DNA from: Jannaschia donghaensis
GTDB taxonomy: Bacteria > Pseudomonadota > Alphaproteobacteria > Rhodobacterales > Rhodobacteraceae
Assembly: GCF_001403795.1 (NCBI RefSeq)
Contig: NZ_CXSU01000011.1
Location: 69,300 to 133,299 of the forward strand
Direction: 5' to 3'
DNA length: 64,000 nucleotides
Positions 1-64,000 of this stretch are shown piece by piece. The position numbers were made by a program, and so were the translations under genes. The notes under the pieces were generated by a model that saw nothing but the letters and a program-made list of their open reading frames with translations, was not told where the DNA came from and made no database searches. How positions within the stretch are numbered: the stretch's first letter is position 1; the number at the start of each line of letters is the position of its first letter.

Positions 1-1104
1 CTCGACGGTGATCTGACGGCCAACGAGATGGAGGAGGCGGCGCTTGGCTGGCTTTTGTCGAGCTACGGCTTCACCCGGTACAAGGGCAAGGCCACCGACG
101 GCGCACATCTGAAGGCGCCCAAGGGCATCGACGCCGCCCGCCTGGAGGCGATCGCGGCGGGCGAGTTCCTGACGCGTGACCTGATCAACACGCCCGCATC
201 CGACATGGGCCCGGACGAGTTGGAACAGGCCGCGCGCGATCTGGCCGCCACGCACGGGGCGACTTTGCACGTGACCGAAGGCGACGATCTGCTGACGCAG
301 AACTTCCCGCTGATCCATGCGGTGGGGCGTGCCGCAACCCGCGTGCCCCGTTTGATCGACATGACCTGGGGGACGGACGGGCCGCAGGTCACGTTGGTGG
401 GCAAAGGCGTGTGTTTCGACACCGGCGGCCTGAACCTGAAACCCGGCGCATCGATGGGCCTGATGAAGAAGGACATGGGCGGGGCCGCGACGGTGCTGGG
501 CCTTGCCCATATGATCATGGCGACCGGATCCACGCTGCGCCTTCGGGTCCTGATCCCGGCGGTGGAAAATGCCGTCGCGGGCAACGCCTTTCGGCCCGGC
601 GACATCCTGACCGCGCGAAACGGCCTGACGGTGGAGGTCAACAATACCGATGCCGAGGGTCGCCTGGTGCTGGCCGATGCGCTGGCCCTGGCGGACGAGA
701 CGCCGCCCGACCTGATGATCTGCATGGCGACGCTGACCGGTGCCGCGCGCGTGGCCGTCGGGCCCGACCTTGCCCCGTTCTACACCGACGACGACGCGCT
801 TGCGATGGCGCTGGCGCAGGCGGGCAAGCGCGTGCGCGACCCCCTTTGGCGGATGCCGCTGCACCGCCCCTATGATGCGATGATCGAGCCGGGGATCGCC
901 GATCTGGACAACGCGCCGTCGGGCGGATTCGCGGGCAGCATCACCGCCGCCCTGTTTCTCGACCGGTTCGTGCGCGATACGCCGCTTTTCGCGCATTTCG
1001 ATATCTACGGCTGGAACCCGACGGCCGCGCCCGCCCGCCCCAAGGGTGGCGTCGGCATGGCCGCGCGCGCGATCTTCGACGCGCTGCCCAAGGTCCTCGC
1101 ATGA
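1..1104 (+). CDS. M17 leucyl aminopeptidase family protein (5' end cut)
   Basis: Two-zinc cytosolic exopeptidase that removes N-terminal residues from peptides. The frame is open from base 1, so the start lies upstream; 367 residues are visible and include the whole catalytic domain. The metal-site stretch GKGVCFDTGGLNLK (bases about 400-441), the following KKDMGG, and the family signature NTDAEGRL (643-666) carry the zinc ligands and the catalytic Lys and Arg. The stop codon overlaps the start of the NlpC/P60 gene as ATGA, so the two are probably translated together. Assignment to M17 is firm; whether it is PepA-like or the shorter PepB-like form cannot be decided without the missing N-terminus. 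Confidence 0.93.
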   Translation, partial: LDGDLTANEMEEAALGWLLSSYGFTRYKGKATDGAHLKAPKGIDAARLEAIAAGEFLTRDLINTPASDMGPDELEQAARDLAATHGATLHVTEGDDLLTQNFPLIHAVGRAATRVPRLIDMTWGTDGPQVTLVGKGVCFDTGGLNLKPGASMGLMKKDMGGAATVLGLAHMIMATGSTLRLRVLIPAVENAVAGNAFRPGDILTARNGLTVEVNNTDAEGRLVLADALALADETPPDLMICMATLTGAARVAVGPDLAPFYTDDDALAMALAQAGKRVRDPLWRMPLHRPYDAMIEPGIADLDNAPSGGFAGSITAALFLDRFVRDTPLFAHFDIYGWNPTAAPARPKGGVGMAARAIFDALPKVLA

Positions 1105-1955
1105 CGGCCTACGACCCACGAATGACGCCGGCCAACGGCCATGCCGCCGCGTACGAATTGCGCGGGCTGGTCGAGGCGACCCGCTATGTCAAAGGCACGG
1201 TCCGCACGGTACAGCAGCCCCTGGTGAACCTGTCGGACAGCCCGCGCGGCGAACGCTCCAGCCAGCTTCTCTTCGGAGAGGCGTTCCGCGTCATCGACGA
1301 ACGCGACGGCTTTGCCTTCGGTCAATCCCTGCGCGACGGATACTGCGGCTATGTCATCGCCGGGGCCCTGACCCGGCAGGAAGCGGCGACGCATTGGGTC
1401 GCCGCCCCCGCCACGCATCTCTATCCCAAGGCCCGGCTCAAGGCCCCGCCCGAAGTCGCGATCTTTTTCGGCAGCCACGTCCGCGTCACCTCGGATCTTG
1501 GCGATTTCAAGAAAATTTCGACTGGTCACTTCATCCCGACGGGGCACCTTCAAAGCCTGCGCGCCCGGTTTTCGGACCCGGTGGGCGTGGCGGACATGTT
1601 TCTGGGCACACCATATCTTTGGGGTGGGTCGTCTCGCTGGGGCATCGATTGTTCGGGTCTGGTGCAGATGGCGCTGGTTGCCTGTGGCCACGATTGCCCG
1701 CGCGACAGCGATCAGCAGCGGGGTGTGGGCCGCGAATTGCACCCCGATGAGCCCGCGCGGCGCGGCGACCTCGTGTTCTGGAAGGGCCACGTCGGCTTCA
1801 TGTCTGACGACACGACATTACTCCACGCGAACGCCCACCACATGGCCGTCGCCTACGAGCCGCTGACACAGGCCTGCGCCCGGATTGCCGCCGGCGAAAA
1901 CGGAGCGGGATCGGGCGATGTGGTGATGCGACGGCGGGTGGAGACGGGACGCTAG
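1101..1955 (+). CDS. NlpC/P60 family cell-wall hydrolase
   Basis: Predicted C40 cysteine peptidase acting on peptidoglycan stem peptides, 284 residues. The N-terminal two thirds carry SH3-like segments (about residues 25-150). The C-terminal NlpC/P60 domain has the catalytic Cys184 in WGIDCSGL, His230 in WKGHVGFM, and a third polar position near His242. No signal peptide is visible, which is common for the alphaproteobacterial members encoded next to an M17 aminopeptidase. It overlaps that gene by 4 bases, so a shared role in cell-wall peptide turnover is plausible (inference). Confidence 0.9.
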   Translation: MTAYDPRMTPANGHAAAYELRGLVEATRYVKGTVRTVQQPLVNLSDSPRGERSSQLLFGEAFRVIDERDGFAFGQSLRDGYCGYVIAGALTRQEAATHWVAAPATHLYPKARLKAPPEVAIFFGSHVRVTSDLGDFKKISTGHFIPTGHLQSLRARFSDPVGVADMFLGTPYLWGGSSRWGIDCSGLVQMALVACGHDCPRDSDQQRGVGRELHPDEPARRGDLVFWKGHVGFMSDDTTLLHANAHHMAVAYEPLTQACARIAAGENGAGSGDVVMRRRVETGR

Positions 1956-2031
1956 TTCGTGTGTGTCCGCTTTGCGGACGAAGCGCTATTTCGCTGCGAC
2001 TGCGCCAAGGCCTGCTTTTGTAATGCGAGAC

Positions 2032-2613
2032 CTACCTACCCAGCCATCTTTCTAAGATTGACCAAAGTAGTAGGCCCAGAAGGCCGAGCAAAGCCATTTG
2101 TGACAGAAATCCTGACCACAAGCTGGTTAGGACGTAGGTTTCCATGAGCTCTGGATAGTCGATGTATCTGCGCCGGTCTGGCAGGATGAAGGCGAGCGCC
2201 CCTTGGAACGCGGTGCTGCCGATTAGCGCGATATGCAAAACCCAGAAAAGGATCTTGGTCAGGGTTGGATATCTCATCGCGCCGCACCGCGTTTGCACCC
2301 AAGTTATCGCCCCGAAGACCGCCATTGCGATGCCAAGGTTCAGCGTGAAATAACCATGGCTCACAACATAGTAGGTGTCGTGATACGCGGGCTCTGTTTG
2401 TTTGATTTGGCTTGGAACAAACTGGACTTGCGCAAAGCTGGCGGCCCCAAAAGCTCCGTAGACGACCGCAGCGGCAAAGAATAACGCAGCTGGCTTCCAA
2501 CCGCGAAGATGAGCCAGAAGCGGAGCAAATATCAAACCAAACAGAGACACTAAAGAATAAATCACGATCACGTTCTCTTGACCTGATATGCCATCTGCCA
2601 CTGAAGCCGACAT
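2032..2613 (-). CDS. COX1-derived orphan membrane protein
   Basis: A 193-residue protein with about five membrane segments (roughly residues 15-36, 41-62, 84-106, 118-143, 160-187). Its C-terminal two thirds match the end of cytochrome c oxidase subunit I: YHDTYYVVSHGYFTLNLG (77-94) corresponds to the helix X region HDTYYVVAHFHYVLS, and RRYIDYPE (148-155) to the PRRYIDYPDAF stretch after helix XI. The first helix X histidine is kept (His86, heme a3 ligand in COX1) but the second (heme a ligand) is Tyr88. The CuB-site helices are absent, so it cannot be an oxidase. The gene is visibly AT-richer than its neighbours and stands alone. Function unknown. Confidence 0.75.
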   Translation of the reverse strand: MSASVADGISGQENVIVIYSLVSLFGLIFAPLLAHLRGWKPAALFFAAAVVYGAFGAASFAQVQFVPSQIKQTEPAYHDTYYVVSHGYFTLNLGIAMAVFGAITWVQTRCGAMRYPTLTKILFWVLHIALIGSTAFQGALAFILPDRRRYIDYPELMETYVLTSLWSGFLSQMALLGLLGLLLWSILERWLGR

Positions 2614-2863
2614 TGATCAATGTCGCAGCATCAGTTGGAATGGGTTCAGTCAGGACGTTCGCTGCGAACCGACAGTCTTCCGACAGGCCAATTTGAACCG
2701 CCCCCGCACAGGCGCACAAATTCCCTCTTGGTTTCGCAAACGGTGCGATTCGATATGGGTGACGCGGATCCCCCGTTCCTTCCTTTGAAATCCGACGCCC
2801 TATACAGCCGGCCTGCGACCGCTATACCGAGGGCGAAATTGACCCCCGAACGTCAGGACCCCC

Positions 2864-4441
2864 ATGGCCCCCCGCCTGATCAAAGGCTTCCTCACCGTCG
2901 GCGGCTGGACCATGCTCAGTCGTGTTCTGGGCTTCGTGCGCGACATCCTGATCGCGCGGTTTCTGGGCACCGGCGTCGCGGCAGAGGCGTTTTTCGTCGC
3001 GTTTTCCCTGCCCAATATGTTCCGACGGTTCTTCGCCGAAGGCGCATTCAACATGGCCTTCGTCCCCCTTTACGCAAAGAAGCTGGAGGCGGAGGGCGCG
3101 GAAGCCGACGCCTTCGCCCGCGACGCGGTTGCTGGCATGGTGATGATCCTGACGCTCTTTTCGGTGGTCGGCATTGTGTTCATGCCCGCGCTGGTCCTGG
3201 CTATGGCGTCAGGGTTCGCCGACGACGCCCGCTTCTCCCTCGCGGTGTTTTACGGTCGGATCGCGTTTCCTTATATCCTGCTCATTTCGCTGGCCGCCCT
3301 GGTGTCGGGCGTGCTCAATTCGAACGGTCGTTTCCTTGCGGCCGCGGCGGCCCCGGCGCTGCTGAACATCGTCTTCGTCGCTGCCGTCGCCCTGGTGTGG
3401 TTCTTTCCCTGGCTGGTGCCCTACGCAACGCCAGTGCCCGAGTTGATCTTCGGCCGTGCGCTGATCTGGGCCGTCCCGGTGGGCGGTGCCGCGCAGCTTG
3501 CTCTGGTGTGGTGGGCCGCGGCCCGTGCGGGGCATCGCCTGCTGCCGCGCCGTCGACCACGCCTGACCAAGGATCTCAAACGCCTGCTCGTCATCGCGGC
3601 CCCTGCGGCGCTTGCCGGCGGCGTGGTGCAGGTGAACCTGCTGGTGGGGCGTCAGGTGGCCAGCTATTTCGACGGGGCGGTCGCCTGGCTGAACTACGCT
3701 GACCGCCTGTATCAGCTGCCCTTGGGCGTTGTGGGCATCGCCATCGGCGTCGTGTTGTTGCCCGACCTGTCGCGCCGCGTCCGCGCGGGCGACGAGGACG
3801 GCCAGCGCGACGCGTATTCCCGCGCGTTCGAGTTTTCCTGGCTTCTGACCATCCCGTCGGCGGTTGCCCTCTTGGTGGTGCCCCTGCCGCTGGTTTCGGT
3901 CCTGTTCGAAAGGGGGGCCTTCGACGCGGACGATACGGCGGCGACGGCCATCGCGCTGATGATCTATGCAGTGGGCCTGCCGGCCTTCGTGCTTCAGAAA
4001 GTGCTGCAACCGATCTATTTCGCGCGCGAAGACACGCGGAGCCCGCTGCGGTTTGCCGTCGTCTCTCTTGTCATCAACGCGGTCGTCGCGCTTGGGCTGT
4101 CGCCGGTGATCGGCTGGCCCGCCGCTGCCCTTGGAACCACGCTCGCGGCCTGGGGCATGGTCGTTCTTCTGGCGCGCGGGGTCCGCGGCTTGGGGGCCCT
4201 TGCCACATTGGACGACCGCGCGCGGACGCGGGCCTGGCGCATCGTCCTGGCGGCGGTGCTTATGGGGTTCGTGTTGTGGATCACGATGCTGATCCTGGGG
4301 CCGATGTTCGCCGGCACCTGGCGCGGGCTGGCGCTGGCGGTGCTGGTCGGGATGGGCATCCTGTCGTATTTCGGGTTCGCGCAACTGGTCGGGGCCGTGC
4401 GGCTGGCCGAGCTGAAGGCGGCCCTGCGGCGTCAGCGCTGA
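2864..4441 (+). CDS. murJ: Lipid II flippase MurJ (MviN)
   Basis: Inner-membrane MOP-superfamily flippase that moves lipid II to the periplasmic face for peptidoglycan synthesis. At 525 residues with about 14 hydrophobic segments it has the usual family length. The N-terminus KGFLTVGGWTMLSRVLGFVR and the segment FRRFFAEGAFNMAFVPLY are typical MurJ signatures. The ATG at 2864 begins at the conserved N-terminus. The 3' end overlaps the convergent rhomboid-like gene by 10 bases. A murJ-rhomboid-trpS neighbourhood is, as I recall, common in Rhodobacteraceae. Confidence 0.96.
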   Translation: MAPRLIKGFLTVGGWTMLSRVLGFVRDILIARFLGTGVAAEAFFVAFSLPNMFRRFFAEGAFNMAFVPLYAKKLEAEGAEADAFARDAVAGMVMILTLFSVVGIVFMPALVLAMASGFADDARFSLAVFYGRIAFPYILLISLAALVSGVLNSNGRFLAAAAAPALLNIVFVAAVALVWFFPWLVPYATPVPELIFGRALIWAVPVGGAAQLALVWWAAARAGHRLLPRRRPRLTKDLKRLLVIAAPAALAGGVVQVNLLVGRQVASYFDGAVAWLNYADRLYQLPLGVVGIAIGVVLLPDLSRRVRAGDEDGQRDAYSRAFEFSWLLTIPSAVALLVVPLPLVSVLFERGAFDADDTAATAIALMIYAVGLPAFVLQKVLQPIYFAREDTRSPLRFAVVSLVINAVVALGLSPVIGWPAAALGTTLAAWGMVVLLARGVRGLGALATLDDRARTRAWRIVLAAVLMGFVLWITMLILGPMFAGTWRGLALAVLVGMGILSYFGFAQLVGAVRLAELKAALRRQR

Positions 4442-5124
4442 CGCAAGCGCTGGCGCAGGTGCGCAAGTGCGCCAGGGAACAGCAGCACGGCCAGCGCGTA
4501 CCCCGTGGCCGCCCCGCCCAGATCGGCCGTCCAATCCGGCAGCCATCCGAACCCGCGCGTAGCGACCAGGCCGAAGACCGGTTGGATCGCCAGCAGAAAA
4601 CCGATCAGCAGGCATGCCTTTTTCGGGTCGGCGCGCGTCAGGCCCCGTTGCGTCAGATAGGTGAATGCCCCGATCAGGCCATAGGCCGCGGGATACCCCC
4701 CGAACAACGGCGAGGCCGCGTCGAACAGGATCAGATACATCAGCGCCCCGCCGGTCGCCGCGCCGAAAAAGATGAAAAGCACCCGCAGATTGGGATAGAC
4801 GGGCGAGACCGCGTTACCGAGCGCCAGGACGAAGACCGCGACGAAGGCCGCGTGAACCATGCTGCCGTGCAAGAACGGATAGGTCAAAACCCGTACCACC
4901 TGTCGCAGCGGGAAGCTGCGGTTTTCCCACATCCATGACCAGACGCTGTCGATCACGGCCCAGTCGCGCAGGGCCGTCAGACGCCAGCCCACCGCCTCCC
5001 GACCGCCGATGAAGCCGGCCGTACCAGCCTGGAACAGAAGCTCGATCGCGATGACGACGACGGCAAGGGCGACCACGACGGGGGGCAGCGTGTTGAAGGG
5101 GCTCTGGTTGCGGGGGTCCATCAT
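4432..5124 (-). CDS. Rhomboid-fold membrane protein, probably catalytically dead
   Basis: A 230-residue polytopic membrane protein with the rhomboid layout: the FLHGSMVH segment (85-91), a glycine-rich helix before it, and the block that normally reads GASGAIFG. Here that block reads GGYPAAYG (142-149), so the catalytic Ser is Tyr144. The block that normally reads HLGG reads DLGG (201-204), so the catalytic His is Asp201. Both dyad residues are therefore lost while the fold signatures remain, which points to a pseudoprotease. It is convergent with murJ and divergent from trpS. Fold assignment is good; a role in binding membrane clients is only inference. Confidence 0.8.
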   Translation of the reverse strand: MMDPRNQSPFNTLPPVVVALAVVVIAIELLFQAGTAGFIGGREAVGWRLTALRDWAVIDSVWSWMWENRSFPLRQVVRVLTYPFLHGSMVHAAFVAVFVLALGNAVSPVYPNLRVLFIFFGAATGGALMYLILFDAASPLFGGYPAAYGLIGAFTYLTQRGLTRADPKKACLLIGFLLAIQPVFGLVATRGFGWLPDWTADLGGAATGYALAVLLFPGALAHLRQRLRQR

Positions 5125-5202
5125 GGCGGGCCTCGTTGACGGGGATTGCCCCGGTGGCTAAGCGATGGGCCGATCCGTGACCAGCCCCGCGAGGACAGAC
5201 CG

Positions 5203-6225
5203 ATGGCCGAGACGCCGACCTTCACGCCGCGCATTTTTTCCGGGATCCAGCCGTCGGGTGGGCTGACGCTGGGCAATTACCTGGGCGCGATCACCAAATT
5301 CGTCGACTGGCAGGATCGCGGCACGCACGAGACCTTGTTCTGCATGGTCGATCTGCATGCGATCACCGTGCCGCAGACGCCCGATGCCCTGCGCCACAAC
5401 ACCCGCGAGCTGTGCGCCGGGTTCCTGGCCAGCGGCATCGACCCCGAGCGCAGCATCCTGATCAACCAAAGCCAGGTGCCCGAACACGCCCAGTTGGGCT
5501 GGATCTTCAATTGCGTCGCACGGATGGGTTGGATGGGTCGGATGACCCAGTGGAAAGACAAATCCGGCAAGAACGCGGAGGCGGCGTCGCTGGGGCTGTT
5601 CGCCTATCCCGCGCTGATGGCGGCGGACATCCTTCTTTACAAATCGACCCACGTGCCGGTGGGCGAGGATCAGAAACAACATATCGAGCTGACACGCGAC
5701 ATCGCCGCAAAGTTCAACCACGATTACGGCGTCGATTTCTTCCCCCTGACCGAGCCGGTCATCGAGGGCACGGCAACGCGGATCATGTCGTTGAAGGACG
5801 GGACAAAGAAGATGTCCAAGTCCGACCCGGTGGAGGCGAGCCGGATCAATCTGACCGACGATGCGGACACGATCGCCAAGAAATTTCGCAAGGCGAAGAC
5901 CGACCCTGATCCCCTGCCCGGCGCGGTCGAGGACCTGGAGGGGCGGCCGGACGTTCGCAACCTGGTCAACATATATGCCGCGCTGGAGGGCCGTTCGGTC
6001 GATGCCGTCCTGACCGAGAAGGCGGGCGGGCAATTGGGTCATTTCAAGCAGGATCTGGCGGACCTTGCCGTCTCCAAGCTGGGCCCTGTGTCGATGGAAA
6101 TGGCGCGCCTGATGCGCGACCCGGCCGAGATCGATCGCATCCTGACCCGCGGGTCGGAGCGGGCGCGGGAAATTTCGGTGCCCGTCCTGCGCGAGGTCTA
6201 CGATATCGTCGGCATGGTCCGCTGA
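5203..6225 (+). CDS. trpS: Tryptophanyl-tRNA synthetase
   Basis: Class Ic aminoacyl-tRNA synthetase that charges tRNA-Trp. From the ATG at 5203 the protein is 340 residues, the usual size. The class I signatures are a HIGH variant in [11 protein letters not shown] near the N-terminus and KKMSKSDP at about bases 5806-5829. An in-frame ATG at 5146 would add 19 residues of unconserved sequence, and the conserved protein begins shortly after 5203, so I chose the later start. Monocistronic between the divergent rhomboid-like gene and the desaturase. Confidence 0.96.
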
Positions 6226-6364
6226 TGGAATGCCACGCAGGCGTTCCCGGCTGGATCCGCATGCGACGAAACGCATCGGTCCGGGCCGGCGTCCCCCGCA
6301 CCTTGGGCGTTGCCCCGATGGCAAATTCCGCTATCAAGTTTGCAACGATTAGAATGGGCAGAGC

Positions 6365-7396
6365 ATGACCGAAGCAAATTCACCGGATCCTCAGGGTCCC
6401 GGCCCGATCGCCGCGCGCGATTGGATCAAGGTCCTGTCGGAATACCGCGACCCGAGCACTTTCCGCAGCTGGTTCGAAGTGGCTGTGACCGTCGTACCCT
6501 TCGTCGCGCTCTGGGCGCTGGCGTGGTGGGCGTTGTCGATCAGCGCATGGCTGACACTGGCGATTTCGCTTTGCAACGCAGCGTTTCTGCTTCGGCTTTT
6601 CGCGATCCAACACGATTGCGGTCACGGGGCCTTCTTCCGAAGCCGCGCCGTCAGCGACTGGCTCGGCCGGGTGCTTGGGGTGCTGACGCTGACGCCGTAT
6701 GACGTGTGGCGGCGGGCCCATTCGATCCACCATTCGGGAACAGGTAACCTAGCACGCCGCGATTTGGGCGAGATTTCCACCCTGACGGTGGCGGAATACC
6801 GGGCGCTGTCGCCGTTGCGCAAATTGCAGTATCGCGCCTATCGGCATCCCGTCGTATTGTTCGGCCTTGGGCCCGGCTATCTGTTTTTCGTACAAAACCG
6901 CCTGCCGATGGGATTGATGGCGCAGGCGCGCTATTGGCTGAGCGCGATGTACACCAACGCGGCGATCATCGCGGCCCTGAGCCTGGTGGTGTATTTCGGC
7001 GGCTGGATGCCGGTTCTGCTGATCTTCGTGCCGTCGACATTGCTGGCCGGAACGGCCGGGGTCTGGCTGTTCTATGTGCAGCATCAATTCGAAACGACCC
7101 GCTGGGACGAGGATGCGGACTGGGACCTGCACGAAAGCGCGTTCCACGGATCGTCGCATTATGTGCTGCCCCCCGTCCTGCAATGGCTGAGCGCGAACAT
7201 CGGGATCCACCATGTCCACCACCTCTACAGCCGCATCCCCTTCTATCGCCTACCGGACGTAATGCGGGACCACGCGGGGCTTTCGACCGTGAACAAGATG
7301 ACCATCCGTGAAAGCTTCGCGAATGCGCGGCTGCATCTGTGGGACGAAAAGAGCCGGCGGCTGCTGTCTTTCCGCGAAGCGAAGACTGTCGGCTAA
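6365..7396 (+). CDS. Membrane fatty acid desaturase
   Basis: Di-iron membrane desaturase/hydroxylase of 343 residues. The three histidine boxes are present: HDCGHGAF (83-90), HSIHH (119-123) and HHVHH (about 282-286). Hydrophobic stretches between boxes fit the usual four membrane spans. It probably inserts a double bond into membrane fatty acids; the box pattern is closest to omega-6/delta-12-type bacterial desaturases, but substrate and position cannot be read from sequence. Convergent with the TerB-like gene. Confidence 0.9.
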   Translation: MTEANSPDPQGPGPIAARDWIKVLSEYRDPSTFRSWFEVAVTVVPFVALWALAWWALSISAWLTLAISLCNAAFLLRLFAIQHDCGHGAFFRSRAVSDWLGRVLGVLTLTPYDVWRRAHSIHHSGTGNLARRDLGEISTLTVAEYRALSPLRKLQYRAYRHPVVLFGLGPGYLFFVQNRLPMGLMAQARYWLSAMYTNAAIIAALSLVVYFGGWMPVLLIFVPSTLLAGTAGVWLFYVQHQFETTRWDEDADWDLHESAFHGSSHYVLPPVLQWLSANIGIHHVHHLYSRIPFYRLPDVMRDHAGLSTVNKMTIRESFANARLHLWDEKSRRLLSFREAKTVG

Positions 7397-7467
7397 GGCA
7401 CCTGACGAAGGCCGGCGGAGCGGTTTTTGCCGCTTCGGACGGCGGGCTGTGAGGCCGAGGCATCGCC

Positions 7468-7884
7468 TCAGAGCGTGAGGTGCCTGGCCCTCGACCCGCG
7501 CTCGATCGCGGCGGCGTGAAGCGGATCGATCTCGAATTCGTAGCGGATTTCGCGCAAAAGCTCCAACTCGGTCTGGAATACCTTGCCGTCTGCCGCCGCA
7601 ACATCGCAGGCGAGGGCATAGGCCGTCTCGTAATGCGTGTCGGGGACGCTCTCCTTGATCAGCCCGATGATGGCGTCCAGCCCGTCCTCCTCCTCCAGCA
7701 GGTCGAAGACGGTCTGGGCGATGCCTTCCAGCCGATCTTCGTCGAAGCCCGCGAAAATTGGCAGGTGGTTCACGATGGACTGGATGGTGAGCAGCTCGGA
7801 CGTGCGGATCGTGGCATCCGACGCGGATACCGTGATCATCAGCGCGACGAGCGCATCCTGCGGGGAAAAACTGTGGTCGGTCAT
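7468..7884 (-). CDS. TerB-like tellurite resistance family protein
   Basis: A 138-residue, all-helical acidic protein of the TerB/DjlA-N family. The pattern of two repeated helical halves, each with an acidic Asp/Glu cluster (ASDATIRTSEL and AAADGKVFQTEL), is typical of TerB metal-binding sites. The family is often found without other tellurite genes, as here, so the name should not be taken as a phenotype. The start is placed at 7884 (MTDHSFSP); the frame continues open upstream but that part reads as low-complexity shadow of the lysK leader. Divergent from lysK. Confidence 0.82.
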   Translation of the reverse strand: MTDHSFSPQDALVALMITVSASDATIRTSELLTIQSIVNHLPIFAGFDEDRLEGIAQTVFDLLEEEDGLDAIIGLIKESVPDTHYETAYALACDVAAADGKVFQTELELLREIRYEFEIDPLHAAAIERGSRARHLTL

Positions 7885-7968
7885 TGAATGCTCCTTGCCA
7901 CAGGGATTTATTGACGGGGTCGCACCGTCACAATAGGTGAGGTCGGCTTTAACCCCGAGGATGCCCCC

Positions 7969-9537
7969 ATGACGAGTTTGCGCGACGCTGCGATGACATC
8001 GAAGGCCTGGCCTTTCGAAGAGGCGCGCAAGCTGTTGAAACGGGTGGAGAGTGCCGGCAAGGATCATGTCCTGTTCGAGACGGGATACGGGCCCAGTGGC
8101 CTGCCGCATATCGGGACGTTCGGTGAGGTCGCGCGCACGACGATGGTGCGCCGCGCGTTGAACGTCATATCGGATATTCCGACGCGGCTGATCTGTTTTT
8201 CCGACGATCTGGACGGGATGCGCAAGGTGCCCGACAACGTGCCGGACCCAGCGGCTCTGCGCGAACATCTGCAGAAGCCGCTAACGCGCGTTCCCGACCC
8301 GTTCGGCACGCACGACAGCTTCGGCGCGCATAACAATGCGATGCTGCGGCGGTTCCTGGACACGTTCGGCTTCGAATACGAGTTCATCTCGGCGACGGAA
8401 TTCTATGGCTCGGGCCGGTTCGACACGGTGCTGCGGCGTGCGGCGGAGCGATACGACGATCTGATGGAGATCATGCTGAAGTCATTGCGGGAGGAGCGGC
8501 GTCAGACCTATTCGATCTTCCTGCCGATCCACCCCGAGACCGGGCGCGTCCTTTATGTGCCGATGAAGCATGTGGATGCGCAAGACGGCACCGTGACCTT
8601 CGACGACGAAGACGGGCGCGAATGGACGTTGCCGGTGACGGGCGGGAACGTGAAGTTCCAGTGGAAGCCAGACTTCGGCGCGCGCTGGGCCGCGCTGGGC
8701 GTGGATTTCGAGATGTACGGCAAGGATCATGCTGCGAACACGCCGATCTATGGTGGGATCTGTCGCGCGCTGGGCGGGACGGCCCCGGAGAATTTCACCT
8801 ACGAGCTGTTCCTCGATGCCGAGGGGCACAAGATTTCCAAGTCGTCGGGCAACGGCATCAGTATCGACAAATGGCTGACCTACGCCGCAACGGAGTCGCT
8901 GTCGTATTTTATGTATGCCAAGCCGAAGACGGCCAAGCGGATGCATTTCGACGTGATCCCCAAGGCGTTCGACGAATATCACCAGCAGCTGCGCGCCTAC
9001 CCTGATCAGGACGCGGAAAAGCAGGCAAACAACCCGGTGTTCCATATCCACGGCGGTGACGTCCCCGCATCGGACATGGTGGTGCCCTTCACGATGCTGC
9101 TGAACATCGCCAGCGTGTCGGGGGCCTCGGATAAGGACGTGCTTTGGGGTTTCATCAATCGCTATGCGCCCGATGCCTCCCCCTCCGCCAACCCCCAGAT
9201 GGACGCGGCCGCGGCGGGTGCGGTGCGGTATTACAATGATTTCGTGAAGCCGACGAAAGTCTATCGCGCGCCGACCGAGCCCGAGCGTGCGGCGCTGGAA
9301 GCGCTGCGCGACGGATTGCGAAATTGGGACGGGGACGTCACCGACGAAGCGTTGCAAGGGTTGGTCTATGACGTCGGCCGGGACAGGTTCGACCCCATGC
9401 GAGACTGGTTCAAGGCGCTGTATCAGGTGCTTCTGGGTGCCGATCAGGGACCGCGTTTCGGCGGATTCATCGCGCTGTATGGTGTGGCGGAGACGGCCGA
9501 TCTGATCGACCGCGCGCTGGCCGGAGAGCTGGGCTGA
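7969..9537 (+). CDS. lysK: Class I lysyl-tRNA synthetase
   Basis: Charges tRNA-Lys using the class I (archaeal-type) fold, not the class II LysS of most bacteria. It has 522 residues with the HIGH-equivalent PHIGT (46-50) and the KMSKS-equivalent KISKSSGNG (about 288-296). Class I LysRS is known in alphaproteobacteria and archaea, so its presence supports the taxonomic assignment. A second ATG eight codons in (7993) is an alternative start. Confidence 0.96.
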
Positions 9538-9609
9538 GGCGTCGCGGCGCATTGTCCGACACCTGAAGTGTTCTAGCATCAAATTAATTAGTTGATGGAG
9601 GACGCGAAG

Positions 9610-10008
9610 ATGAAGGGACTGCTTGTTTCGATATCGGTGGCGCTGGCGGCGGGGCCGGCGCTGGCCGACGAAAGTGCGATCCAAGGTGTGATCGGGTCGC
9701 AGATCGAGGCGTTCAAGGTCGACGATTTCGGCACCGCCTTCACCTATGCGGCGCCAAATATCCAAGGCATGTTCGGATCCGCGGACAATTTCGGTCTGAT
9801 GGTCCGGCGCGGATACCCGATGGTCTGGCAGCCCGGCACCGTCGAATACCTGGGGGTGGATGACGCCGGCGCGCTGTGGCGTCAGGATGTGCTGATCACC
9901 GACGGGTTCGGGCGATTGCACAAGCTGCGCTACACCATGGTGGAGACAGCCGACGGCTGGAAGATCGCGGGCGTGCAGATCCTGGAAGCGCCCGAAGTGG
10001 GTGTCTGA
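9610..10008 (+). CDS. DUF4864 exported protein
   Basis: A 132-residue secreted protein with a cleavable signal peptide (MKGLLVSISVALAAGPALA) followed by a DUF4864 / SnoaL-like domain (IQGVIGSQIEAFKVDDFGTA and MVWQPGTVEYL). The start at 9610 is chosen because a GGAGG box at 9597-9601 lies about 8 bases before it; the earlier in-frame ATG at 9592 has no such box. Family function is unknown; the fold suggests a small cone-shaped ligand pocket (inference). Confidence 0.85.
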   Translation: MKGLLVSISVALAAGPALADESAIQGVIGSQIEAFKVDDFGTAFTYAAPNIQGMFGSADNFGLMVRRGYPMVWQPGTVEYLGVDDAGALWRQDVLITDGFGRLHKLRYTMVETADGWKIAGVQILEAPEVGV

Positions 10009-10060
10009 AGGCCGCGATTGACCTTAACCCGTCGTTAATCGTTTCCCGGCAGGTTGTACC

Positions 10061-10150
10061 GCATCGGGGGCACTGAGTCGCCCCTCGCGGGGGAACCCCG
10101 CACACTCACAGACGAGGACCGTCCCGGCCAAAGGCCAGGGCGGTCCTTTT
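10061..10150 (+). ncRNA. Candidate structured RNA or attenuated leader
   Basis: Between DUF4864 and the beta-helix gene lies a compact run of inverted repeats: GGGGC/GCCCC (10067-10084), GCGGGG/CCCCGC with a three-base loop (10087-10101), then a 14-base-pair terminator-like hairpin followed by TTTT (10116-10150). The series ends 49 bases before the start codon at 10200. It could be a small RNA, or a leader in which the last hairpin controls read-through into the beta-helix gene. I do not recognise it as any named family. Confidence 0.35.
10116..10150 (+). terminator. Strong intrinsic terminator hairpin
   Basis: GGACCG-CCCGGCC pairs with GGCC-GGGCGGTCC across an AAA loop (arms 10116-10129 and 10133-10146, one mismatch), followed by TTTT. 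It either ends the DUF4864 transcript or the RNA candidate upstream, or attenuates the next gene. Confidence 0.7.
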
Positions 10151-10199
10151 CGTTTGGGCCGCAATCACGAAGCACTGGCGCGACGCCGAAGGGGACGAC

Positions 10200-12500
10200 A
10201 TGAACAAGGTGATCACCGAGGGACTGCAACTGACACCACCGCCGTTCGCCGACGGTTTGACCGTCTGGTCGAGCCAGGACGGTCTGGCCGGATCGGACAC
10301 CTATGCCACTGCGTCGAACGCCGCGATCGTCGCGGCCGATCAGGACTTTGGCGGCTGCCTCGAACTGCTCAAGACCAGCGGCCTTCAGAAGGTGCGATGG
10401 ATGGGCGATACCGGCGTCGTCCCCGGGTGCTATCTGCGGGTCACGATCCGGGTGAAGGCGGTGTCGGGGAACCTGCCGCGGGTCCGTGCGGCGGCGACCC
10501 CCGTCTTCGCAAACGGGGACATCGTGTTTGGACCGGCGACGTCGGGGCCAGAAATCGAGCTGACATCCTATGGCCGGGTGGAAACGGTCAGCGTGATCTT
10601 CGCGACGTCCAACCGCAGCGGCGTGGACCTGACTTTCGACGACCGCACGGCAAACGTTCATATCGGCCTTGACCTTCTGGGGTCGAATGGCGGGGTCGTG
10701 CGGATCGATGATATAGAGGTCGAGGATGTCACGGGCGCATTCCTGGGCGGGCTGATCGACGTGGTCGATGTGCGTGATTACGGCGCGACGGGCGACGGGA
10801 CGACCGACGACAGCGCCGCATTCGAGCGGGCGGACAGGGCCGCAGACGGACGCACCGTGCTGGTGTCGGACGGGACCTATTGGCTGAATGAGCATGTCAC
10901 GTTCAACAGCCCCGTCCGGTTCGAGGGCAGCTGCAGGATGCCCGCCGCCAAGCGCCTGAGCCTGGTACGGAACTTCGACATCAACGCCTATATCGACGCA
11001 TTCGGCGGGGACGAGGAGGAAGGTTTTCGCCGCGGCATCCAGGCGCTGTTCAATTTCACCGACCACGACACGCTGGACCTGCGGGGACGGCGGATCGAGC
11101 TGACGCGGCCCATCGATGTGCAGGCAGCGGTCTTCGACAAGCGGACCTATGCCAACCAGCGGTCAATCAAGAACGGCCAGCTGGATATTCAGGACAGCCC
11201 GGCTTGGACCACCGGCGTCGTCACGGGCGGCGCGGATTTCGACGCCGACGACCCGCGCGTTCTGACGAACGTGGCCAACATCGCCCAGATCGAGGTCGGA
11301 TCGCTGGTCGAAGGGCCGCAGGGTGTGGGACGGGAAATATATGTCCTGGCCAAGGACGTGGACGGGGGGCGGATCACGCTATCCGCCGCGCTCTGGGGCG
11401 CACCGGGACGGCAGATCTATACCTTCCGGCGGTTTCGCTATGCGCTGGATTTCAGCGGGTTCGACGTGTTGCAGCGATTCACGCTGCAGGATGTCGAAAT
11501 CCTCATGGCGGGACGCGCATCGGGCATCCTGCTACCGCCGGCCGGGATCATTTTCCATGTGAAGGATTGCTTCATCAACGGGCCGAAGAATCGCGGCATC
11601 ACCAGCCACGGTGTCGGATGCCAGGGCCTGCTGATCGATCGATGCCAGTTCCTGTCGACCGAGCAATCCAAGGACGTGGAGCAGCGGGAGACCATCGGCT
11701 TTAACGTCAACGCGAACGACACCAAGATCCGCAACAACCGCGCGGTGAAATTCCGGCATTTCGCCGTCATCGGGGGGTCAGGCCACATCGTCACTGGCAA
11801 CCATTTCTTCCAGGGCGACGACGATATTCTGGGAAACCGGACCGCCGGTATCGTATTCGCGAAGGCGCAGGCCAAGACGGTCGTGGTCGGAAACTACATC
11901 GACAACGCCTATCTGGAGTGGACGAACGAACACGACGGCGACCCCGATTTCGCCAGCGAGTTTTCGTTCGGGGGGCTGATGATCGTGGGCAACATCATCT
12001 TCTCCTCCAACGTGCCCAGCAGCTATGCGCCGTTGCACATCAAGCCCTTTGGACCGGGACACTATATCAATGGGATGACGGTCACGGGCAATACCTTCAA
12101 AACGATCCGGGGTCAGGCGCTGAACCGGGTGGATCTGGTGGACACCACGCACGCGCAACTGGATTACGGTCGGTTCACCGACATCAACATTCATTCCAAC
12201 ACGTTCCACGCCGTCGCCAAGCAGTTCCAGAACCCGATCACCGTGCCCATCGACGAAGGATCGGCACAGGCCACATGGGAAACCGATCTGACCGACTATT
12301 TGCCGTTCCGTGGGCAGGCGAAGGTTGTGACCGCCTTCATGGCGAACGGTGCGATTCGACGGGCGGACAATGCGACGGTCTTCGTTGCCCCCCATGCCGC
12401 GGGGCAGGTCGGGGGCGATCGCCAATCGGTCCGCCTGAGCTGGCCCGAAGCGGTCAAGGGACGCGGCTTCGTCACCGTCCGTTGTGACGCGCCCACCTGA
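10200..12500 (+). CDS. Right-handed parallel beta-helix protein (pectate lyase 3-like)
   Basis: A 766-residue protein. Residues about 1-180 form a beta-rich, carbohydrate-binding-like region. At about 190-205 comes VRDYGATGDGTTDDSAAF, the hallmark start of the Pectate_lyase_3 / GH28-related beta-helix. The remainder has repeated short strands such as INIHSNTFHA, MTVTGNTF and TVVVGNYI, typical of helix coils. There is no obvious signal peptide, so if exported it must use a non-Sec route. Polysaccharide binding or cleavage is likely by family; the substrate is unknown. Its end overlaps the convergent ydcF-like gene by 29 bases. Confidence 0.8.
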   Translation: MNKVITEGLQLTPPPFADGLTVWSSQDGLAGSDTYATASNAAIVAADQDFGGCLELLKTSGLQKVRWMGDTGVVPGCYLRVTIRVKAVSGNLPRVRAAATPVFANGDIVFGPATSGPEIELTSYGRVETVSVIFATSNRSGVDLTFDDRTANVHIGLDLLGSNGGVVRIDDIEVEDVTGAFLGGLIDVVDVRDYGATGDGTTDDSAAFERADRAADGRTVLVSDGTYWLNEHVTFNSPVRFEGSCRMPAAKRLSLVRNFDINAYIDAFGGDEEEGFRRGIQALFNFTDHDTLDLRGRRIELTRPIDVQAAVFDKRTYANQRSIKNGQLDIQDSPAWTTGVVTGGADFDADDPRVLTNVANIAQIEVGSLVEGPQGVGREIYVLAKDVDGGRITLSAALWGAPGRQIYTFRRFRYALDFSGFDVLQRFTLQDVEILMAGRASGILLPPAGIIFHVKDCFINGPKNRGITSHGVGCQGLLIDRCQFLSTEQSKDVEQRETIGFNVNANDTKIRNNRAVKFRHFAVIGGSGHIVTGNHFFQGDDDILGNRTAGIVFAKAQAKTVVVGNYIDNAYLEWTNEHDGDPDFASEFSFGGLMIVGNIIFSSNVPSSYAPLHIKPFGPGHYINGMTVTGNTFKTIRGQALNRVDLVDTTHAQLDYGRFTDINIHSNTFHAVAKQFQNPITVPIDEGSAQATWETDLTDYLPFRGQAKVVTAFMANGAIRRADNATVFVAPHAAGQVGGDRQSVRLSWPEAVKGRGFVTVRCDAPT

Positions 12501-12963
12501 GCGCGCAAACGACCGAGAGCGGCGTGGCGGCGACCTCCCGGAGGATCGCCGCCATCGTCTTTCGGAGCGAGAGAGCACCGCGCGGGCCCGAAACCGTGGC
12601 GGCCATCCCGATGATCCCGGCAATCAATCGCGCACGCGGAAGGTGCCAGCGGTTTGAGACGAGAATGACTGGCCCGATGACCAGACGGTGCGCGAAGATC
12701 AGGTTTTCGACCGTGGTGGTGGAGCGGTCTTCGACCAGAAGGGCTTCGATCGACACGCCTCGCGACAACGCCAGATCGCGGGCGACATGCGCTTCGGGGG
12801 CGCCGTGCGCGCCCTGGCCGCCCGTCAGACAGATGCGACCCACCCGGCCGTCATCGAACAGATCAACCGCGTGACCGACCCGCAGCCGGAGCGTGGGCGA
12901 CGCCGTTCCATCAGGACGGACGGCGGCCCCGAGGACCAGGGCGGTGGGCGATTGCGCGATCAT
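12472..12963 (-). CDS. YdcF/ElyC/SanA family (DUF218) protein
   Basis: A 163-residue DUF218 protein. The N-terminal strand PTALVLGAAV followed by RLRVGHAVDLFDDG, the central RICLTGGQG, the acidic VEDRSTTTVENL and the later VSNRWHLPRA are the conserved blocks of this family (normally LVLGxxV, LSGGxG, ExxSxxTxEN, SxxxHxxR). The family is linked to envelope integrity, but the chemistry is not settled. An ATG at 13014 would add 17 residues; I chose 12963 because the conserved domain begins immediately after it. Confidence 0.85.
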   Translation of the reverse strand: MIAQSPTALVLGAAVRPDGTASPTLRLRVGHAVDLFDDGRVGRICLTGGQGAHGAPEAHVARDLALSRGVSIEALLVEDRSTTTVENLIFAHRLVIGPVILVSNRWHLPRARLIAGIIGMAATVSGPRGALSLRKTMAAILREVAATPLSVVCALRWARHNGR

Positions 12964-13060
12964 GGCCCTTTCTTGCACGGCTGTCCCCGCGCACAAGCGT
13001 CGGCTGGACGCCACGCCGCCCCATCCCTAGGGTCGCCTCGATACCAGACGGGAGGTTTCG

Positions 13061-13924
13061 ATGGCGTTCGGCACAGTGATCCGCACCTATTATGACGGCA
13101 CCTGGCACGACGGCGACGTGCCGGTCATGCGGGCCGCCGATCATGGCATGTGGCAGGGCAGCTCGGTCTTCGACGGCGCGCGCCGGTTCGAAGGCGTGAC
13201 GCCCGATCTGGACAAGCATTGCTCCCGCGTGAACCGTTCCGCCGAAGCGCTGATGCTGGAGCCGACGATGGCACCGGAGCGGATCGTGGAGCTTGTGCAC
13301 GAAGGGCTGGAGGGCTTCGCGCCGGACGCCGCGATCTATATTCGACCGATGTACTGGGGCATTCACGGAAGCGAGCTGGGGCTGGTGCCGTCGAAGGCCG
13401 AGACGGGTTTTGCGATCTGTCTGGAGGAAGTGCCGATGCACGCGCCCGACCGCACCACGACCCTGACCGAAACGCGGTTCCGGCACCCCGTGCAGGAAAG
13501 CTCCGTCTGCGACGCAAAGGCCGGGTGCCTGTATCCCAACAACGGCCGGATGCTGGCCGAGGCGCAAGCCAAGGGTTTCGGCAACGCCCTGTCTGCGGAT
13601 GTCATGGGCAACGTGGCGGAAAGTGCGACGTCAAACGTGTTCATGGTGCGCGACGGTGAAGTGTTCACCCCGGTGCCCAACGGCACGTTTCTGGCCGGGA
13701 TCACCCGCGCGCGCCACATCGCCAACCTGCGCGCCGACGGCGTGAAAGTGCACGAAAAGGTCCTGTCGTTCCAGGATTTCCGCGATGCGGACGAAGTCTT
13801 CCTGTCGGGCAACCTGACCAAGGTCACGCCGGTCACGGCCTTCGATGACCGCCAGTATCAGGTCGGCCCCGTCACCCGGAGAACGCGGGAGATGTACTGG
13901 GATTGGGCACTTTCCGTCGCATGA
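13061..13924 (+). CDS. Class IV branched-chain aminotransferase
   Basis: PLP-dependent fold-type IV aminotransferase of 287 residues, likely interconverting branched-chain amino acids and their 2-oxo acids with glutamate. The PLP lysine is Lys153 in CDAKAGCLYPNN; FRHPVQESSVCDAK and SATSNVFMVRDGEVFTP are family signatures, and GNLTKVTPV sits at the phosphate-binding end. The PLP motif differs from canonical IlvE (KxxNY), so this may be a paralog with another substrate, such as a D-amino acid or an aminodeoxychorismate-like compound. The stop overlaps the next gene (ATGA). Confidence 0.88.
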   Translation: MAFGTVIRTYYDGTWHDGDVPVMRAADHGMWQGSSVFDGARRFEGVTPDLDKHCSRVNRSAEALMLEPTMAPERIVELVHEGLEGFAPDAAIYIRPMYWGIHGSELGLVPSKAETGFAICLEEVPMHAPDRTTTLTETRFRHPVQESSVCDAKAGCLYPNNGRMLAEAQAKGFGNALSADVMGNVAESATSNVFMVRDGEVFTPVPNGTFLAGITRARHIANLRADGVKVHEKVLSFQDFRDADEVFLSGNLTKVTPVTAFDDRQYQVGPVTRRTREMYWDWALSVA

Positions 13925-14946
13925 TCCGTCGCCTGCTGGCGGCCCTGCCGCTGGTGGCGACACTGGGTGCCCTGCTCTGGGCGCTGCAGGCCAATCCGCT
14001 GGCCGCCCCCTTCGTGGAACGGTCGGCGGGCGACCTGGCGCTGACGCTGGAACAGCAGGTGCATCGCGCGGCGACGGCCGACTGGATTGAAGCGGCATTG
14101 ACGCAAGCCGTCGCAGCCCGCGACGCGGACCGGGCCACGATGCTGATCGGGCTTGCGCAGGACCTGGGGCGCGACGTGGATACGACGGCTGCGACCGCTA
14201 TGATCGCGGCCGAAACGGACACGCTGTCGGTCGCAGTCGACTGCGCGGTCTGCATGGCCGACACCTCCGCCTGTTCCAGCCTGTCGCATCTGACATTCTG
14301 CGCGGTTCCCTTCGAAATGACGGTTCTGGGGGACCTGAACGCATTGCGCCGCGCCGCGTTCGCCTTCGCCGTCGGGCAGGAGGTCGACGAAGTGGACGCG
14401 GGACTGGCCCTGGTCGGTCTGGGTGCGACGGGCGCGGTCCTCGTCTCGGGCGGATCGTCGGTGACGGTGAAGGCGGGCGCGACCCTGCTGCGCCTTGCCC
14501 GCCGCATCGGGTCGATCACGCCCGAGCTGACGCGCTTCATCCGCGTGCCGATCCGGTGGGCGCGTGTGGACGATTTCGTGCTGGGCACCGCGCGGATCGA
14601 AGACGTGACCGACGGCGCAGCCCTGGCGCGAATGGGCGCGCTGGCCGCCGACCTTGGCCGCGTGCGGGCCGCAACCTCGACGGCGGAGGCGCTGCGCCTG
14701 GCCCGGTTCGTCGATACACCGGCGGATGCGACGCGACTGGCCCGCGTGGCCGAAGCGGCGGGCCCCCGCACGACACGTACCTTCGCCGTACTGGGCAAGA
14801 GCCGGGTGTTCCGCGCCACCTTGCGGGTCAGCCGCGCGGCCACCGGAACGCTGATCCTGATCTGGCTGACGGCGGCGCAGATCGCGGTCATCCTGGGCAC
14901 ACGCATCGGGTCGCTGGCCGTCCGCAGCGTGATGCGCGCGATCTGA
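13921..14946 (+). CDS. Conserved membrane-anchored hypothetical protein
   Basis: A 341-residue protein with an N-terminal membrane segment (RLLAALPLVATLGALLWAL) and a second near the C-terminus (TGTLILIWLTAAQIAVIL), and a third hydrophobic stretch around residues 160-180. Between them lies a mostly helical, Ala/Arg/Asp-rich region with a cysteine cluster CAVCMADTSAC (about 110-120), and CAVP later, which could form disulfides in the periplasm. It is translationally coupled to the aminotransferase. I do not recognise the family. Confidence 0.7.
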   Translation: MIRRLLAALPLVATLGALLWALQANPLAAPFVERSAGDLALTLEQQVHRAATADWIEAALTQAVAARDADRATMLIGLAQDLGRDVDTTAATAMIAAETDTLSVAVDCAVCMADTSACSSLSHLTFCAVPFEMTVLGDLNALRRAAFAFAVGQEVDEVDAGLALVGLGATGAVLVSGGSSVTVKAGATLLRLARRIGSITPELTRFIRVPIRWARVDDFVLGTARIEDVTDGAALARMGALAADLGRVRAATSTAEALRLARFVDTPADATRLARVAEAAGPRTTRTFAVLGKSRVFRATLRVSRAATGTLILIWLTAAQIAVILGTRIGSLAVRSVMRAI

Positions 14947-15025
14947 CTGGCGGCGGTAACGCGGTGGACACAGTGGCATCCGGCAGGCAATGCTGAAGAC
15001 CACGGAAACGACAATCGGGCCCCAA

Positions 15026-15481
15026 ATGCGCAAGTTCCTCGTCATCCTGGACGACAGCCGCGAATGTCTGAATGCGATGCGGTTCGCGTCACTGCGCGCC
15101 GAACACACCGGCGGCGGCATCGAAGTCCTGTCGGTGATTCCGCCCGACGAGTTCAACCACTGGATCGGCGTCGGCGACATCATGCGCGAGGAGAGCCGGG
15201 AGCGTATCGTGGCCCATTTCGAAGTCTTCGCGAAATGGATGCGTGACAAGCACGGGCTGGACCCGCACCTGGTGATCCGCGAAGGAGAGCCGGTGACCGA
15301 AATCCTGGCCCAAGTGCGCGAGGATCGCGAGATCGGGGTCCTGGTCCTGGGGGCCAGCGCCGACGGGAAAGGGCCCGGACCGCTGGTCACTCAATTAACG
15401 AAGTCCGCGGGCTCTCTCCCGGTGCCGATCACCATCGTCCCGGGCGATCTCTCCAAGGAGCAGTTGGAGGGCATCGCCTGA
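15026..15481 (+). CDS. Universal stress protein (UspA family)
   Basis: A 151-residue single-domain Usp protein: MRKFLVILDDSREC strand-helix start, an extended insertion around the DEFNHWIGVGDIM segment, and the nucleotide-binding end VLVLGAS followed by GPGPLVTQL. These fit the ATP-binding type of Usp, although the glycine motif is slightly degenerate. The start at 15026 gives the conserved N-terminus; an ATG at 14990 would add 12 unconserved residues. It precedes nfuA but has its own intergenic region. Confidence 0.88.
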   Translation: MRKFLVILDDSRECLNAMRFASLRAEHTGGGIEVLSVIPPDEFNHWIGVGDIMREESRERIVAHFEVFAKWMRDKHGLDPHLVIREGEPVTEILAQVREDREIGVLVLGASADGKGPGPLVTQLTKSAGSLPVPITIVPGDLSKEQLEGIA

Positions 15482-15511
15482 GCAGCTCCGAAACTCCCGC
15501 TCGCCAGACAT

Positions 15512-15528
15512 ATTAGAATCGTTCCAAG
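15512..15528. promoter_or_regulatory. Irr-like iron control element upstream of nfuA
   Basis: ATTAGAATCGTTCCAAG resembles the ICE box bound by Irr in alphaproteobacteria (consensus TTTAGAANNNTTCTAAA), with three of fourteen fixed positions different. It lies just before a TTGACA box at 15532-15537 and about 58 bases before the nfuA start. Position and target (Fe-S scaffold) both fit iron control; binding is untested. Confidence 0.5.
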
Positions 15529-15585
15529 TTATTGACAGCGTCGCCCCGAACCCTCACATTGGGATCGACACACCGGAGGTGCCCC

Positions 15586-16146
15586 ATGTTCATCCAGACC
15601 GAAACGACGCCGAACCCCGCGACGCTCAAGTTTCTGCCCGGCCAGACCGTGCTGGAGGCGGGCACCGCCGATTTTCCGACCGCCGACGCCGGGGGAAAAT
15701 CGCCCCTTGCCAAGCGCATCTTCGCGATCTCGGGCACGACCGGCGTGTTCTTCGGCAATGACTTCGTGACCGTTACGAAGGACGAAGGGACCGACTGGGA
15801 CCACGTGAAGCCCGCCATCCTTGGCGCGATCATGGAGCACTACCAATCGGGTGAGTCCATCATGGAAGGCGCCGCCGAGGCGGCGCATGAGGCGAACCAT
15901 TCCGAGGAAGACAGCGCCATCGTCGGCCAGATCACCGAACTTCTGGACACGCGGGTCCGTCCCGCGGTCGCGCAGGACGGCGGCGATATCACCTTTCACG
16001 GGTTCGAGCGCGGCGTCGTCTATCTGCAGATGAAGGGGGCCTGTGCGGGCTGTCCGTCGTCGACGATGACCCTGAAAATGGGGATCGAGAATCTGCTGCG
16101 GCATTACATTCCCGAAGTTTTGGAAGTCCGTCCCGTCGGTGTCTGA
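15586..16146 (+). CDS. nfuA: Fe-S cluster scaffold protein NfuA (NifU family)
   Basis: A 186-residue two-domain iron-sulfur carrier: an Nfu N-terminal domain (MFIQTETTPNPATLKFLPG) and a C-terminal NifU domain whose CxxC motif, in KGACAGCPSS, holds a shared 4Fe-4S cluster between two subunits. It delivers clusters to enzymes such as succinate dehydrogenase, which is also encoded in this window. The start at 15586 matches the conserved N-terminus and is preceded by GGAGG. It overlaps tsaB by 8 bases. Confidence 0.95.
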   Translation: MFIQTETTPNPATLKFLPGQTVLEAGTADFPTADAGGKSPLAKRIFAISGTTGVFFGNDFVTVTKDEGTDWDHVKPAILGAIMEHYQSGESIMEGAAEAAHEANHSEEDSAIVGQITELLDTRVRPAVAQDGGDITFHGFERGVVYLQMKGACAGCPSSTMTLKMGIENLLRHYIPEVLEVRPVGV

Positions 16147-16753
16147 CCGCCTCACCCTCGCTTTCGATACGTCGGCCGCGCATTGCGCGGCCGCTTTGCT
16201 GTCGGGTGACCGGGTTCTGGCCACCGCGTTCGAGTCCATGCGCAAGGGCCAGGCCGAGCGTCTGATGCCACTGCTGGAAGACGTGCTGGCCAAAGCCGGC
16301 CACGCCTGGTCCGACTTGGATGTCATCGGCGTCGGGACCGGGCCGGGCAATTTCACCGGCGTTCGCATCGCGGTGGCGGGCGCACGCGGGCTGGGCTTGG
16401 GGCTGGGCATCCCGGTCGAGGGTGTGACCGCCCCCGAGGCCTACGCCGCCGGGCGCGACGTGATCGTCTGTCTGGACGCGCCGCGCGACCGTGTGCATTT
16501 CGCCTATGGCTCCGAAATCCTGCTGGGCGACGTCGTCCCCCCGAATTGGCACGCGCCGTTGACCGGCCCGGCTGCCGCGCGGATCGCGGAGGCGTCGGGT
16601 CGGCCACTGGCCGAAACGCCCGACTTGGCGGTGGAGATCGCGCGGATCGCGGCGGACCGCGCCGCCCCCGGCCGCGCGCGACCCGCCCCCGTCTACATGC
16701 GTCCCGCGGATGCCGCGCCGGCATCGGACCCGCCGCCCGTGATCCTGCCGTGA
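16139..16753 (+). CDS. tsaB: tRNA threonylcarbamoyladenosine biosynthesis protein TsaB
   Basis: Partner of TsaD in forming t6A37 on ANN-decoding tRNAs. The protein has 204 residues with the actin-like start LTLAFDTSAAHCAAALL and the family block GVGTGPGNFTGVRIAVAGARG. It starts with GTG at 16139 inside the end of nfuA. The C-terminal half is short and proline-rich compared with E. coli TsaB, as usual in this clade. It overlaps the next gene (GTGA). Confidence 0.92.
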   Translation: MSDRLTLAFDTSAAHCAAALLSGDRVLATAFESMRKGQAERLMPLLEDVLAKAGHAWSDLDVIGVGTGPGNFTGVRIAVAGARGLGLGLGIPVEGVTAPEAYAAGRDVIVCLDAPRDRVHFAYGSEILLGDVVPPNWHAPLTGPAAARIAEASGRPLAETPDLAVEIARIAADRAAPGRARPAPVYMRPADAAPASDPPPVILP

Positions 16754-17145
16754 CCGCCGATGAGATGGCGCGTCTGCACGCGGCCGCATTCGAAGGGGCC
16801 GCCCGCTGGTCGGTCGATGGGTTCCAGGACATCCTCCATGATCCGCTGGTGTTTGTCGCCGCGACGACTTGCGGCTTCGTCGTCGGACGTGCCGTGGCGG
16901 ACGAGGCGGAGCTTCTGACCATCGTGGTGGACGGCCCCGGGCGGGGACGTGGCGTTGGGCGCGGCCTGGTCGACGATTTCGCAGCCGAAGCCCGGCGGCG
17001 CGGCGCATCCCAGGCGTTCCTGGAGGTCGCGGAGGACAATTCCGCGGCCCGTGCACTCTACGATTCGACGGGATGGCACGTGGCGGGACGCAGACCCGGC
17101 TATTACGGCGGCATCGACGCGTTAATCCTGCGCAGAGCGCTCTGA
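16750..17145 (+). CDS. rimI: GNAT N-acetyltransferase, RimI-type
   Basis: A 131-residue acetyl-CoA-dependent N-acetyltransferase. The acetyl-CoA loop is GRGRGVGRGLV, followed by ARRRGASQAFLEVAEDNSAA and ALYDSTGWHVAGRRPGYY, which is the RimI arrangement for N-terminal acetylation of ribosomal protein S18. GTG start at 16750 overlaps the tsaB stop. The nfuA-tsaB-rimI order is common in Rhodobacteraceae, as far as I recall. Confidence 0.9.
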   Translation: MTADEMARLHAAAFEGAARWSVDGFQDILHDPLVFVAATTCGFVVGRAVADEAELLTIVVDGPGRGRGVGRGLVDDFAAEARRRGASQAFLEVAEDNSAARALYDSTGWHVAGRRPGYYGGIDALILRRAL

Positions 17146-17172
17146 CATCGGGTCAAACCGCCTTGCAACAGG

Positions 17173-17201
17173 TTGACGTTCTCGCCCCCCTGCGGCCTTA
17201 T
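17173..17201 (+). promoter_or_regulatory. Likely promoter of the nucleoside ABC transporter operon
   Basis: TTGACG at 17173-17178 followed after 17 bases by CCTTAT (17196-17201), about 67 bases before the bmp start. The -35 box is good and the -10 box weak. Offered only as the best candidate in the intergenic region. Confidence 0.35.
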
Positions 17202-17267
17202 CTTTCGCATCAATCGTGGTGCGGCGGCCGGATGTCGGCCAAACGCGCCCTTCGACGGGAGAGATCA

Positions 17268-18278
17268 ATGACCATCAACAAGACCCTTATGGGTGCCGTG
17301 GCGACCATCGCGCTGACCGCCGGCATGTCCTTCGCCGACGGCCATTCGGCCAGCCCCGGCCTCGTCATCGACCTGGGCGGCAAGTTCGACAAGTCGTTCA
17401 ACGAATCCGCCTTCAACGGTGCCCAACGCTGGGTCGAGGAAACGGGCGGCGAATACGCCGAGACCGAGCTGGCCAACGAAGCGCAGCGCGAGCAAACCAT
17501 GCGCCGCATGGCCGAGCGTGGGGCCAACCCGGTCGTCGTACTGGGCTTCGCCAACGCCTCCACCCTGGAAGTGGTCGCGCCCGACTATCCCGACACCGAC
17601 TTCGTTATCGTCGACATGGTCGTCGATCAGCCCAACGTGAAATCCATCGTCTTTTCGGAGCATGAAGGCTCCTACCTGGTCGGTATGATGGCCGCACTGG
17701 CGTCCGAGACGGGCACCGTGTCCTTCATCGGTGGCATGGACGTGCCCCTGATTTCCAAGTTCGCCTGCGGCTATGCCCAGGGTGCCAAAGCGGTGAGCGA
17801 GGACACCAACGTCATCGTCAACATGACCGGCACGACGCCCACCGCCTGGAACGACCCGGTCAAGGGTGCCGAGCTGACGCGCAGCCAGATCAGCCAAGGC
17901 TCCGACGTGGTCTTCGCCGCCGCCGGTGGCACCGGGATCGGCGTGCTGCAGGCCGCCGCCGATGCGGACATCCTGTCGATCGGTGTGGATGCGAACCAGA
18001 ACTATCTGCACCCCGGCGAAGTCCTGACCTCCATGGTCAAGCGTGTCGACAACGCGGTCTATGATACCTTCACCCAGGCCGCCGCAGGCGAGCTGGAGGC
18101 CGGAATTCAGGTCATGGGCCTCGACAACGAAGGCGTCGGCTTCTCCATGGACGAAAACAACGCCGATCTGGTCACCCCCGAGATGGTTGCCGCCGTCGAG
18201 GAGGCGAAGGCCAAGATCATCGCCGGCGAGATCGAAGTCCACGACTTCACCACCGACAGCAGCTGCCCCGCCTACTGA
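17268..18278 (+). CDS. BMP-family nucleoside ABC transporter substrate-binding protein
   Basis: Periplasmic substrate-binding protein of the BMP/Med (PnrA-like) family, 336 residues with a signal peptide ending near MSFADG. The motif DKSFNESAFNGAQ binds ligand in PnrA homologues, and FSEHEGSYLVGMMA with SFIGGMDVPLI are family blocks. Known members bind purine nucleosides; the purine nucleoside phosphorylase at the end of this operon supports that here. The start follows a GGGAGAG box. Confidence 0.93.
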   Translation: MTINKTLMGAVATIALTAGMSFADGHSASPGLVIDLGGKFDKSFNESAFNGAQRWVEETGGEYAETELANEAQREQTMRRMAERGANPVVVLGFANASTLEVVAPDYPDTDFVIVDMVVDQPNVKSIVFSEHEGSYLVGMMAALASETGTVSFIGGMDVPLISKFACGYAQGAKAVSEDTNVIVNMTGTTPTAWNDPVKGAELTRSQISQGSDVVFAAAGGTGIGVLQAAADADILSIGVDANQNYLHPGEVLTSMVKRVDNAVYDTFTQAAAGELEAGIQVMGLDNEGVGFSMDENNADLVTPEMVAAVEEAKAKIIAGEIEVHDFTTDSSCPAY

Positions 18279-18298
18279 GGCGCGACGCACCAGAACAG

Positions 18299-18324
18299 AA
18301 CGGGGCCCGGTCGGGCCCCGTTTC
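18299..18324 (+). terminator. Intercistronic hairpin after the binding-protein gene
   Basis: ACGGGGCCCG (18300-18309) pairs perfectly with CGGGCCCCGT (18312-18321), followed by TTTC. It lies between the substrate-binding and ATPase genes, a usual place for a partial terminator or RNA-stabilising stem that makes the binding protein more abundant than the rest of the transporter. Confidence 0.7.
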
Positions 18325-18347
18325 ACGATGACGATCCGGGGGCCGGC

Positions 18348-19883
18348 ATGGACGAGACACTGGCGATCGAGTTGCGCGGCATCTCCAAGGCGTTCGGCCC
18401 GGTGCAGGCCAACAAAGACATCTCCATCCAGGTGAAGCGCGGGTCGATCCACGGCATCATCGGAGAGAATGGGGCCGGCAAGTCGACGCTGATGTCGATC
18501 CTCTACGGGTTCTACAAGGCCGATTCCGGCGAAGTCTTCATCGGGGGCCGGAAAACCGAAATCCCCGACAGCCAGGCCGCCATCGATGCGGGCATCGGAA
18601 TGGTGTTCCAGCATTTCAAGCTGGTCGAAAATTTCACCGTGCTGGAGAACATCATCCTGGGCGCGGAAGACGGCGCGTTGTTGAAGCCGTCGCTGGCCAA
18701 GGCGCGGGATCTGCTCAAGAAACTGGCGGCCGACTACGAGATGGACGTCGACCCGGACGCCATCATCGAAGATCTTGGCGTGGGCCAGCAGCAGCGCGTG
18801 GAAATCCTCAAGGCGCTCTACCGCGAAGCCGATATCCTGATCCTGGACGAACCGACGGGCGTCCTGACCCCGGCCGAGGCAGACCACCTTTTCCGCATTC
18901 TCAAGGGTCTGCGCGACGAGGGGAAGACAATCGTTCTGATCACGCACAAGCTGCGCGAGATCATGGAGATCACCGACACGGTAAGCGTGATGCGTCGCGG
19001 CGAGATGACGGCGACGGTAAAGACGGCCGACACCTCGCCCGAAGAACTGGCGGAGTTGATGGTGGGCCGCAAGGTTCTGCTGCGTGTCGACAAGACACCG
19101 GCCAAGCCCGGCGAGGTCGTTCTGCACGTCGAAAACCTGCGCGTGATCGACGATCAGAAGGTCGAGCGTCTGCGCGGCATCGACCTGGAAATCCGCGCGG
19201 GCGAGGTGCTGGGCATCGCCGGCGTGTCCGGCAACGGACAATCCGAACTGCTGGAAGTGCTGGGCGGCTATGCGCGCGGCACCGGTACGATCCGAGTGAA
19301 CGGCATCCCCATCGACCTGACCGGCAACGCGTCCGACGCGCGGACCCGGCGGGCGCGCGGCATCGCCCACGTGCCCGAAGACCGGCAACGCGAGGGGCTG
19401 ATCATGGACTTCGCAGCCTGGGAAAATGTCGCTTTCGGTTATCACGACGACCCAAAATTCGCGCCGGGCCTTTTGATGGATCACAAGGCGATGCGCGCCG
19501 ATTGCGAGGGCAAGATGGAGCGGTTCGACGTGCGCCCCCCAGACCCGACCCTGGCCGCCAAGAACTTCTCGGGCGGCAACCAGCAAAAGATCGTTCTGGC
19601 CCGAGAGATCGAGCGGAACCCCGACCTGCTGTTGATCGGGCAACCGACGCGCGGGGTCGACATCGGAGCGATCGAATTCATCCATCAGCAGATCATCGCC
19701 CTGCGCGATCAGGGCAAGGCGATCCTGCTGGTCAGCGTCGAACTCGACGAGATCATGGCCCTGTCAGACCGCATCGCCGTCATGTTCGACGGTCGCATCA
19801 TGGGCGAACGACTGCCGTCTGAAACGGATCAACGCGAACTGGGTCTGATGATGGCCGGCATGACCGGAAAGGATGCGGCATGA
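18348..19883 (+). CDS. Nucleoside ABC transporter ATPase (tandem ABC domains)
   Basis: A 511-residue protein with two ABC ATPase domains, as in sugar and BMP-type nucleoside importers. First domain: Walker [10 protein letters not shown], signature VGQQQRVEI, Walker B LILDEPT. Second domain: degenerate Walker [10 protein letters not shown], signature SGGNQQKIV, Walker B-like [12 protein letters not shown]. The second site therefore probably hydrolyses poorly or not at all, which is normal for this family. It overlaps the permease gene (ATGA). Confidence 0.94.
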
Positions 19884-21034
19884 ACGACGCGTTGCCGAAG
19901 TGGGCCGACATCGTCCTGCTGCCCCTGATAAATCTGCTGCTGGCCCTGATCGTATCGGGCCTGGTGGTTGCATTGATCGGCAAGAACCCGTTCGAGGCGC
20001 TCTATATTTTGGTGAATGGAAGCGTCGGGTCGGCCTATGGCTGGGGTTACACGCTGTTCTATGCGACCAATTTTATCTTCACCGGCCTGGGTGTCGCCGT
20101 CGCGTTCCACGCACGAATGTTCAATATCGGCGGAGAAGGCCAAGCGGCGCTGGGCGGGCTTGGCGTGGCATTGGTGGCCTTGGCGATCGACTGGCCGCAC
20201 TGGGCGCTGGCCCTGCCGGCGGCGGTGGTCGGCGGTGCGCTGTTCGGGGCCGCATGGGCCGCGATCCCGGCTTATCTGCAGGCCAAACGCGGAAGCCACA
20301 TCGTCATCACGACGATCATGTTCAACTTCATCGCCAGCGCCCTGATGGTTTACCTTCTGGCAAACGTCCTGAAAGTGCCGGGCAGCGCCAGTCCCGAAAC
20401 CGCACGCTTCGTCGAGGGCGCGCGCCTGCCCAACGCTTACGACGTGCTGCCGTGGCTGGGGTTTTCGCGCTCCACCCCCCTCAACATCAGCTTCTTCGTC
20501 GCCATCGTGGCCTGCGTCGCGGTTTATTTCCTGATCTGGCGCACCCGCCTGGGGTACGAGATCCGATCCTTCGGCAAATCGGAGCCGGGGGCCGTCTATG
20601 CCGGCATCTCCCCGATACGTATCACGATGATCGCGATGCTCATCTCGGGTGGACTGTGCGGGTTGATGGCCGTGAACGCGACCATGGGCGAAGCGGAGCG
20701 TCTGGTTCTGGACCCGGTGCAGGGCGCGGGCTTCGTCGGCATCGCGGTGGCCCTGATGGGCCGGTCGCATCCCGTCGGCGTGTTCATTGCCGCGTTGCTT
20801 TTCGGCGCGCTCTACCAGGGTGGGGCTGAGTTGACGTTCGAGATGAACGGCATGACGCGCGAGATGATCCTGGTGATCCAAGCCCTCGTGATCCTGTTTA
20901 CAGGCGCGCTGGACAACATGGTGCGCGCACCGCTGGAAGCCATTTTCCTGTCGCGACGTCGCCCGACCCCGCCGGTTCCGACGACGCCGCTGGAACCGGG
21001 CGGTCACCCCGAGAAGGGCAAGGTGGAACCATGA
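19880..21034 (+). CDS. Nucleoside ABC transporter permease 1
   Basis: Inner-membrane permease of the BPD_transp_2 (LivH/RbsC-like) type, 384 residues with about ten hydrophobic segments. The stretch FNIGGEGQAALGG is the conserved permease motif of the BMP nucleoside importers. It is translationally coupled on both sides: ATGA with the ATPase upstream and ATGA with the LysE-type gene downstream. Confidence 0.93.
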   Translation: MNDALPKWADIVLLPLINLLLALIVSGLVVALIGKNPFEALYILVNGSVGSAYGWGYTLFYATNFIFTGLGVAVAFHARMFNIGGEGQAALGGLGVALVALAIDWPHWALALPAAVVGGALFGAAWAAIPAYLQAKRGSHIVITTIMFNFIASALMVYLLANVLKVPGSASPETARFVEGARLPNAYDVLPWLGFSRSTPLNISFFVAIVACVAVYFLIWRTRLGYEIRSFGKSEPGAVYAGISPIRITMIAMLISGGLCGLMAVNATMGEAERLVLDPVQGAGFVGIAVALMGRSHPVGVFIAALLFGALYQGGAELTFEMNGMTREMILVIQALVILFTGALDNMVRAPLEAIFLSRRRPTPPVPTTPLEPGGHPEKGKVEP

Positions 21035-21651
21035 ACGACATCGCATTCTACCTTCCCGGTCTTTTCGCGGCCTGGAGCATTCAGCTCGTATCCTGCCTGA
21101 CGCCCGGCCCCGTCGTGGCCGTCATCCTTGGAAGCGCTGCAACGGGCGATCGGGCGGGCGCATTGCGCGCCGCGGCCGGAACCGCGACTGCGGCAGGCAT
21201 CCTCGCACTCCTTGTGTCGCTCGGCCTGGCTTCTGCGGCGACGGCGCTCAGCGAGGGGATTTGGGCGCTGCGATTGGCGGGGGCCGCCTATCTGGCTTGG
21301 CTCGCCTTCAATGCGTTTCGCCGGGCGACCTCCAAGACACCTCCTCTGCGGGCGGGCGGTGCGGGCGGATACCGAACGGCGCTTGCCGTAAGCCTTTCAA
21401 GCCCCAAAGCGCTGGCGTTCTGGCTTGCCATCGCCGCACTCGGCGGCATCGTGCATGCGCCATGGCCGGTCGTTGCCCTTTTCGTCGCCGGGTCGGTGAC
21501 ACTGTCGGCGGCTGTCCATTCGGGCTGGGCGATCTTCCTGTCTTCCACCGTGATGCGCGCCGCCTACGGTCGCGCGCGCCGCTGGATCGAGGGGACACTG
21601 GGCCTGTTCTTCGCCTTCTTCGCCTTCCGCCTCGCTACGGACCGGAGCTGA
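21031..21651 (+). CDS. LysE/RhtB family exporter
   Basis: A 206-residue, six-segment amino-acid exporter family protein. The N-terminal LTPGPVVAVILGSAATGDRA and the PKALAFW block in the second half are LysE/RhtB hallmarks (PGP and NPKxxxF). It sits between the two permease genes of the nucleoside importer and overlaps the first, so it is almost certainly co-translated with them. Whether it exports an amino acid or a nucleoside product is unknown. Confidence 0.88.
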   Translation: MNDIAFYLPGLFAAWSIQLVSCLTPGPVVAVILGSAATGDRAGALRAAAGTATAAGILALLVSLGLASAATALSEGIWALRLAGAAYLAWLAFNAFRRATSKTPPLRAGGAGGYRTALAVSLSSPKALAFWLAIAALGGIVHAPWPVVALFVAGSVTLSAAVHSGWAIFLSSTVMRAAYGRARRWIEGTLGLFFAFFAFRLATDRS

Positions 21652-21652
21652 C

Positions 21653-22618
21653 ATGGACTATCTCGGCATTATCCAGATCCTCGACAGCTCGCTGCGCCTT
21701 GCAACGCCGCTGCTTCTCGCCTGCCTTGCCGGGCTCTTCTCGGAACGCGCGGGCATCTTCGACATCGGGCTGGAGGGCAAGATGCTCGCCTCGGCCTTCA
21801 TGTCGGCGGCCGTCGCCAGTTTCACCGGCGATGTCTGGCTTGGCCTGCTCGCAGGTATCGCTGCGTCACTGGTGCTGGCCCTGATCCACGGCGTCGCGTC
21901 GATCACGTTCCGCGGCAATCAGCTCATCTCCGGCGTTGCGATCAACTTCCTCGCCTCCGGCCTGACAGTGGTGATCGGAGAGGCGTGGTTTTCGCTGGGC
22001 GGGCGGACGCCGCAGTTGGAAGGACCGGCCCGGTTCCAGGAGATCACCCTGCCCTTCGCCAACGCGATCCGCGATGTGCCCTACCTCGGCCCGATCTATG
22101 CGGATCTGCTGTCGGGCCATTCGATCCTTGTCTATGTCGCTTTGGCCCTCGTGCCGCTATCGTGGTGGGTCCTGTTTCGCACACGCTTCGGCCTGCGCCT
22201 GCGGGCCGTGGGCGAAAACCCGGCTGCCGTCGACACAGCGGGCGTCAGCGTCGTGGGCCTGCGCTATGCCGCCGTGATGATCTGCGGCGTCCTGTGCGGT
22301 GTCGCGGGGGCCTATCTGGCGACGGCTCTGTCTGCCGGTTTCGTCAAAGAAATGTCGGCAGGCCGGGGCTTCATCGCGCTGGCCGCGCTCATCTTCGCCA
22401 AGTGGCGGCCCTGGTACGCGCTTGGCGCAACGCTCCTGTTCGGTCTGCTGGAGGCGCTCGGCAACCGGTTCCAGTCGCTGGACCTGTTCGGCATTCCGAT
22501 CCCCACGCAATTCATGCAGGCCCTGCCCTATATCCTGACGGTGGTGATCCTGGCCGGTTTCGTCGGCAAGGCCATCCCGCCGCGCGCCGGGGGGGAGCCT
22601 TATGTCAAGGAGCGCTGA
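21653..22618 (+). CDS. Nucleoside ABC transporter permease 2
   Basis: Second BPD_transp_2 permease, 321 residues with about eight to ten hydrophobic segments. The stretch FDIGLEGKMLASAF matches the equivalent motif of permease 1, and LRAVGENPAAVDTAGVSV is the conserved cytoplasmic coupling loop. It overlaps the nucleoside phosphorylase gene by 17 bases. Confidence 0.93.
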   Translation: MDYLGIIQILDSSLRLATPLLLACLAGLFSERAGIFDIGLEGKMLASAFMSAAVASFTGDVWLGLLAGIAASLVLALIHGVASITFRGNQLISGVAINFLASGLTVVIGEAWFSLGGRTPQLEGPARFQEITLPFANAIRDVPYLGPIYADLLSGHSILVYVALALVPLSWWVLFRTRFGLRLRAVGENPAAVDTAGVSVVGLRYAAVMICGVLCGVAGAYLATALSAGFVKEMSAGRGFIALAALIFAKWRPWYALGATLLFGLLEALGNRFQSLDLFGIPIPTQFMQALPYILTVVILAGFVGKAIPPRAGGEPYVKER

Positions 22619-23396
22619 GCTCGCCGCCCTAATCCGTGACCGCGCGGGGACGGAGGCACCGCGTCTGGGCCTGATCCTCGGGTCTGGATTGGGCCACCTG
22701 GCCAATCAGATCGACGGCGTCGCGATCGACTATGCCGACCTGCCCGGTTTTCCCCATGCCGGCGTGTCCGGCCACAACCCCAAGCTGGTGATCGGCACGT
22801 TGGGCAACACGCGCGTCGCCGTGTTCGGCGGGCGGGCGCATTACTATGAAAACGGGCGGTCAGACGCGATGCGCCTGCCCTTGGAAGTGCTGGCCGAACT
22901 GGGCGCGGAAGGCGTGATCGCGACGAACGCCGCAGGATCCTTGCGCGCCGACATGCCGACAGGGTCGCTGATGCTGCTGTCGGATCACATCAACTTCTCG
23001 GGCCTCAATCCCCTGATCGGCGAACCGACCGACCGGCGATTCGTTCCGATGGGCGATGCCCACGATCCGGGGCTGCGCACCGCCCTGCGCGATGCCGCCC
23101 GCGCCGAAGACGTGGACCTGCATGAAGGCGTCTATGCCTGGTATTCCGGACCCTCCTTCGAGACGCCCGCCGAAATCCGCGCCATCCGCACGCTGGGGGC
23201 GGATGCCGTCGGCATGTCGACGGTGCCGGAGGTGATCCTCGCGCGGTTCCTGGGCCTGAAGGCCGCCGCGATCTCGACCATCACCAATATGGCCGCGGGC
23301 CTCTCGGATGAGGCGATCAGCCACGATCACACGAAGGCCATGGCCCCGCTGGGGGCCGCGAAACTGGAGAAGGTGCTGACCCGGTTTCTCACCTGA
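22602..23396 (+). CDS. Purine-nucleoside phosphorylase, trimeric (PNP/MTAP family)
   Basis: Phosphorolytic enzyme that splits purine nucleosides to base and ribose-1-phosphate, 264 residues. Phosphate-binding GSGLG near residue 28, FGGRAHYYENG, NAAGSL, and the purine-binding YAWYSGPSFETPAEIR with ADAVGMSTVPEV are the trimeric (family 2) signatures. Its position at the end of the transporter operon indicates import followed by phosphorolysis. A second, unrelated hexameric DeoD is encoded at 34685. Confidence 0.94.
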   Translation: MSRSAELAALIRDRAGTEAPRLGLILGSGLGHLANQIDGVAIDYADLPGFPHAGVSGHNPKLVIGTLGNTRVAVFGGRAHYYENGRSDAMRLPLEVLAELGAEGVIATNAAGSLRADMPTGSLMLLSDHINFSGLNPLIGEPTDRRFVPMGDAHDPGLRTALRDAARAEDVDLHEGVYAWYSGPSFETPAEIRAIRTLGADAVGMSTVPEVILARFLGLKAAAISTITNMAAGLSDEAISHDHTKAMAPLGAAKLEKVLTRFLT

Positions 23397-23550
23397 CGGG
23401 CCGAGCCGTCAGCCATTGGTGCCAGACCGCCACCGGCTCTAGGTCCAACGCTCGTCCCGCGTGATATTGGCCCGGTTTCCAAGGGGTCCGGGTTTGACAC
23501 TCCGGGTCCCATTCTCGACAAGGGAGGGCATCCGCCGACGAGGTGCCGCC

Positions 23551-24477
23551 TTGCAGATCTACCTGCCCATCGCCGAAGTTTCGGTCAATGCCTTCCTGCT
23601 TTTGGGGCTCGGCGGGCTGGTCGGCGTTCTGTCGGGGATGTTCGGCGTCGGGGGCGGGTTCCTGATGACGCCGCTGTTGTTCATGATCGGCATTCCCCCC
23701 GCTGTCGCCGTGGCGACCGAAGCGAACCAGATCGTCGCCTCCTCTTTCTCGGGCGTGCTGGCGCATGTGAAACGCAAGACGGTCGACTTCCGAATGGGCT
23801 GGGTCCTGCTGGTCGGGGGTCTGGTCGGGGCGGCACTCGGCGTGCAGGTCTTCGCCATCCTGCGCGAGTTGGGCCAGGTCGATCTGCTGGTGAAGCTCTG
23901 CTACGTGCTGTTCCTCGGCGTGATCGGCGGCCTGATGTTCCTCGAGTCGCTGAACGCGATCCGCAAGTCACGCAGCGCCGGCCCCGCACCCAAGACCGTG
24001 CGTCGTCAACGCACATGGATCGACGCGCTGCCGCTCAAGATGAAATTCCGCACCAGCGGCCTCTACATCAGCGTCATTCCCCCGGTTTTGGTGGGCCTGT
24101 TCGTTGGCGTCCTGGCTGCGATCATGGGCGTGGGCGGCGGGTTTATCATGGTGCCCGCAATGATCTATCTGCTGGGGATGCCGACCAAGGTCGTGGTGGG
24201 CACGTCGCTGTTTCAGATCATCTTCGTGACCGCGTTCGCCACGATGCTGCACGCGACGACGAATTATACCGTGGATATGGTGCTGGCGGTCCTGTTGCTG
24301 GTGGGCGGCGTCGTCGGCGCACAGATCGGCACGCGGATCGGTGTGAAGATGAAGGCGGAATCGCTTCGCATCCTGCTGGCGATCATGGTGCTGGCGGTCT
24401 GCGGCAAGCTGGCGCTGGACCTGCTTTTGCAACCGGCCGAACTCTACTCCATCGGCACCGCGGGGGGCCACGGATGA
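23551..24477 (+). CDS. TauE/SafE family sulfite exporter-like permease
   Basis: Polytopic membrane protein of 308 residues with two internally repeated halves, each marked by a GVGGGF motif (GMFGVGGGFLMTP and AIMGVGGGFIMVPA). The family moves sulfonates, sulfite or other organic anions. I place the start at the TTG at 23551, in front of the conserved LQIYLPIAEVSVNAFLL, with GAGG 8-9 bases upstream; the only ATG farther up (23461) would add 30 unconserved residues. The stop overlaps the next gene (ATGA). Confidence 0.87.
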   Translation: MQIYLPIAEVSVNAFLLLGLGGLVGVLSGMFGVGGGFLMTPLLFMIGIPPAVAVATEANQIVASSFSGVLAHVKRKTVDFRMGWVLLVGGLVGAALGVQVFAILRELGQVDLLVKLCYVLFLGVIGGLMFLESLNAIRKSRSAGPAPKTVRRQRTWIDALPLKMKFRTSGLYISVIPPVLVGLFVGVLAAIMGVGGGFIMVPAMIYLLGMPTKVVVGTSLFQIIFVTAFATMLHATTNYTVDMVLAVLLLVGGVVGAQIGTRIGVKMKAESLRILLAIMVLAVCGKLALDLLLQPAELYSIGTAGGHG

Positions 24478-25229
24478 TCCGGCTCCTCGTGGTTCTGCTG
24501 ATCGCGGCGCTGCCCCTGCGGGCCGAGGAAATCGTGGCCGACATGAGTCAGGACCGCATCTCCATCTCGACCAATTTCGACGGCTCAGAGATCCTGATCT
24601 TCGGGGCCGTGAAGCGCGATCGACCCGAGCCGGAGGGCCAGCAACTCGCCATCATCGTGACCGTGACCGGCCCGCGTGAAGAGGTGGTCGTGCGGCGCAA
24701 GGACCGCCGCCTGGGCATCTGGGTCAACACCGATTCCGTCGAGGTGTCCGGCGTGCCCAGCTTCTATGCCGTCGCCTCCTCCGTCCCGCTGGCGGATGCG
24801 CTCTCGCCCGAAGAGGATGCGCTGTGGGGCATAACCACCCCGCGTGCCGTGACCGCGACCGCCCCCGAAGGGACGCCAGCCATCGATGCCGATTTCCTGA
24901 GTGCGCTGATCCGGGTGAACACCGACGCCGGCATTTACGGGTCGGCGGAGGCGGCGGTGCAAGTCCGGGATTCGACCCTGTTTTCGGCCGAGATCGCGTT
25001 GCCGGCCGATCTGACCGAAGGCAATTACGAAACGAGCATCTTTCTGACGCGGGACGGCACGATCGTCGACAGCTATGGCACGTCGATCTACGTGCAGAAG
25101 GTGGGGATGGAGCGGTGGATCTATGCCCTCGCCCATGAGCAACCTTTCCTCTACGGACTTTTGTCGCTGTTCATCGCGATCGCCGCCGGTTGGGGCGCGT
25201 CCGCGATTTTCCGGGTCTTCAAAGCCTAG
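24474..25229 (+). CDS. TIGR02186 family membrane-anchored protein
   Basis: A 251-residue protein with a signal peptide (MIRLLVVLLIAALPLRA), a beta-rich periplasmic domain (ISTNFDGSEILIFGAVKR) and one C-terminal membrane anchor (FLYGLLSLFIAIAAGWGAS). It matches the TIGR02186 conserved-hypothetical pattern, whose members I recall beside TauE/SafE permeases. The 4-base overlap here supports a joint function, perhaps as a periplasmic partner of the exporter (inference). Its end overlaps the convergent SDR gene by 4 bases. Confidence 0.83.
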   Translation: MIRLLVVLLIAALPLRAEEIVADMSQDRISISTNFDGSEILIFGAVKRDRPEPEGQQLAIIVTVTGPREEVVVRRKDRRLGIWVNTDSVEVSGVPSFYAVASSVPLADALSPEEDALWGITTPRAVTATAPEGTPAIDADFLSALIRVNTDAGIYGSAEAAVQVRDSTLFSAEIALPADLTEGNYETSIFLTRDGTIVDSYGTSIYVQKVGMERWIYALAHEQPFLYGLLSLFIAIAAGWGASAIFRVFKA

Positions 25230-25948
25230 CCGCGTCCGACATAGGGCATCGCGCTGGCCATGATCGTCATGGTCAGGACATTCGTGCCCTCGGGCAGGTC
25301 CGCCATGTGAAGAACCGCGCGGGCCGCGTCGTCCACCGCCATCATCGCCACCCCGTCGCCCCCGCCCGCACGCTGCGCCGCGTCCAGCTCCTCCAGCATC
25401 GGCGTCTTCGCGTTGCCGATGTCGATCTGGCCGCAAGCGATGTTCAGGGGTCGGCCGTCCAAGGCCAACTGCTTCGTCAGACCGGTGATGGCGTGTTTGG
25501 TGACCGTATAGGTCACCGCCCCTTCGCGCGGGACATGGGCGCTGATCGAACCGTTGTTGACGATCCGGCCTGTCCCCTGCGCGCGCATTACGCGGAATGC
25601 GGCGCGCGCCATCAAGAACATGCCCGTCAGGTTCACCGACACGGCCCGGTTCCAGTCATCGACCGACGTGCGGTCTATGTCGGCGGCAGGCAAGAAAATG
25701 CCCGCGTTATTGAACAGCACGTCGAGGCGACCGGCGCGGTCGACGAAGGCGTCGACCGCGGCTTCGGCCTGATCCGGATCGCTGACGTCACCAGGCAGGA
25801 CATGGGCGTTCGGGTGCCCATCGGCGACGGCGCGCAGGGCATCTTCGCGCCGCGCCATCAGACCCACGGTCCAACCTTGGTCAAGGAACAGCCGCGCGGT
25901 CGCGGCCCCAATGCCCGAGGAGGCACCGGTGATCAGGATTGTTTTCAT
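25226..25948 (-). CDS. Short-chain dehydrogenase/reductase
   Basis: NAD(P)-dependent oxidoreductase of the classical SDR family, 240 residues. The nucleotide motif GASSGIG is at the N-terminus, LFNNAGI follows, and the catalytic set is the Ser of NNGSISAH with YTVTK. Arg in LMARRED after strand 2 suggests NADP preference. Substrate unknown. The start (MKTILITG, 25948) overlaps the stop of the ATPase gene as ATGA. Confidence 0.92.
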   Translation of the reverse strand: MKTILITGASSGIGAATARLFLDQGWTVGLMARREDALRAVADGHPNAHVLPGDVSDPDQAEAAVDAFVDRAGRLDVLFNNAGIFLPAADIDRTSVDDWNRAVSVNLTGMFLMARAAFRVMRAQGTGRIVNNGSISAHVPREGAVTYTVTKHAITGLTKQLALDGRPLNIACGQIDIGNAKTPMLEELDAAQRAGGGDGVAMMAVDDAARAVLHMADLPEGTNVLTMTIMASAMPYVGRG

Positions 25949-27474
25949 GTCTCTTCCTCCTGCGCTTCCAAGGTAAGCGGCACCGTCTCCACCTTCAGAT
26001 CCGATGTATCGAGCGGCGTCTTCGGCATGGCGAGGGCATAGCGCTTGACCCAGTGCAGGCGGCTGACGGCCCGTGTGATGGCGACATAGGCCAGCCGCTT
26101 CCACAGCTGTTGCCCCGCCTCCACCCGGCCTGCATGGCTGGCAGCGTAGAGATCGGGGGCGAAGACCTGCACCTGATCCCACTGGGATCCTTGCGCCTTG
26201 TGGGTCGTAACGGCGGCGCCGTGCAGGAAAGCCGCGCCCATGTGCGCGGCGAAAGGCAAGAACGGCTCTTCTTCGTCCGGGTGTTCGATCTTGACGATGC
26301 TGCTGACCGAGATCTCCGGTTCCGGCGCGCCGACGACGTGCAACTTGGAAAACCCCGGCTTGCGCCCCGGCCCGAGGTACACGACCTGCGCGCCCTTGAT
26401 CAGGCCCCGCGCCTCCAGGTCGATGCGGCGTTTGCGATGTTTCAGGGGCAGTTCAAGACCGTCGCAGATCAACGGCTCCCCCGGCAGCATCATCGTGTCG
26501 TCGGCCCCGTGCGCCTGCCGGAACGCGCGGATCAGGCGGATGCGAGTGGCGTTGCGCCAGACAAGAACGGGCGACCGGGCCATAAGGTCGCTGTCGACGC
26601 GACTGGCCACAACGACCCTGTCGTCTTTGGCGGCCGCCGCTTCGATCATCTGCTCGAACGTCTGAAAGTCCAGCTGCGGGTCGCCCAACGCATGGGCCAG
26701 GTCCAAGATCGGGCTATCCGCCTCCTGCCGGTGGACGCGGTCCAGATGCAGGTGATCGTCGCCGGAAAAGCGGTCAAAGACCATGCGCCCCGATTGGTTC
26801 ACCGGAGCCAGCTGCGCCGGATCGCCGAATAGCACGAGAGTGGGGAAGATTTCCTTCAGGTCCTCGAACTGCTTGTCGTCGAGCATGGAGGATTCATCGA
26901 CGAACCCGATGTCGAGTGCGTTTTCGCGTCGCTTCCACCCGGTGATGAAATCGCTGCCGCGCAAGCCAGCGGCGGCCAGCGCACCCGGCACCGACCCGGT
27001 TTCATCGAAGACCCGCTTGGCGCGGTCCAGCATGTCGTCCGACAGTGCTTCGGTCTCGGGGCGGTCGGCATCCCCGGCCAGCCATTCGGCGATCCGCTCG
27101 TATTCCGGGTCATAGACGGGCGTATAGAGGATGCGGTGGATCGTCGTGGCGGGCACACCGCGCGTGCGCAAAACGCTCGCCGCCTTGTTCGTCGGGGCAA
27201 GCACAGCCAGCGATCGGCGGTCCTTCTTCTTGCGCTCATAGTCGCCGGACACGATGTCGAGGCCCGCCTCGCGCAGCGTCTTGACCAATTCCGCCAGCAG
27301 CAGCGTCTTGCCCGACCCGGCCTTGCCCGTGACCGCCAGAACGCGGCTGTCCTCGTCCTCGCGCGCGGAGGCATAACCATCGGCCAGCGACACGCCGCTG
27401 TCCGACAGAACGTCGGCGATACGGTCCCAGGCTTCGGCCTGATCGGGGGATAGTTGCGGGGCGGGCGTATTCAT
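25945..27474 (-). CDS. RecD-like superfamily 1 DNA helicase/ATPase
   Basis: A 509-residue SF1 ATPase. Motif I is TGKAGSGKT (Walker A, about residues 49-57), motif Ia follows in LAPTNKAA, motif II is FVDESSM, motif III is LFGDPAQLAPV, and the C-terminal UvrD_C_2-like part has TTHKAQGSQWD and AITRAVSRL. This is the RecD2/TraA-type arrangement without extra N-terminal domains, and the family includes stand-alone helicases of unknown role. The start at 27474 precedes the conserved QLSPDQAEAW. It lies directly downstream of luxI. Confidence 0.87.
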   Translation of the reverse strand: MNTPAPQLSPDQAEAWDRIADVLSDSGVSLADGYASAREDEDSRVLAVTGKAGSGKTLLLAELVKTLREAGLDIVSGDYERKKKDRRSLAVLAPTNKAASVLRTRGVPATTIHRILYTPVYDPEYERIAEWLAGDADRPETEALSDDMLDRAKRVFDETGSVPGALAAAGLRGSDFITGWKRRENALDIGFVDESSMLDDKQFEDLKEIFPTLVLFGDPAQLAPVNQSGRMVFDRFSGDDHLHLDRVHRQEADSPILDLAHALGDPQLDFQTFEQMIEAAAAKDDRVVVASRVDSDLMARSPVLVWRNATRIRLIRAFRQAHGADDTMMLPGEPLICDGLELPLKHRKRRIDLEARGLIKGAQVVYLGPGRKPGFSKLHVVGAPEPEISVSSIVKIEHPDEEEPFLPFAAHMGAAFLHGAAVTTHKAQGSQWDQVQVFAPDLYAASHAGRVEAGQQLWKRLAYVAITRAVSRLHWVKRYALAMPKTPLDTSDLKVETVPLTLEAQEEET

Positions 27475-27491
27475 CGCCCCCTTGTAGTGGC

Positions 27492-28115
27492 TCAGGCGCG
27501 GACGGGAAGAGGCACGATGGACAGGTCGCCGAACGTCACGTCCCACCAGTCGCGCGATTGCGTGGCCGTCACGTTCGCAGCAGCGCAGAGCGCGTCGTGG
27601 CGCGCCGCGCCGAAGGTCCAGCGGCCCGCGCTGATCCCGCCTGCCGTCCCCAGTACCCGAGGGGCCCAGCCAAGGCGGCGATAGACCCTGTCCATCGGCG
27701 CGTCGAACACCGCGAGGGCGGCGCGCAGCCCGAGGCTCAGGCCCAATTCCGACGCTGCCACCAAAAGCCGTCGTGCGACATCGGTATCCGCCCCGGGCGA
27801 CAGGCAGAACCGGGTGCATTCCCATGTATCCGCGTCGCAGACCGGCGCGGGCAAAAGGTTGGGAAAGACGTCGGCCAACATCGTCGGCCCCGTCGTCGGC
27901 AGGAAGCGCATGGACCCGGCATGGCCGCCACCCGCATCGCAGGCGATGACGTAGAGCGGGTCGAGCGCGTCGTAATCGTCCGTTTCCCAACCCAGCGTAT
28001 CCACCGTCACGTCCCATCCCATGCGGTCGCGGAACTGTGCGGTGCGGTCGCGAAACATCGCCGCCGCCAGATCGGGAAACTCGCCCAGCTGCGTGCCATA
28101 GAGGTAGCGGATCAT
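27492..28115 (-). CDS. luxI: Acyl-homoserine-lactone synthase (LuxI family)
   Basis: Makes an N-acyl-homoserine-lactone signal from S-adenosylmethionine and an acyl carrier. The 207 residues retain all LuxI invariant positions that I can check: Arg/Phe/Trp in RDRTAQFRDRMGW, the acidic pair in DDYDALDP, Arg in GSMRFLP, Phe in DVFPNLL, and Glu/Arg in WECTRFCL. Acyl-chain length cannot be predicted. It lies 104 bases downstream of luxR in the same direction. Confidence 0.95.
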   Translation of the reverse strand: MIRYLYGTQLGEFPDLAAAMFRDRTAQFRDRMGWDVTVDTLGWETDDYDALDPLYVIACDAGGGHAGSMRFLPTTGPTMLADVFPNLLPAPVCDADTWECTRFCLSPGADTDVARRLLVAASELGLSLGLRAALAVFDAPMDRVYRRLGWAPRVLGTAGGISAGRWTFGAARHDALCAAANVTATQSRDWWDVTFGDLSIVPLPVRA

Positions 28116-28162
28116 GGTCGTCCCTTCCTGTCGCGTGGACGGAAGGGCTGATCGGGAACGGG

Positions 28163-28192
28163 TTAACAGATCGTTAGCGTACGGTGCACCGT
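28163..28192. promoter_or_regulatory. Palindromes in the luxR-luxI gap (possible lux box)
   Basis: Two symmetrical elements precede luxI: TTAAC-AGATC-GTTAG (28163-28177) and the perfect 12-base palindrome ACGGTGCACCGT (28181-28192). They lie 48-77 bases upstream of the luxI start, where a LuxR-AHL complex would normally bind. Neither matches the classical 20-base lux box closely, so the assignment is by position. Confidence 0.4.
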
Positions 28193-28219
28193 GTCAGACG
28201 CAACGCGCGGCGCGCGGCG

Positions 28220-28930
28220 TTACAGGCAGATGAGCCCGCGGGCGAGCGCGTTGGCGACGGCGTGGGTGGTGTTGAGGGCCCCCAGCTTGTGCCGTGCGCC
28301 TTCGATATAGACACGCAAAGTATGTTCGCTGATCTTGAGGGTTTCCGCGATCTGGGACCGGGACCGCCCCGCCGCCAGCAGCGTCAGGGCATCCGTCTCG
28401 CGCGGGGACAGGGCCTGACGCGGTTGCAGTTCCACCCCTTCCAAGGCCAGCGCGCGTTCGTTGACGTAATGCGCCGCCAGAAGAAGGTCGTTGAGATGCG
28501 ATTTGGTAAAACGCCCCCAAGTGTCGTCACCGGCCCGGTGGTTGACGGTAAACAGGGCGAACTGTCCGGACGGCCCCCGGATCGGCAGGCTGAACCCCTG
28601 ATTGCCCAGACCGTGCGCAATCCCCTCGCCCAATACGGTACGCGCGACCCTGCCCGACCAATCCAGATGCTTCCAGTCGACGGGACGAAACCCCTGAAAA
28701 CAAGACAGGACGACCGGATCGACCGTTTGAAACCGCTGAGCGGTATAGACGTCGACCCAACCGGGCGGATAGGTCAGCGCGCCCCATTGGGCCCCGTTCG
28801 ATTTGACCGAATGATAGACGAGATGTTCGACGTCGTAGGCATCCCGCAAGCCGAAGATCGAGGCCTGCAGGTCCTTTAGATCAGCCGCACATGCGAGCCG
28901 ATTCAGCAAGTCGTCCAGTTTCCGCGCCAT
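28220..28930 (-). CDS. luxR: LuxR-family quorum-sensing transcriptional regulator
   Basis: A 236-residue AHL-responsive regulator. The autoinducer-binding domain (residues about 20-150) has the conserved Trp, Tyr, Asp-Pro and Trp of the ligand pocket in YPPGWVDVY, QTVDPVV and PVDWKHL. The C-terminal LuxR helix-turn-helix is LSPRETDALTLLAAGRSRS followed by ISEHTLRVYI. The start at 28930 (MARKLDD) lies inside the preceding small ORF, giving a 50-base overlap and likely coupled translation. Confidence 0.93.
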   Translation of the reverse strand: MARKLDDLLNRLACAADLKDLQASIFGLRDAYDVEHLVYHSVKSNGAQWGALTYPPGWVDVYTAQRFQTVDPVVLSCFQGFRPVDWKHLDWSGRVARTVLGEGIAHGLGNQGFSLPIRGPSGQFALFTVNHRAGDDTWGRFTKSHLNDLLLAAHYVNERALALEGVELQPRQALSPRETDALTLLAAGRSRSQIAETLKISEHTLRVYIEGARHKLGALNTTHAVANALARGLICL

Positions 28931-29081
28931 CCCGCTCCGCCTGCCCCGTCGGAGGCTGCGCGATTTCCAAGGCAGCCACGGCCAATGCCCCCTCCAGCTC
29001 CTCCGCCAGGGTCGGCAGGCCATTGGCCCGTGCAAAACCGCGCAGGTCGCCCAACACGTCGATGATCCAGTCCTTCGTCAT
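28881..29081 (-). CDS. Small conserved protein overlapping luxR
   Basis: A 66-residue ORF beginning MTKDWIIDVLGDLRGFARAN, predicted helical, then ELEGALAVAALEIAQ and a charged tail. A strong GGAGGGGGAAAG stretch immediately upstream supports the start at 29081. I recall short proteins with this N-terminus beside regulators in Rhodobacteraceae, but cannot name a family. Its 3' end runs 50 bases into luxR in another frame, so it may couple translation of luxR. Confidence 0.6.
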   Translation of the reverse strand: MTKDWIIDVLGDLRGFARANGLPTLAEELEGALAVAALEIAQPPTGQAERDGAETGRLAESARMCG

Positions 29082-29234
29082 CCGACTTTCCCCCTCCAAA
29101 GGTTAATGGCGTCTTAAAATATCTTAGCTCGCGGGCGATTTCCCCCGAAATTCACGAATTCATCCTCCCCCGATCCGGTGAGGCAGGTGCCAACACTACA
29201 TTGGTATCGTTGAATCCAGAGAACGGAAAGAGAA

Positions 29235-29259
29235 CGGCCCCGTCGCGTGGACGGGGCCG
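29235..29259 (-). terminator. Terminator of ccr
   Basis: Arms CGGCCCCGTC and GACGGGGCCG with a five-base loop; read on the minus strand the hairpin is followed by a T-rich stretch (TTCTCTTTCC), 27 bases after the ccr stop. Confidence 0.75.
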
Positions 29260-29285
29260 AAGGTCGCGGAATCACCTGTGGCAGA

Positions 29286-30578
29286 TTACCGTGCGGGTCC
29301 GGCCTCCAACACGTCTTCAAGCGTGCGCAGCCCCGTCTTCGGAGCTTGAACAAGAACGGACATATTGCCTGGCTTATGCTCGTTACGGCGCATCTTCATG
29401 TGCGCCTCCGGCAGGTCGACCCAGCCGAAGCATTCCGACATGCAGGGGTCCAGTCGCCGTTCGACCATCAGGTTGTTGGCCGCCGACGCCTGCTTGAGAT
29501 GGGCGAAATGCGATCCCTGGAGCCGCTTCTGGTGCATCCACATGTAACGCACATCGAATGTCAGGTTGAACCCGGTCGTGCCGGCACAGATGACGACCAT
29601 GCCGCCTTGCTTGCACACGAAGGTGGACACCGGGAACGTCGCCTCACCGGGATGTTCGAACACCATGTCGACGTTCACGCCCTTGCCGGTGATGTCCCAG
29701 ATTGCCTTGCCGAATTTGCGGGCCTCGACGAACCACGCCTTGTATTCGGGCGTGTTGACGGTGGGCAGTTGACCCCAGCATTTGAAATCGTTCCGGTTGA
29801 TGACGCCCTTGGCACCAAGCCCCATGACAAACTCGCGCTTGCTCTCGTCTGATATGACGCCGATCGCGTTGGCCCCCGCCGTGTTGATCAATTGGATCGC
29901 ATAGGAGCCGAGGCCACCCGACGCCCCCCAGACCAGCACGTTCTGACCGGGCTTCAGATCATGCGGCTCATGCCCGAAAAGCATCCGATAAGCGGTGGCG
30001 AGGGTCAGCGTATAGCAGGCGCTCTCCTCCCAGGTGAGGTGCTTGGGGCGGGGCATCAGCTGTTGCGCCTGCACGTTGGTGAACTGCGCAAAGGAGCCGT
30101 CGGGCGTCTCATATCCCCAGATCCGCTGGCTGGGCGAATACATCGGGTCCCCGCCGTTGCAATGCTCATCGTCGCCGTCGTCTTGGTTGCAATGGATCAC
30201 GACCTCGTCGCCGATCTTCCAGCGCTTGACCTTATCACCCACGGCCCAGACGATGCCGGACGCGTCAGACCCGGCGATATGGTACGGGGCCTTGTGCCCG
30301 TCGAACGGAGAGATCGGCGTGCCGAGGGAGGCCCAGACCCCGTTATAGTTCACGCCCGCCGCCATCACGAGGACCAGAACCTCGTGGCTGTCGAGGATGG
30401 GAACATCGACGATTTCCTGCTGCATTGCCGTATCCGGCTCGCCATGACGCTCCTGGCGAATGGCCCAGGCGTACATCTGCTTCGGCACGTGACCCATCGG
30501 GGGCATTTCGCCCATCTCATAAAGGTCCTTTGCGACCGCGTCGTAGGTGGGTTGCGCAGCGTGCGTGTCGAGAGCCAT
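29286..30578 (-). CDS. ccr: Crotonyl-CoA carboxylase/reductase
   Basis: NADPH-dependent reductive carboxylation of crotonyl-CoA to ethylmalonyl-CoA, the diagnostic step of the ethylmalonyl-CoA pathway for acetyl-CoA assimilation. It is a 430-residue MDR-superfamily protein of the exact usual length, with GVNYNGVWASLG near residue 75, HIAGSDASG, the nucleotide-binding VLVWGASGGLGSYA, and the Ccr-specific MYSPSQRIWGYET region. Monocistronic with a clear terminator. Confidence 0.97.
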   Translation of the reverse strand: MALDTHAAQPTYDAVAKDLYEMGEMPPMGHVPKQMYAWAIRQERHGEPDTAMQQEIVDVPILDSHEVLVLVMAAGVNYNGVWASLGTPISPFDGHKAPYHIAGSDASGIVWAVGDKVKRWKIGDEVVIHCNQDDGDDEHCNGGDPMYSPSQRIWGYETPDGSFAQFTNVQAQQLMPRPKHLTWEESACYTLTLATAYRMLFGHEPHDLKPGQNVLVWGASGGLGSYAIQLINTAGANAIGVISDESKREFVMGLGAKGVINRNDFKCWGQLPTVNTPEYKAWFVEARKFGKAIWDITGKGVNVDMVFEHPGEATFPVSTFVCKQGGMVVICAGTTGFNLTFDVRYMWMHQKRLQGSHFAHLKQASAANNLMVERRLDPCMSECFGWVDLPEAHMKMRRNEHKPGNMSVLVQAPKTGLRTLEDVLEAGPAR

Positions 30579-30689
30579 GTCCTGTCCTCCGGCGTGAATG
30601 CTGCAGCGCGGAACGAGTCACGCTGCGTCGCAACGAAACTATCAGGCGTCCGGTAACTTTCCAACCCCAATATCTTCTATCTTGTAATT

Positions 30690-32051
30690 TTATGTCTCTG
30701 GGATTTCCGGGGTCGGCAGGGTGCGGGCATAATATTGAATGACCGGAAGCCATGGGTCGGGGATGGTGATGCGGTCGTCAGTCAGCGTGATCGCCTTGCG
30801 TACCTCTAGCATTCGCAACGCGACCATCGCCGTGTCGCGGGGCGCGCGCAGGGCGTGATAGACCGGATGACCGGTGTCGCGGAAATATTCGGACCGGCGT
30901 TCCAGATGGGCCGCGACGACAGCCACATCGCGCGCGCCCTGCGCCAGCGCCTCGCAGACCAGGGCAAGGGGCAGAACGGGCAGCACCTCGTCGATGCGCT
31001 CCAGCAGGGCGGTGCCCAGATCGGCGGCGGCGTCGGTCCGGCCCTGCCAGAGAAATCGGTGCAAAGAGATCGGTCGCCCGAAGCTGACGGCGGCATATCC
31101 AAAGCGCGTGAACCGTCCCGTCAGCCGCAGTTGCGCATGCCGCCAGACATAGCGGGCGACCGTGTACCAGCGCAGCCCGACACTCCGCGTGACGTCTTGG
31201 TCGGCCGCGATCAGCACGCGATCTTCCAGCACACGCTCGTAATTGACGGCAACGGGCACGAAGACGACGTCGCGCGCCGGATCATGGTCGTCGATGATGT
31301 AGCTGAGGATGCCGAGCTTTGCGGGTTGCAACGCACCGTCACGCGACAGTCGTCCTTCGGGGAAAACGGCCTGCGTCACGCCGTTGGCCGTTGCGATTTG
31401 AACATAGCGGGCCAGGACCTTGCGATAGAGAGAGTTCAGGTCCTTGCGACGCACGAAGTACCCGCCGAGGGCGCGGATCAGCGGCCCCAGCGGCCAGCGC
31501 CGCGCCCATTCGCCCACGGCATAGGCCAGCGCGGTCTGACGCGCGGCAAGCCATGTCACCAGAACGTAGTCCATGTTCGATCTGTGATTGAGGACGTAGA
31601 TGACCGTGGCCTTCGGGTCGATGGCGGCCAGCGCCTCCTCCTCGCCGCTGACGCGGACACGGTAAAGGCTGCGCGAGGTCCAGCGCGCCAGCTTCATCGC
31701 GATCCCGAAGTAGAGAAGGGCGGAAAACCCGGGCACGATTTCGCGCGCATACCGCCGCGCGGTTTCATAGGCGACGTCTTCGGGAATGCCGCGTTCGCGC
31801 GCAAAATCGATCACCGCCTGCGCCACCGCCGGATCGTGGATCAGCCGGTTGATCGTATCGGTCCGGCGCGCCAGCTTGAACGGCTGAATCGGGCGTTTGA
31901 GGCGAATGTTCAGCCGGGCCACAAGGCGTTCGGCCCGCTTGCGAAAGAACCAGCGCACGGACGGGAAAAGGAAGTGCGACGCGAACGTCACGGCTGCAAA
32001 GACGAGCAGCAGGACAAGCGCCCAGATCGGCATCTCCACGGTGCGGAACAT
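30690..32051 (-). CDS. PlsB-like glycerol-3-phosphate/lysophospholipid acyltransferase
   Basis: Membrane-associated acyltransferase of 453 residues. An N-terminal membrane segment (IWALVLLLVFAAVTFA) is followed by a helical region, then the PlsC/PlsB catalytic box NHRSNMD (HX4D) and the substrate box FPEGRLSRDG. Phospholipid synthesis is likely; the length and the C-terminal domain resemble PlsB-type enzymes more than the short PlsC. It lies between ccr and ecm and is divergent from ecm. Confidence 0.87.
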   Translation of the reverse strand: MFRTVEMPIWALVLLLVFAAVTFASHFLFPSVRWFFRKRAERLVARLNIRLKRPIQPFKLARRTDTINRLIHDPAVAQAVIDFARERGIPEDVAYETARRYAREIVPGFSALLYFGIAMKLARWTSRSLYRVRVSGEEEALAAIDPKATVIYVLNHRSNMDYVLVTWLAARQTALAYAVGEWARRWPLGPLIRALGGYFVRRKDLNSLYRKVLARYVQIATANGVTQAVFPEGRLSRDGALQPAKLGILSYIIDDHDPARDVVFVPVAVNYERVLEDRVLIAADQDVTRSVGLRWYTVARYVWRHAQLRLTGRFTRFGYAAVSFGRPISLHRFLWQGRTDAAADLGTALLERIDEVLPVLPLALVCEALAQGARDVAVVAAHLERRSEYFRDTGHPVYHALRAPRDTAMVALRMLEVRKAITLTDDRITIPDPWLPVIQYYARTLPTPEIPET

Positions 32052-32198
32052 CGGATCAGGGGGCCAGGCACTGCGTCATCGGATCAGCCTAGGGAAACGC
32101 CCCGGCCTGTCCAGTGGCATGTCGGACCGATTGGCGTCTGTACCGGACGATCGATTGGATCGGCGTTTTGTGTCCTGCCGCAGTGCGGCGAAAACGAC

Positions 32199-32217
32199 TT
32201 GCGTAATCTGACGCCAA
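32199..32217. promoter_or_regulatory. TTGCGTAA element upstream of ecm, also found before mcl2
   Basis: The 19-base stretch starting TTGCGTAA and ending CGCCAA lies 39 bases before the ecm start. The minus strand 21 bases before mcl2 (46897-46915) has a 19-base stretch with the same TTGCGTAA start and a CAA end; 13 of 19 positions agree. Both are imperfect inverted repeats of TTGC/GCAA, suggesting a common regulator of two ethylmalonyl-CoA pathway operons. Confidence 0.4.
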
Positions 32218-32256
32218 TCGAGTATTCAACGAAACATTATTACGAGGGGACTTGCC

Positions 32257-34248
32257 ATGGTGCAGAATGACGGATCGCAGGCCGAACGCCCCGCCAAGGA
32301 TCGGCCTTGGCTGTTCCGGACCTATGCCGGTCATTCCACAGCCGAAAAATCCAACGCCCTCTACCGCGCGAATCTGGCCAAAGGGCAGACCGGACTTTCC
32401 GTCGCGTTCGACCTGCCCACACAGACCGGATATGACAGCGATCACATTCTGGCGCGCGGCGAAGTGGGCAAGGTCGGCGTGCCAATCGCGCATCTGGGAG
32501 ACATGCGCAGCCTCTTTGCGGACATTCCGCTGGATCAAATGAACACCTCCATGACGATCAACGCCACCGCCCCCTGGTTGCTGGCGCTTTATGTTGCCGT
32601 GGCCGAGGAACAGGGTGCCGACGTCAAGGCGCTGCAAGGCACGGTCCAAAACGACATCGTCAAGGAATACCTGTCGCGCGGCACATATGTCCTGCCGCCG
32701 AAACCGTCGATGAAGCTGATCTCGGACGTTGCGGAATATTGTTATTCGGAGATCCCGAAATGGAATCCGATGAACGTCTGCTCCTACCATCTGCAGGAAG
32801 CCGGTGCGACGCCGCAGCAGGAACTGGCCTTTGCACTGGCAACCGCCACGGCCGTTCTGGACGAATTGCGCGACAAGGTCCCGGCAGAGGACTTTCCCCG
32901 GCTGGTCGGGCGCATTTCGTTCTTTGTGAACGCAGGTATCCGGTTCGTCACCGAAATGTGCAAGATGCGCGCCTTCGTGGAATTGTGGGACGAAATCTGC
33001 CGCGAGAGATATGGCGTAGAGGACGCGAGATACCGACGCTTCCGATACGGGGTCCAGGTCAATTCACTGGGCCTGACCGAACAGCAGCCCGAGAACAACG
33101 TCTATCGCATCCTTCTGGAAATGCTCGCCGTTACCCTTTCCAAATCGGCACGCGCGCGGGCGGTGCAATTGCCCGCCTGGAATGAAGCATTGGGATTGCC
33201 GCGGCCATGGGATCAGCAATGGTCCCTGCGGATGCAACAGGTCCTGGCCTATGAAACCGACCTTCTGGAATACGGCGACCTGTTCGACGGGTCGCCCGTA
33301 GTCGCCGCGAAGGTCGAAGCGTTGAAGGAAAGCGCACGCGCGGAATTGGCCATTCTGGACGGTATGGGCGGTGCTGTCGCATCGATCGAATATATGAAAT
33401 CGCGCCTGGTCGAGTCGAATGCGGCCCGTCTGGGCGGGATCGAGCGCGGCGAGACCACGGTCGTCGGCGTCAATGCATGGATCGACGGAGAGCCGTCGCC
33501 CCTGGTCGGAGAGGACGGTGGCATAATGACCGTCGATCCGGCGGTCGAAGCCGACCAGATCGGGCGCCTGGACGCCTGGCGCGATGCACGTGACGCCGGC
33601 GCGGTTCAGGCCGCGCTGGACGCGCTGTCACGGGCGGCGCGGGACGGGGCGAACATCATGCCGCCGTCGATCCAGGCGGCAAAAGTGGGTGTGACGACCG
33701 GCGAATGGGCCGGCGTGATGCGGGCCGTACACGGCGAATACCGCGGTCCGACGGGGGTGTCGTCGTCACCGTCCAATGACGTCGAAGGCTTGGATGCCCT
33801 AAGGGCTGCCGTCGATGCGGTGTCGTCTAGACTGGGCAAGCGCCTGACTTTTCTGATGGGGAAGCCCGGCCTGGACGGGCATTCCAACGGGGCTGAACAG
33901 ATTGCCGTCCGTGCGCGCGATTGCGGCATGACGATCCGTTACGAGGGCATCCGCCTGACGCCAGAAGCCATCGTGGCCGCTGCCTTGGAAGAGGGAGTGC
34001 ATGTCGTTGGCTTGTCTATCCTTTCGGGCAGTCATCTGCCGCTGGTCGAGGAGCTGATGGGCCGGATGCACGACGCCGGTCTTGCGGATGTTCCAGTGAT
34101 CGTCGGCGGCATCATTCCCGACGAGGACGCACAGCGATTGCGCAGCCTTGGCGTTTCGGCTGTCTATACGCCCAAGGATTTCGAATTGAACCGGATCATG
34201 GGCGATATCATCGAACTCGCCGATCCGAGGGAAATCGCGGCGCAATAG
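32257..34248 (+). CDS. ecm: Ethylmalonyl-CoA mutase
   Basis: Coenzyme B12-dependent mutase converting (2R)-ethylmalonyl-CoA to (2S)-methylsuccinyl-CoA. The protein has 663 residues. Residues about 1-510 form the mutase barrel (SVAFDLPTQTGYDSDH, MNTSMTINATAPW), and 530-650 the B12 domain with base-off motif LDGHSNG and the later SGSHLPL and VIVGGIIP. The single-chain length and the N-terminus match Ecm (MeaA) rather than methylmalonyl-CoA mutase. It is the direct partner of ccr. Confidence 0.95.
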   Translation: MVQNDGSQAERPAKDRPWLFRTYAGHSTAEKSNALYRANLAKGQTGLSVAFDLPTQTGYDSDHILARGEVGKVGVPIAHLGDMRSLFADIPLDQMNTSMTINATAPWLLALYVAVAEEQGADVKALQGTVQNDIVKEYLSRGTYVLPPKPSMKLISDVAEYCYSEIPKWNPMNVCSYHLQEAGATPQQELAFALATATAVLDELRDKVPAEDFPRLVGRISFFVNAGIRFVTEMCKMRAFVELWDEICRERYGVEDARYRRFRYGVQVNSLGLTEQQPENNVYRILLEMLAVTLSKSARARAVQLPAWNEALGLPRPWDQQWSLRMQQVLAYETDLLEYGDLFDGSPVVAAKVEALKESARAELAILDGMGGAVASIEYMKSRLVESNAARLGGIERGETTVVGVNAWIDGEPSPLVGEDGGIMTVDPAVEADQIGRLDAWRDARDAGAVQAALDALSRAARDGANIMPPSIQAAKVGVTTGEWAGVMRAVHGEYRGPTGVSSSPSNDVEGLDALRAAVDAVSSRLGKRLTFLMGKPGLDGHSNGAEQIAVRARDCGMTIRYEGIRLTPEAIVAAALEEGVHVVGLSILSGSHLPLVEELMGRMHDAGLADVPVIVGGIIPDEDAQRLRSLGVSAVYTPKDFELNRIMGDIIELADPREIAAQ

Positions 34249-34313
34249 GAATTGCTTGTAAAAGTAATTCACCGGTATTAGATCGCGTTTGGGGAATTAG
34301 ACCGGAGAGCGAA

Positions 34314-34616
34314 ATGAATCTCGACAAGATGAACAAGGATGAGCTGCAGGACCTTCAGAAGAAGGTGACCGCAGCCCTGAAGAATTACGACGACCGGCAA
34401 AAGGCCGAGGCTCAATCCAAGCTGGAGTCGATCGCGCGGGACATGGGCTTTTCACTCAGCGACTTTACCGGGGGCAAAAAAGCCAAGTCGGCAGCCGCGC
34501 CGAAGTTCGTGCATCCCGAAAACCCAGGCAAGACGTGGTCTGGCCGCGGGCGTCAACCGCAATGGTTCAAGGACGCAATCGACTCCGGCAAGACGGCGGA
34601 CGATCTGGCGATCTAG
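34314..34616 (+). CDS. H-NS family nucleoid-associated protein
   Basis: A 100-residue DNA-binding protein of the HvrA/Spb-type H-NS family. Residues about 1-45 form a charged coiled coil for oligomerisation (MNKDELQDLQKKVTAAL), and the C-terminal DNA-binding loop is TWSGRGRQPQWF. The start at 34314 follows GGAGAG. An intrinsic terminator follows the gene. Such proteins silence AT-rich acquired DNA, and in relatives regulate photosynthesis or light responses. Confidence 0.9.
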   Translation: MNLDKMNKDELQDLQKKVTAALKNYDDRQKAEAQSKLESIARDMGFSLSDFTGGKKAKSAAAPKFVHPENPGKTWSGRGRQPQWFKDAIDSGKTADDLAI

Positions 34617-34640
34617 ACTTCCATATTGGAATGACGGTTT

Positions 34641-34666
34641 AAGGGGCGCAGCATTGCGCCCCTTTT
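34641..34666 (+). terminator. Terminator of the H-NS-like gene
   Basis: AAGGGGCGCA (34641-34650) pairs perfectly with TGCGCCCCTT (34655-34664) around a GCAT... loop, followed by a T-run. It separates the H-NS-like gene from deoD. Confidence 0.85.
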
Positions 34667-34684
34667 CTTTGCCCGGAGCTTTCC

Positions 34685-35389
34685 ATGACCGCCCACATTC
34701 GCGCCAAGAAAGACCAGATCGCCGAAACCGTCCTGATGCCGGGCGATCCGCTGCGGGCGAAATGGGCGGCGGAGACATTTCTGGAAGATCCGAAATTGGT
34801 CAACGACGTCCGGGGCATGTTGGGATTCACCGGGACCTGGCGCGGCAACCGCGTTACGATCCACGGGTCGGGCATGGGAATGCCGAGCCTGTCGATCTAT
34901 GCCCACGAGCTGATCACCCAATTCGGGGCCAAGACGCTGATCCGCATTGGATCGACCGGGGCGATGCAGGCCCACGTTAAAATGCGCGACGTTATCCTGG
35001 CGCAGACGGCCAGCAGCATCTCGACCCCATCGGCGGGCATCTTTCGGGAGGTGAACTTCGCCCCCTGCGCCGATTTCGGCCTGCTGCGGACGGCCTATGA
35101 CGCGGCGCAGTCGAAAGGCAGCGACGTGCATGTCGGCGGGATCTATTCGTCGGATGTGTTCTACGACGAACGCCCCGACCTGACCGAAATGATGACCCGG
35201 CACGGCATCCTTGCGGTCGAGATGGAAGCGGCGGAGCTTTACAATCTCGCGGCCCGGCACGGATGCAGGGCACTGGCCGTTCTGACCGTCAGCGATCATC
35301 TTGTGACCGGAGAACAATTGCCAAGCGCCGATCGGCAGTCGTCGTTCGGTGACATGGTCGAAATCGCGCTGGAGGCGGCCTTCGCATAA
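34685..35389 (+). CDS. deoD: Purine-nucleoside phosphorylase DeoD type (hexameric)
   Basis: Cytosolic phosphorylase of purine (deoxy)nucleosides, 234 residues, of the NP-I hexameric family. Phosphate-site residues lie in [10 protein letters not shown] and [10 protein letters not shown], and the ribose-binding [13 protein letters not shown] and catalytic Asp in [10 protein letters not shown] are present. It is unrelated in sequence group to the trimeric enzyme at 22602, so the cell has two routes to split purine nucleosides. Confidence 0.95.
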
Positions 35390-35408
35390 AGGCCGCCCCG
35401 CTGGCGCG

Positions 35409-36596
35409 TCAGATGACGACCGAATCCAGCGGCGGGAAACCGTTGAAGCCGACGGATGAATAGGTCGTCGTGTAGGCACCGCAGTTGCGAATGATGACCC
35501 TGTCGCCGGCCCGAAGCGACAGGGGCAACTGAAGGGGACGCTTTTCGTACATCACATCCGCGCTGTCGCAAGACGGACCGGCCAGGACGCAGGGACCGCA
35601 CTCGTCCCCGTCGCGGGGGGTGACGAACTGATAGCGGATCGCCTCGCCTTCCGTTTCGGCCAAGCCCGAGAAGCGGCCGATATCAAGATACACCCAGCGA
35701 TGCAGGTCGTTTTCGGACTTCTTGGATACCAGAACGACCTCGGCGGCGATGGCCCCGGCCTCCGCCACCATGCCCCGACCCGGTTCGGCCATTATCTGCG
35801 GCACGTCCGAGAAGCGTGCCTCGATGAGGTCGATCACGGCACGCGCGTAAGAGGTCGGGGCCTGGATTTCCTGACCGTAGAACGCGGGAAAGCCACCGCC
35901 GATGTTCAAAAGCTGAAGGTCGAACCCTTCGTCCTGCGCGCGGTCCCAGATAGCCGCGACCTGATCCAGCGTGCCGGTCCACATGCGCGCCTCGCGCGTT
36001 TGGGAGCCGACGTGGAACGACAGACCATAGGGGACAAGGCCCAGATCACGGGCGCGGCCCAGCAGGGTCATCACCTTGTCGGACGCACAGCCGAACTTAC
36101 GCGACAGCGGCCAATCAGCCTCGGGGTTATCGACGATGACGCGGATGTAGACGCGGGCACCCGGCGCGTTCTCGGCCAGTTTTTCCAGCTCTTCCTCGGC
36201 GTCAGCGGCGAACAATGTGATGCCCACGCCGTGCGCCCAGCGAATGTCGGAGGCTTTCTTGATGGTATTGCCAAACGACACACGCTCGACGTCGGCCCCT
36301 TGCCCCAAGACAAGCTCGATCTCTCCGCGCGATGCGGCGTCGAAACCAGATCCCAAGGCGACCAGACGCTCGATGATGGCGTGGTGCGGGTTGGCCTTAA
36401 CCGCGTAGTGGATGTGAGCGTGGCTGCCGTCGGCCCGGACCAGCCCGGCGGACAGGGCACGGAACTGACGCTCGACCGCGTCGACGTCGATCACCAAGGT
36501 CGGATGGGCAAATTCATGCGCCGCGATATAGGATTCGACGCGGCTGACGGGGGCGACAAAGGTGGACGAACGGCCGAAGCCGGTGACTGCATTCAT
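35409..36596 (-). CDS. PLP-dependent ornithine/lysine decarboxylase (alanine racemase fold)
   Basis: Fold-type III decarboxylase of 395 residues, most like ornithine decarboxylase of the eukaryotic type found in alphaproteobacteria; it would make putrescine (or cadaverine). The PLP lysine is in HYAVKANPHH, the phosphate-binding region in NIGGGFPAFY and AEPGRGMVAEAG, and the catalytic Cys in GPSCDSADVMY. Specificity for ornithine over lysine cannot be decided here. A long untranslated leader lies upstream and may be a speF-type RNA. Confidence 0.9.
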   Translation of the reverse strand: MNAVTGFGRSSTFVAPVSRVESYIAAHEFAHPTLVIDVDAVERQFRALSAGLVRADGSHAHIHYAVKANPHHAIIERLVALGSGFDAASRGEIELVLGQGADVERVSFGNTIKKASDIRWAHGVGITLFAADAEEELEKLAENAPGARVYIRVIVDNPEADWPLSRKFGCASDKVMTLLGRARDLGLVPYGLSFHVGSQTREARMWTGTLDQVAAIWDRAQDEGFDLQLLNIGGGFPAFYGQEIQAPTSYARAVIDLIEARFSDVPQIMAEPGRGMVAEAGAIAAEVVLVSKKSENDLHRWVYLDIGRFSGLAETEGEAIRYQFVTPRDGDECGPCVLAGPSCDSADVMYEKRPLQLPLSLRAGDRVIIRNCGAYTTTYSSVGFNGFPPLDSVVI

Positions 36597-36780
36597 TGGT
36601 CATCTCCAATAGACCCGGCCATCCCGGATCAACCCGGTGCAGACCGCTCACTTCCAAGGGAGACGTTACCGTCGCTACGTAACCGTGCGGGTGACCCATG
36701 AGGGCCGCCTGAGCCGTGCCAGAGGCGCGTGCGTTGGCGTCTATGCCGGCCAGATGAGACCAAATCGAATTCGGGTCAAG
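36597..36780 (-). ncRNA. Candidate speF-type RNA leader of the decarboxylase
   Basis: About 180 bases upstream of the decarboxylase hold no convincing gene but several paired elements on the minus strand, including GTTAC/GTAAC (36665-36683) and CCGGG repeats nearer the start codon. Alphaproteobacterial ornithine decarboxylase genes are known to carry the speF RNA motif at this place. I infer the identity from position and structure only. Confidence 0.4.
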
Positions 36781-37139
36781 ACTGAAAATTCACAAAATCA
36801 CGGCTTTTCCGTTCTGCACCGATTTTATCGATCGATGCCGACATAGAGCTGGTTCTGTGCAAGGACCGCTTGGCCGCATCCGCACCGGATACCCGGGATA
36901 GGACGAAGATATGCAGATCTTTCGCCGTCCTGGTCCAAGCCAGGCTCTGCCGGAAGAGACCTTCCAGAAACACTGTGGTGGAACTCACGATTGGTCGGAA
37001 ACGCCGCCCGCCCGACGACCTGTCGAAAAGGATAGATTGCGTCTTCGGCCGCGCTAATGTCTATCAAACACCTGTAAAGTATGGGCGAATTACGAGTAAT
37101 TTGCCGGGAATGCCTTGGCGACGACACAGGAATTCTCAA

Positions 37140-37242
37140 ATGACCGCGTATTGGTCTGCCCGGGGTGCACGTGTTTTTTGTGCAAGACCTCAGTTTCGTT
37201 AACGAGTACCGGCCCCCACGTTTACCGCGTGGGGGCCTTTTT
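37140..37242 (+). ncRNA. Candidate small RNA with strong terminator
   Basis: No gene lies upstream on this strand, yet the region ends in a perfect intrinsic terminator (37211-37242). Just before it, GGTCT...TGCAC (from about 37152) can pair with GTGCA-AGACC (ending about 37191) to form a second stem with a T-rich loop. A near-perfect palindrome AATTAC-GA-GTAATT (37088-37101) lies upstream and could be a promoter-proximal operator. Together these suggest a small RNA of roughly 100 bases; its 5' end is not defined. Confidence 0.45.
37211..37242 (+). terminator. Perfect intrinsic terminator in gene-free region
   Basis: GGCCCCCACG (37211-37220) pairs with CGTGGGGGCC (37228-37237), seven-base loop, followed by five T. 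It has no coding gene to terminate. Confidence 0.85.
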
Positions 37243-37643
37243 GTTTAGGGCCGCGCACCGAATCGCGGCTTTGAAAATCAGTGAAACGCCGGGCAGCAGG
37301 TCTTCGTTCCGGGAACGAGCAAAAGAGACTTATTTCTTTCGATCGGCAAAGACGCGACCCTTCGGCCGGATCAGCGTCATCGCAGACTCCGAGAAAATTC
37401 CGGGGCCGGTACGTTCGGGTTGGATGACGCATATCCCACTGATAAATATATATCTCTCACCTGCCACCACCAAAGCTGCTCCTCCAAGATCATGGAGGCG
37501 GCAAAGACGTCTGGGCCCATCCCGCTCAGTTTTTCCAGATTTGGCGCGATTTCCGTCTCGCTCTGGCGGAGACATCGCGCGCAGTGCAGTTCAGGTAAAG
37601 AAGACATGCCAAGACGCACCGACGTCATGGCACCGTGAACACG
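37243..37643. other. Gene-poor stretch, possible decayed sequence
   Basis: No supported gene. One minus-strand frame (37377-37628, 83 codons, with SGMGPDVFAASMILEEQ) has protein-like composition but no clear ribosome-binding site, no recognisable family and no conserved length. The open frames around it switch phase, as in an eroded gene. AT content is higher than in the flanking operons. Confidence 0.3.
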
Positions 37644-37672
37644 AAAGGCCCACGGGTGTGCCGCGGGCCTTT
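37644..37672 (-). terminator. Terminator of the sdh operon
   Basis: AAAGGCCC and GGGCCTTT arms with an inner CGG/CCG pairing, located 33 bases after the sdhB stop when read on the minus strand. Confidence 0.75.
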
Positions 37673-37704
37673 GGGGATGCTGCCGCGCCAGTCAGACGTG
37701 CCGG

Positions 37705-38484
37705 TCAGACGTGCCGGTCGATCATCATCTTCTTGATATTCGCGATCGCCTTGGCCGGGTTCAGACCCTTGGGGCAGGATTTGGCGCAGTTCATGATCGT
37801 GTGGCAGCGGTAGAGCTTGAACGGATCCTCCAGATCATCCAGCCGCTCTCCCGTCGCCTCGTCGCGGGAGTCGATGATCCAGCGATATGCGTGGAGCAGC
37901 GCGGCCGGTCCGAGGTAGCGATCGCCGTTCCACCAATAGCTCGGGCAAGACGTCGAGCAAGAAGCGCACATGATGCATTCATACAGACCGTCAAGCTTCT
38001 CGCGGTCTTCGATGGACTGACGCCATTCCTTGGCCGGGACGTTCGACTTGGTCTCCAGCCACGGCATGACCGAGGCGTGCTGCGCATAGAAGTGGGTCAG
38101 GTCCGGGATCAGGTCCTTGATGACCGGCATGTGCGGCAGCGGATAGATCTTCACATCGCCCTTCACCTCGTCGATGCCCCAGGTGCAGGCCAGCGTATTC
38201 ACCCCGTCGATATTCATCGCGCAGGATCCGCAGATGCCTTCCCGGCAGGACCGGCGGAAGGTCAGCGTGGGGTCGATCTCGTTCTTGATCTTGATGATCG
38301 CGTCCAGAACCATCGGCCCACAGGTGTCCAGATCGACCCAATAGGTGTCGAGACGCGGGTTTTTTCCATCCTCGGGGTTCCAGCGATAAATCTGGAACTT
38401 CTTGAGGTTGTTCGCGCCCTCGGGCTTGGGCCAGGTTTTGCCCACGGTGATCTTGGAGTTCTTGGGAAGGGTAAATTGAACCAT
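37705..38484 (-). CDS. sdhB: Succinate dehydrogenase iron-sulfur subunit
   Basis: Complex II subunit carrying the three Fe-S clusters between FAD and quinone, 259 residues. Cluster ligands are visible: 2Fe-2S in [15 protein letters not shown], 4Fe-4S in [12 protein letters not shown], and 3Fe-4S in [17 protein letters not shown]. It is last in the operon, separated from sdhA by about 1.9 kb of five small genes; in most bacteria sdhA and sdhB are adjacent. Confidence 0.97.
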
Positions 38485-38493
38485 GTCGTCCTC

Positions 38494-38811
38494 CTAGAGG
38501 GTATTGAGCAGCACCGGCAGACCTTGGGTCGCGATGCATTGGATTGTGTCGGGCCGCGCGGCAACATCAAGGACGATGCGCGTGGCGGTGTCGTTGGCGC
38601 CGGTTCCGGCGGCGCTGGCCAGTTGCAGGATTTCACCCGCGCTGGCGTTGTCGATGATGCAATCCGTGGCCGGGGTCAGCGGCACGCCCGGAAAACGGGC
38701 AGCGACGATGGGGTTCACCGTGCGCTTGGCCGCGTCGCGCGCAATCTCGTCGGCCAGCGGCGAATTGCAGGCCGCAACGGCCAGTGGGAACAGAAGGACT
38801 TCAAGCCGCAT
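38494..38811 (-). CDS. Small lipoprotein inside the sdh operon
   Basis: A 105-residue predicted lipoprotein: signal MRLEVLLFPLAVAAC with a lipobox at Cys15, then a short helical domain containing two further cysteines (TDCIID and IQCIAT). It overlaps the sulfotransferase gene by 11 bases and ends 9 bases before sdhB, so it must be co-expressed with succinate dehydrogenase. No family recognised. Confidence 0.7.
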   Translation of the reverse strand: MRLEVLLFPLAVAACNSPLADEIARDAAKRTVNPIVAARFPGVPLTPATDCIIDNASAGEILQLASAAGTGANDTATRIVLDVAARPDTIQCIATQGLPVLLNTL

Positions 38812-39595
38812 CGCGTATCTCCTGCGTCCAGTCGGTTGGATGGCTTTCATAGCCGAGCTGCACCAGCGCGTCGCCGTGCCGGACGGCATAGGTCGACGCG
38901 ACATCGTGCGGAAGGCTGCTGCGCCAGTCGCGGGTTGCGGTCCCGGTAATATGGGCCTTCACCCGGTCGCTGCGCGCGCCCGCATCGGCCAGACCCCCGA
39001 ACAGGGCGTTGTCCCAAAAGATCTGCCCCCCCAATGCCACCTCGGGTTCAGGCAGGCCAAGATTGCGCAGGTGGTCGCGGAACGCCCGCCCCTCGACGTC
39101 CGCCATCAGATCCTCGTAGCGGACTTCGATCGTGTTCGCGCGCGGCGTCCAGGCGGTCATCGCTTTCAGGGTCTCGGCGTGTTTTTCTTCCATCTCGAAC
39201 ATCAGACGGGTGGTGTCGTCGGGCAGCGCATTGAGGTGCTGCTGATACGTTAAACCGTCCAGATCGGCGCGGGCGGAATGCAGAAAATCTTCGCCGTCGG
39301 CGGGGGCGGTCAGATGATAGCGCATCCCGGACACGAGGACGTCGCGCGGGTCGCGGATCATATGAAGGATCCGCGCATCGGGCCGGTCCAGAATGTCCTG
39401 CGGAAAAGCAGAGGACCATTGGAATAGGAACACCCGGTCGGCGTCCGGCACGTGACGGGTTCCGGACGCCGGAAACACCGTACGATGCGCCACGCCCAGC
39501 CGGTCGGCCAATGCGCGAAACACAGCGCGCATCCACAGCGTGCCGGTTTTGTGATGCGTGCCAATGCACAGGACGCGGGGCGCGATCAGATCCAT
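38801..39595 (-). CDS. Sulfotransferase family protein
   Basis: Predicted PAPS-dependent sulfotransferase of 264 residues. The 5'-phosphosulfate loop is CIGTHHKTGTLWMR (about residues 10-23) and the 3'-phosphate element is MIRDPRDVLVSGMRYH (about 80-95), both well formed. The acceptor is unknown. It is embedded in the sdh operon between two small lipoprotein genes; its start and the upstream stop share one base (TGATG). Confidence 0.87.
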   Translation of the reverse strand: MDLIAPRVLCIGTHHKTGTLWMRAVFRALADRLGVAHRTVFPASGTRHVPDADRVFLFQWSSAFPQDILDRPDARILHMIRDPRDVLVSGMRYHLTAPADGEDFLHSARADLDGLTYQQHLNALPDDTTRLMFEMEEKHAETLKAMTAWTPRANTIEVRYEDLMADVEGRAFRDHLRNLGLPEPEVALGGQIFWDNALFGGLADAGARSDRVKAHITGTATRDWRSSLPHDVASTYAVRHGDALVQLGYESHPTDWTQEIRDAA

Positions 39596-39822
39596 CAGCG
39601 GCTGGCCCGATCGGCAGTGCACGACAGCAGCGCCTCGATCTCGGCGTCCGACATCGGCGCGTCCGGAACAACCGCGACGTCCGCGCGCCCGATCGTGGCC
39701 AAGCAGGAGGCGAGTCCGGGCTGCACCTGACTGTCGGCGACGGCGACGCTGCGCCCGGTGCCGCCGACCGCGTTGCATCCGGCCAAAACCAGCACCGCCA
39801 AAGGGAACGCCAATCGGATCAT
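39595..39822 (-). CDS. Small lipoprotein inside the sdh operon
   Basis: A 75-residue predicted lipoprotein (MIRLAFPLAVLVLAGC, lipid-modified Cys16). The mature part has two cysteines (LASCLAT and LLSCTAD) that could pair in the periplasm. The start overlaps the stop of the preceding lipoprotein gene, so translation is coupled on both sides. No family recognised. Confidence 0.68.
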   Translation of the reverse strand: MIRLAFPLAVLVLAGCNAVGGTGRSVAVADSQVQPGLASCLATIGRADVAVVPDAPMSDAEIEALLSCTADRASR

Positions 39823-40118
39823 CAGCGACGGCTCCCGGCTGAGATGCCGAAGGTCGTCGGCTCGGGGCGGCCTTCCATCTTTCGGGCGATACACGCGGCC
39901 AGGAATTCGGTCTCGGACTGCGGGTTGAAGACGCGGTTGGTGATGGTGATGTTCCCGGTCGAAACCGGCCCGTTGTTGGAGATACCCGCCCCGACAGACC
40001 CGGAAGTACCGTCGGCCTGACCGACGTTGGCGCGACATTCGCGCGCCGCGCGTTCAGGCGTCATCGGCACCGGCGCGCAAGCGGCGAGCAGTGGTAACAG
40101 GATCAGGGCGCGGATCAT
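39822..40118 (-). CDS. Small lipoprotein inside the sdh operon
   Basis: A 98-residue predicted lipoprotein (MIRALILLPLLAACAPVP, lipobox Cys14). The mature part has Cys in ARECRAN and in LAACIARK, separated by a glycine/serine/asparagine-rich segment. It starts within the stop of the next upstream ORF (ATGA). No family recognised. Confidence 0.7.
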   Translation of the reverse strand: MIRALILLPLLAACAPVPMTPERAARECRANVGQADGTSGSVGAGISNNGPVSTGNITITNRVFNPQSETEFLAACIARKMEGRPEPTTFGISAGSRR

Positions 40119-40387
40119 CGCGGCACCGCCTGACAGGCGTCCAGCCGCCGCAGATCTGCGGCGCTGCCGGTGCGGATCGTGCCATCCTCGACCGTCAGGC
40201 CCTGATCACGCGCGCAATCGAGATAGGCTTCGCGCCGCGCGTCGGGTCCAGTCGGCATGCAGGCCGATATCAGCAAAAGCGCGGCCCCCGCGCTGAGCGG
40301 CGGCACGACCATCCCGAAGAAACGACAGGGCGTCTCTCCGGGCAAGATCGGGCCGGGCTCCGACAAAGGGGGGCCGTCAGCGAGCAT
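40115..40387 (-). CDS. Small lipoprotein or membrane protein following sdhA
   Basis: A 90-residue ORF whose ATG directly follows the sdhA stop (TGAATG). It contains a hydrophobic stretch ending in a lipobox-like LLISAC, then a short domain with two cysteines (LDCARDQG and LDACQAV). An internal ATG at 40312 would give a shorter signal peptide that begins just before the hydrophobic part and looks more like a lipoprotein; the start is therefore uncertain. Confidence 0.6.
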   Translation of the reverse strand: MLADGPPLSEPGPILPGETPCRFFGMVVPPLSAGAALLLISACMPTGPDARREAYLDCARDQGLTVEDGTIRTGSAADLRRLDACQAVPR

Positions 40388-42199
40388 TCAATACACGCGC
40401 GCCTTGGGCGCGATCTTTTTAAGATCGATGCCGCCGTCGTTGTGCGACGTCAGCGGGTTCGTGTGCACGCCGCGATAGCCGAGGTTGGCCTTCTGCTCCT
40501 CGCCCTTGAACCAGGTCAGCGAATGCTTGCGCCAGTTCTCGTCGTCGCGATCAGGGAAATCCTCGTGCGCGTGGGCACCGCGGCTTTCCTGACGGGCTTC
40601 GGCGGCGACCACTGTGGCCACGGCGTTGGGCATCAGATTGGCGAGTTCCAGCGTTTCCATCAGATCGGAGTTCCAGATCAGCGTGTTGTCGGTGACCGAC
40701 AGATCGCTGAGCTTGGTCGCGATCCCTTCCATCTTTTCCTTGCCCTGGCTCAGGGTTTCGGAGGTGCGGAACACGGCGGCGTCGTCCTGCATCGTCTTTT
40801 GCATTTCCAAACGCAGTTCTGCGGTACCGACCTGGCCGCGCGCGTGGCGCAACCCGTCGAAACGAGCCAGAGCCATTTCGACCGAGCGCATGTTCGGGCT
40901 GGGCACGGCGCTGTTCGGATCGACGATCTCACCGGCGCGGATCGCGGCGGCGCGTCCGAAGACCACCAGGTCGATCAACGAGTTGGAGCCGAGGCGGTTC
41001 GCCCCGTGGACCGACGCGCAACCGGCTTCGCCCACGGCCATCAGACCCGGCGACACGCGGTTGTCATCGCCGTCCTTGGGGGCAAGCACTTCGCCCCAGT
41101 AGTTCGTCGGAATGCCGCCCATGTTGTAGTGAACCGTCGGCAGAACCGGCACCGGCTCCTTGGTGACGTCAACGCCCGAGAAGATGCGCGCACTCTCGGA
41201 GATGCCCGGCAGGCGCAGCTTGAGCGTTTCGGCGGGCAGGTGGTTGAGGTTCAGGTGGATGTGATCCTTGTCCTTGCCCACGCCCCGGCCCTCGCGGATC
41301 TCCATCGTCATGCAGCGCGAGACGACATCGCGCGACGCCAAGTCCTTGTAGGTGGGCGCGTAGCGTTCCATGAACCGCTCGCCTTCGGAATTGGTGAGAT
41401 AGCCGCCCTCGCCCCGCGCGCCTTCCGTGATGAGGCACCCGGCCCCGTAGATGCCTGTGGGATGGAACTGCACGAACTCCATGTCCTGAAGCGGCAGGCC
41501 CGCCCGGGCCACCATGCCGCCACCGTCGCCGGTGCAGGTATGGGCAGAAGTCGCCGAGAAGTAGGCGCGGCCATAGCCGCCGGTCGCCAGCACCGTCATC
41601 TTGGCGCTGAACAGGTGCAGCGTGCCGTCGTCCAGCTTCCAGCAGAGCACGCCCTGGCATTCGCCCTCGTCCGACATGATCAGGTCGATGGCGAAATACT
41701 CGATGAAGAACTCGGCCTTCTGCTTGAGCGATTGACCGTAGAGCGTGTGCAGGATCGCGTGGCCGGTCCGGTCGGCGGCGGCACAGGTGCGCTGTACGGC
41801 TGGGCCTTCACCGTATTCGGTGGTGTGCCCGCCGAAGGGCCGTTGGTAGATCTTGCCCTCTTCGGTGCGGCTGAACGGGACGCCGTAATGCTCCAGCTCG
41901 TAGACCGCCTTGGGCGCCTCGCGGGCCAGATACTCCATGGCATCCGTATCGCCCAGCCAATCCGACCCCTTGACGGTATCGTACATGTGCCATTGCCAGC
42001 TGTCGGGGCCCATGTTGCCCAGGGATGCGGCGATCCCGCCCTGCGCCGCGACGGTGTGCGACCGCGTCGGGAAAACCTTGGTGATGCACGCCGTGCGCAG
42101 ACCCTGTTCGGCCATGCCCAGCGTCGCGCGCAGACCGGCACCGCCGGCACCGACGACGACGACGTCGTATTCGTGGGTCTCGTATTCGTAAGCTGCCAT
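40388..42199 (-). CDS. sdhA: Succinate dehydrogenase flavoprotein subunit
   Basis: Catalytic complex II subunit that oxidises succinate to fumarate, 603 residues from the ATG at 42199. The FAD-binding [12 protein letters not shown] is near the N-terminus, the covalent-FAD histidine is in SHTVAAQGG, and the substrate region includes [13 protein letters not shown] and the catalytic Arg in the GGxxxR-type segment [19 protein letters not shown]. It ends with a TGAATG overlap to the next small ORF. Confidence 0.97.
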
Positions 42200-42210
42200 G
42201 AGGTCGTTCC

Positions 42211-42585
42211 TTATTGCAGGGCCAGACGGGCCAATGCGTAAACGCAGGCCAGCGCCGCGGCGTAGCTGAGGCATGTGGTCGCGATGATGGCGACCTTACG
42301 GGCAATGCCCGATACGTAATCTTCGATCAGGACCTGAACACCCTTGGCGAAATGCACCCAACCGACGGTCAGCGTCAGCAGAGCGATCAGCGCGGGCCAG
42401 GGTCGGGAGTAGTAGGCCACGACCTCCTCGTACGGGGCGCCCAAGATCGCGCCGAAGGTGAACAGGAACAGCGGCACCAGGACAACCAGCGCGGCGGACA
42501 GAAGGGTCTGATGCCAGTGGTGTTCGGTACCCGCCCCGGCAGCGCCGAGGCCCGCGACGCGCTTGCGGTCGGTGAGATAAGCCAT
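42211..42585 (-). CDS. sdhD: Succinate dehydrogenase membrane anchor subunit
   Basis: A 124-residue membrane subunit with three hydrophobic segments that holds the quinone site with Sdh[11 protein letters not shown] at about residues 22-31 is the SdhD amphipathic entry segment, and [16 protein letters not shown] in the second half contains the conserved His and Asp-Tyr motif. Eleven bases precede sdhA. Confidence 0.93.
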
Positions 42586-42596
42586 TGCGACGCTCC

Positions 42597-42980
42597 TTAC
42601 AGGACGATGATCGTGAACAGGGTCAACAGGACCGACGCACCGATGATGCCCCAGCCCAGCTTCTCGGCCAACTCCACCTCTAGCAGGTAGCCCGCATCCC
42701 AGATCAGGTGACGGATCCCGGCCAGCGTGTGATACCAAAGCGCCCAGATCGAACCGAGGAACACCAGCTTGCCGAACCACGACGTCAGAAAGGCATCGGC
42801 GGTGGCGAAGGCATCTGGTCCGGCGGCAAGGGCGACGAACCACCAGGTGACCATCAGACCAGCCAGGATGAGCGCATTGCCCGTGATCCGCGTCAGAATA
42901 GAAGTGATCGACGTCAGCTGCGGACGATAGATCTGCAGGTGCGGACTCAGGGGCCGGTTGCCACGGTTCACGTCGGCCAT
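42597..42980 (-). CDS. sdhC: Succinate dehydrogenase cytochrome b556 subunit
   Basis: A 127-residue three-helix subunit. RPLSPHLQIYRPQLTSI followed by SILTRITG is the SdhC N-terminal signature, and LWYHTLAGIRHLIWD carries the heme b ligand His. First gene of the operon; a paired palindromic operator candidate lies 117-146 bases upstream. Confidence 0.95.
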   Translation of the reverse strand: MADVNRGNRPLSPHLQIYRPQLTSITSILTRITGNALILAGLMVTWWFVALAAGPDAFATADAFLTSWFGKLVFLGSIWALWYHTLAGIRHLIWDAGYLLEVELAEKLGWGIIGASVLLTLFTIIVL

Positions 42981-43096
42981 CGCGGGCCTCCTTTGGTCGT
43001 TGGTCGGTCGTTCTGCGTTGTTCTAATGGTTTTTACAGCGGAGTCACGGGGGCGCGCGGTCGCAGCACGGCGAAAAAGATGGAAATCGGCAAACCC

Positions 43097-43126
43097 TGTG
43101 ATCGCGGCGCGATCTTCGTGATCACA
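43097..43126. promoter_or_regulatory. Paired GTGATC operator upstream of sdhC
   Basis: TGTGATCGCG (43097-43106) and CGTGATCACA (43117-43126), centres 20 bases apart. The arrangement is nearly the same as the perfect TGTGATCACA pair before sucC (50247-50277, centres 21 apart). It lies between divergent sdhC and the DUF3140 gene and could serve both. The core GTNNNNAC fits a GntR-type regulator. Confidence 0.55.
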
Positions 43127-43192
43127 AATCAGCGTGGAACCACAGTTTGCGCTGTACGGTTCGCTTTTCACCTGACTGAACGGAGGCACGAT

Positions 43193-43537
43193 ATGTCGAA
43201 ATCCCGCGAAGAAATCTGGGACGAATGGCGCGATCTGGTGAACATGGCACCGCAAGAACTGGAGGATTGGCTCGAGACGGACGAGAGCAAATCCGTGGGC
43301 GCGAACGAAGACGACGGGGAATCGACGGGCCACGAGTCGGGTCGGCGTATCGTCAAGATCAAGCGCACCAACAAAGAGGACCTGACCGACGATCAGTGGG
43401 ATCACATGGGTAAGGTCGTCGGCTACATCAATCGCCACGGCGCACAGGTGCCGGACGACCCGAAGGGCACGGATTGGGAATACTCGCTCAAGAACTGGGG
43501 CCATGATCCTTTCGCGGAAAACGGCGTCGCAACCTGA
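43193..43537 (+). CDS. DUF3140 protein
   Basis: A 114-residue, highly charged protein starting MSKSREEIWDEWRDLVNM, with GRRIVKIKRTNKEDLTDDQ and the C-terminal HGAQVPDDPKGTDWEYSLKN typical of DUF3140. GGAGG eight bases before the ATG fixes the start. Cytosolic, probably nucleic-acid associated by its composition; function unknown. Convergent with the DUF4344 gene. Confidence 0.82.
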   Translation: MSKSREEIWDEWRDLVNMAPQELEDWLETDESKSVGANEDDGESTGHESGRRIVKIKRTNKEDLTDDQWDHMGKVVGYINRHGAQVPDDPKGTDWEYSLKNWGHDPFAENGVAT

Positions 43538-43546
43538 TACCGCGCT

Positions 43547-44242
43547 TCACTGGGGGCGGCGCATCCGCAGGGCCTCGACCATCTCGGCGCAGAACTCGAT
43601 CCGTTCTTCCACGTCGAGGTAAAAGGCGTTGTCCTCGCCGCAGTCTACCTGAATCACGGGGATCGGTCGTGGCAGGGTCAGTGCGGAGTTGATCCGCGCG
43701 ATGTCGTCCGACAGCAGACGCAGTGCCTTGCCGCTACGTCCCGGACGCAGACTGCGCGGGCTACCGGGGCGCGGGGTCAGATCGTGCAGCACCGCCGCCC
43801 AGGCCGCTTCGGTCACCGTCGCGTCATCGGCGCAATCCCACTCGGAGTCGCGCGGCATCCCGAGTGCGCGCGCCGTCATGCCCCGTGCCGCCGGGTCGAG
43901 GCCGTAGTAAAGGCAAATCGCCCGGGCCAGCCGCTGCGCGCCCGGCATGTATTCATCCCACGGATCGAAAAGCTCCTCCGCCGCTTCCTGTCGCCCCAGG
44001 TCAGTCACATCGATGATGAGCCGGGTCATCTCCGCCTCCGACAACAGGCGGTCGGCCAGCACCATGGCAAAGCTGTCGGCCGCGGTTTCCTGTGTGCCAA
44101 AGACGTACAGATCCAACTGATCGATCACTGCATGGCCCAGTTCGTGATACAGCGTGAAGCGCAGGTTGTTATGGACGAAATCCGCGCGCGCCGGTCCGGC
44201 GGCGGGCCAGAGGAGACAGCACAGGGCGATCAGCCGGATCAC
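43547..44242 (-). CDS. DUF4344 putative metallopeptidase
   Basis: A 231-residue exported protein with a signal peptide (MIRLIALCCLLWPAAGPARA) and a zinc-binding HELGHAV motif at about residues 33-39, the DUF4344 pattern. ETAADSFAM shortly after could provide the third zinc ligand, as in gluzincin-like enzymes. It overlaps mch by 4 bases, so it is co-translated with a central-metabolism enzyme for no obvious reason. Confidence 0.82.
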   Translation of the reverse strand: MIRLIALCCLLWPAAGPARADFVHNNLRFTLYHELGHAVIDQLDLYVFGTQETAADSFAMVLADRLLSEAEMTRLIIDVTDLGRQEAAEELFDPWDEYMPGAQRLARAICLYYGLDPAARGMTARALGMPRDSEWDCADDATVTEAAWAAVLHDLTPRPGSPRSLRPGRSGKALRLLSDDIARINSALTLPRPIPVIQVDCGEDNAFYLDVEERIEFCAEMVEALRMRRPQ

Positions 44243-45267
44243 GCCGGCATCAGTGCCCAGTAGTCGAGGTCGAGCAGGACATCGGGCAGATATTTCCCAT
44301 CGTCGCCGCGCAACGCGAAAGCGCGCCCCCGCGTAGCCACCAGGCGCAAGCGCAACGCGGCGATCCCCGGCGCGACCTCGGCCTTATCCAGAACCTCGGA
44401 CCAGGCCCGCACGGTGTCGCCCGCGAAACATGGGTTGGCGTGGGACCCGCCGTTGATGGCGGCGATGCATTGCGCATTCGCCAACCCATTGAACGACAGC
44501 GCGCGCGCCAGCGAAATGACGTGCCCGCCATAGATCAGACGCTTGCCGTCGTCGCGGTGGGTGGCGTCGAAATGGACCTTGGCGGTGTTCTGCCACAGCC
44601 GGGTGGCGAGCATGTGCTCGGCCTCCTCGATCGTGACGCCGTCGATGTGGTCGATCGTCTCTCCGATGGCATAATCGGCGGCGCGGTGCGGCTCTCCGGC
44701 CGATGCGAAATCGTAGTCGTCGAAATTCAGGCCGTCCGGCACCAGAAGGTCGGCCGCGGGCACCACTTCGATCAGATCCGGGATGATCGCTTCGGGGGCC
44801 GCGGCCTCGGGGTCGCGTTTGCGCACCATCACCCAACGCACATAACTCAGCACAGGCTCGTCCGACTGGTTGATCCCGGTCGTGCGTACCCAGACGACGC
44901 CGGATTTGCCGTTCGAGTTCTGCTTGACGCCGATCACCTCGGATTCCGAGCGCAGCGTATCACCGGGGAACACGGGTTGCAGGAACCGCCCGTCTGCATA
45001 ACCGAGGTTCGCGATGGCGTTCAGGGACACGTCGGGCACCGTCTTGCCGAACACGGTGTGAAAGGTGATCAGATCGTCCATCGGGCTGCCGTCCAACCCG
45101 CACCACAGCGCGAAGGCATCCGACGAGTGGAGCGCAAAGCGCTGCGGGTAGAGCGCGGTGTACATCGCCCGCTCTCCCTCGGCCAAGGTCCGGGGCACCG
45201 CGTGCCGGATCACGTCGCCGACGGTGTAATCCTCGAAGAAGCGGCCCGGATTGGTTTTCGAGGTCAT
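44239..45267 (-). CDS. mch: Mesaconyl-CoA hydratase (MaoC family)
   Basis: Hydrates mesaconyl-C1-CoA to beta-methylmalyl-CoA in the ethylmalonyl-CoA pathway. A 342-residue double hot-dog protein: first MaoC domain beginning FFEDYTVGDVIRHAVP, second with GETIDHIDGVTIEEAEHM and YGGHVISLARALSFNGL. Its neighbour two genes upstream is the malyl-CoA thioesterase, which acts later in the same pathway and supports the assignment. Confidence 0.93.
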   Translation of the reverse strand: MTSKTNPGRFFEDYTVGDVIRHAVPRTLAEGERAMYTALYPQRFALHSSDAFALWCGLDGSPMDDLITFHTVFGKTVPDVSLNAIANLGYADGRFLQPVFPGDTLRSESEVIGVKQNSNGKSGVVWVRTTGINQSDEPVLSYVRWVMVRKRDPEAAAPEAIIPDLIEVVPAADLLVPDGLNFDDYDFASAGEPHRAADYAIGETIDHIDGVTIEEAEHMLATRLWQNTAKVHFDATHRDDGKRLIYGGHVISLARALSFNGLANAQCIAAINGGSHANPCFAGDTVRAWSEVLDKAEVAPGIAALRLRLVATRGRAFALRGDDGKYLPDVLLDLDYWALMPA

Positions 45268-45470
45268 TGCGCGCCCAGTTTCATGTCGGGGGAATACGCC
45301 GCATCCACGTCCTTGGTCACGGCCTGTGCGCAGCGCAGAAGGCCGCTTGTGGGATCATGCGTATAGCAAGGCGATCCGTGCAGGACCCATCCCTTCGCCA
45401 AGGCATCGCTGACCTTGTGGCAGAAGGCCGAGGTATCCTCCTCGGTGAGCAGGCGGTAGAGCGTGGACAT
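45264..45470 (-). CDS. DUF1737 small protein
   Basis: A 68-residue cytosolic protein (MSTLYRLLTEEDTSAFCHKV, then KGWVLHGSPCYT and CAQAVTKDV), matching the DUF1737 layout of a short helix followed by three strands. It overlaps mch by 4 bases. Three cysteines are present. Function unknown. Confidence 0.75.
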   Translation of the reverse strand: MSTLYRLLTEEDTSAFCHKVSDALAKGWVLHGSPCYTHDPTSGLLRCAQAVTKDVDAAYSPDMKLGAQ

Positions 45471-45471
45471 A

Positions 45472-46017
45472 TCAGCCTCCGAATGGATTGACGCCAAGCC
45501 AGATGTGAACTCCGGCGGCGATGGACATGAGGATCAAACCGACGATCAGCGCGACAAGGTCGCCCTTGATCGAAACGACTTCGGGGCGCTGCCATGGCTG
45601 GCTGCGGTTGATGAGGGCGATTTCGGCCAAGGCCCACACCAGCAGTCCGCCGAACAGGATCATCGCGGCCAGATCACCGTTCACCAACAGATGCGCACCC
45701 GCCCAGATCGTGAAGCCGGTCAGCTGCGGATGGCGAAGGCGCGCGGACAACAGACCCTTGGTCGCGCCCACGCCGTAAACGTAGAAGGCAACCACCATGA
45801 GCAGGTTGTTCACGTGCCGCAGGACGCTCGGCGGCTCCCATACGGGAATGTACGGCGCGGCGCGGTAGCCGACGATCATCAGGATAACCGACCCGACCAG
45901 CAGAACGGCGATCAGGCCCTTGCCCGGATCGCCAATCCGGGCGCGCGGTCCCGGTGCGACCCGTTTGAACATATGCGCCCCGACCCAAAGGGCGAGGCCG
46001 AGGATCAGGTATGTCAT
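45472..46017 (-). CDS. NnrU family membrane protein
   Basis: A 181-residue integral membrane protein with five to six segments and the NnrU-type block FTIWAGAHLLVNGDLAAMILF. NnrU was described with nitrite/nitric oxide reduction in rhodobacters, but many genomes have paralogs with no such link. Its place between mcl2 and mch points to co-expression with the ethylmalonyl-CoA pathway. Confidence 0.85.
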   Translation of the reverse strand: MTYLILGLALWVGAHMFKRVAPGPRARIGDPGKGLIAVLLVGSVILMIVGYRAAPYIPVWEPPSVLRHVNNLLMVVAFYVYGVGATKGLLSARLRHPQLTGFTIWAGAHLLVNGDLAAMILFGGLLVWALAEIALINRSQPWQRPEVVSIKGDLVALIVGLILMSIAAGVHIWLGVNPFGG

Positions 46018-46018
46018 A

Positions 46019-46876
46019 TCAACCCTCCAACGCGGCAATCGCCTCCTGCTTTGCCAGTGTCCGACGGGCCGTGTCCACATGAAGGTTCTCGACGATGCGT
46101 CCGTCCAGCACGGCGACCCCCTGTCCCTGCGCCACCGCGGCGTCGAAGGCGTCGATCTGCCGGCGAGCGAGATCAAGGTCGTCCTGCGTCGGCCCGAAGG
46201 CGGCGTTCGCGATGGCGATCTGCGCCGGATGGATCAGCGTTTTGCCGTCCATGCCGATGTCGCGGCCCTGCCGACATTCCGCGCGCAGCCCATCGTCGTC
46301 GCGGAAGGCGTTAAAGACTCCGTCGATACAGGGAATGCCCGCCGCACGCGCCGCCAGAAGGCAGGTCTGCAACGATGTCATCAACGGCATACGGTCGGGC
46401 CGGTCGCGACAGCCGAGATCCTTGGCCAAATCGTTCGTCCCCATGACGAAGCCGCCCATATGCGGCGCGCGGGCGATGGCGGCGGCGTTCAGAATGCCCT
46501 GGGGGCTCTCCATCATGGCCCAGATCGCGGTATTGCCTGTCAGATGCATCGCGGCCGCGGCGACATCGTCCGGCGCGCCGACCTTCGGCAGCAGGATCGC
46601 ATCGGGGGCCAGCGGCGCGATGGCGGCCAGATCGTCCGCGCCCCAGGGCGTATCGGCCCCATTGACGCGCACGATGCACTGCCGCGGCCCATATCCACCC
46701 TCCCGAAAGGCCTGGATCAGCGTGGTCCGAGCGGCTTTCTTTTCGTCCGGTAAAACCGCATCTTCCAGATCGAATATGATCGCGTCCACCGGCAAGGTCC
46801 GGGCCTTTTCCAACGCGCGCGGCTTGGATCCGGGAATATACAGGACGGAACGGAATGGGCGATCTGTCTGGGTCAT
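46019..46876 (-). CDS. mcl2: (3S)-malyl-CoA thioesterase (HpcH/HpaI, CitE-like)
   Basis: A 285-residue CitE-like protein. RSVLYIPGSKPRALEKA, IIFDLEDAV, CIVRVNG, and MMESPQGI are the family metal and CoA-binding blocks. In the ethylmalonyl-CoA pathway Mcl1 cleaves malyl-type CoA esters and Mcl2 hydrolyses malyl-CoA; the shorter length and mch linkage indicate Mcl2. Confusion with other CitE-like lyases remains possible. It ends one base before nnrU begins. Confidence 0.88.
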   Translation of the reverse strand: MTQTDRPFRSVLYIPGSKPRALEKARTLPVDAIIFDLEDAVLPDEKKAARTTLIQAFREGGYGPRQCIVRVNGADTPWGADDLAAIAPLAPDAILLPKVGAPDDVAAAAMHLTGNTAIWAMMESPQGILNAAAIARAPHMGGFVMGTNDLAKDLGCRDRPDRMPLMTSLQTCLLAARAAGIPCIDGVFNAFRDDDGLRAECRQGRDIGMDGKTLIHPAQIAIANAAFGPTQDDLDLARRQIDAFDAAVAQGQGVAVLDGRIVENLHVDTARRTLAKQEAIAALEG

Positions 46877-46896
46877 GGCGGCTCTCCTTGCTGCGG

Positions 46897-46915
46897 TTGC
46901 AAACATCTTACGCAA
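46897..46915. promoter_or_regulatory. TTGCGTAA element upstream of mcl2
   Basis: Inverted repeat TTGC...GCAA (plus strand TTGCAAACATCTTACGCAA) 21 bases before the mcl2 start, sharing TTGCGTAA and CAA with the ecm element at 32199-32217. Probably an operator for coordinated control. Confidence 0.4.
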
Positions 46916-47137
46916 TGATTGGCAAGGAAGTTTAGCTCCACGGCATGATTATTGCGCCGGCGATTTTCGATGTGCGACGCGACCGGCGAACGCACCACCT
47001 GTTCCATTAACCGAATCTCCACCTCCGTCGCGCAGATTATGACCATAGTTCGGTCGGGGAAATCCGGACCACACATGGATGAGACGGCCCTGCACCCTCT
47101 CTCTCTGTCGTGGCCGGATCTGCGAAAGGAACACGCC

Positions 47138-48593
<1,456 letters not shown>

Positions 48594-48601
48594 ACCAAAC
48601 C

Positions 48602-48623
48602 GGGCGCGCGGTAGCGCGCGCCC
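48602..48623. terminator. GC hairpin between convergent mdh and the PP-loop gene
   Basis: GGGCGCGCG and CGCGCGCCC form a nine-base-pair stem with a four-base loop (48602-48610 with 48615-48623). There is no T-run on either strand, so it may be a weak or bidirectional terminator. Confidence 0.5.
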
Positions 48624-50158
48624 TAGCCCGTTGCGCGGCCAAGCTTTTCGAACAGGCCCGAGCCGTGCACCGCCTTCGAGAGTGTCCGGTCGCGGTACGG
48701 CACACCCTGCAGCATCGGAAGCCGCCACCGCTCCATCTGCCGCTGTGGCCGGTTTCCGCGGCGGACAGGATAGGTCATGCACATGATCATGCGCAGAAGT
48801 TCGCGATCATTGGCCCCATAGACGATCGTACGGTTCGCGTATCCGGCGGAAATCATGCTCTGCGTTGTCGGCATCCAGATCTCGCAATGCCCAAGATCCG
48901 CCGCCCGGGTCTTGGCCGCTTCAGGCAGACCATCCAGCCATGCGCCATATCGTGGCTCTGACCGTGCCTTGAAATCGTCCGGTTGCAGTGTGGGCATGCT
49001 GAGCGCGCGCAGGCCCAGTTCGGGTGTCACCTGCGTCCCCCAGGCCACCCGCCACTTGTTCGCGCGCATCAATTCGATCAGCCCGCCGCGCAGGATCAGA
49101 TCGCCCGGCGGTGCCATCTGGTGCGCCCGGATCGACCGTGCGTCCGGCGCATATTGGAAACTGGAGCGCAGGTCGATCATCCGCGCGATCCGCTCAACGT
49201 CTGCGTCGCCGATCGCCTCCGCCGTTGGCCCGGCGCAGGAGATGGTCAGCAGGGGATGCTGCAACCGCTCCGCAATCGTCTCGGCCAACAGGGCATCGAC
49301 GAAGGTCGCCTCGTTGCGGACCCAGCAATAGAGCGATGCCAGATCCGACAGGCGATGATGACAACAGCCCAGAAGGAATCGGCTGTCCTGACCGCCCGTG
49401 ATCGGAAGGGCGCATCGGTTCGATCCGATCAACACCTCCAAAACCTGTGTCAGGCGATCGCAGATCGCATCGACCTGATCGGAATGGGACGCAGGTTGCG
49501 TGAAATCCGTATCGTCGCGGGGCCAGTGTCGGACCTGGCGATATTGCGAAAGGTCGAGATAATGGTTTGCCATCATCCGCTGCACGGTCGCGTCGACGGT
49601 GTCGCCGAAAAAATAGTATCGCCCCCGCTCCGCCCGGAAGAGAGACAGAGGCAGGTCCGGCGAGTCAGCCAGCGGGCGGTCAATCGCAAGCGGAACCGAC
49701 GCGGCGATCCGACCGGTCGTCGGATCGAAGAAAGGTGTCAAACTGCACGATGGATCGACGTATAGCCGATTGTCGGTCAGCACGATGTAGCGGCCAGCGA
49801 CATTCTCTATCCAGCGCTCCAATGCGTCTGGGGTGCAGGGCACTCTTGTGCCGTCGGCCACCATGCCGGCGCCTGCAATCAATGCGATACCAAGGACAAG
49901 ACCGACAACTTCGCCGGCGTCGTCCACCAGCCGCATCAAGGGCAGCTCGGGACAATGCCAAAGAGTCCGCGCCCCCAGCGTGGCGTGGCGCCAGTTGGAC
50001 GGCACGGCGACCGGCCGGGTATCTATCACGAACTGACGCAGGAATGTCTCGCCATAGGGCAGATCTTCATCGCTGCAGATCCGCGCGCCCAGCGGCACGG
50101 CTGCAATCTCTCCGCGGGCAACCCGCGAAGGTATTTCACGCGGTTGTGAGTGGTTCAT
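48623..50158 (-). CDS. Asparagine-synthase-like PP-loop protein of unknown function
   Basis: A 511-residue protein. The second half begins with LPITGGQDSRFLL (252-264), a variant of the SGGxDS pyrophosphate loop of asparagine synthetase-like enzymes that adenylate a substrate. The first half looks like a degenerate class II glutaminase fold (GRYIVLTDNRLYVDPS) but lacks the N-terminal Cys nucleophile, so it cannot use glutamine. It may activate and amidate a carboxyl group with another amine donor. The start is uncertain: GTG at 50236 would add 26 residues. It is divergent from sucC and visibly less GC-rich. Confidence 0.7.
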   Translation of the reverse strand: MNHSQPREIPSRVARGEIAAVPLGARICSDEDLPYGETFLRQFVIDTRPVAVPSNWRHATLGARTLWHCPELPLMRLVDDAGEVVGLVLGIALIAGAGMVADGTRVPCTPDALERWIENVAGRYIVLTDNRLYVDPSCSLTPFFDPTTGRIAASVPLAIDRPLADSPDLPLSLFRAERGRYYFFGDTVDATVQRMMANHYLDLSQYRQVRHWPRDDTDFTQPASHSDQVDAICDRLTQVLEVLIGSNRCALPITGGQDSRFLLGCCHHRLSDLASLYCWVRNEATFVDALLAETIAERLQHPLLTISCAGPTAEAIGDADVERIARMIDLRSSFQYAPDARSIRAHQMAPPGDLILRGGLIELMRANKWRVAWGTQVTPELGLRALSMPTLQPDDFKARSEPRYGAWLDGLPEAAKTRAADLGHCEIWMPTTQSMISAGYANRTIVYGANDRELLRMIMCMTYPVRRGNRPQRQMERWRLPMLQGVPYRDRTLSKAVHGSGLFEKLGRATG

Positions 50159-50246
50159 CGATCTGCCCAGCGCTTTTTGTTTTCCGCAAGCTAACAGTCT
50201 GGCCGACACCGATCCACACATGATATCTTCGGCCACGCTTCCTCTT

Positions 50247-50277
50247 TGTGATCACAGCTTGCGTTGCTGTGATCACA
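50247..50277. promoter_or_regulatory. Paired perfect TGTGATCACA palindromes before sucC
   Basis: TGTGATCACA at 50247-50256 and again at 50268-50277, centres 21 bases apart, two helical turns. With flanking bases the whole forms a perfect 13-base inverted repeat. The core GTGATCAC fits GntR-type operators. It lies between the divergent PP-loop gene and sucC, 110-140 bases from sucC. Confidence 0.65.
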
Positions 50278-50295
50278 AAAACGGCTATTCCCGGA

Positions 50296-50321
50296 GAATT
50301 GCCTTCAATCACCGGCAATTC
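50296..50321. promoter_or_regulatory. Second inverted repeat before sucC
   Basis: GAATTGCC and GGCAATTC (50296-50303 and 50314-50321), a perfect eight-base inverted repeat with ten bases between. It lies nearer sucC than the TGTGATCACA pair and could be a second operator. Confidence 0.45.
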
Positions 50322-50386
50322 GGTTTCAAATAGGCGAATCGCGTGTCAAGGATCGTGGAACCTTTGACCAAGCGGGGGCGCGTCCC

Positions 50387-51580
50387 ATGAACATCCACGA
50401 ATACCAGGCCAAGGCCTTGCTGCGCGATTTCGGCGCACCCGTTTCCGACGGGGTGGCCGTTACCAAGGCGGCAGACGCCAAGACCGCCGCCAGTCAGCTG
50501 GACGGGCCACTCTGGGTCGTGAAGGCGCAGATCCATGCAGGCGGGCGCGGCAAGGGTAAGTTCAAGGAAGCCGAGGCCGGTGACGCCGGTGGCGTCCGCC
50601 TTGCCAAATCGGTTCAGGAAGCGGCCGATCACGCATCGCAGATGCTGGGCAACACGCTGGTCACGCATCAGACCGGCCCCGCCGGCAAGCAGGTCAACCG
50701 CATCTACATCGAAGACGGCTCGGGCATCGAGACGGAGCTGTATCTCGCCCTTCTGGTCGACCGGTCGACCAGCCGCATCGGCTTCGTCTGCTCGACCGAA
50801 GGCGGCATGGACATCGAGGAGGTGGCCGCCAGCACCCCCGAGAAGATCATCAGCTTCTCCGTCGATCCCGCCACCGGCTATCAGCCCTTCCACGGCCGCC
50901 GCGTCGCGTTCTCGCTGGGGCTGAAAGGGGGGCAGGTCAAGCAGTGCGTCAAACTGATGGGGCAACTCTACAAGGCCTTCGAGGAGAAGGACATGGAGAT
51001 GCTGGAGATCAACCCGCTGATCGTGACCGACGGCGGCGATCTCAAGGTGTTGGACGCCAAGGTCAGCTTCGATGGCAACGCGCTCTACCGCCAGAAAGAC
51101 ATCGCCGAGTTGCGCGACGAGACGGAGGAGGACCCCAAGGAACTCGCCGCCTCCAAGTTCGACCTGAACTATATCGCGCTGGACGGTGAAATCGGCTGCA
51201 TGGTCAACGGCGCGGGTCTGGCCATGGCAACGATGGACATCATCAAACTCTATGGGGCCGAACCGGCAAACTTCCTCGACGTCGGCGGCGGCGCCACCGA
51301 GGAAAAGGTGACCGAGGCGTTCAAGATAATCACGTCTGACCCGCAGGTCAAAGGCATCCTGGTCAACATCTTCGGCGGCATCATGCGCTGCGACGTCATC
51401 GCCGAGGGCGTGGTGGCGGCCGTCAAGCAGGTCGGGCTCAAGGTGCCGCTGGTCGTGCGGCTGGAAGGCACGAACGTGGAACAGGGCAAGAAGATCATCA
51501 ATGAGTCGGGCCTCGACGTGATCGCCGCCGATGACCTGAAGGACGGCGCACAGAAGATCGTGAAGGCGGTCAAGGGGTAA
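50387..51580 (+). CDS. sucC: Succinyl-CoA ligase beta subunit
   Basis: ATP-grasp subunit of succinyl-CoA synthetase, 397 residues starting [18 protein letters not shown], the standard N-terminus. [13 protein letters not shown] and [13 protein letters not shown] are nucleotide and metal-binding blocks. Its stop overlaps the next start as TAATG. The partner sucD lies 1.8 kb downstream with three small genes in between, whereas in most bacteria sucC and sucD are adjacent. Confidence 0.97.
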
Positions 51581-52191
51581 TGGGTCCGCTCCGGGGAATG
51601 CCTTGCGCGTTGCTCGCGATCGTCGGTCTTGCCGGTTGTGAACCGACAGGTGGCATGACGCGCGAGAACGTTTCTCCAAGTGTCGGCGTAGCAATTTTTG
51701 AGGACCTCTGCCTTCAAGACATCTCGAATGCCGCTAGCAATCGTTCACAGATCCATGATCTTATCGCCCAGGATCCGCGCGGCTATGCCCTCAGAAGATC
51801 CGGACAGATAACGGCCTATGCGGCCGACGATCTGGATATGGATGTTCAGTTCATTTGCGGGCCGCGACAAAACGCACGCACCCCGGTGGTGAGTGAATGC
51901 GCCGTCGGGTTCGACACGCAGAACAGCCCCGCCGTGGCAAGCGTGCTGGAAAATAGCCCGCTCTTCGACAAGTCATTGAACTTGGAGGTCACGAGCGAGG
52001 GGAATAATACCTATCTCAGCGGGTTAACGACATACGCCGGTCAGCCAATCCGCGTTACGGTCACGCCTCCCGGCAGAGCTGTTCTCGATCGTGTGAACGA
52101 GTCACTTGCGGCAACCAACGATTTCCGTTTCACGACGATATCGGTTCTCCACGGTCGGCAGACCTGTCCCTCGGTCGGGAGCGGCCAATGA
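51580..52191 (+). CDS. Small lipoprotein between sucC and sucD (first of three)
   Basis: A 203-residue predicted lipoprotein (lipobox LAGC near residue 20). The mature part has Cys in EDLCLQD and SECAVGF, positions that resemble the two cysteines of the next two genes, and two extra cysteines (FICGP and QTCPS). It is AT-richer than its neighbours. The start is coupled to the sucC stop (TAATG). No known family recognised. Confidence 0.7.
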
Positions 52192-52709
52192 GACTGACAT
52201 CTGGCGTATATTCCTGCGCGGTGCTGGCGATAAGTCTCGGTCACGCTCACGCAAATCCAGCGCGCAACGAAATGTTGGGAGCCTTCGCCGGCCACTGCTT
52301 CTCGCCCTACCTCACGCCTGCCCGCGTTAAGTCCGAGATCGCCAGCACCGGCGCGCGGGTCGATTTCTACGACCTCAACCCATTTTCCGACGTCGCCCCA
52401 ACGCCCGGCACGGCCATCACCCCCGGTACCGACCGGCGATGCGAAGTGACGTTCGATGGACGCCATGGCGACGCCGCCGCCGAAGTCGCGACAAGCGCTC
52501 TGCAAGCCGAAGGTATCACCGCCGGCACCCCCGTACCCGCGACCCACGCGAACGCGGCCCTGCCCGGCACGACCCTGCTGGCCGCACGCGCGCTCAATCC
52601 GACCCGCATCGCCGTCGTCCACACCGGCACCCGTCCCGGCCCGAACGGGGTCGAGACCTTTCTGTCGGTCGAGCGGCTGACCCCGCAAGCAAGCGAGGCT
52701 AGCCGATGA
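52188..52709 (+). CDS. Exported protein between sucC and sucD (second of three)
   Basis: A 173-residue protein with a signal peptide ending near HAHA and no lipobox. Cysteines occur in AGHCFSPYL and RRCEVTF, spaced as in the neighbours, after which an Ala-rich helix and a strand pair (TRIAVVHTG) follow. It overlaps the genes on both sides by 4 bases. Probably a divergent paralog of the genes before and after it. Confidence 0.7.
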   Translation: MRLTSGVYSCAVLAISLGHAHANPARNEMLGAFAGHCFSPYLTPARVKSEIASTGARVDFYDLNPFSDVAPTPGTAITPGTDRRCEVTFDGRHGDAAAEVATSALQAEGITAGTPVPATHANAALPGTTLLAARALNPTRIAVVHTGTRPGPNGVETFLSVERLTPQASEASR

Positions 52710-53287
52710 TCCGCCCTTTGGTCCTTCTTCTCGCCCTCGCGGGCTGCGTGCAGACCGGCACCAACGGATTCGGCAGTGGCGTCGGCGACATCGCCGCGCA
52801 GCGGATGCGCTTCGCCGCCGAGGCCGTCTGCCTCAACAACCGCACCCGCGGCACGCAGGACCGCGCCGCCCGCGCGCTGAACTTCCCGGTGCGTGAGCGT
52901 GATGGCAATTCCATCGTCTATGCCAACCCCGGCACGCTGACCTTCATTCGCATCGGCCCCGCCCCCGATCAGACCTTCACCGACGATCAGGGCCAGCGGC
53001 GCAGCATCGCGGGCAGCGGGTGTTCCGTCGGCTCGCCTGCGGTGGGGACCGACCGCGCGAACCGTCTGGCAGGCGAAATCCTGGCCCCGCGGTTGATCGA
53101 CGGCAGCGATACTTTGCTGGCACCCTTGGGGGCGGGCACCAATGTCGACGGCGGCGTCGGCTTCTTCTTCGACAACCTCGCCGTGACGTTGCCGGTCGCG
53201 CGCACCACTTTCACGAATCCAGAAACCGGGCAGGGCACCGCCTTCGACCATCCCGTCATTCTCATCGTTCACGCCCAGGCCCGTTAG
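52706..53287 (+). CDS. Small lipoprotein between sucC and sucD (third of three)
   Basis: A 193-residue predicted lipoprotein (MIRPLVLLLALAGCVQTG, lipobox Cys14). The mature domain has Cys in EAVCLNN and GSGCSVGS, matching the spacing of its neighbours, then a beta-rich end. It ends 57 bases before sucD. Function unknown. Confidence 0.72.
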   Translation: MIRPLVLLLALAGCVQTGTNGFGSGVGDIAAQRMRFAAEAVCLNNRTRGTQDRAARALNFPVRERDGNSIVYANPGTLTFIRIGPAPDQTFTDDQGQRRSIAGSGCSVGSPAVGTDRANRLAGEILAPRLIDGSDTLLAPLGAGTNVDGGVGFFFDNLAVTLPVARTTFTNPETGQGTAFDHPVILIVHAQAR

Positions 53288-53344
53288 CGGCCCACACCCA
53301 CACCGGTCCTTCGGGGCCAGAAATCCAAGACCAAGGAGGGCCCG

Positions 53345-54226
53345 ATGGCCATTCTCATCGACAAACACACCAAGGTCATCTGCCAGGGGCTCACCGGCTC
53401 CCAGGGGACGTTCCATACCGAACAGGCGATTGCCTACGGCACGCAGATGGTCGGGGGCGTCACGCCCGGCAAGGGTGGTCAGACGCACCTGGATCTTCCC
53501 GTCTTCGACAGCTGTCACGAAGCGGTGCATGCCACCGGGGCCAACGCCTCCGTCATCTACGTGCCGCCGCCCTTCGCCGCCGATTCCATCCTGGAGGCCA
53601 TCGACGCCGAGATCGAGCTGGTCATCTGCATCACCGAAGGCATCCCGGTCCTCGACATGATGAAGGTCAAGCGCGCGCTCGACGGGTCCAAGACGCGGCT
53701 CATCGGTCCGAACTGCCCGGGTGTCATCACGCCGGACGCCTGCAAGATCGGCATCATGCCCGGTCACATCCACAAGCGCGGGTCGGTCGGCGTCGTATCC
53801 CGCTCGGGTACCCTGACCTACGAGGCGGTCAAGCAGACGACCGACATGGGGCTGGGCCAGTCCACGGCCGTCGGCATCGGCGGCGACCCGATCAAGGGCA
53901 CTGAACACATCGACGTGTTGGAGATGTTCCTGGCCGATCCGGAAACGCATTCGATCATCATGATCGGCGAAATCGGCGGCACGGCGGAAGAAGAAGCCGC
54001 GCAATTCCTCGCGGACGAGAAGAAGGCCGGACGTTGGAAACCCACCGCCGGCTTCATCGCCGGGCGCACCGCCCCTCCGGGCCGCCGCATGGGCCACGCG
54101 GGCGCCATCGTCGCGGGCGGCAAGGGCGACGCGGAGAGCAAGATCGAAGCGATGAAGGAAGCCGGCATCGTCGTCGCCGACAGCCCCGCCACGCTGGGCG
54201 AGGCTGTGAAGGAAGCGATCGGATGA
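53345..54226 (+). CDS. sucD: Succinyl-CoA ligase alpha subunit
   Basis: CoA-binding subunit of succinyl-CoA synthetase, 293 residues. The CoA-binding [14 protein letters not shown] is near the N-terminus, SRSGTLTYE and [10 protein letters not shown] follow, and the active-site phosphohistidine is in GHAGAIV near the C-terminus. One base separates its stop from the next gene. Confidence 0.97.
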
Positions 54227-54227
54227 G

Positions 54228-54959
54228 ATGGCATCGGGACGCTCCTCTCTCGGGTGTCTCAGAACCCTGGCGATTACCATCGCCGGGGTTTGCCTGTCTG
54301 CGGCAGCGTCTGGTCAGACAGATGAGCATCGCCCCACGGAGGCGGAGCAGGCTTTGATGACAGCCACGATCGATCTCTGTTTCGCCCTGCCCAATACGAT
54401 CCCTCTGGCGGTCGAGGCCTTCGAAAATTTGGGCTGGCGGACCATCGAAGAGGATGAGGAAAGCGAAACGCCGCCCCCCATTTTTCAAACTTTGATGGCG
54501 GGCGTCATCGTCCATAACTTCCGCGCCGACGATCTGAACTATACCGTCGGCAATGGCGCGTTCATGGCCGCCTCAATCCTGGGAAACTCGTCGCTGGGCA
54601 AGAACCAGATCGGGATGGCCTACGGTGACGCTTCCCTCGCCGTTTTGGGGATCGAGGAAGCCAGACCCAATTGCACGATGGCTGGACCGGCGTGGATCAG
54701 TCGTGCCACCCACGCAGCAGGCTTGCGGGCCCAGATCACTCAATCGACTGCGGACCTTTGGCAGGGCATGAGAATTGATGATCGCGGCGGCCATAAAATC
54801 GGGATTTTTGAGGACTTTGAAGCGTTTCAAGAGGATGTCAGGAAAGCTATCGTATCGAACGACGACGATCCGGAAGAAGTCGACCTGTATGTAGGTATGC
54901 TCAAACCCGTCTCCATCACGGTAACACCCCAAGCCAGTCTGAAGGCACGGGATCGATGA
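54228..54959 (+). CDS. Exported two-cysteine protein between sucD and sucA (first of four)
   Basis: A 243-residue protein with a signal peptide ending in SAAASGQ. The mature part begins with a Cys helix (ATIDLCFALP) leading to ENLGWRTI, and has its second Cys in ARPNCTMAG. The pattern Cys, 15-20 residues, then xxxGW, then a second Cys about 90 residues on is repeated in the next three genes. It is AT-richer than sucD and sucA. It overlaps the next gene by 4 bases. Confidence 0.72.
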   Translation: MASGRSSLGCLRTLAITIAGVCLSAAASGQTDEHRPTEAEQALMTATIDLCFALPNTIPLAVEAFENLGWRTIEEDEESETPPPIFQTLMAGVIVHNFRADDLNYTVGNGAFMAASILGNSSLGKNQIGMAYGDASLAVLGIEEARPNCTMAGPAWISRATHAAGLRAQITQSTADLWQGMRIDDRGGHKIGIFEDFEAFQEDVRKAIVSNDDDPEEVDLYVGMLKPVSITVTPQASLKARDR

Positions 54960-55573
54960 TGCTTTGTCACCCATTCTCCACGACGGTTCACGCAGCCTTG
55001 GCGGCAGCTTTGATGAGTTCCGTTTGGCCAAGCCTTGCGCATAGCCAAGAGGCACCCACCGCCTGTCTGACCCCCGCTGCCGATACCGACACTACCCTGG
55101 CCGCGCTCGCCACCCAAGGCTGGACCGCCCTTCCCGACAGCACCCTGCCGCAGGACGTCGCGGACCGGCTCGTCTGGCTCTATGTCGCGCATTATACGAC
55201 AGGCGACACCGGCGGCGAGGCGCTGGCGTCGATCGTCGATCTGCAAAGCCGTACCATCAAGGGTCTGGCCCGCAAGCGTGACATTCCCACCAGCAAGACC
55301 CGGTTCTTGACGCGGCACGAAGGCGCGATGATCCTGTTCTGGCGCGCGCCTGTGCCGGGCCGGTTCGAATTGCAATGCCGGATTGCGCTGGACGGCCCCG
55401 ACACGCCCGGATCGGATCCCTTCGCCCGTCACGCAATGGAACAGGTCGATCACGGACAGATCCTGACGGTCGCACTGGACCGGGCCGCGCTGGCACGGGC
55501 GACAGGGCGCGACGTCAAAACGGCGCAGCTTGTCGACACGTATCTCATCTATGGAGCGGAGGACGCGCGATGA
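54956..55573 (+). CDS. Exported two-cysteine protein between sucD and sucA (second of four)
   Basis: A 205-residue protein with a signal peptide ending near LAHSQE. The mature part shows TACLTPA leading to ATQGWTAL, then the second Cys in FELQCRIAL and a strand ALARATGRD with DTYLIYG. It fits the same scheme as its neighbours. The start is coupled to the previous stop and its end to the next gene (ATGA). Confidence 0.72.
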   Translation: MMLCHPFSTTVHAALAAALMSSVWPSLAHSQEAPTACLTPAADTDTTLAALATQGWTALPDSTLPQDVADRLVWLYVAHYTTGDTGGEALASIVDLQSRTIKGLARKRDIPTSKTRFLTRHEGAMILFWRAPVPGRFELQCRIALDGPDTPGSDPFARHAMEQVDHGQILTVALDRAALARATGRDVKTAQLVDTYLIYGAEDAR

Positions 55574-56178
55574 TCCGTTTGGTCGCCCTTCTTGTGTGCT
55601 TAACCGGGCCTGTCGCGGCCCAAGGCTACGGCCTGCCCCCCGCGCTGGCCCCCTGCGGGGAGGGGCATCTCGATGCGGCCCGCTACCGCACGGACCTGCA
55701 GGACCTTGGCTGGGTCTTCGTTCCGGCGAATGCGCGGGCTGGGCAGCTGGAATTGCTCAACGACGCGTTCGTCTCCCTCGTCTCCGGGCGGGACGGACCG
55801 CGCGATGCCAGACTTGAACGGGGCCGTGCCGTCTGGGCCGACCTGGGGGTCAGCCAACTGGTCTTTACGACACCGGACGGAGGTCAGGCCCTGATGGTCG
55901 CGGGTGGTGCGAACGCGGACGGTGTCGCGCAATTGCGGTGCTGGATGGCCTTTGCGGATGGCACGCGAATGGACGACCTTTTCGTGCAACTTCTGACACA
56001 GGCCACCGATCCCCCGGCCCCGGGCGATGAACAGGTTCTGGTCCTGACGCAGAACACCCCGGGGTCGGACGAGACGCTGCGGCTCTACCTGACGCGGCCC
56101 GCCCCCGGCATCGACACGCCGGCCACGCGGGCGGGGATCGCCACGCTGCTGTCGGTCACGCCGGAGGCGGCGCAATGA
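55570..56178 (+). CDS. Exported two-cysteine protein between sucD and sucA (third of four)
   Basis: A 202-residue protein with signal peptide MIRLVALLVCLTGPVAA. The mature part has APCGEG leading to QDLGWVFV, the second Cys in QLRCWMAF, and the late strand LRLYLTRPAPG. The start at 55570 is fixed by the ATGA overlap with the previous gene. Confidence 0.73.
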   Translation: MIRLVALLVCLTGPVAAQGYGLPPALAPCGEGHLDAARYRTDLQDLGWVFVPANARAGQLELLNDAFVSLVSGRDGPRDARLERGRAVWADLGVSQLVFTTPDGGQALMVAGGANADGVAQLRCWMAFADGTRMDDLFVQLLTQATDPPAPGDEQVLVLTQNTPGSDETLRLYLTRPAPGIDTPATRAGIATLLSVTPEAAQ

Positions 56179-56834
56179 TCCGCACGGCCCTTTTTTCGGT
56201 GATGGCGACGCAGGCGGGGGCGGTCGACCTGCCCGCCATGGGACCCGAAATTACGGCCTGCCTGGAACAGCATGTCGCCGTCGCGCCCTATGTCGCCGCG
56301 CTCGCCTCGGCGGGCTGGAGCCCGGTGCGGCCCCTCGACCGCCCAGCGGCCCAACGCGACCTGTCGCACGCGATGCTGGCCGCGTTGCAACTGGACGATG
56401 ATCACGGTGACCATGACCACGATGAGATCCAGGGTAAGACGGGAACAATCGGCTGGGCCGAACGCTGGGACCACCGCGACGACACGCTGGTCTGGATCGA
56501 GGACGCCAGCGCGAACCGAACCTTGTACGAGCGCGGCGATGCCGTCCTGCTGCTGATGGGCGAACAGATCACCGATGAAACCGCCGGCCGCATCCATCGG
56601 ACCACCTGTCTGTTCGGGGCACCCGAACTGGACGACGTCGCGCGGCTTCTGGCGGAGGAGGCGACGGTCGACGACCTGCGCAGCCTGGCCTTCTTGCCCG
56701 AAGACGACGGGGCCTTGCCCTATACCTCCGTCGTGCTGACGCGGAACGTCCCGCCACCGGGCGCGGAGGCACCGACACATCTGGACGCGATCATCACGAC
56801 GCAGGTGTTTCCCGTGCCGAAGGTGCTGAGATGA
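56175..56834 (+). CDS. Exported two-cysteine protein between sucD and sucA (fourth of four)
   Basis: A 219-residue protein with signal peptide-like MIRTALFSVMATQAGA. ITACLEQ leads to ASAGWSPV; the second Cys is in RTTCLFGA; the late strand is YTSVVLTRNVPPPG, close to the LTRPAPG of the previous gene. A His/Asp-rich stretch (DDDHGDHDHDE) could bind metal. It ends 109 bases before sucA. Confidence 0.73.
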   Translation: MIRTALFSVMATQAGAVDLPAMGPEITACLEQHVAVAPYVAALASAGWSPVRPLDRPAAQRDLSHAMLAALQLDDDHGDHDHDEIQGKTGTIGWAERWDHRDDTLVWIEDASANRTLYERGDAVLLLMGEQITDETAGRIHRTTCLFGAPELDDVARLLAEEATVDDLRSLAFLPEDDGALPYTSVVLTRNVPPPGAEAPTHLDAIITTQVFPVPKVLR

Positions 56835-56943
56835 CGCGCGTTCCGCCCCTGCGAAGGCCCCCGCCGGGCCGCGTCGCCCGGCCGCCCGGCACCCGTTGCA
56901 ATCCATTCCTCCCTTCCCGCATCCGAACCCCCGAGGTCCCAAA

Positions 56944-59913
56944 ATGACCGATCAATCCGACAACGACATCTTTCATTCCACCAGCTTCATGCAGGGGCAC
57001 AACGCCGAATATCTCGAACAGATGTACGCGCGGTATGCCGACGATCCCGGTGCCGTGGATGAGACGTGGAAGCAATTCTTCGCAGCCCTCGACGACGATG
57101 CGGGCACCGCGCAGGCGGAAGCCGCTGGTCCCAGCTGGGCGCGCACCGACTGGCCGCCCGTTCCGGCAGACGACCTGACGGCGGCGCTGACGGGCGAATG
57201 GCCCGCAGCCCCCGTCGACCCCAAAGAGGCCAAGGCGGCCGGTGACAAGATCAGGACGAAGGCGGCCGAGATCGGGTCCGCCCCGGATGATGACGCGATC
57301 AAACGCGCCGTCCTCGACAGTATCCGGGCGCTGATGTTGATCCGCGCCTATCGCATCCGGGGCCACCTGGCGGCGGATCTGGACCCGCTGGGGATGCGCG
57401 CCGAGACGCCCCATCCTGAGCTGGATCCGAAGTCCTACGGGTTCTCGGACGCCGACATGGATCGTCCGATCTTCATCGACAACGTCCTGGGACTGGAGAT
57501 CGCGACGCTCAAGCAGATCGTCTCGATTCTGAAGCGGACGTATTGCGGCACCTTCGCGCTGCAGTACATGCACATTTCCAACCCCGAGGAATCGGCCTGG
57601 CTCAAGGAGCGGATCGAGGGTCTTGGAAAGGAGATCGAGTTCACGCAGAACGGCCGCCGCGCCATTCTCAACAAGTTGGTCGAGGCGGAAGGGTTCGAGA
57701 AATACCTGCACGTCAAGTACATGGGCACCAAGCGCTTCGGTCTGGACGGTGGCGAAGCGCTGATCCCCGCGATGGAACAGATCATCAAGCGCGGCGGTCA
57801 GCTGGGCCTGTCGGACGTCGTCATCGGCATGCCCCACCGCGGCCGGCTGAGTGTCTTGGCCAACGTGATGCAAAAACCCTACAAGGCGATCTTCAACGAG
57901 TTTCAGGGCGGTAGTTTCAAGCCCGAGGATGTCGATGGCTCGGGCGACGTGAAATACCACCTCGGGGCCAGTTCCGACCGCGACTTCGACGGCAACACCG
58001 TCCACCTGTCGCTGACCGCGAACCCCTCCCACCTGGAGGCGGTGAACCCCGTGGTGCTGGGCAAGGTCCGCGCCAAGCAGGATCAGCTGGGCGACACCGA
58101 ACGGCGCAAGGTGGCCGGCGTCCTGCTGCACGGGGATGCTGCCTTCGCCGGCCAGGGCGTGGTGGCCGAATGTTTCGCCCTGTCGGGCGTGCGCGGGCAC
58201 CGGACGGGCGGCACGATCCATATCGTCGTCAACAACCAGATCGGGTTCACGACCGCGCCGCATTTTTCACGCTCCAGCCCCTATCCGACCGACAACGCGC
58301 TGGTGGTCGAAGCGCCGATCTTCCACGTCAACGGCGACGACCCCGAAGCCGTCGTTCACGCGGCCCGGGTCGCGACGGAGTTCCGGCAGAAGTTCGGCAA
58401 GGACGTCGTTCTGGACATCTTCTGCTATCGCCGGTTCGGCCATAACGAGGGCGACGAGCCCATGTTCACGAACCCGGTCATGTATAAGAAGATCAAGGGT
58501 CAGAAGACGACCCTGACCCTCTATACCGAACGCCTGGTGCGCGATGGCCTGATCCCAGAGGGCGAGATCGAGGACATGAAGACCGCCTTCCAGGACCGCA
58601 TGGCGCAGGAATTCGAGGCTGGCAAAGACTACAAACCCAACAAGGCCGACTGGCTGGACGGGCGCTGGTCGCATTTGGATCGCCGCAAGGAAGAAGACTA
58701 CGTCCGTGGGGAGACGGCCATCGCGCCCGAAACCTACGACGCGGTCGGACGCGCCCTGACGACGGCCCCCAAGGACTTTCCACTGCACAAGACCATCGGC
58801 CGCCTGATGGACGCCAAGGCACAGATGTTCGAGAGCGGCACCGGCTTCGACTGGGCCACCGCCGAGGCGATGGCTTTCGGATCCCTGTTGACCGAAGGCT
58901 ACAAGGTGCGTCTGGCCGGACAGGACAGCACGCGGGGAACATTCTCCCAGCGGCATTCGGCCCTGATCAATCAAGAGAACGAGGACCGCTACTACCCCCT
59001 CAACCATATCCGCGAGGGACAGTCGCATTACGAAGCGATCGACAGCGCATTGTCCGAATACGCGGTGCTAGGTTTCGAATACGGCTATTCGCTGGCCGAA
59101 CCCAACGCCTTGACCATGTGGGAAGCGCAGTTCGGCGATTTCGCCAACGGCGCGCAGATCATGTTCGACCAGTTCATCTCCTCCGGGGAGGCCAAATGGC
59201 TGCGGATGAGCGGATTGGTTTGCCTGCTGCCGCACGGGTACGAAGGTCAGGGACCGGAACATTCATCGGCGCGGCTGGAGCGGTTTCTGCAGATGTGCGG
59301 CTCCGACAATTGGATCGTCGCAAATTGCACCACGCCCGCCAACTACTTCCACATCCTGCGCCGACAGCTGCACCGCGACTTCCGCAAGCCGCTGATCCTG
59401 ATGACGCCCAAGTCGCTGCTTCGTCACAAGATGGCGGTGTCGACCAAAGAGGAATTCACCACCGGGTCCAGTTTCCACCGCGTTCTGTGGGACGATGCAC
59501 AACACGGCAATTCCGACACAAAGCTGGTGGACGACGCATCGATCAAGCGCGTGGTCGTGTGTTCGGGCAAGGTCTACTACGATCTGCTGGAGGAGCGGGA
59601 CGAACGCGGCCTGACGGATGTCTATATCCTGCGGCTGGAGCAGTTTTATCCGTTCCCCGCCCTGTCGATGGTCAACGAACTGCAACGTTTCAAGCAGGCC
59701 GAAATCGTCTGGTGTCAGGAAGAGCCCAAGAACCAGGGGGCCTGGACCTTCGTGGAGCCGAACATCGAATGGGTGCTGACCCGCATCGGTGCCGCCCATA
59801 CGCGGCCGGTCTATGCCGGTCGTGCCGCCTCCGCCTCGCCCGCGACGGGTCTGGCCAGCCAACACAAAGCCCAACAAGCCGCGCTCGTCGATGACGCGCT
59901 GCGCACGGAGTAA
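56944..59913 (+). CDS. sucA: 2-oxoglutarate dehydrogenase E1 component
   Basis: Thiamine-diphosphate enzyme that decarboxylates 2-oxoglutarate and loads lipoyl-E2, 989 residues from the ATG at 56944. The N-terminal E2-binding tail with [15 protein letters not shown], the [13 protein letters not shown] block, [10 protein letters not shown] and the GHNEGDEP thiamine-binding motif are present. An ATG at 56896 would add 16 unconserved residues. Confidence 0.97.
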
Positions 59914-59920
59914 CAGTCCC

Positions 59921-61480
59921 ATGTCCATCGAAGTCAAAGTCCCAACCCTGGGCGAGTCCGTCACCGAAGCCACCGTCGCCACCTGGTTCAAGCAGCCCGG
60001 CGACGCCGTGGAAGCCGACGAAATGCTGTGCGAGTTGGAGACCGACAAGGTCACCGTCGAAGTGCCCAGCCCCGCCGCCGGCACCCTGGGCGAGATTGTC
60101 GCGAACGAAGGCGAGACCGTGGGCGTCGACGCCCTGCTGGCCACGATCACGGAAGGAGAGGGCGCGGCACCCGCGCCCAAGGCGAAAGACGACCAGTCGG
60201 CCGACAACGCGCCGGGGCAGGCCAAGGCTGAAATGACCGAGCAGGCAGACGACGGCGCGGCAATGGACGTCATGGTCCCCGCCTTGGGGGAATCCGTTTC
60301 GGAGGCCACCGTCGCCACCTGGTTCAAGGCCGTTGGCGACAGCGTGGAGGCCGACGAAATGCTGTGCGAGTTGGAGACCGACAAGGTTTCGGTCGAAGTG
60401 CCCGCGCCCGCGGCCGGCACCCTGACCGAGATCGTCGCGGCCGAGGGCGAGACCGTCGCCGCCGGCGGCAAGCTGGCCGTGATGTCGACCGGTGAGGGCG
60501 GCGCGGCCAAGCCCGCCGCCATGAACCCCGAACCCGCCGCGGACGCCGGGAAAGCCGAAATCGAACAGGCAAAGGCCAACGTGTCCGCCGCCAAGGGCGA
60601 CGTGGAAGACGCGCCGTCCGCCAAGAAAGCCATGGCCGAGAAGGGTCTGACATCGGATCAGGTCACCGGCACGGGCCGCGACGGTCGCGTGATGAAGGAA
60701 GACGTGATGAAGGCCGCCGGGGCCGCGAAACCCACACCCGCCGCGCCCGCCGCCCGCGCACCCGTCGCCGCCGGGGACGAGGGCCGGGAGGAGCGGGTGA
60801 AGATGACCCGCCTGCGCCAGACCATCGCCAAGCGTCTGAAGGACAGCCAGAACACCGCCGCCATGCTCACCACCTATAACGAGGTGGACATGAAGGCGGT
60901 CATGGACCTGCGGAGCGAATACAAGGACCTGTTCCTGAAGAAACACGGCGTAAAGCTGGGCTTCATGTCCTTCTTCACCAAGGCCTGCGTCCACGCCCTG
61001 CGCGAGGTGCCCGAGGTGAATGCCGAGATCGACGGCACCGACGTCGTCTACAAGCACTTCGTCCACATGGGCATCGCCGCCGGCACGCCCCAGGGCCTCG
61101 TCGTGCCCGTCATCCGCGACGCCGATCAGATGGGTTTCGCCGAGATCGAGAAGGCCATCGCCGAAATGGGGGCCAAGGCCCGCGACGGCAAACTCTCCAT
61201 GGCGGAAATGCAGGGCGGCACCTTCACCATCTCCAATGGCGGCGTCTACGGCTCGCTGATGTCGTCCCCCATCCTGAACCCGCCGCAGTCGGGCATTTTG
61301 GGCATGCACAAGATCCAGGACCGCGCGATGGTCGTCGGCGGCGAGATCGTCATCCGCCCGATGATGTATCTGGCCCTGAGCTACGACCACCGGATCGTCG
61401 ATGGGAAGGGCGCGGTGACGTTCCTCGTGCGGGTGAAGGAAGCGCTGGAGGATCCTCGTCGGTTGTTGATGGATCTGTGA
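59921..61480 (+). CDS. sucB: 2-oxoglutarate dehydrogenase E2 with two lipoyl domains
   Basis: Dihydrolipoyl succinyltransferase, 519 residues. Two lipoyl domains (about residues 2-75 and 113-186), each with ELETDKV carrying the lipoyl-lysine, are followed by an Ala/Pro-rich linker, the E1/E3-binding domain around [20 protein letters not shown], and a catalytic domain ending with [14 protein letters not shown]. Most bacterial SucB have one lipoyl domain. The two copies share a 38-base identical run. Confidence 0.95.
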
Positions 61481-61481
61481 C

Positions 61482-62066
61482 ATGACCGAAATTAACAGAG
61501 GAACTCCAAGGAACGTTTCTTTGGTGGACTACTGCGATTTTGTTCTGTCGTTGGCGGATATCTGCTGTCGAGAAAAGTGGCGCAAGGATCGTCATTGCTG
61601 GTACTTATATAGGCAGTCTTTCTATGGCTTGTTTGACTACCTTGGACCCTTGGCTCGTGTGATAGCTTCCGAAGCAGCACTAGTAGAATTTGAGAAAAAA
61701 GGATTGAACTGCGACATGCGAGATATGGGTTGGGGCGATCAGCCTAGATTTGATAATGGCCGGGCAAAAGGAACGTTCCATTTGGAACATGTTTATACCG
61801 GCCACATGTTCAGACAAGACGTCGAAAAGCTCCTGCACGAGACTGATAGAGCTCGGTCTTTGGCGGAAATTGTAAAACAAAAATACTGCGTAGCCTGGAT
61901 TCTCAAAAGTGAGGACAAGAAATTGGGACGCGGTGATCGTGGAGATAGCCTTGAAAGTGCTTTTGCCTATTACAGACGATGTGGTGTCTCTCTCGCCGAA
62001 CGCTCCAGAGTAAACGATGCACTTGAACTTGCAAAAGTGCATCAGAAAGGCTCAGGGCCCGCATAA
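61482..62066 (+). CDS. AT-rich hypothetical protein inserted after sucB
   Basis: A 194-residue cytosolic protein with no signal peptide. It is strongly helical and rich in Cys, Trp, His and Lys (DICCREKWRKDRHCWY), with a central FHLEHVYTGHMF motif that could bind metal. By eye its base composition is close to 45-50% GC with rare-looking codons (AGA, ATA, TTG), unlike all neighbours. It begins two bases after the sucB stop. I do not recognise the family. Confidence 0.65.
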   Translation: MTEINRGTPRNVSLVDYCDFVLSLADICCREKWRKDRHCWYLYRQSFYGLFDYLGPLARVIASEAALVEFEKKGLNCDMRDMGWGDQPRFDNGRAKGTFHLEHVYTGHMFRQDVEKLLHETDRARSLAEIVKQKYCVAWILKSEDKKLGRGDRGDSLESAFAYYRRCGVSLAERSRVNDALELAKVHQKGSGPA

Positions 62067-62102
62067 GCAAAGTAGGGCGGGCGAAAGGCCACTATCTATC
62101 GC

Positions 62103-62131
62103 CCCACCAGAGTGGTGGGTTCTCACCCACC
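62103..62131 (+). promoter_or_regulatory. Overlapping alternative hairpins
   Basis: CCCACCA-GAG-TGGTGGG (62103-62119) and GGTGGGT-TCTC-ACCCACC (62114-62131) share the middle GGTGGG arm, so only one can form at a time. This is the geometry of an attenuator or an RNA switch, 29 bases before the next start codon. Confidence 0.4.
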
Positions 62132-62159
62132 CTGCGCCCACAGAACCGGACCCAACCCC

Positions 62160-62399
62160 ATGAACCTCCTCACCCACCACTCCCCCACCTCTTACGACAC
62201 CTGGAAACAGGACTTCGACGCCAGCACCGAGATGCGCATGAACGCGGGTCTAACCCTGCTCCAGCTATGGCGAGATGCCGAGGGCACCGGCGTCACCGCG
62301 CTCTTCGAGATCAACGACCGCAAGAAGGCGCAGGATTGGCTCGACCGCGAAGACCAGACCAACGGCCCCGTCAACGGGCGCTTCATGAAAACCGCCTGA
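62160..62399 (+). CDS. Small conserved hypothetical protein
   Basis: A 79-residue cytosolic protein (MNLLTHHSPTSYDTWKQDFD, then ALFEINDRKKAQDWLDRED). The helix-strand pattern with the DTWKQDFD segment resembles single-domain dimeric alpha/beta-barrel proteins, but I cannot confirm a family. One base separates it from the small membrane protein gene. Confidence 0.65.
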   Translation: MNLLTHHSPTSYDTWKQDFDASTEMRMNAGLTLLQLWRDAEGTGVTALFEINDRKKAQDWLDREDQTNGPVNGRFMKTA

Positions 62400-62400
62400 C

Positions 62401-62592
62401 ATGGACCCGAGCCCCGTGACCCCAACCCGCCGCGCCATCGCCTTCTGGATCATCCGCGTCGCCATCGCCGTCATCCTCGTCCTCGTCCTTCAGGCCTGGC
62501 GCGGACCTGATCCGGTCCTGTGGTATCTCGCCGCCGCCTATGCGGCGATCTCGGCCTTCACCACCTACCTCCTCATCAGGCGCATGAAATGA
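62401..62592 (+). CDS. Small two-span membrane protein
   Basis: A 63-residue protein with two membrane segments (IAFWIIRVAIAVILVLVL and LWYLAAAYAAISAFTTYLLI) and a positively charged tail RRMK. It overlaps the MAPEG gene (ATGA). No family recognised; it may be an accessory subunit of that protein. Confidence 0.65.
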   Translation: MDPSPVTPTRRAIAFWIIRVAIAVILVLVLQAWRGPDPVLWYLAAAYAAISAFTTYLLIRRMK

Positions 62593-62984
62593 CCCCCGAA
62601 CTCACCGTCCTCGCCCTCGCGATCCTGCTCCAGACGGCGCAATTCATCGTCTATGCCGTGCAGGCCAATCTCGACGTCGGACCGGGCTACACCATGTCGG
62701 CCCGCGACCGGGAGCCGAGCCGCAATCTGTCGGTTCGCGCGGGTCGCCTGCAACGCGCGCTGAACAACCATTTCGAAGGGTTGATCCTCTTCACCGCCGC
62801 CGTCGCCCTCGTCACGCTCTCGGGCCAGGCCACCGTGTTCACCGCCTGGTGCGGCTGGATCTATCTGGTGGCGCGTGTCGTTTACGTTCCTGCCTATGTG
62901 CTTGGATGGCGGCCGGGTCGGTCATTCATCTGGATGGCGGGGTTCACGGCGACCGTTGCAATGGTTATCTCCACCCTCGTCTGA
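62589..62984 (+). CDS. MAPEG family membrane protein
   Basis: A 131-residue four-span protein of the MAPEG (eicosanoid/glutathione metabolism) family; bacterial members are usually of unknown substrate. NLSVRAGRLQRALNNHFEGLILF is the conserved second-helix region (Arg-x-x-Asn-x-x-Glu), and WIYLVARVVYVPAYVLG the third. The start at 62589 overlaps the preceding stop. Confidence 0.82.
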   Translation: MTPELTVLALAILLQTAQFIVYAVQANLDVGPGYTMSARDREPSRNLSVRAGRLQRALNNHFEGLILFTAAVALVTLSGQATVFTAWCGWIYLVARVVYVPAYVLGWRPGRSFIWMAGFTATVAMVISTLV

Positions 62985-63005
62985 TCCGATCCACGTCCGA
63001 CGCAG

Positions 63006-63038
63006 ATCACCCGTGGATCACCCGTTCGTCACCCGTGC
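63006..63038 (+). repeat. Three tandem 11-base repeats in the lpdA leader
   Basis: ATCACCCGTGG, ATCACCCGTTC and GTCACCCGTGC follow each other without gaps. The period of one helical turn places the copies on one face of the DNA. It ends 12 bases before the lpdA start, just before the GGAGG box. Confidence 0.7.
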
Positions 63039-63050
63039 CCCGGAGGCCCC

Positions 63051-64000
63051 ATGTCCCAATATGACGTCATCATTATCGGCAGCGGCCCCGGCGGCTATGT
63101 CTGCGCCATCCGCTGCGCGCAGCTGGGTCTGAAAACGGCCGTGGTCGAGGGGCGTGACACGCTGGGCGGGACCTGCCTGAACGTCGGCTGCATCCCGTCG
63201 AAGGCCATGCTGCACGCGACCCATTCCCTGCACGAAGCGGAACACAACTTCGCCAAGATGGGCCTGAAGGGCAAATCGCCCTCCGTCGATTGGAAGCAGA
63301 TGCTGTCCTATAAGGACGAGGTCATCGCGCAGAACACCAAGGGCATCGAATTTCTGTTCAAGAAGAACAAGATCGACTGGCTCAAGGGCTGGGGGTCGAT
63401 CCCCGAGGCCGGCCGCGTGAAGGTCGGCGACGACGTCCACGAAGCCAAGCACGTCATCATCGCATCCGGCTCCGAGAGCGCGAACGTGCCGGGCGCGGAG
63501 GTCACGATCGACGAGAAGACCATCGTCACCTCCACCGGCGCGTTGGAACTGGCGAGCATCCCCAAGGACATGGTCGTCGTCGGCGGTGGCGTCATCGGGT
63601 TGGAGCTGGGGTCGGTCTATGCGCGCCTTGGCACGGAAGTGACCGTCGTCGAATACCTGGATGCAGTCACGCCGGGTCAGGACGCGGAAGTCGCCAAGCA
63701 ATTCCAGAAGCTTCTGCAGAAGCAGGGCCTGAAATTCATCACCGGCGCCGCCGTATCCAAGGTGGAGGCGAAGGGCGGCAAGGCGACCGTCACCTATGCG
63801 CTACGCAAGGACGACAGCACGCATGAGCTCAAGGTCGATACGGTTTTGGTCGCCACGGGGCGCAAACCTTTCGTTGAGGGGCTGGGGCTGGACACCCTTG
63901 GCGTGAAGTTGACCAAGCGGGGGCAGATCGCCGTCGATGACAGCTATGCCACCAGCGTGGAGGGTATCTATGCCATCGGCGACGTGATCGAAGGTCCGAT
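63051..64000 (+). CDS. lpdA: Dihydrolipoyl dehydrogenase (3' end cut)
   Basis: FAD-dependent E3 that reoxidises the lipoyl groups of SucB, probably last gene of the suc operon. The first 316 of the usual roughly 465 residues are visible. FAD-binding [17 protein letters not shown], the redox-active disulfide in [13 protein letters not shown], and the NAD-binding [13 protein letters not shown] are all present. GGAGG lies six bases before the ATG. The frame runs off the window at base 64000. Confidence 0.95.

Follow-up and report, generated by a model that had tools for sequence, protein, structure and literature searches.

The stretch of DNA that was analysed, hereafter the window, comprises 64,000 nucleotides of the 3.48 Mb genome of Jannaschia donghaensis. 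Between sucD and sucA it carries four co-directional genes, P0001 to P0004, which occupy most of the 2717 bp gap (Table 1). The first of these starts 1 base past the end of sucD, and the three junctions between them each consist of an exact 4-base overlap. A sequence-only reading of the window had placed four overlapping tandem genes at 54228-56834, and both the coordinates and the overlaps were confirmed. sucC and sucD were identified by their Ligase_CoA matches in a family search, and atpA was likewise identified by search; the names sucC, sucA, mdh, sdhA, sdhB and atpH/G are presumptive and follow the neighbourhood.

Table 1. Features of the sucD-sucA slot and its surroundings (positions in the window)
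Feature	Coordinates	Strand	Basis or remark
Three predicted exported proteins in the sucC-sucD gap	51580..53287 (51580-52191, 52188-52709, 52706-53287)	+	
sucD, left border of the slot	53345..54226	+	Ligase_CoA match; present in 19/19 congeners
P0001, predicted exported protein of 243 aa, divergent superfamily member, subfamily D	54228..54959	+	
C-x17-GW of P0001	54378..54437	+	motif scan
P0002, predicted exported protein of 205 aa, core family A, predicted alpha4-beta6 domain	54956..55573	+	
C-x17-GW of P0002	55064..55123	+	motif scan
Shine-Dalgarno-like GGAGG within the end of P0002, with ATGA start-stop overlap into P0003	55558..55573	+	upstream sequences
P0003, predicted exported protein of 202 aa, family B	55570..56178	+	
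C-x17-GW of P0003	55654..55713	+	motif scan
Equivalent GGAGG/overlap arrangement, end of P0003 into P0004	56163-56178	+	upstream sequences
P0004, predicted exported protein of 219 aa, family C, His/Asp-rich loop	56175..56834	+	
C-x17-GW of P0004	56259..56318	+	motif scan
sucA, right border of the slot	56944..59913	+	window gene placed in congeners by tblastn

All four proteins contain a cysteine followed at identical spacing by GW (C-x17-GW), a tighter arrangement than the 15 to 20 residues of the sequence-only reading. Among the 151 ORFs of at least 150 aa in the six frames of the window, the motif was found in five, namely P0001 to P0004 and a distant ORF at 62520, and its recurrence in the four block proteins exceeds chance. 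A second cysteine, which had also been pointed out, is aligned across all four. Of the late LTRxxPG motif ascribed to two of the proteins, the copy in P0003 (LTRPAPG) stood, while that in P0004 is a rough likeness (LTRNVPPPG). The signal peptides that had been read in the four proteins were recovered as signal-peptide-like starts by a crude, lenient rule that also takes membrane proteins. The same rule was positive for 54 of the 73 Jannaschia sense ORFs (80-300 aa) that lie either between sucC and sucD or between sucD and sucA, for 12 of the 123 antisense ORFs of these gaps, and for 14 of the 35 other coding sequences of the window, and a periplasmic location of the block proteins is likely. 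Eleven small exported proteins had been counted in the TCA operons, and when read by eye these amount to four in the sdhA-sdhB gap, three between sucC and sucD, and four between sucD and sucA. The four ORFs in the sdhA-sdhB gap are lipoprotein-like and lie beside a sulfotransferase, again read by eye. The lipobox and Shine-Dalgarno assignments are presumptive. The GGAGG inside the preceding gene together with the ATGA overlap suggests that translation of P0003 and P0004 may be coupled to that of the gene upstream. Promoter-like and terminator-like patterns were not above shuffles.

The four proteins had been regarded as paralog-like. When the gap ORFs of the window and of 19 congeners were subjected to single-linkage clustering, P0002, P0003 and P0004 fell into one group, with weak links between the subfamilies (E from about 2e-5 to 8e-4, the set comprising 485 ORFs). 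Profile comparisons were run on the mature parts, with the signal peptides removed, and gave P values of 4.7e-6 for family B versus C, 6.4e-5 for A versus B and C combined, 1.5e-4 for A versus C, and 2.8e-3 for A versus B alone, compared to 0.2-0.8 for the reversed controls of these profile pairs. Paralogy of P0002 to P0004 is thus firmly supported at the level of sequence profiles, and these three combine the signal peptide, C-x17-GW, second cysteine and score above controls by which we delimit the C17GW superfamily. P0001 is more distant. Against family A it aligned in register with a P value of 4.8e-3, which is marginal alone. Against the combined A, B and C profile it scored 8.2 bits, a score that none of 2000 shuffles reached (best shuffle 6.5), and against the A profile alone 6.7 bits. 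This score test alone does not set P0001 apart, because P0006, of the sucC-sucD set, scores higher against the combined profile (9.8 bits) and 3 of 2000 shuffles reach the score under the A profile. A motif scan of 2414 ORFs uncovered a relative of P0001 in another genus (G013), matching it with 39.5 bits over about 124 residues that include both cysteines and the GW. A two-row profile built from this pair (A11) found further relatives among 394 genomes, in G642 (4e-25) and G143 (3e-8), and all three, each from a different genus, lie between sucD and sucA. Because of the exact motif spacing and these relatives in the same slot, P0001 is accepted as a divergent member of the superfamily. The picking of genes by GC3-GC2 was crude and some genes were missed, such as the L088 relative of P0001, which was recovered via the motif scan. 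Four equal tandem duplicates can be ruled out, since in the profile comparisons B and C are mutually nearest, A is farther and P0001 is farthest.

The AlphaFold model of P0002, based on an alignment of 20 sequences, reached a pLDDT of 93.3 and a pTM of 0.89, and shows four helices followed by six strands, with a helix preceding the last strand and a short helix after it. For P0001 the pLDDT was 64.1, using an alignment that presupposed homology, with values of 72-94 in the first five ten-residue blocks, 80-89 in the blocks around the second cysteine, and poor values in the rest; within the block, the confident fold prediction is that of P0002 alone. A Foldseek search of the PDB with the P0002 model gave no matches at E ≤ 0.001, and the same was true for the viral folds of BFVD. 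The best VIA Z score was 4.8, and the weak VIA/Foldseek rows, which include acetyltransferases (Z 4.8), YbjN/AmyR (Z 3.7) and DUF4309 (Z 3.1), are below the level considered informative. The model thus appears to have no convincing counterpart in the PDB, and we neither assert nor rule out a fold family for it. A search of PDB sequences gave no match (best E 0.55). None of seven window proteins searched matched Pfam or NCBIfam above the curated cut-off, and weak matches such as type_III_ssaH (E 0.035), being far below it, were rejected as a known-family identity. Nothing significant was found in Pfam for 20 family A rows (best E 0.013) or in NCBIfam for 27 superfamily rows (best E 0.03). The same seven proteins gave no match in PADLOC at E ≤ 1 or in PHROGs below E 0.01. 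A search of genome contigs yielded no close relatives of P0001, and a search of a plasmid set with P0001 and P0002 came back empty, and plasmid carriage was rejected on that basis.

The slot itself is variable. In the window and the 19 congeners the sucD-sucA gap ranges from 438 to 2717 bp and differs in content, and the sucC-sucD (594-4041 bp), mdh-sucC (187-2825 bp) and sdhA-sdhB (550-2784 bp) gaps vary as well, compared to 1-7 bp for sucA-sucB, 9-23 bp for atpA-atpG, and -1 to 1 bp for atpH-atpA in the same 20 genomes. In 43 loci from other genera the sucD-sucA gap measures 40-1665 bp; 40 of these loci were hand-picked from the 78 genomes with sucD, G052 and G058 being among them as carriers of family A, and the remaining 3 were included for the same reason. 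None of the 67 loci measured has a longer gap than the window. Locus L047, which is an additional and divergent sucCD in G165, was excluded before counting. Further cargo of the slot consists of DUF805 proteins, a sulfotransferase, glycosyltransferases and a hydrolase. DUF805 (PF05656) was detected by profile in 18 of 63 loci, the Pfam match being tested on one protein.

Within Jannaschia, 15 of the 20 genomes, that of the window included, have the full family A gene in their suc region, and all 14 of the positive congeners carry it in the same slot. In the 11 Jannaschia genomes covered by a whole-genome search for family A, there was one match each, all between sucD and sucA. The other subfamilies are rarer. 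Family B (P0003) was found in 3 of the 20 genomes, with congener matches in G150 (64% identity) and G162 (35%), and family C (P0004) in 3 of the 20 suc regions, with congener orthologues in L028 and L033. P0001 occurs in 1 of 20, the 19 congeners giving just E values of 0.02-0.08 over 44-56 residues. In the window genome, P0001 to P0004 were the sole matches to the superfamily profile among the 8 scored of 35 candidates. Among 390 genomes of the order, 25 matched the family A profile at E ≤ 1e-3, of which 3 (G210, G420 and G555, from one genus) were judged false, as the matches span 41-52 residues of frames that are some 1100 aa long, with no suc genes nearby. Of the 22 genomes retained, 21 have a match between sucD and sucA and one (G424) has its match elsewhere alone; when restricted to the 8 genomes that contributed no row to the profile, 7 have it in the slot. 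Using profiles A11 and A12, 12 matches (E ≤ 1e-3) were found in 11 genomes that contributed no row, and 10 of these (9 genomes) fall in the sucD-sucA gap, the other 2 (G141 and G270) lying elsewhere. Placement in the operon is therefore not required for persistence of the gene, because the members in G424, G141 and G270 are located away from suc genes. Among the superfamily-profile matches with E between 1e-3 and 0.01, one is in the slot (G116) and one in the sucC-sucD gap (G215, E 0.002), the latter genome also carrying a C-x18-GW protein in its sucD-sucA gap; the other eight lie away from suc genes and were treated as noise. The sequence-only reading had proposed a profile search built from the four proteins, and had taken absence of the block from the suc operons of related genera as evidence against its view. 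The outcome is mixed. Superfamily members occur in the suc operons of several related genera, and in the slot of G262 (L243), from another genus, two of them stand in tandem and likewise overlap by 4 bases. The full block of four was not seen at any other suc locus that was inspected.

On a tree of SucC, SucD and SucA covering 67 loci, the presence of family A changed at least 12 times, a count that is inflated since some of the loci were chosen for carrying A, and that of families B and C 2 times and once, respectively. DUF805, for which 63 loci were scanned, changed at least 16 times; L159-L162, which lack a scan for DUF805, P6 and P7, were counted as absent in the 67-locus tree and excluded here. 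A vertically stable block was rejected on this count for family A, the choice of loci notwithstanding. L033, L039 and L045 have A proteins with 82-86% mutual identity, though their hosts are not nearest relatives, and the window and L028, whose hosts are nearest to L033, carry a different A subtype. The dS values of the three A genes (0.76-0.81) are like those of their core genes (0.56-1.04), which shows that the three diverged along with their hosts and speaks against a recent horizontal exchange among these loci, and therefore the odd subtype is that of the window and L028. When compared to their L028 orthologues, P0002 to P0004 showed dN/dS ratios of 0.20-0.26 (overall range 0.12-0.26), this test covering these three genes as P0001 is without an orthologue in L028, and selection on the tested genes is purifying. 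The GC3 of P0001 (0.66) and P0005 (0.64) is low compared to mdh, sucC, sucD and sucA (0.83-0.87), which suggests that these two may have arrived recently.

The explanation that we favour, and to which we give somewhat better than an even chance, is that the block represents a tandem array of a secreted superfamily that resides mainly between sucD and sucA in Rhodobacteraceae, and that its members would serve as accessory proteins of the envelope, in amounts following TCA expression. The homology and slot loyalty of the family are well supported; the envelope function we infer. As the start-stop overlaps join the block to the suc genes, the genes would be co-transcribed with those of the TCA enzymes, and the proteins probably made in step with these enzymes. 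The proteins are predicted from their signal peptides to be exported by Sec, and once in the periplasm would adopt the alpha4-beta6 domain modelled for P0002, with one conserved cysteine pair that presumably forms a disulfide. They would then work in the envelope in amounts set by TCA expression, and not as parts of the cytoplasmic enzymes, while copies would duplicate, diverge, get lost and get replaced at the sucD-sucA slot. A bolder version, which we regard as speculative and rather unlikely, would be a new periplasmic alpha4-beta6 superfamily of unsolved fold, hard-wired at the succinyl-CoA/2-oxoglutarate step, that forms a tunable and often hetero-oligomeric envelope module reporting TCA flux and that includes the exported proteins of the sucC-sucD gap.

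The most serious alternative, which we consider less probable but deserving of attention, is that the genes are passengers, and that TCA junctions are permissive and highly expressed landing sites without a functional link of the cargo to the TCA cycle or respiration. The diversity of this cargo, including DUF805 proteins, sulfotransferases and glycosyltransferases, the frequent changes in presence and absence of both family A and DUF805 (bearing in mind that some loci were picked for A), the low GC3 of P0001 and P0005, and the members that persist away from suc genes are all in line with such a scenario. It is also one of the two options put forward in a study of roseobacters (PMC3305630), where an insert between sucCD and sucAB of Ruegeria pomeroyi was transcribed independently of both. 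A purely expression-driven site leaves unexplained why one superfamily is mostly found in this slot and rarely elsewhere, as with 10 of the 12 independent matches, and why selection is purifying. Turnover, mixed cargo and copies elsewhere thus argue for passengers, and slot loyalty favours a use linked to TCA expression, which we consider distinctly the more probable of the two.

A respiratory assembly or sensor role would be one candidate form of such TCA-linked use. The sequence-only reading had raised the possibility that the proteins assemble or monitor respiratory complexes from the periplasm, and the likely export, the operon neighbours and the conserved cysteine pair fit this idea, yet we judge it improbable. 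The full family A gene is missing from 5 of the 20 Jannaschia suc regions, with a remnant of 72 aa left in L034, and the family A profile matched in 6 of 295 genomes of the family, compared to 78 of 80 genomes for sucD. A core respiratory role is further at odds with the sparse reach of the superfamily profile, which at E ≤ 0.01 matched in 28 of the 394 genomes of the family, some 8 of them apparently noise, and with the turnover of copies between species and the rare copies outside the operon; absences in the profile search are soft, as few candidates were scored in each genome. In addition, no Pfam or NCBIfam family was found over cut-off. Least probable of all are envelope conflict proteins, such as immunity or inhibitor proteins, for which tandem copies, secretion, the replacement of subfamilies at one slot, and the similar A proteins of L033, L039 and L045, with a different A in the nearest hosts of L033, could be cited, and against which stand the empty PADLOC, PHROGs and plasmid-set searches and a gene-averaged dN/dS that is low and not diversifying.

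The accessory envelope proteins that we favour can be compared with several known genes. DUF805 proteins also often occupy the sucD-sucA gap, but in profile comparison they resemble neither the three families A, B and C nor P0001 (P 0.29-0.53). The sucC-sucD exported proteins (c5, P6 and P7) share the predicted export, the operon and a similar N-terminal Cys-helix layout, whereas in direct profile comparison with family A they are weak (P 0.024, 0.021 and 0.46, respectively), the P6 alignment being out of register with a reversed control at P 0.041. One protein of G215 bridges the two sets, with 18.4 bits (E 0.0016) to family A and 9.7 bits (E 1.2) to c5, and the sucC-sucD proteins are possibly distant relatives. 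The NMCC_0638 family (lipo)protein (NF047650) weakly matched 2 of 13 sucC-sucD proteins, which was not significant (best E 0.025), and none of the 27 scanned rows of the sucD-sucA superfamily.

The closest precedent are the TCA operon inserts of roseobacters, described in 2012 (PMC3305630). That study reports variable and poorly conserved genes at three places, namely within sucCD, within sdhCDAB, and between sucCD and sucAB. In R. pomeroyi, the inserts in sucCD and sdhCDAB (SPO_PG006 and SPO_PG016) are co-transcribed with the enzymes, SPO_PG005 and SPO_0345 make up the independently transcribed insert between sucCD and sucAB, and insert products were detected by mass spectrometry; the authors leave open whether inserts serve the TCA cycle or exploit its expression. 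Among the titles and abstract openings that we searched, no paper gave a function to such genes. The claim of an undescribed system holds only in part, as variable genes in suc and sdh operons had thus been reported, and what stands is a slot-bound family of secreted paralogues. The likeness lies in the extra genes between sucD and sucA, the content of which varies between species. The roseobacter inserts are, as described there, poorly conserved and mostly without ascribed function, whereas the slot analysed here is home to a superfamily that recurs, shares a motif, forms tandem paralogues and keeps to this slot, a comparison made by description. New here is that, judged by sequence, sucD-sucA inserts include a slot-bound family of predicted secreted paralogues. 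With one such superfamily under purifying selection, the question raised for the roseobacters becomes a test on a single removable block, for which a confident fold model of one member, a signature motif and ready relatives in other genera are at hand.

The two suc operon gaps of genome G215 each hold a Cys-Gly-Trp protein, C-x17-GW (the motif of P0001-P0004) between sucC and sucD and C-x18-GW between sucD and sucA, the latter followed by an ORF that by eye is DUF805-like. The two slots may be linked through this pair. In L047, a locus of genome G165 with a second, diverged sucCD copy (~70% identity), sucC and sucD are separated by 4 bp without an insert. Family A, to which P0002 belongs, also occurs away from the suc operon in G424. 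This stand-alone gene is 66-67% identical to its counterparts in three suc loci (L033, L039, and L045) and lies near a gene set that by eye is molybdenum oxidoreductase-like.

Features in the window or in loci of relatives (L158, G424; L242, G215)
Feature	Position	Strand	Location
Sulfotransferase with PF13469 and PF00685 matches, plus four lipoprotein-like ORFs	38494-40387	-	sdhA-sdhB
537-aa ORF, opposite to neighbours	48623-50236	-	mdh-sucC
P0004	56175-56834	+	sucD-sucA
Family A gene	L158 7531-8142	-	stand-alone
C-x17-GW protein	L242 2963-3505		sucC-sucD
C-x18-GW protein	L242 4468-5106		sucD-sucA

Among the 20 Jannaschia genomes, the sdhA-sdhB gap spans 550-2784 bp, and the start of a similar sulfotransferase was seen there in at least 13 gene lists. 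The 537-aa ORF had no match in Pfam, and the mdh-sucC gap of other congeners holds different large ORFs. P0004 bears a His/Asp-rich loop (DDDHGDHDHDE), possibly metal-binding, that is retained in the L033 orthologue and largely gone in that of L028.
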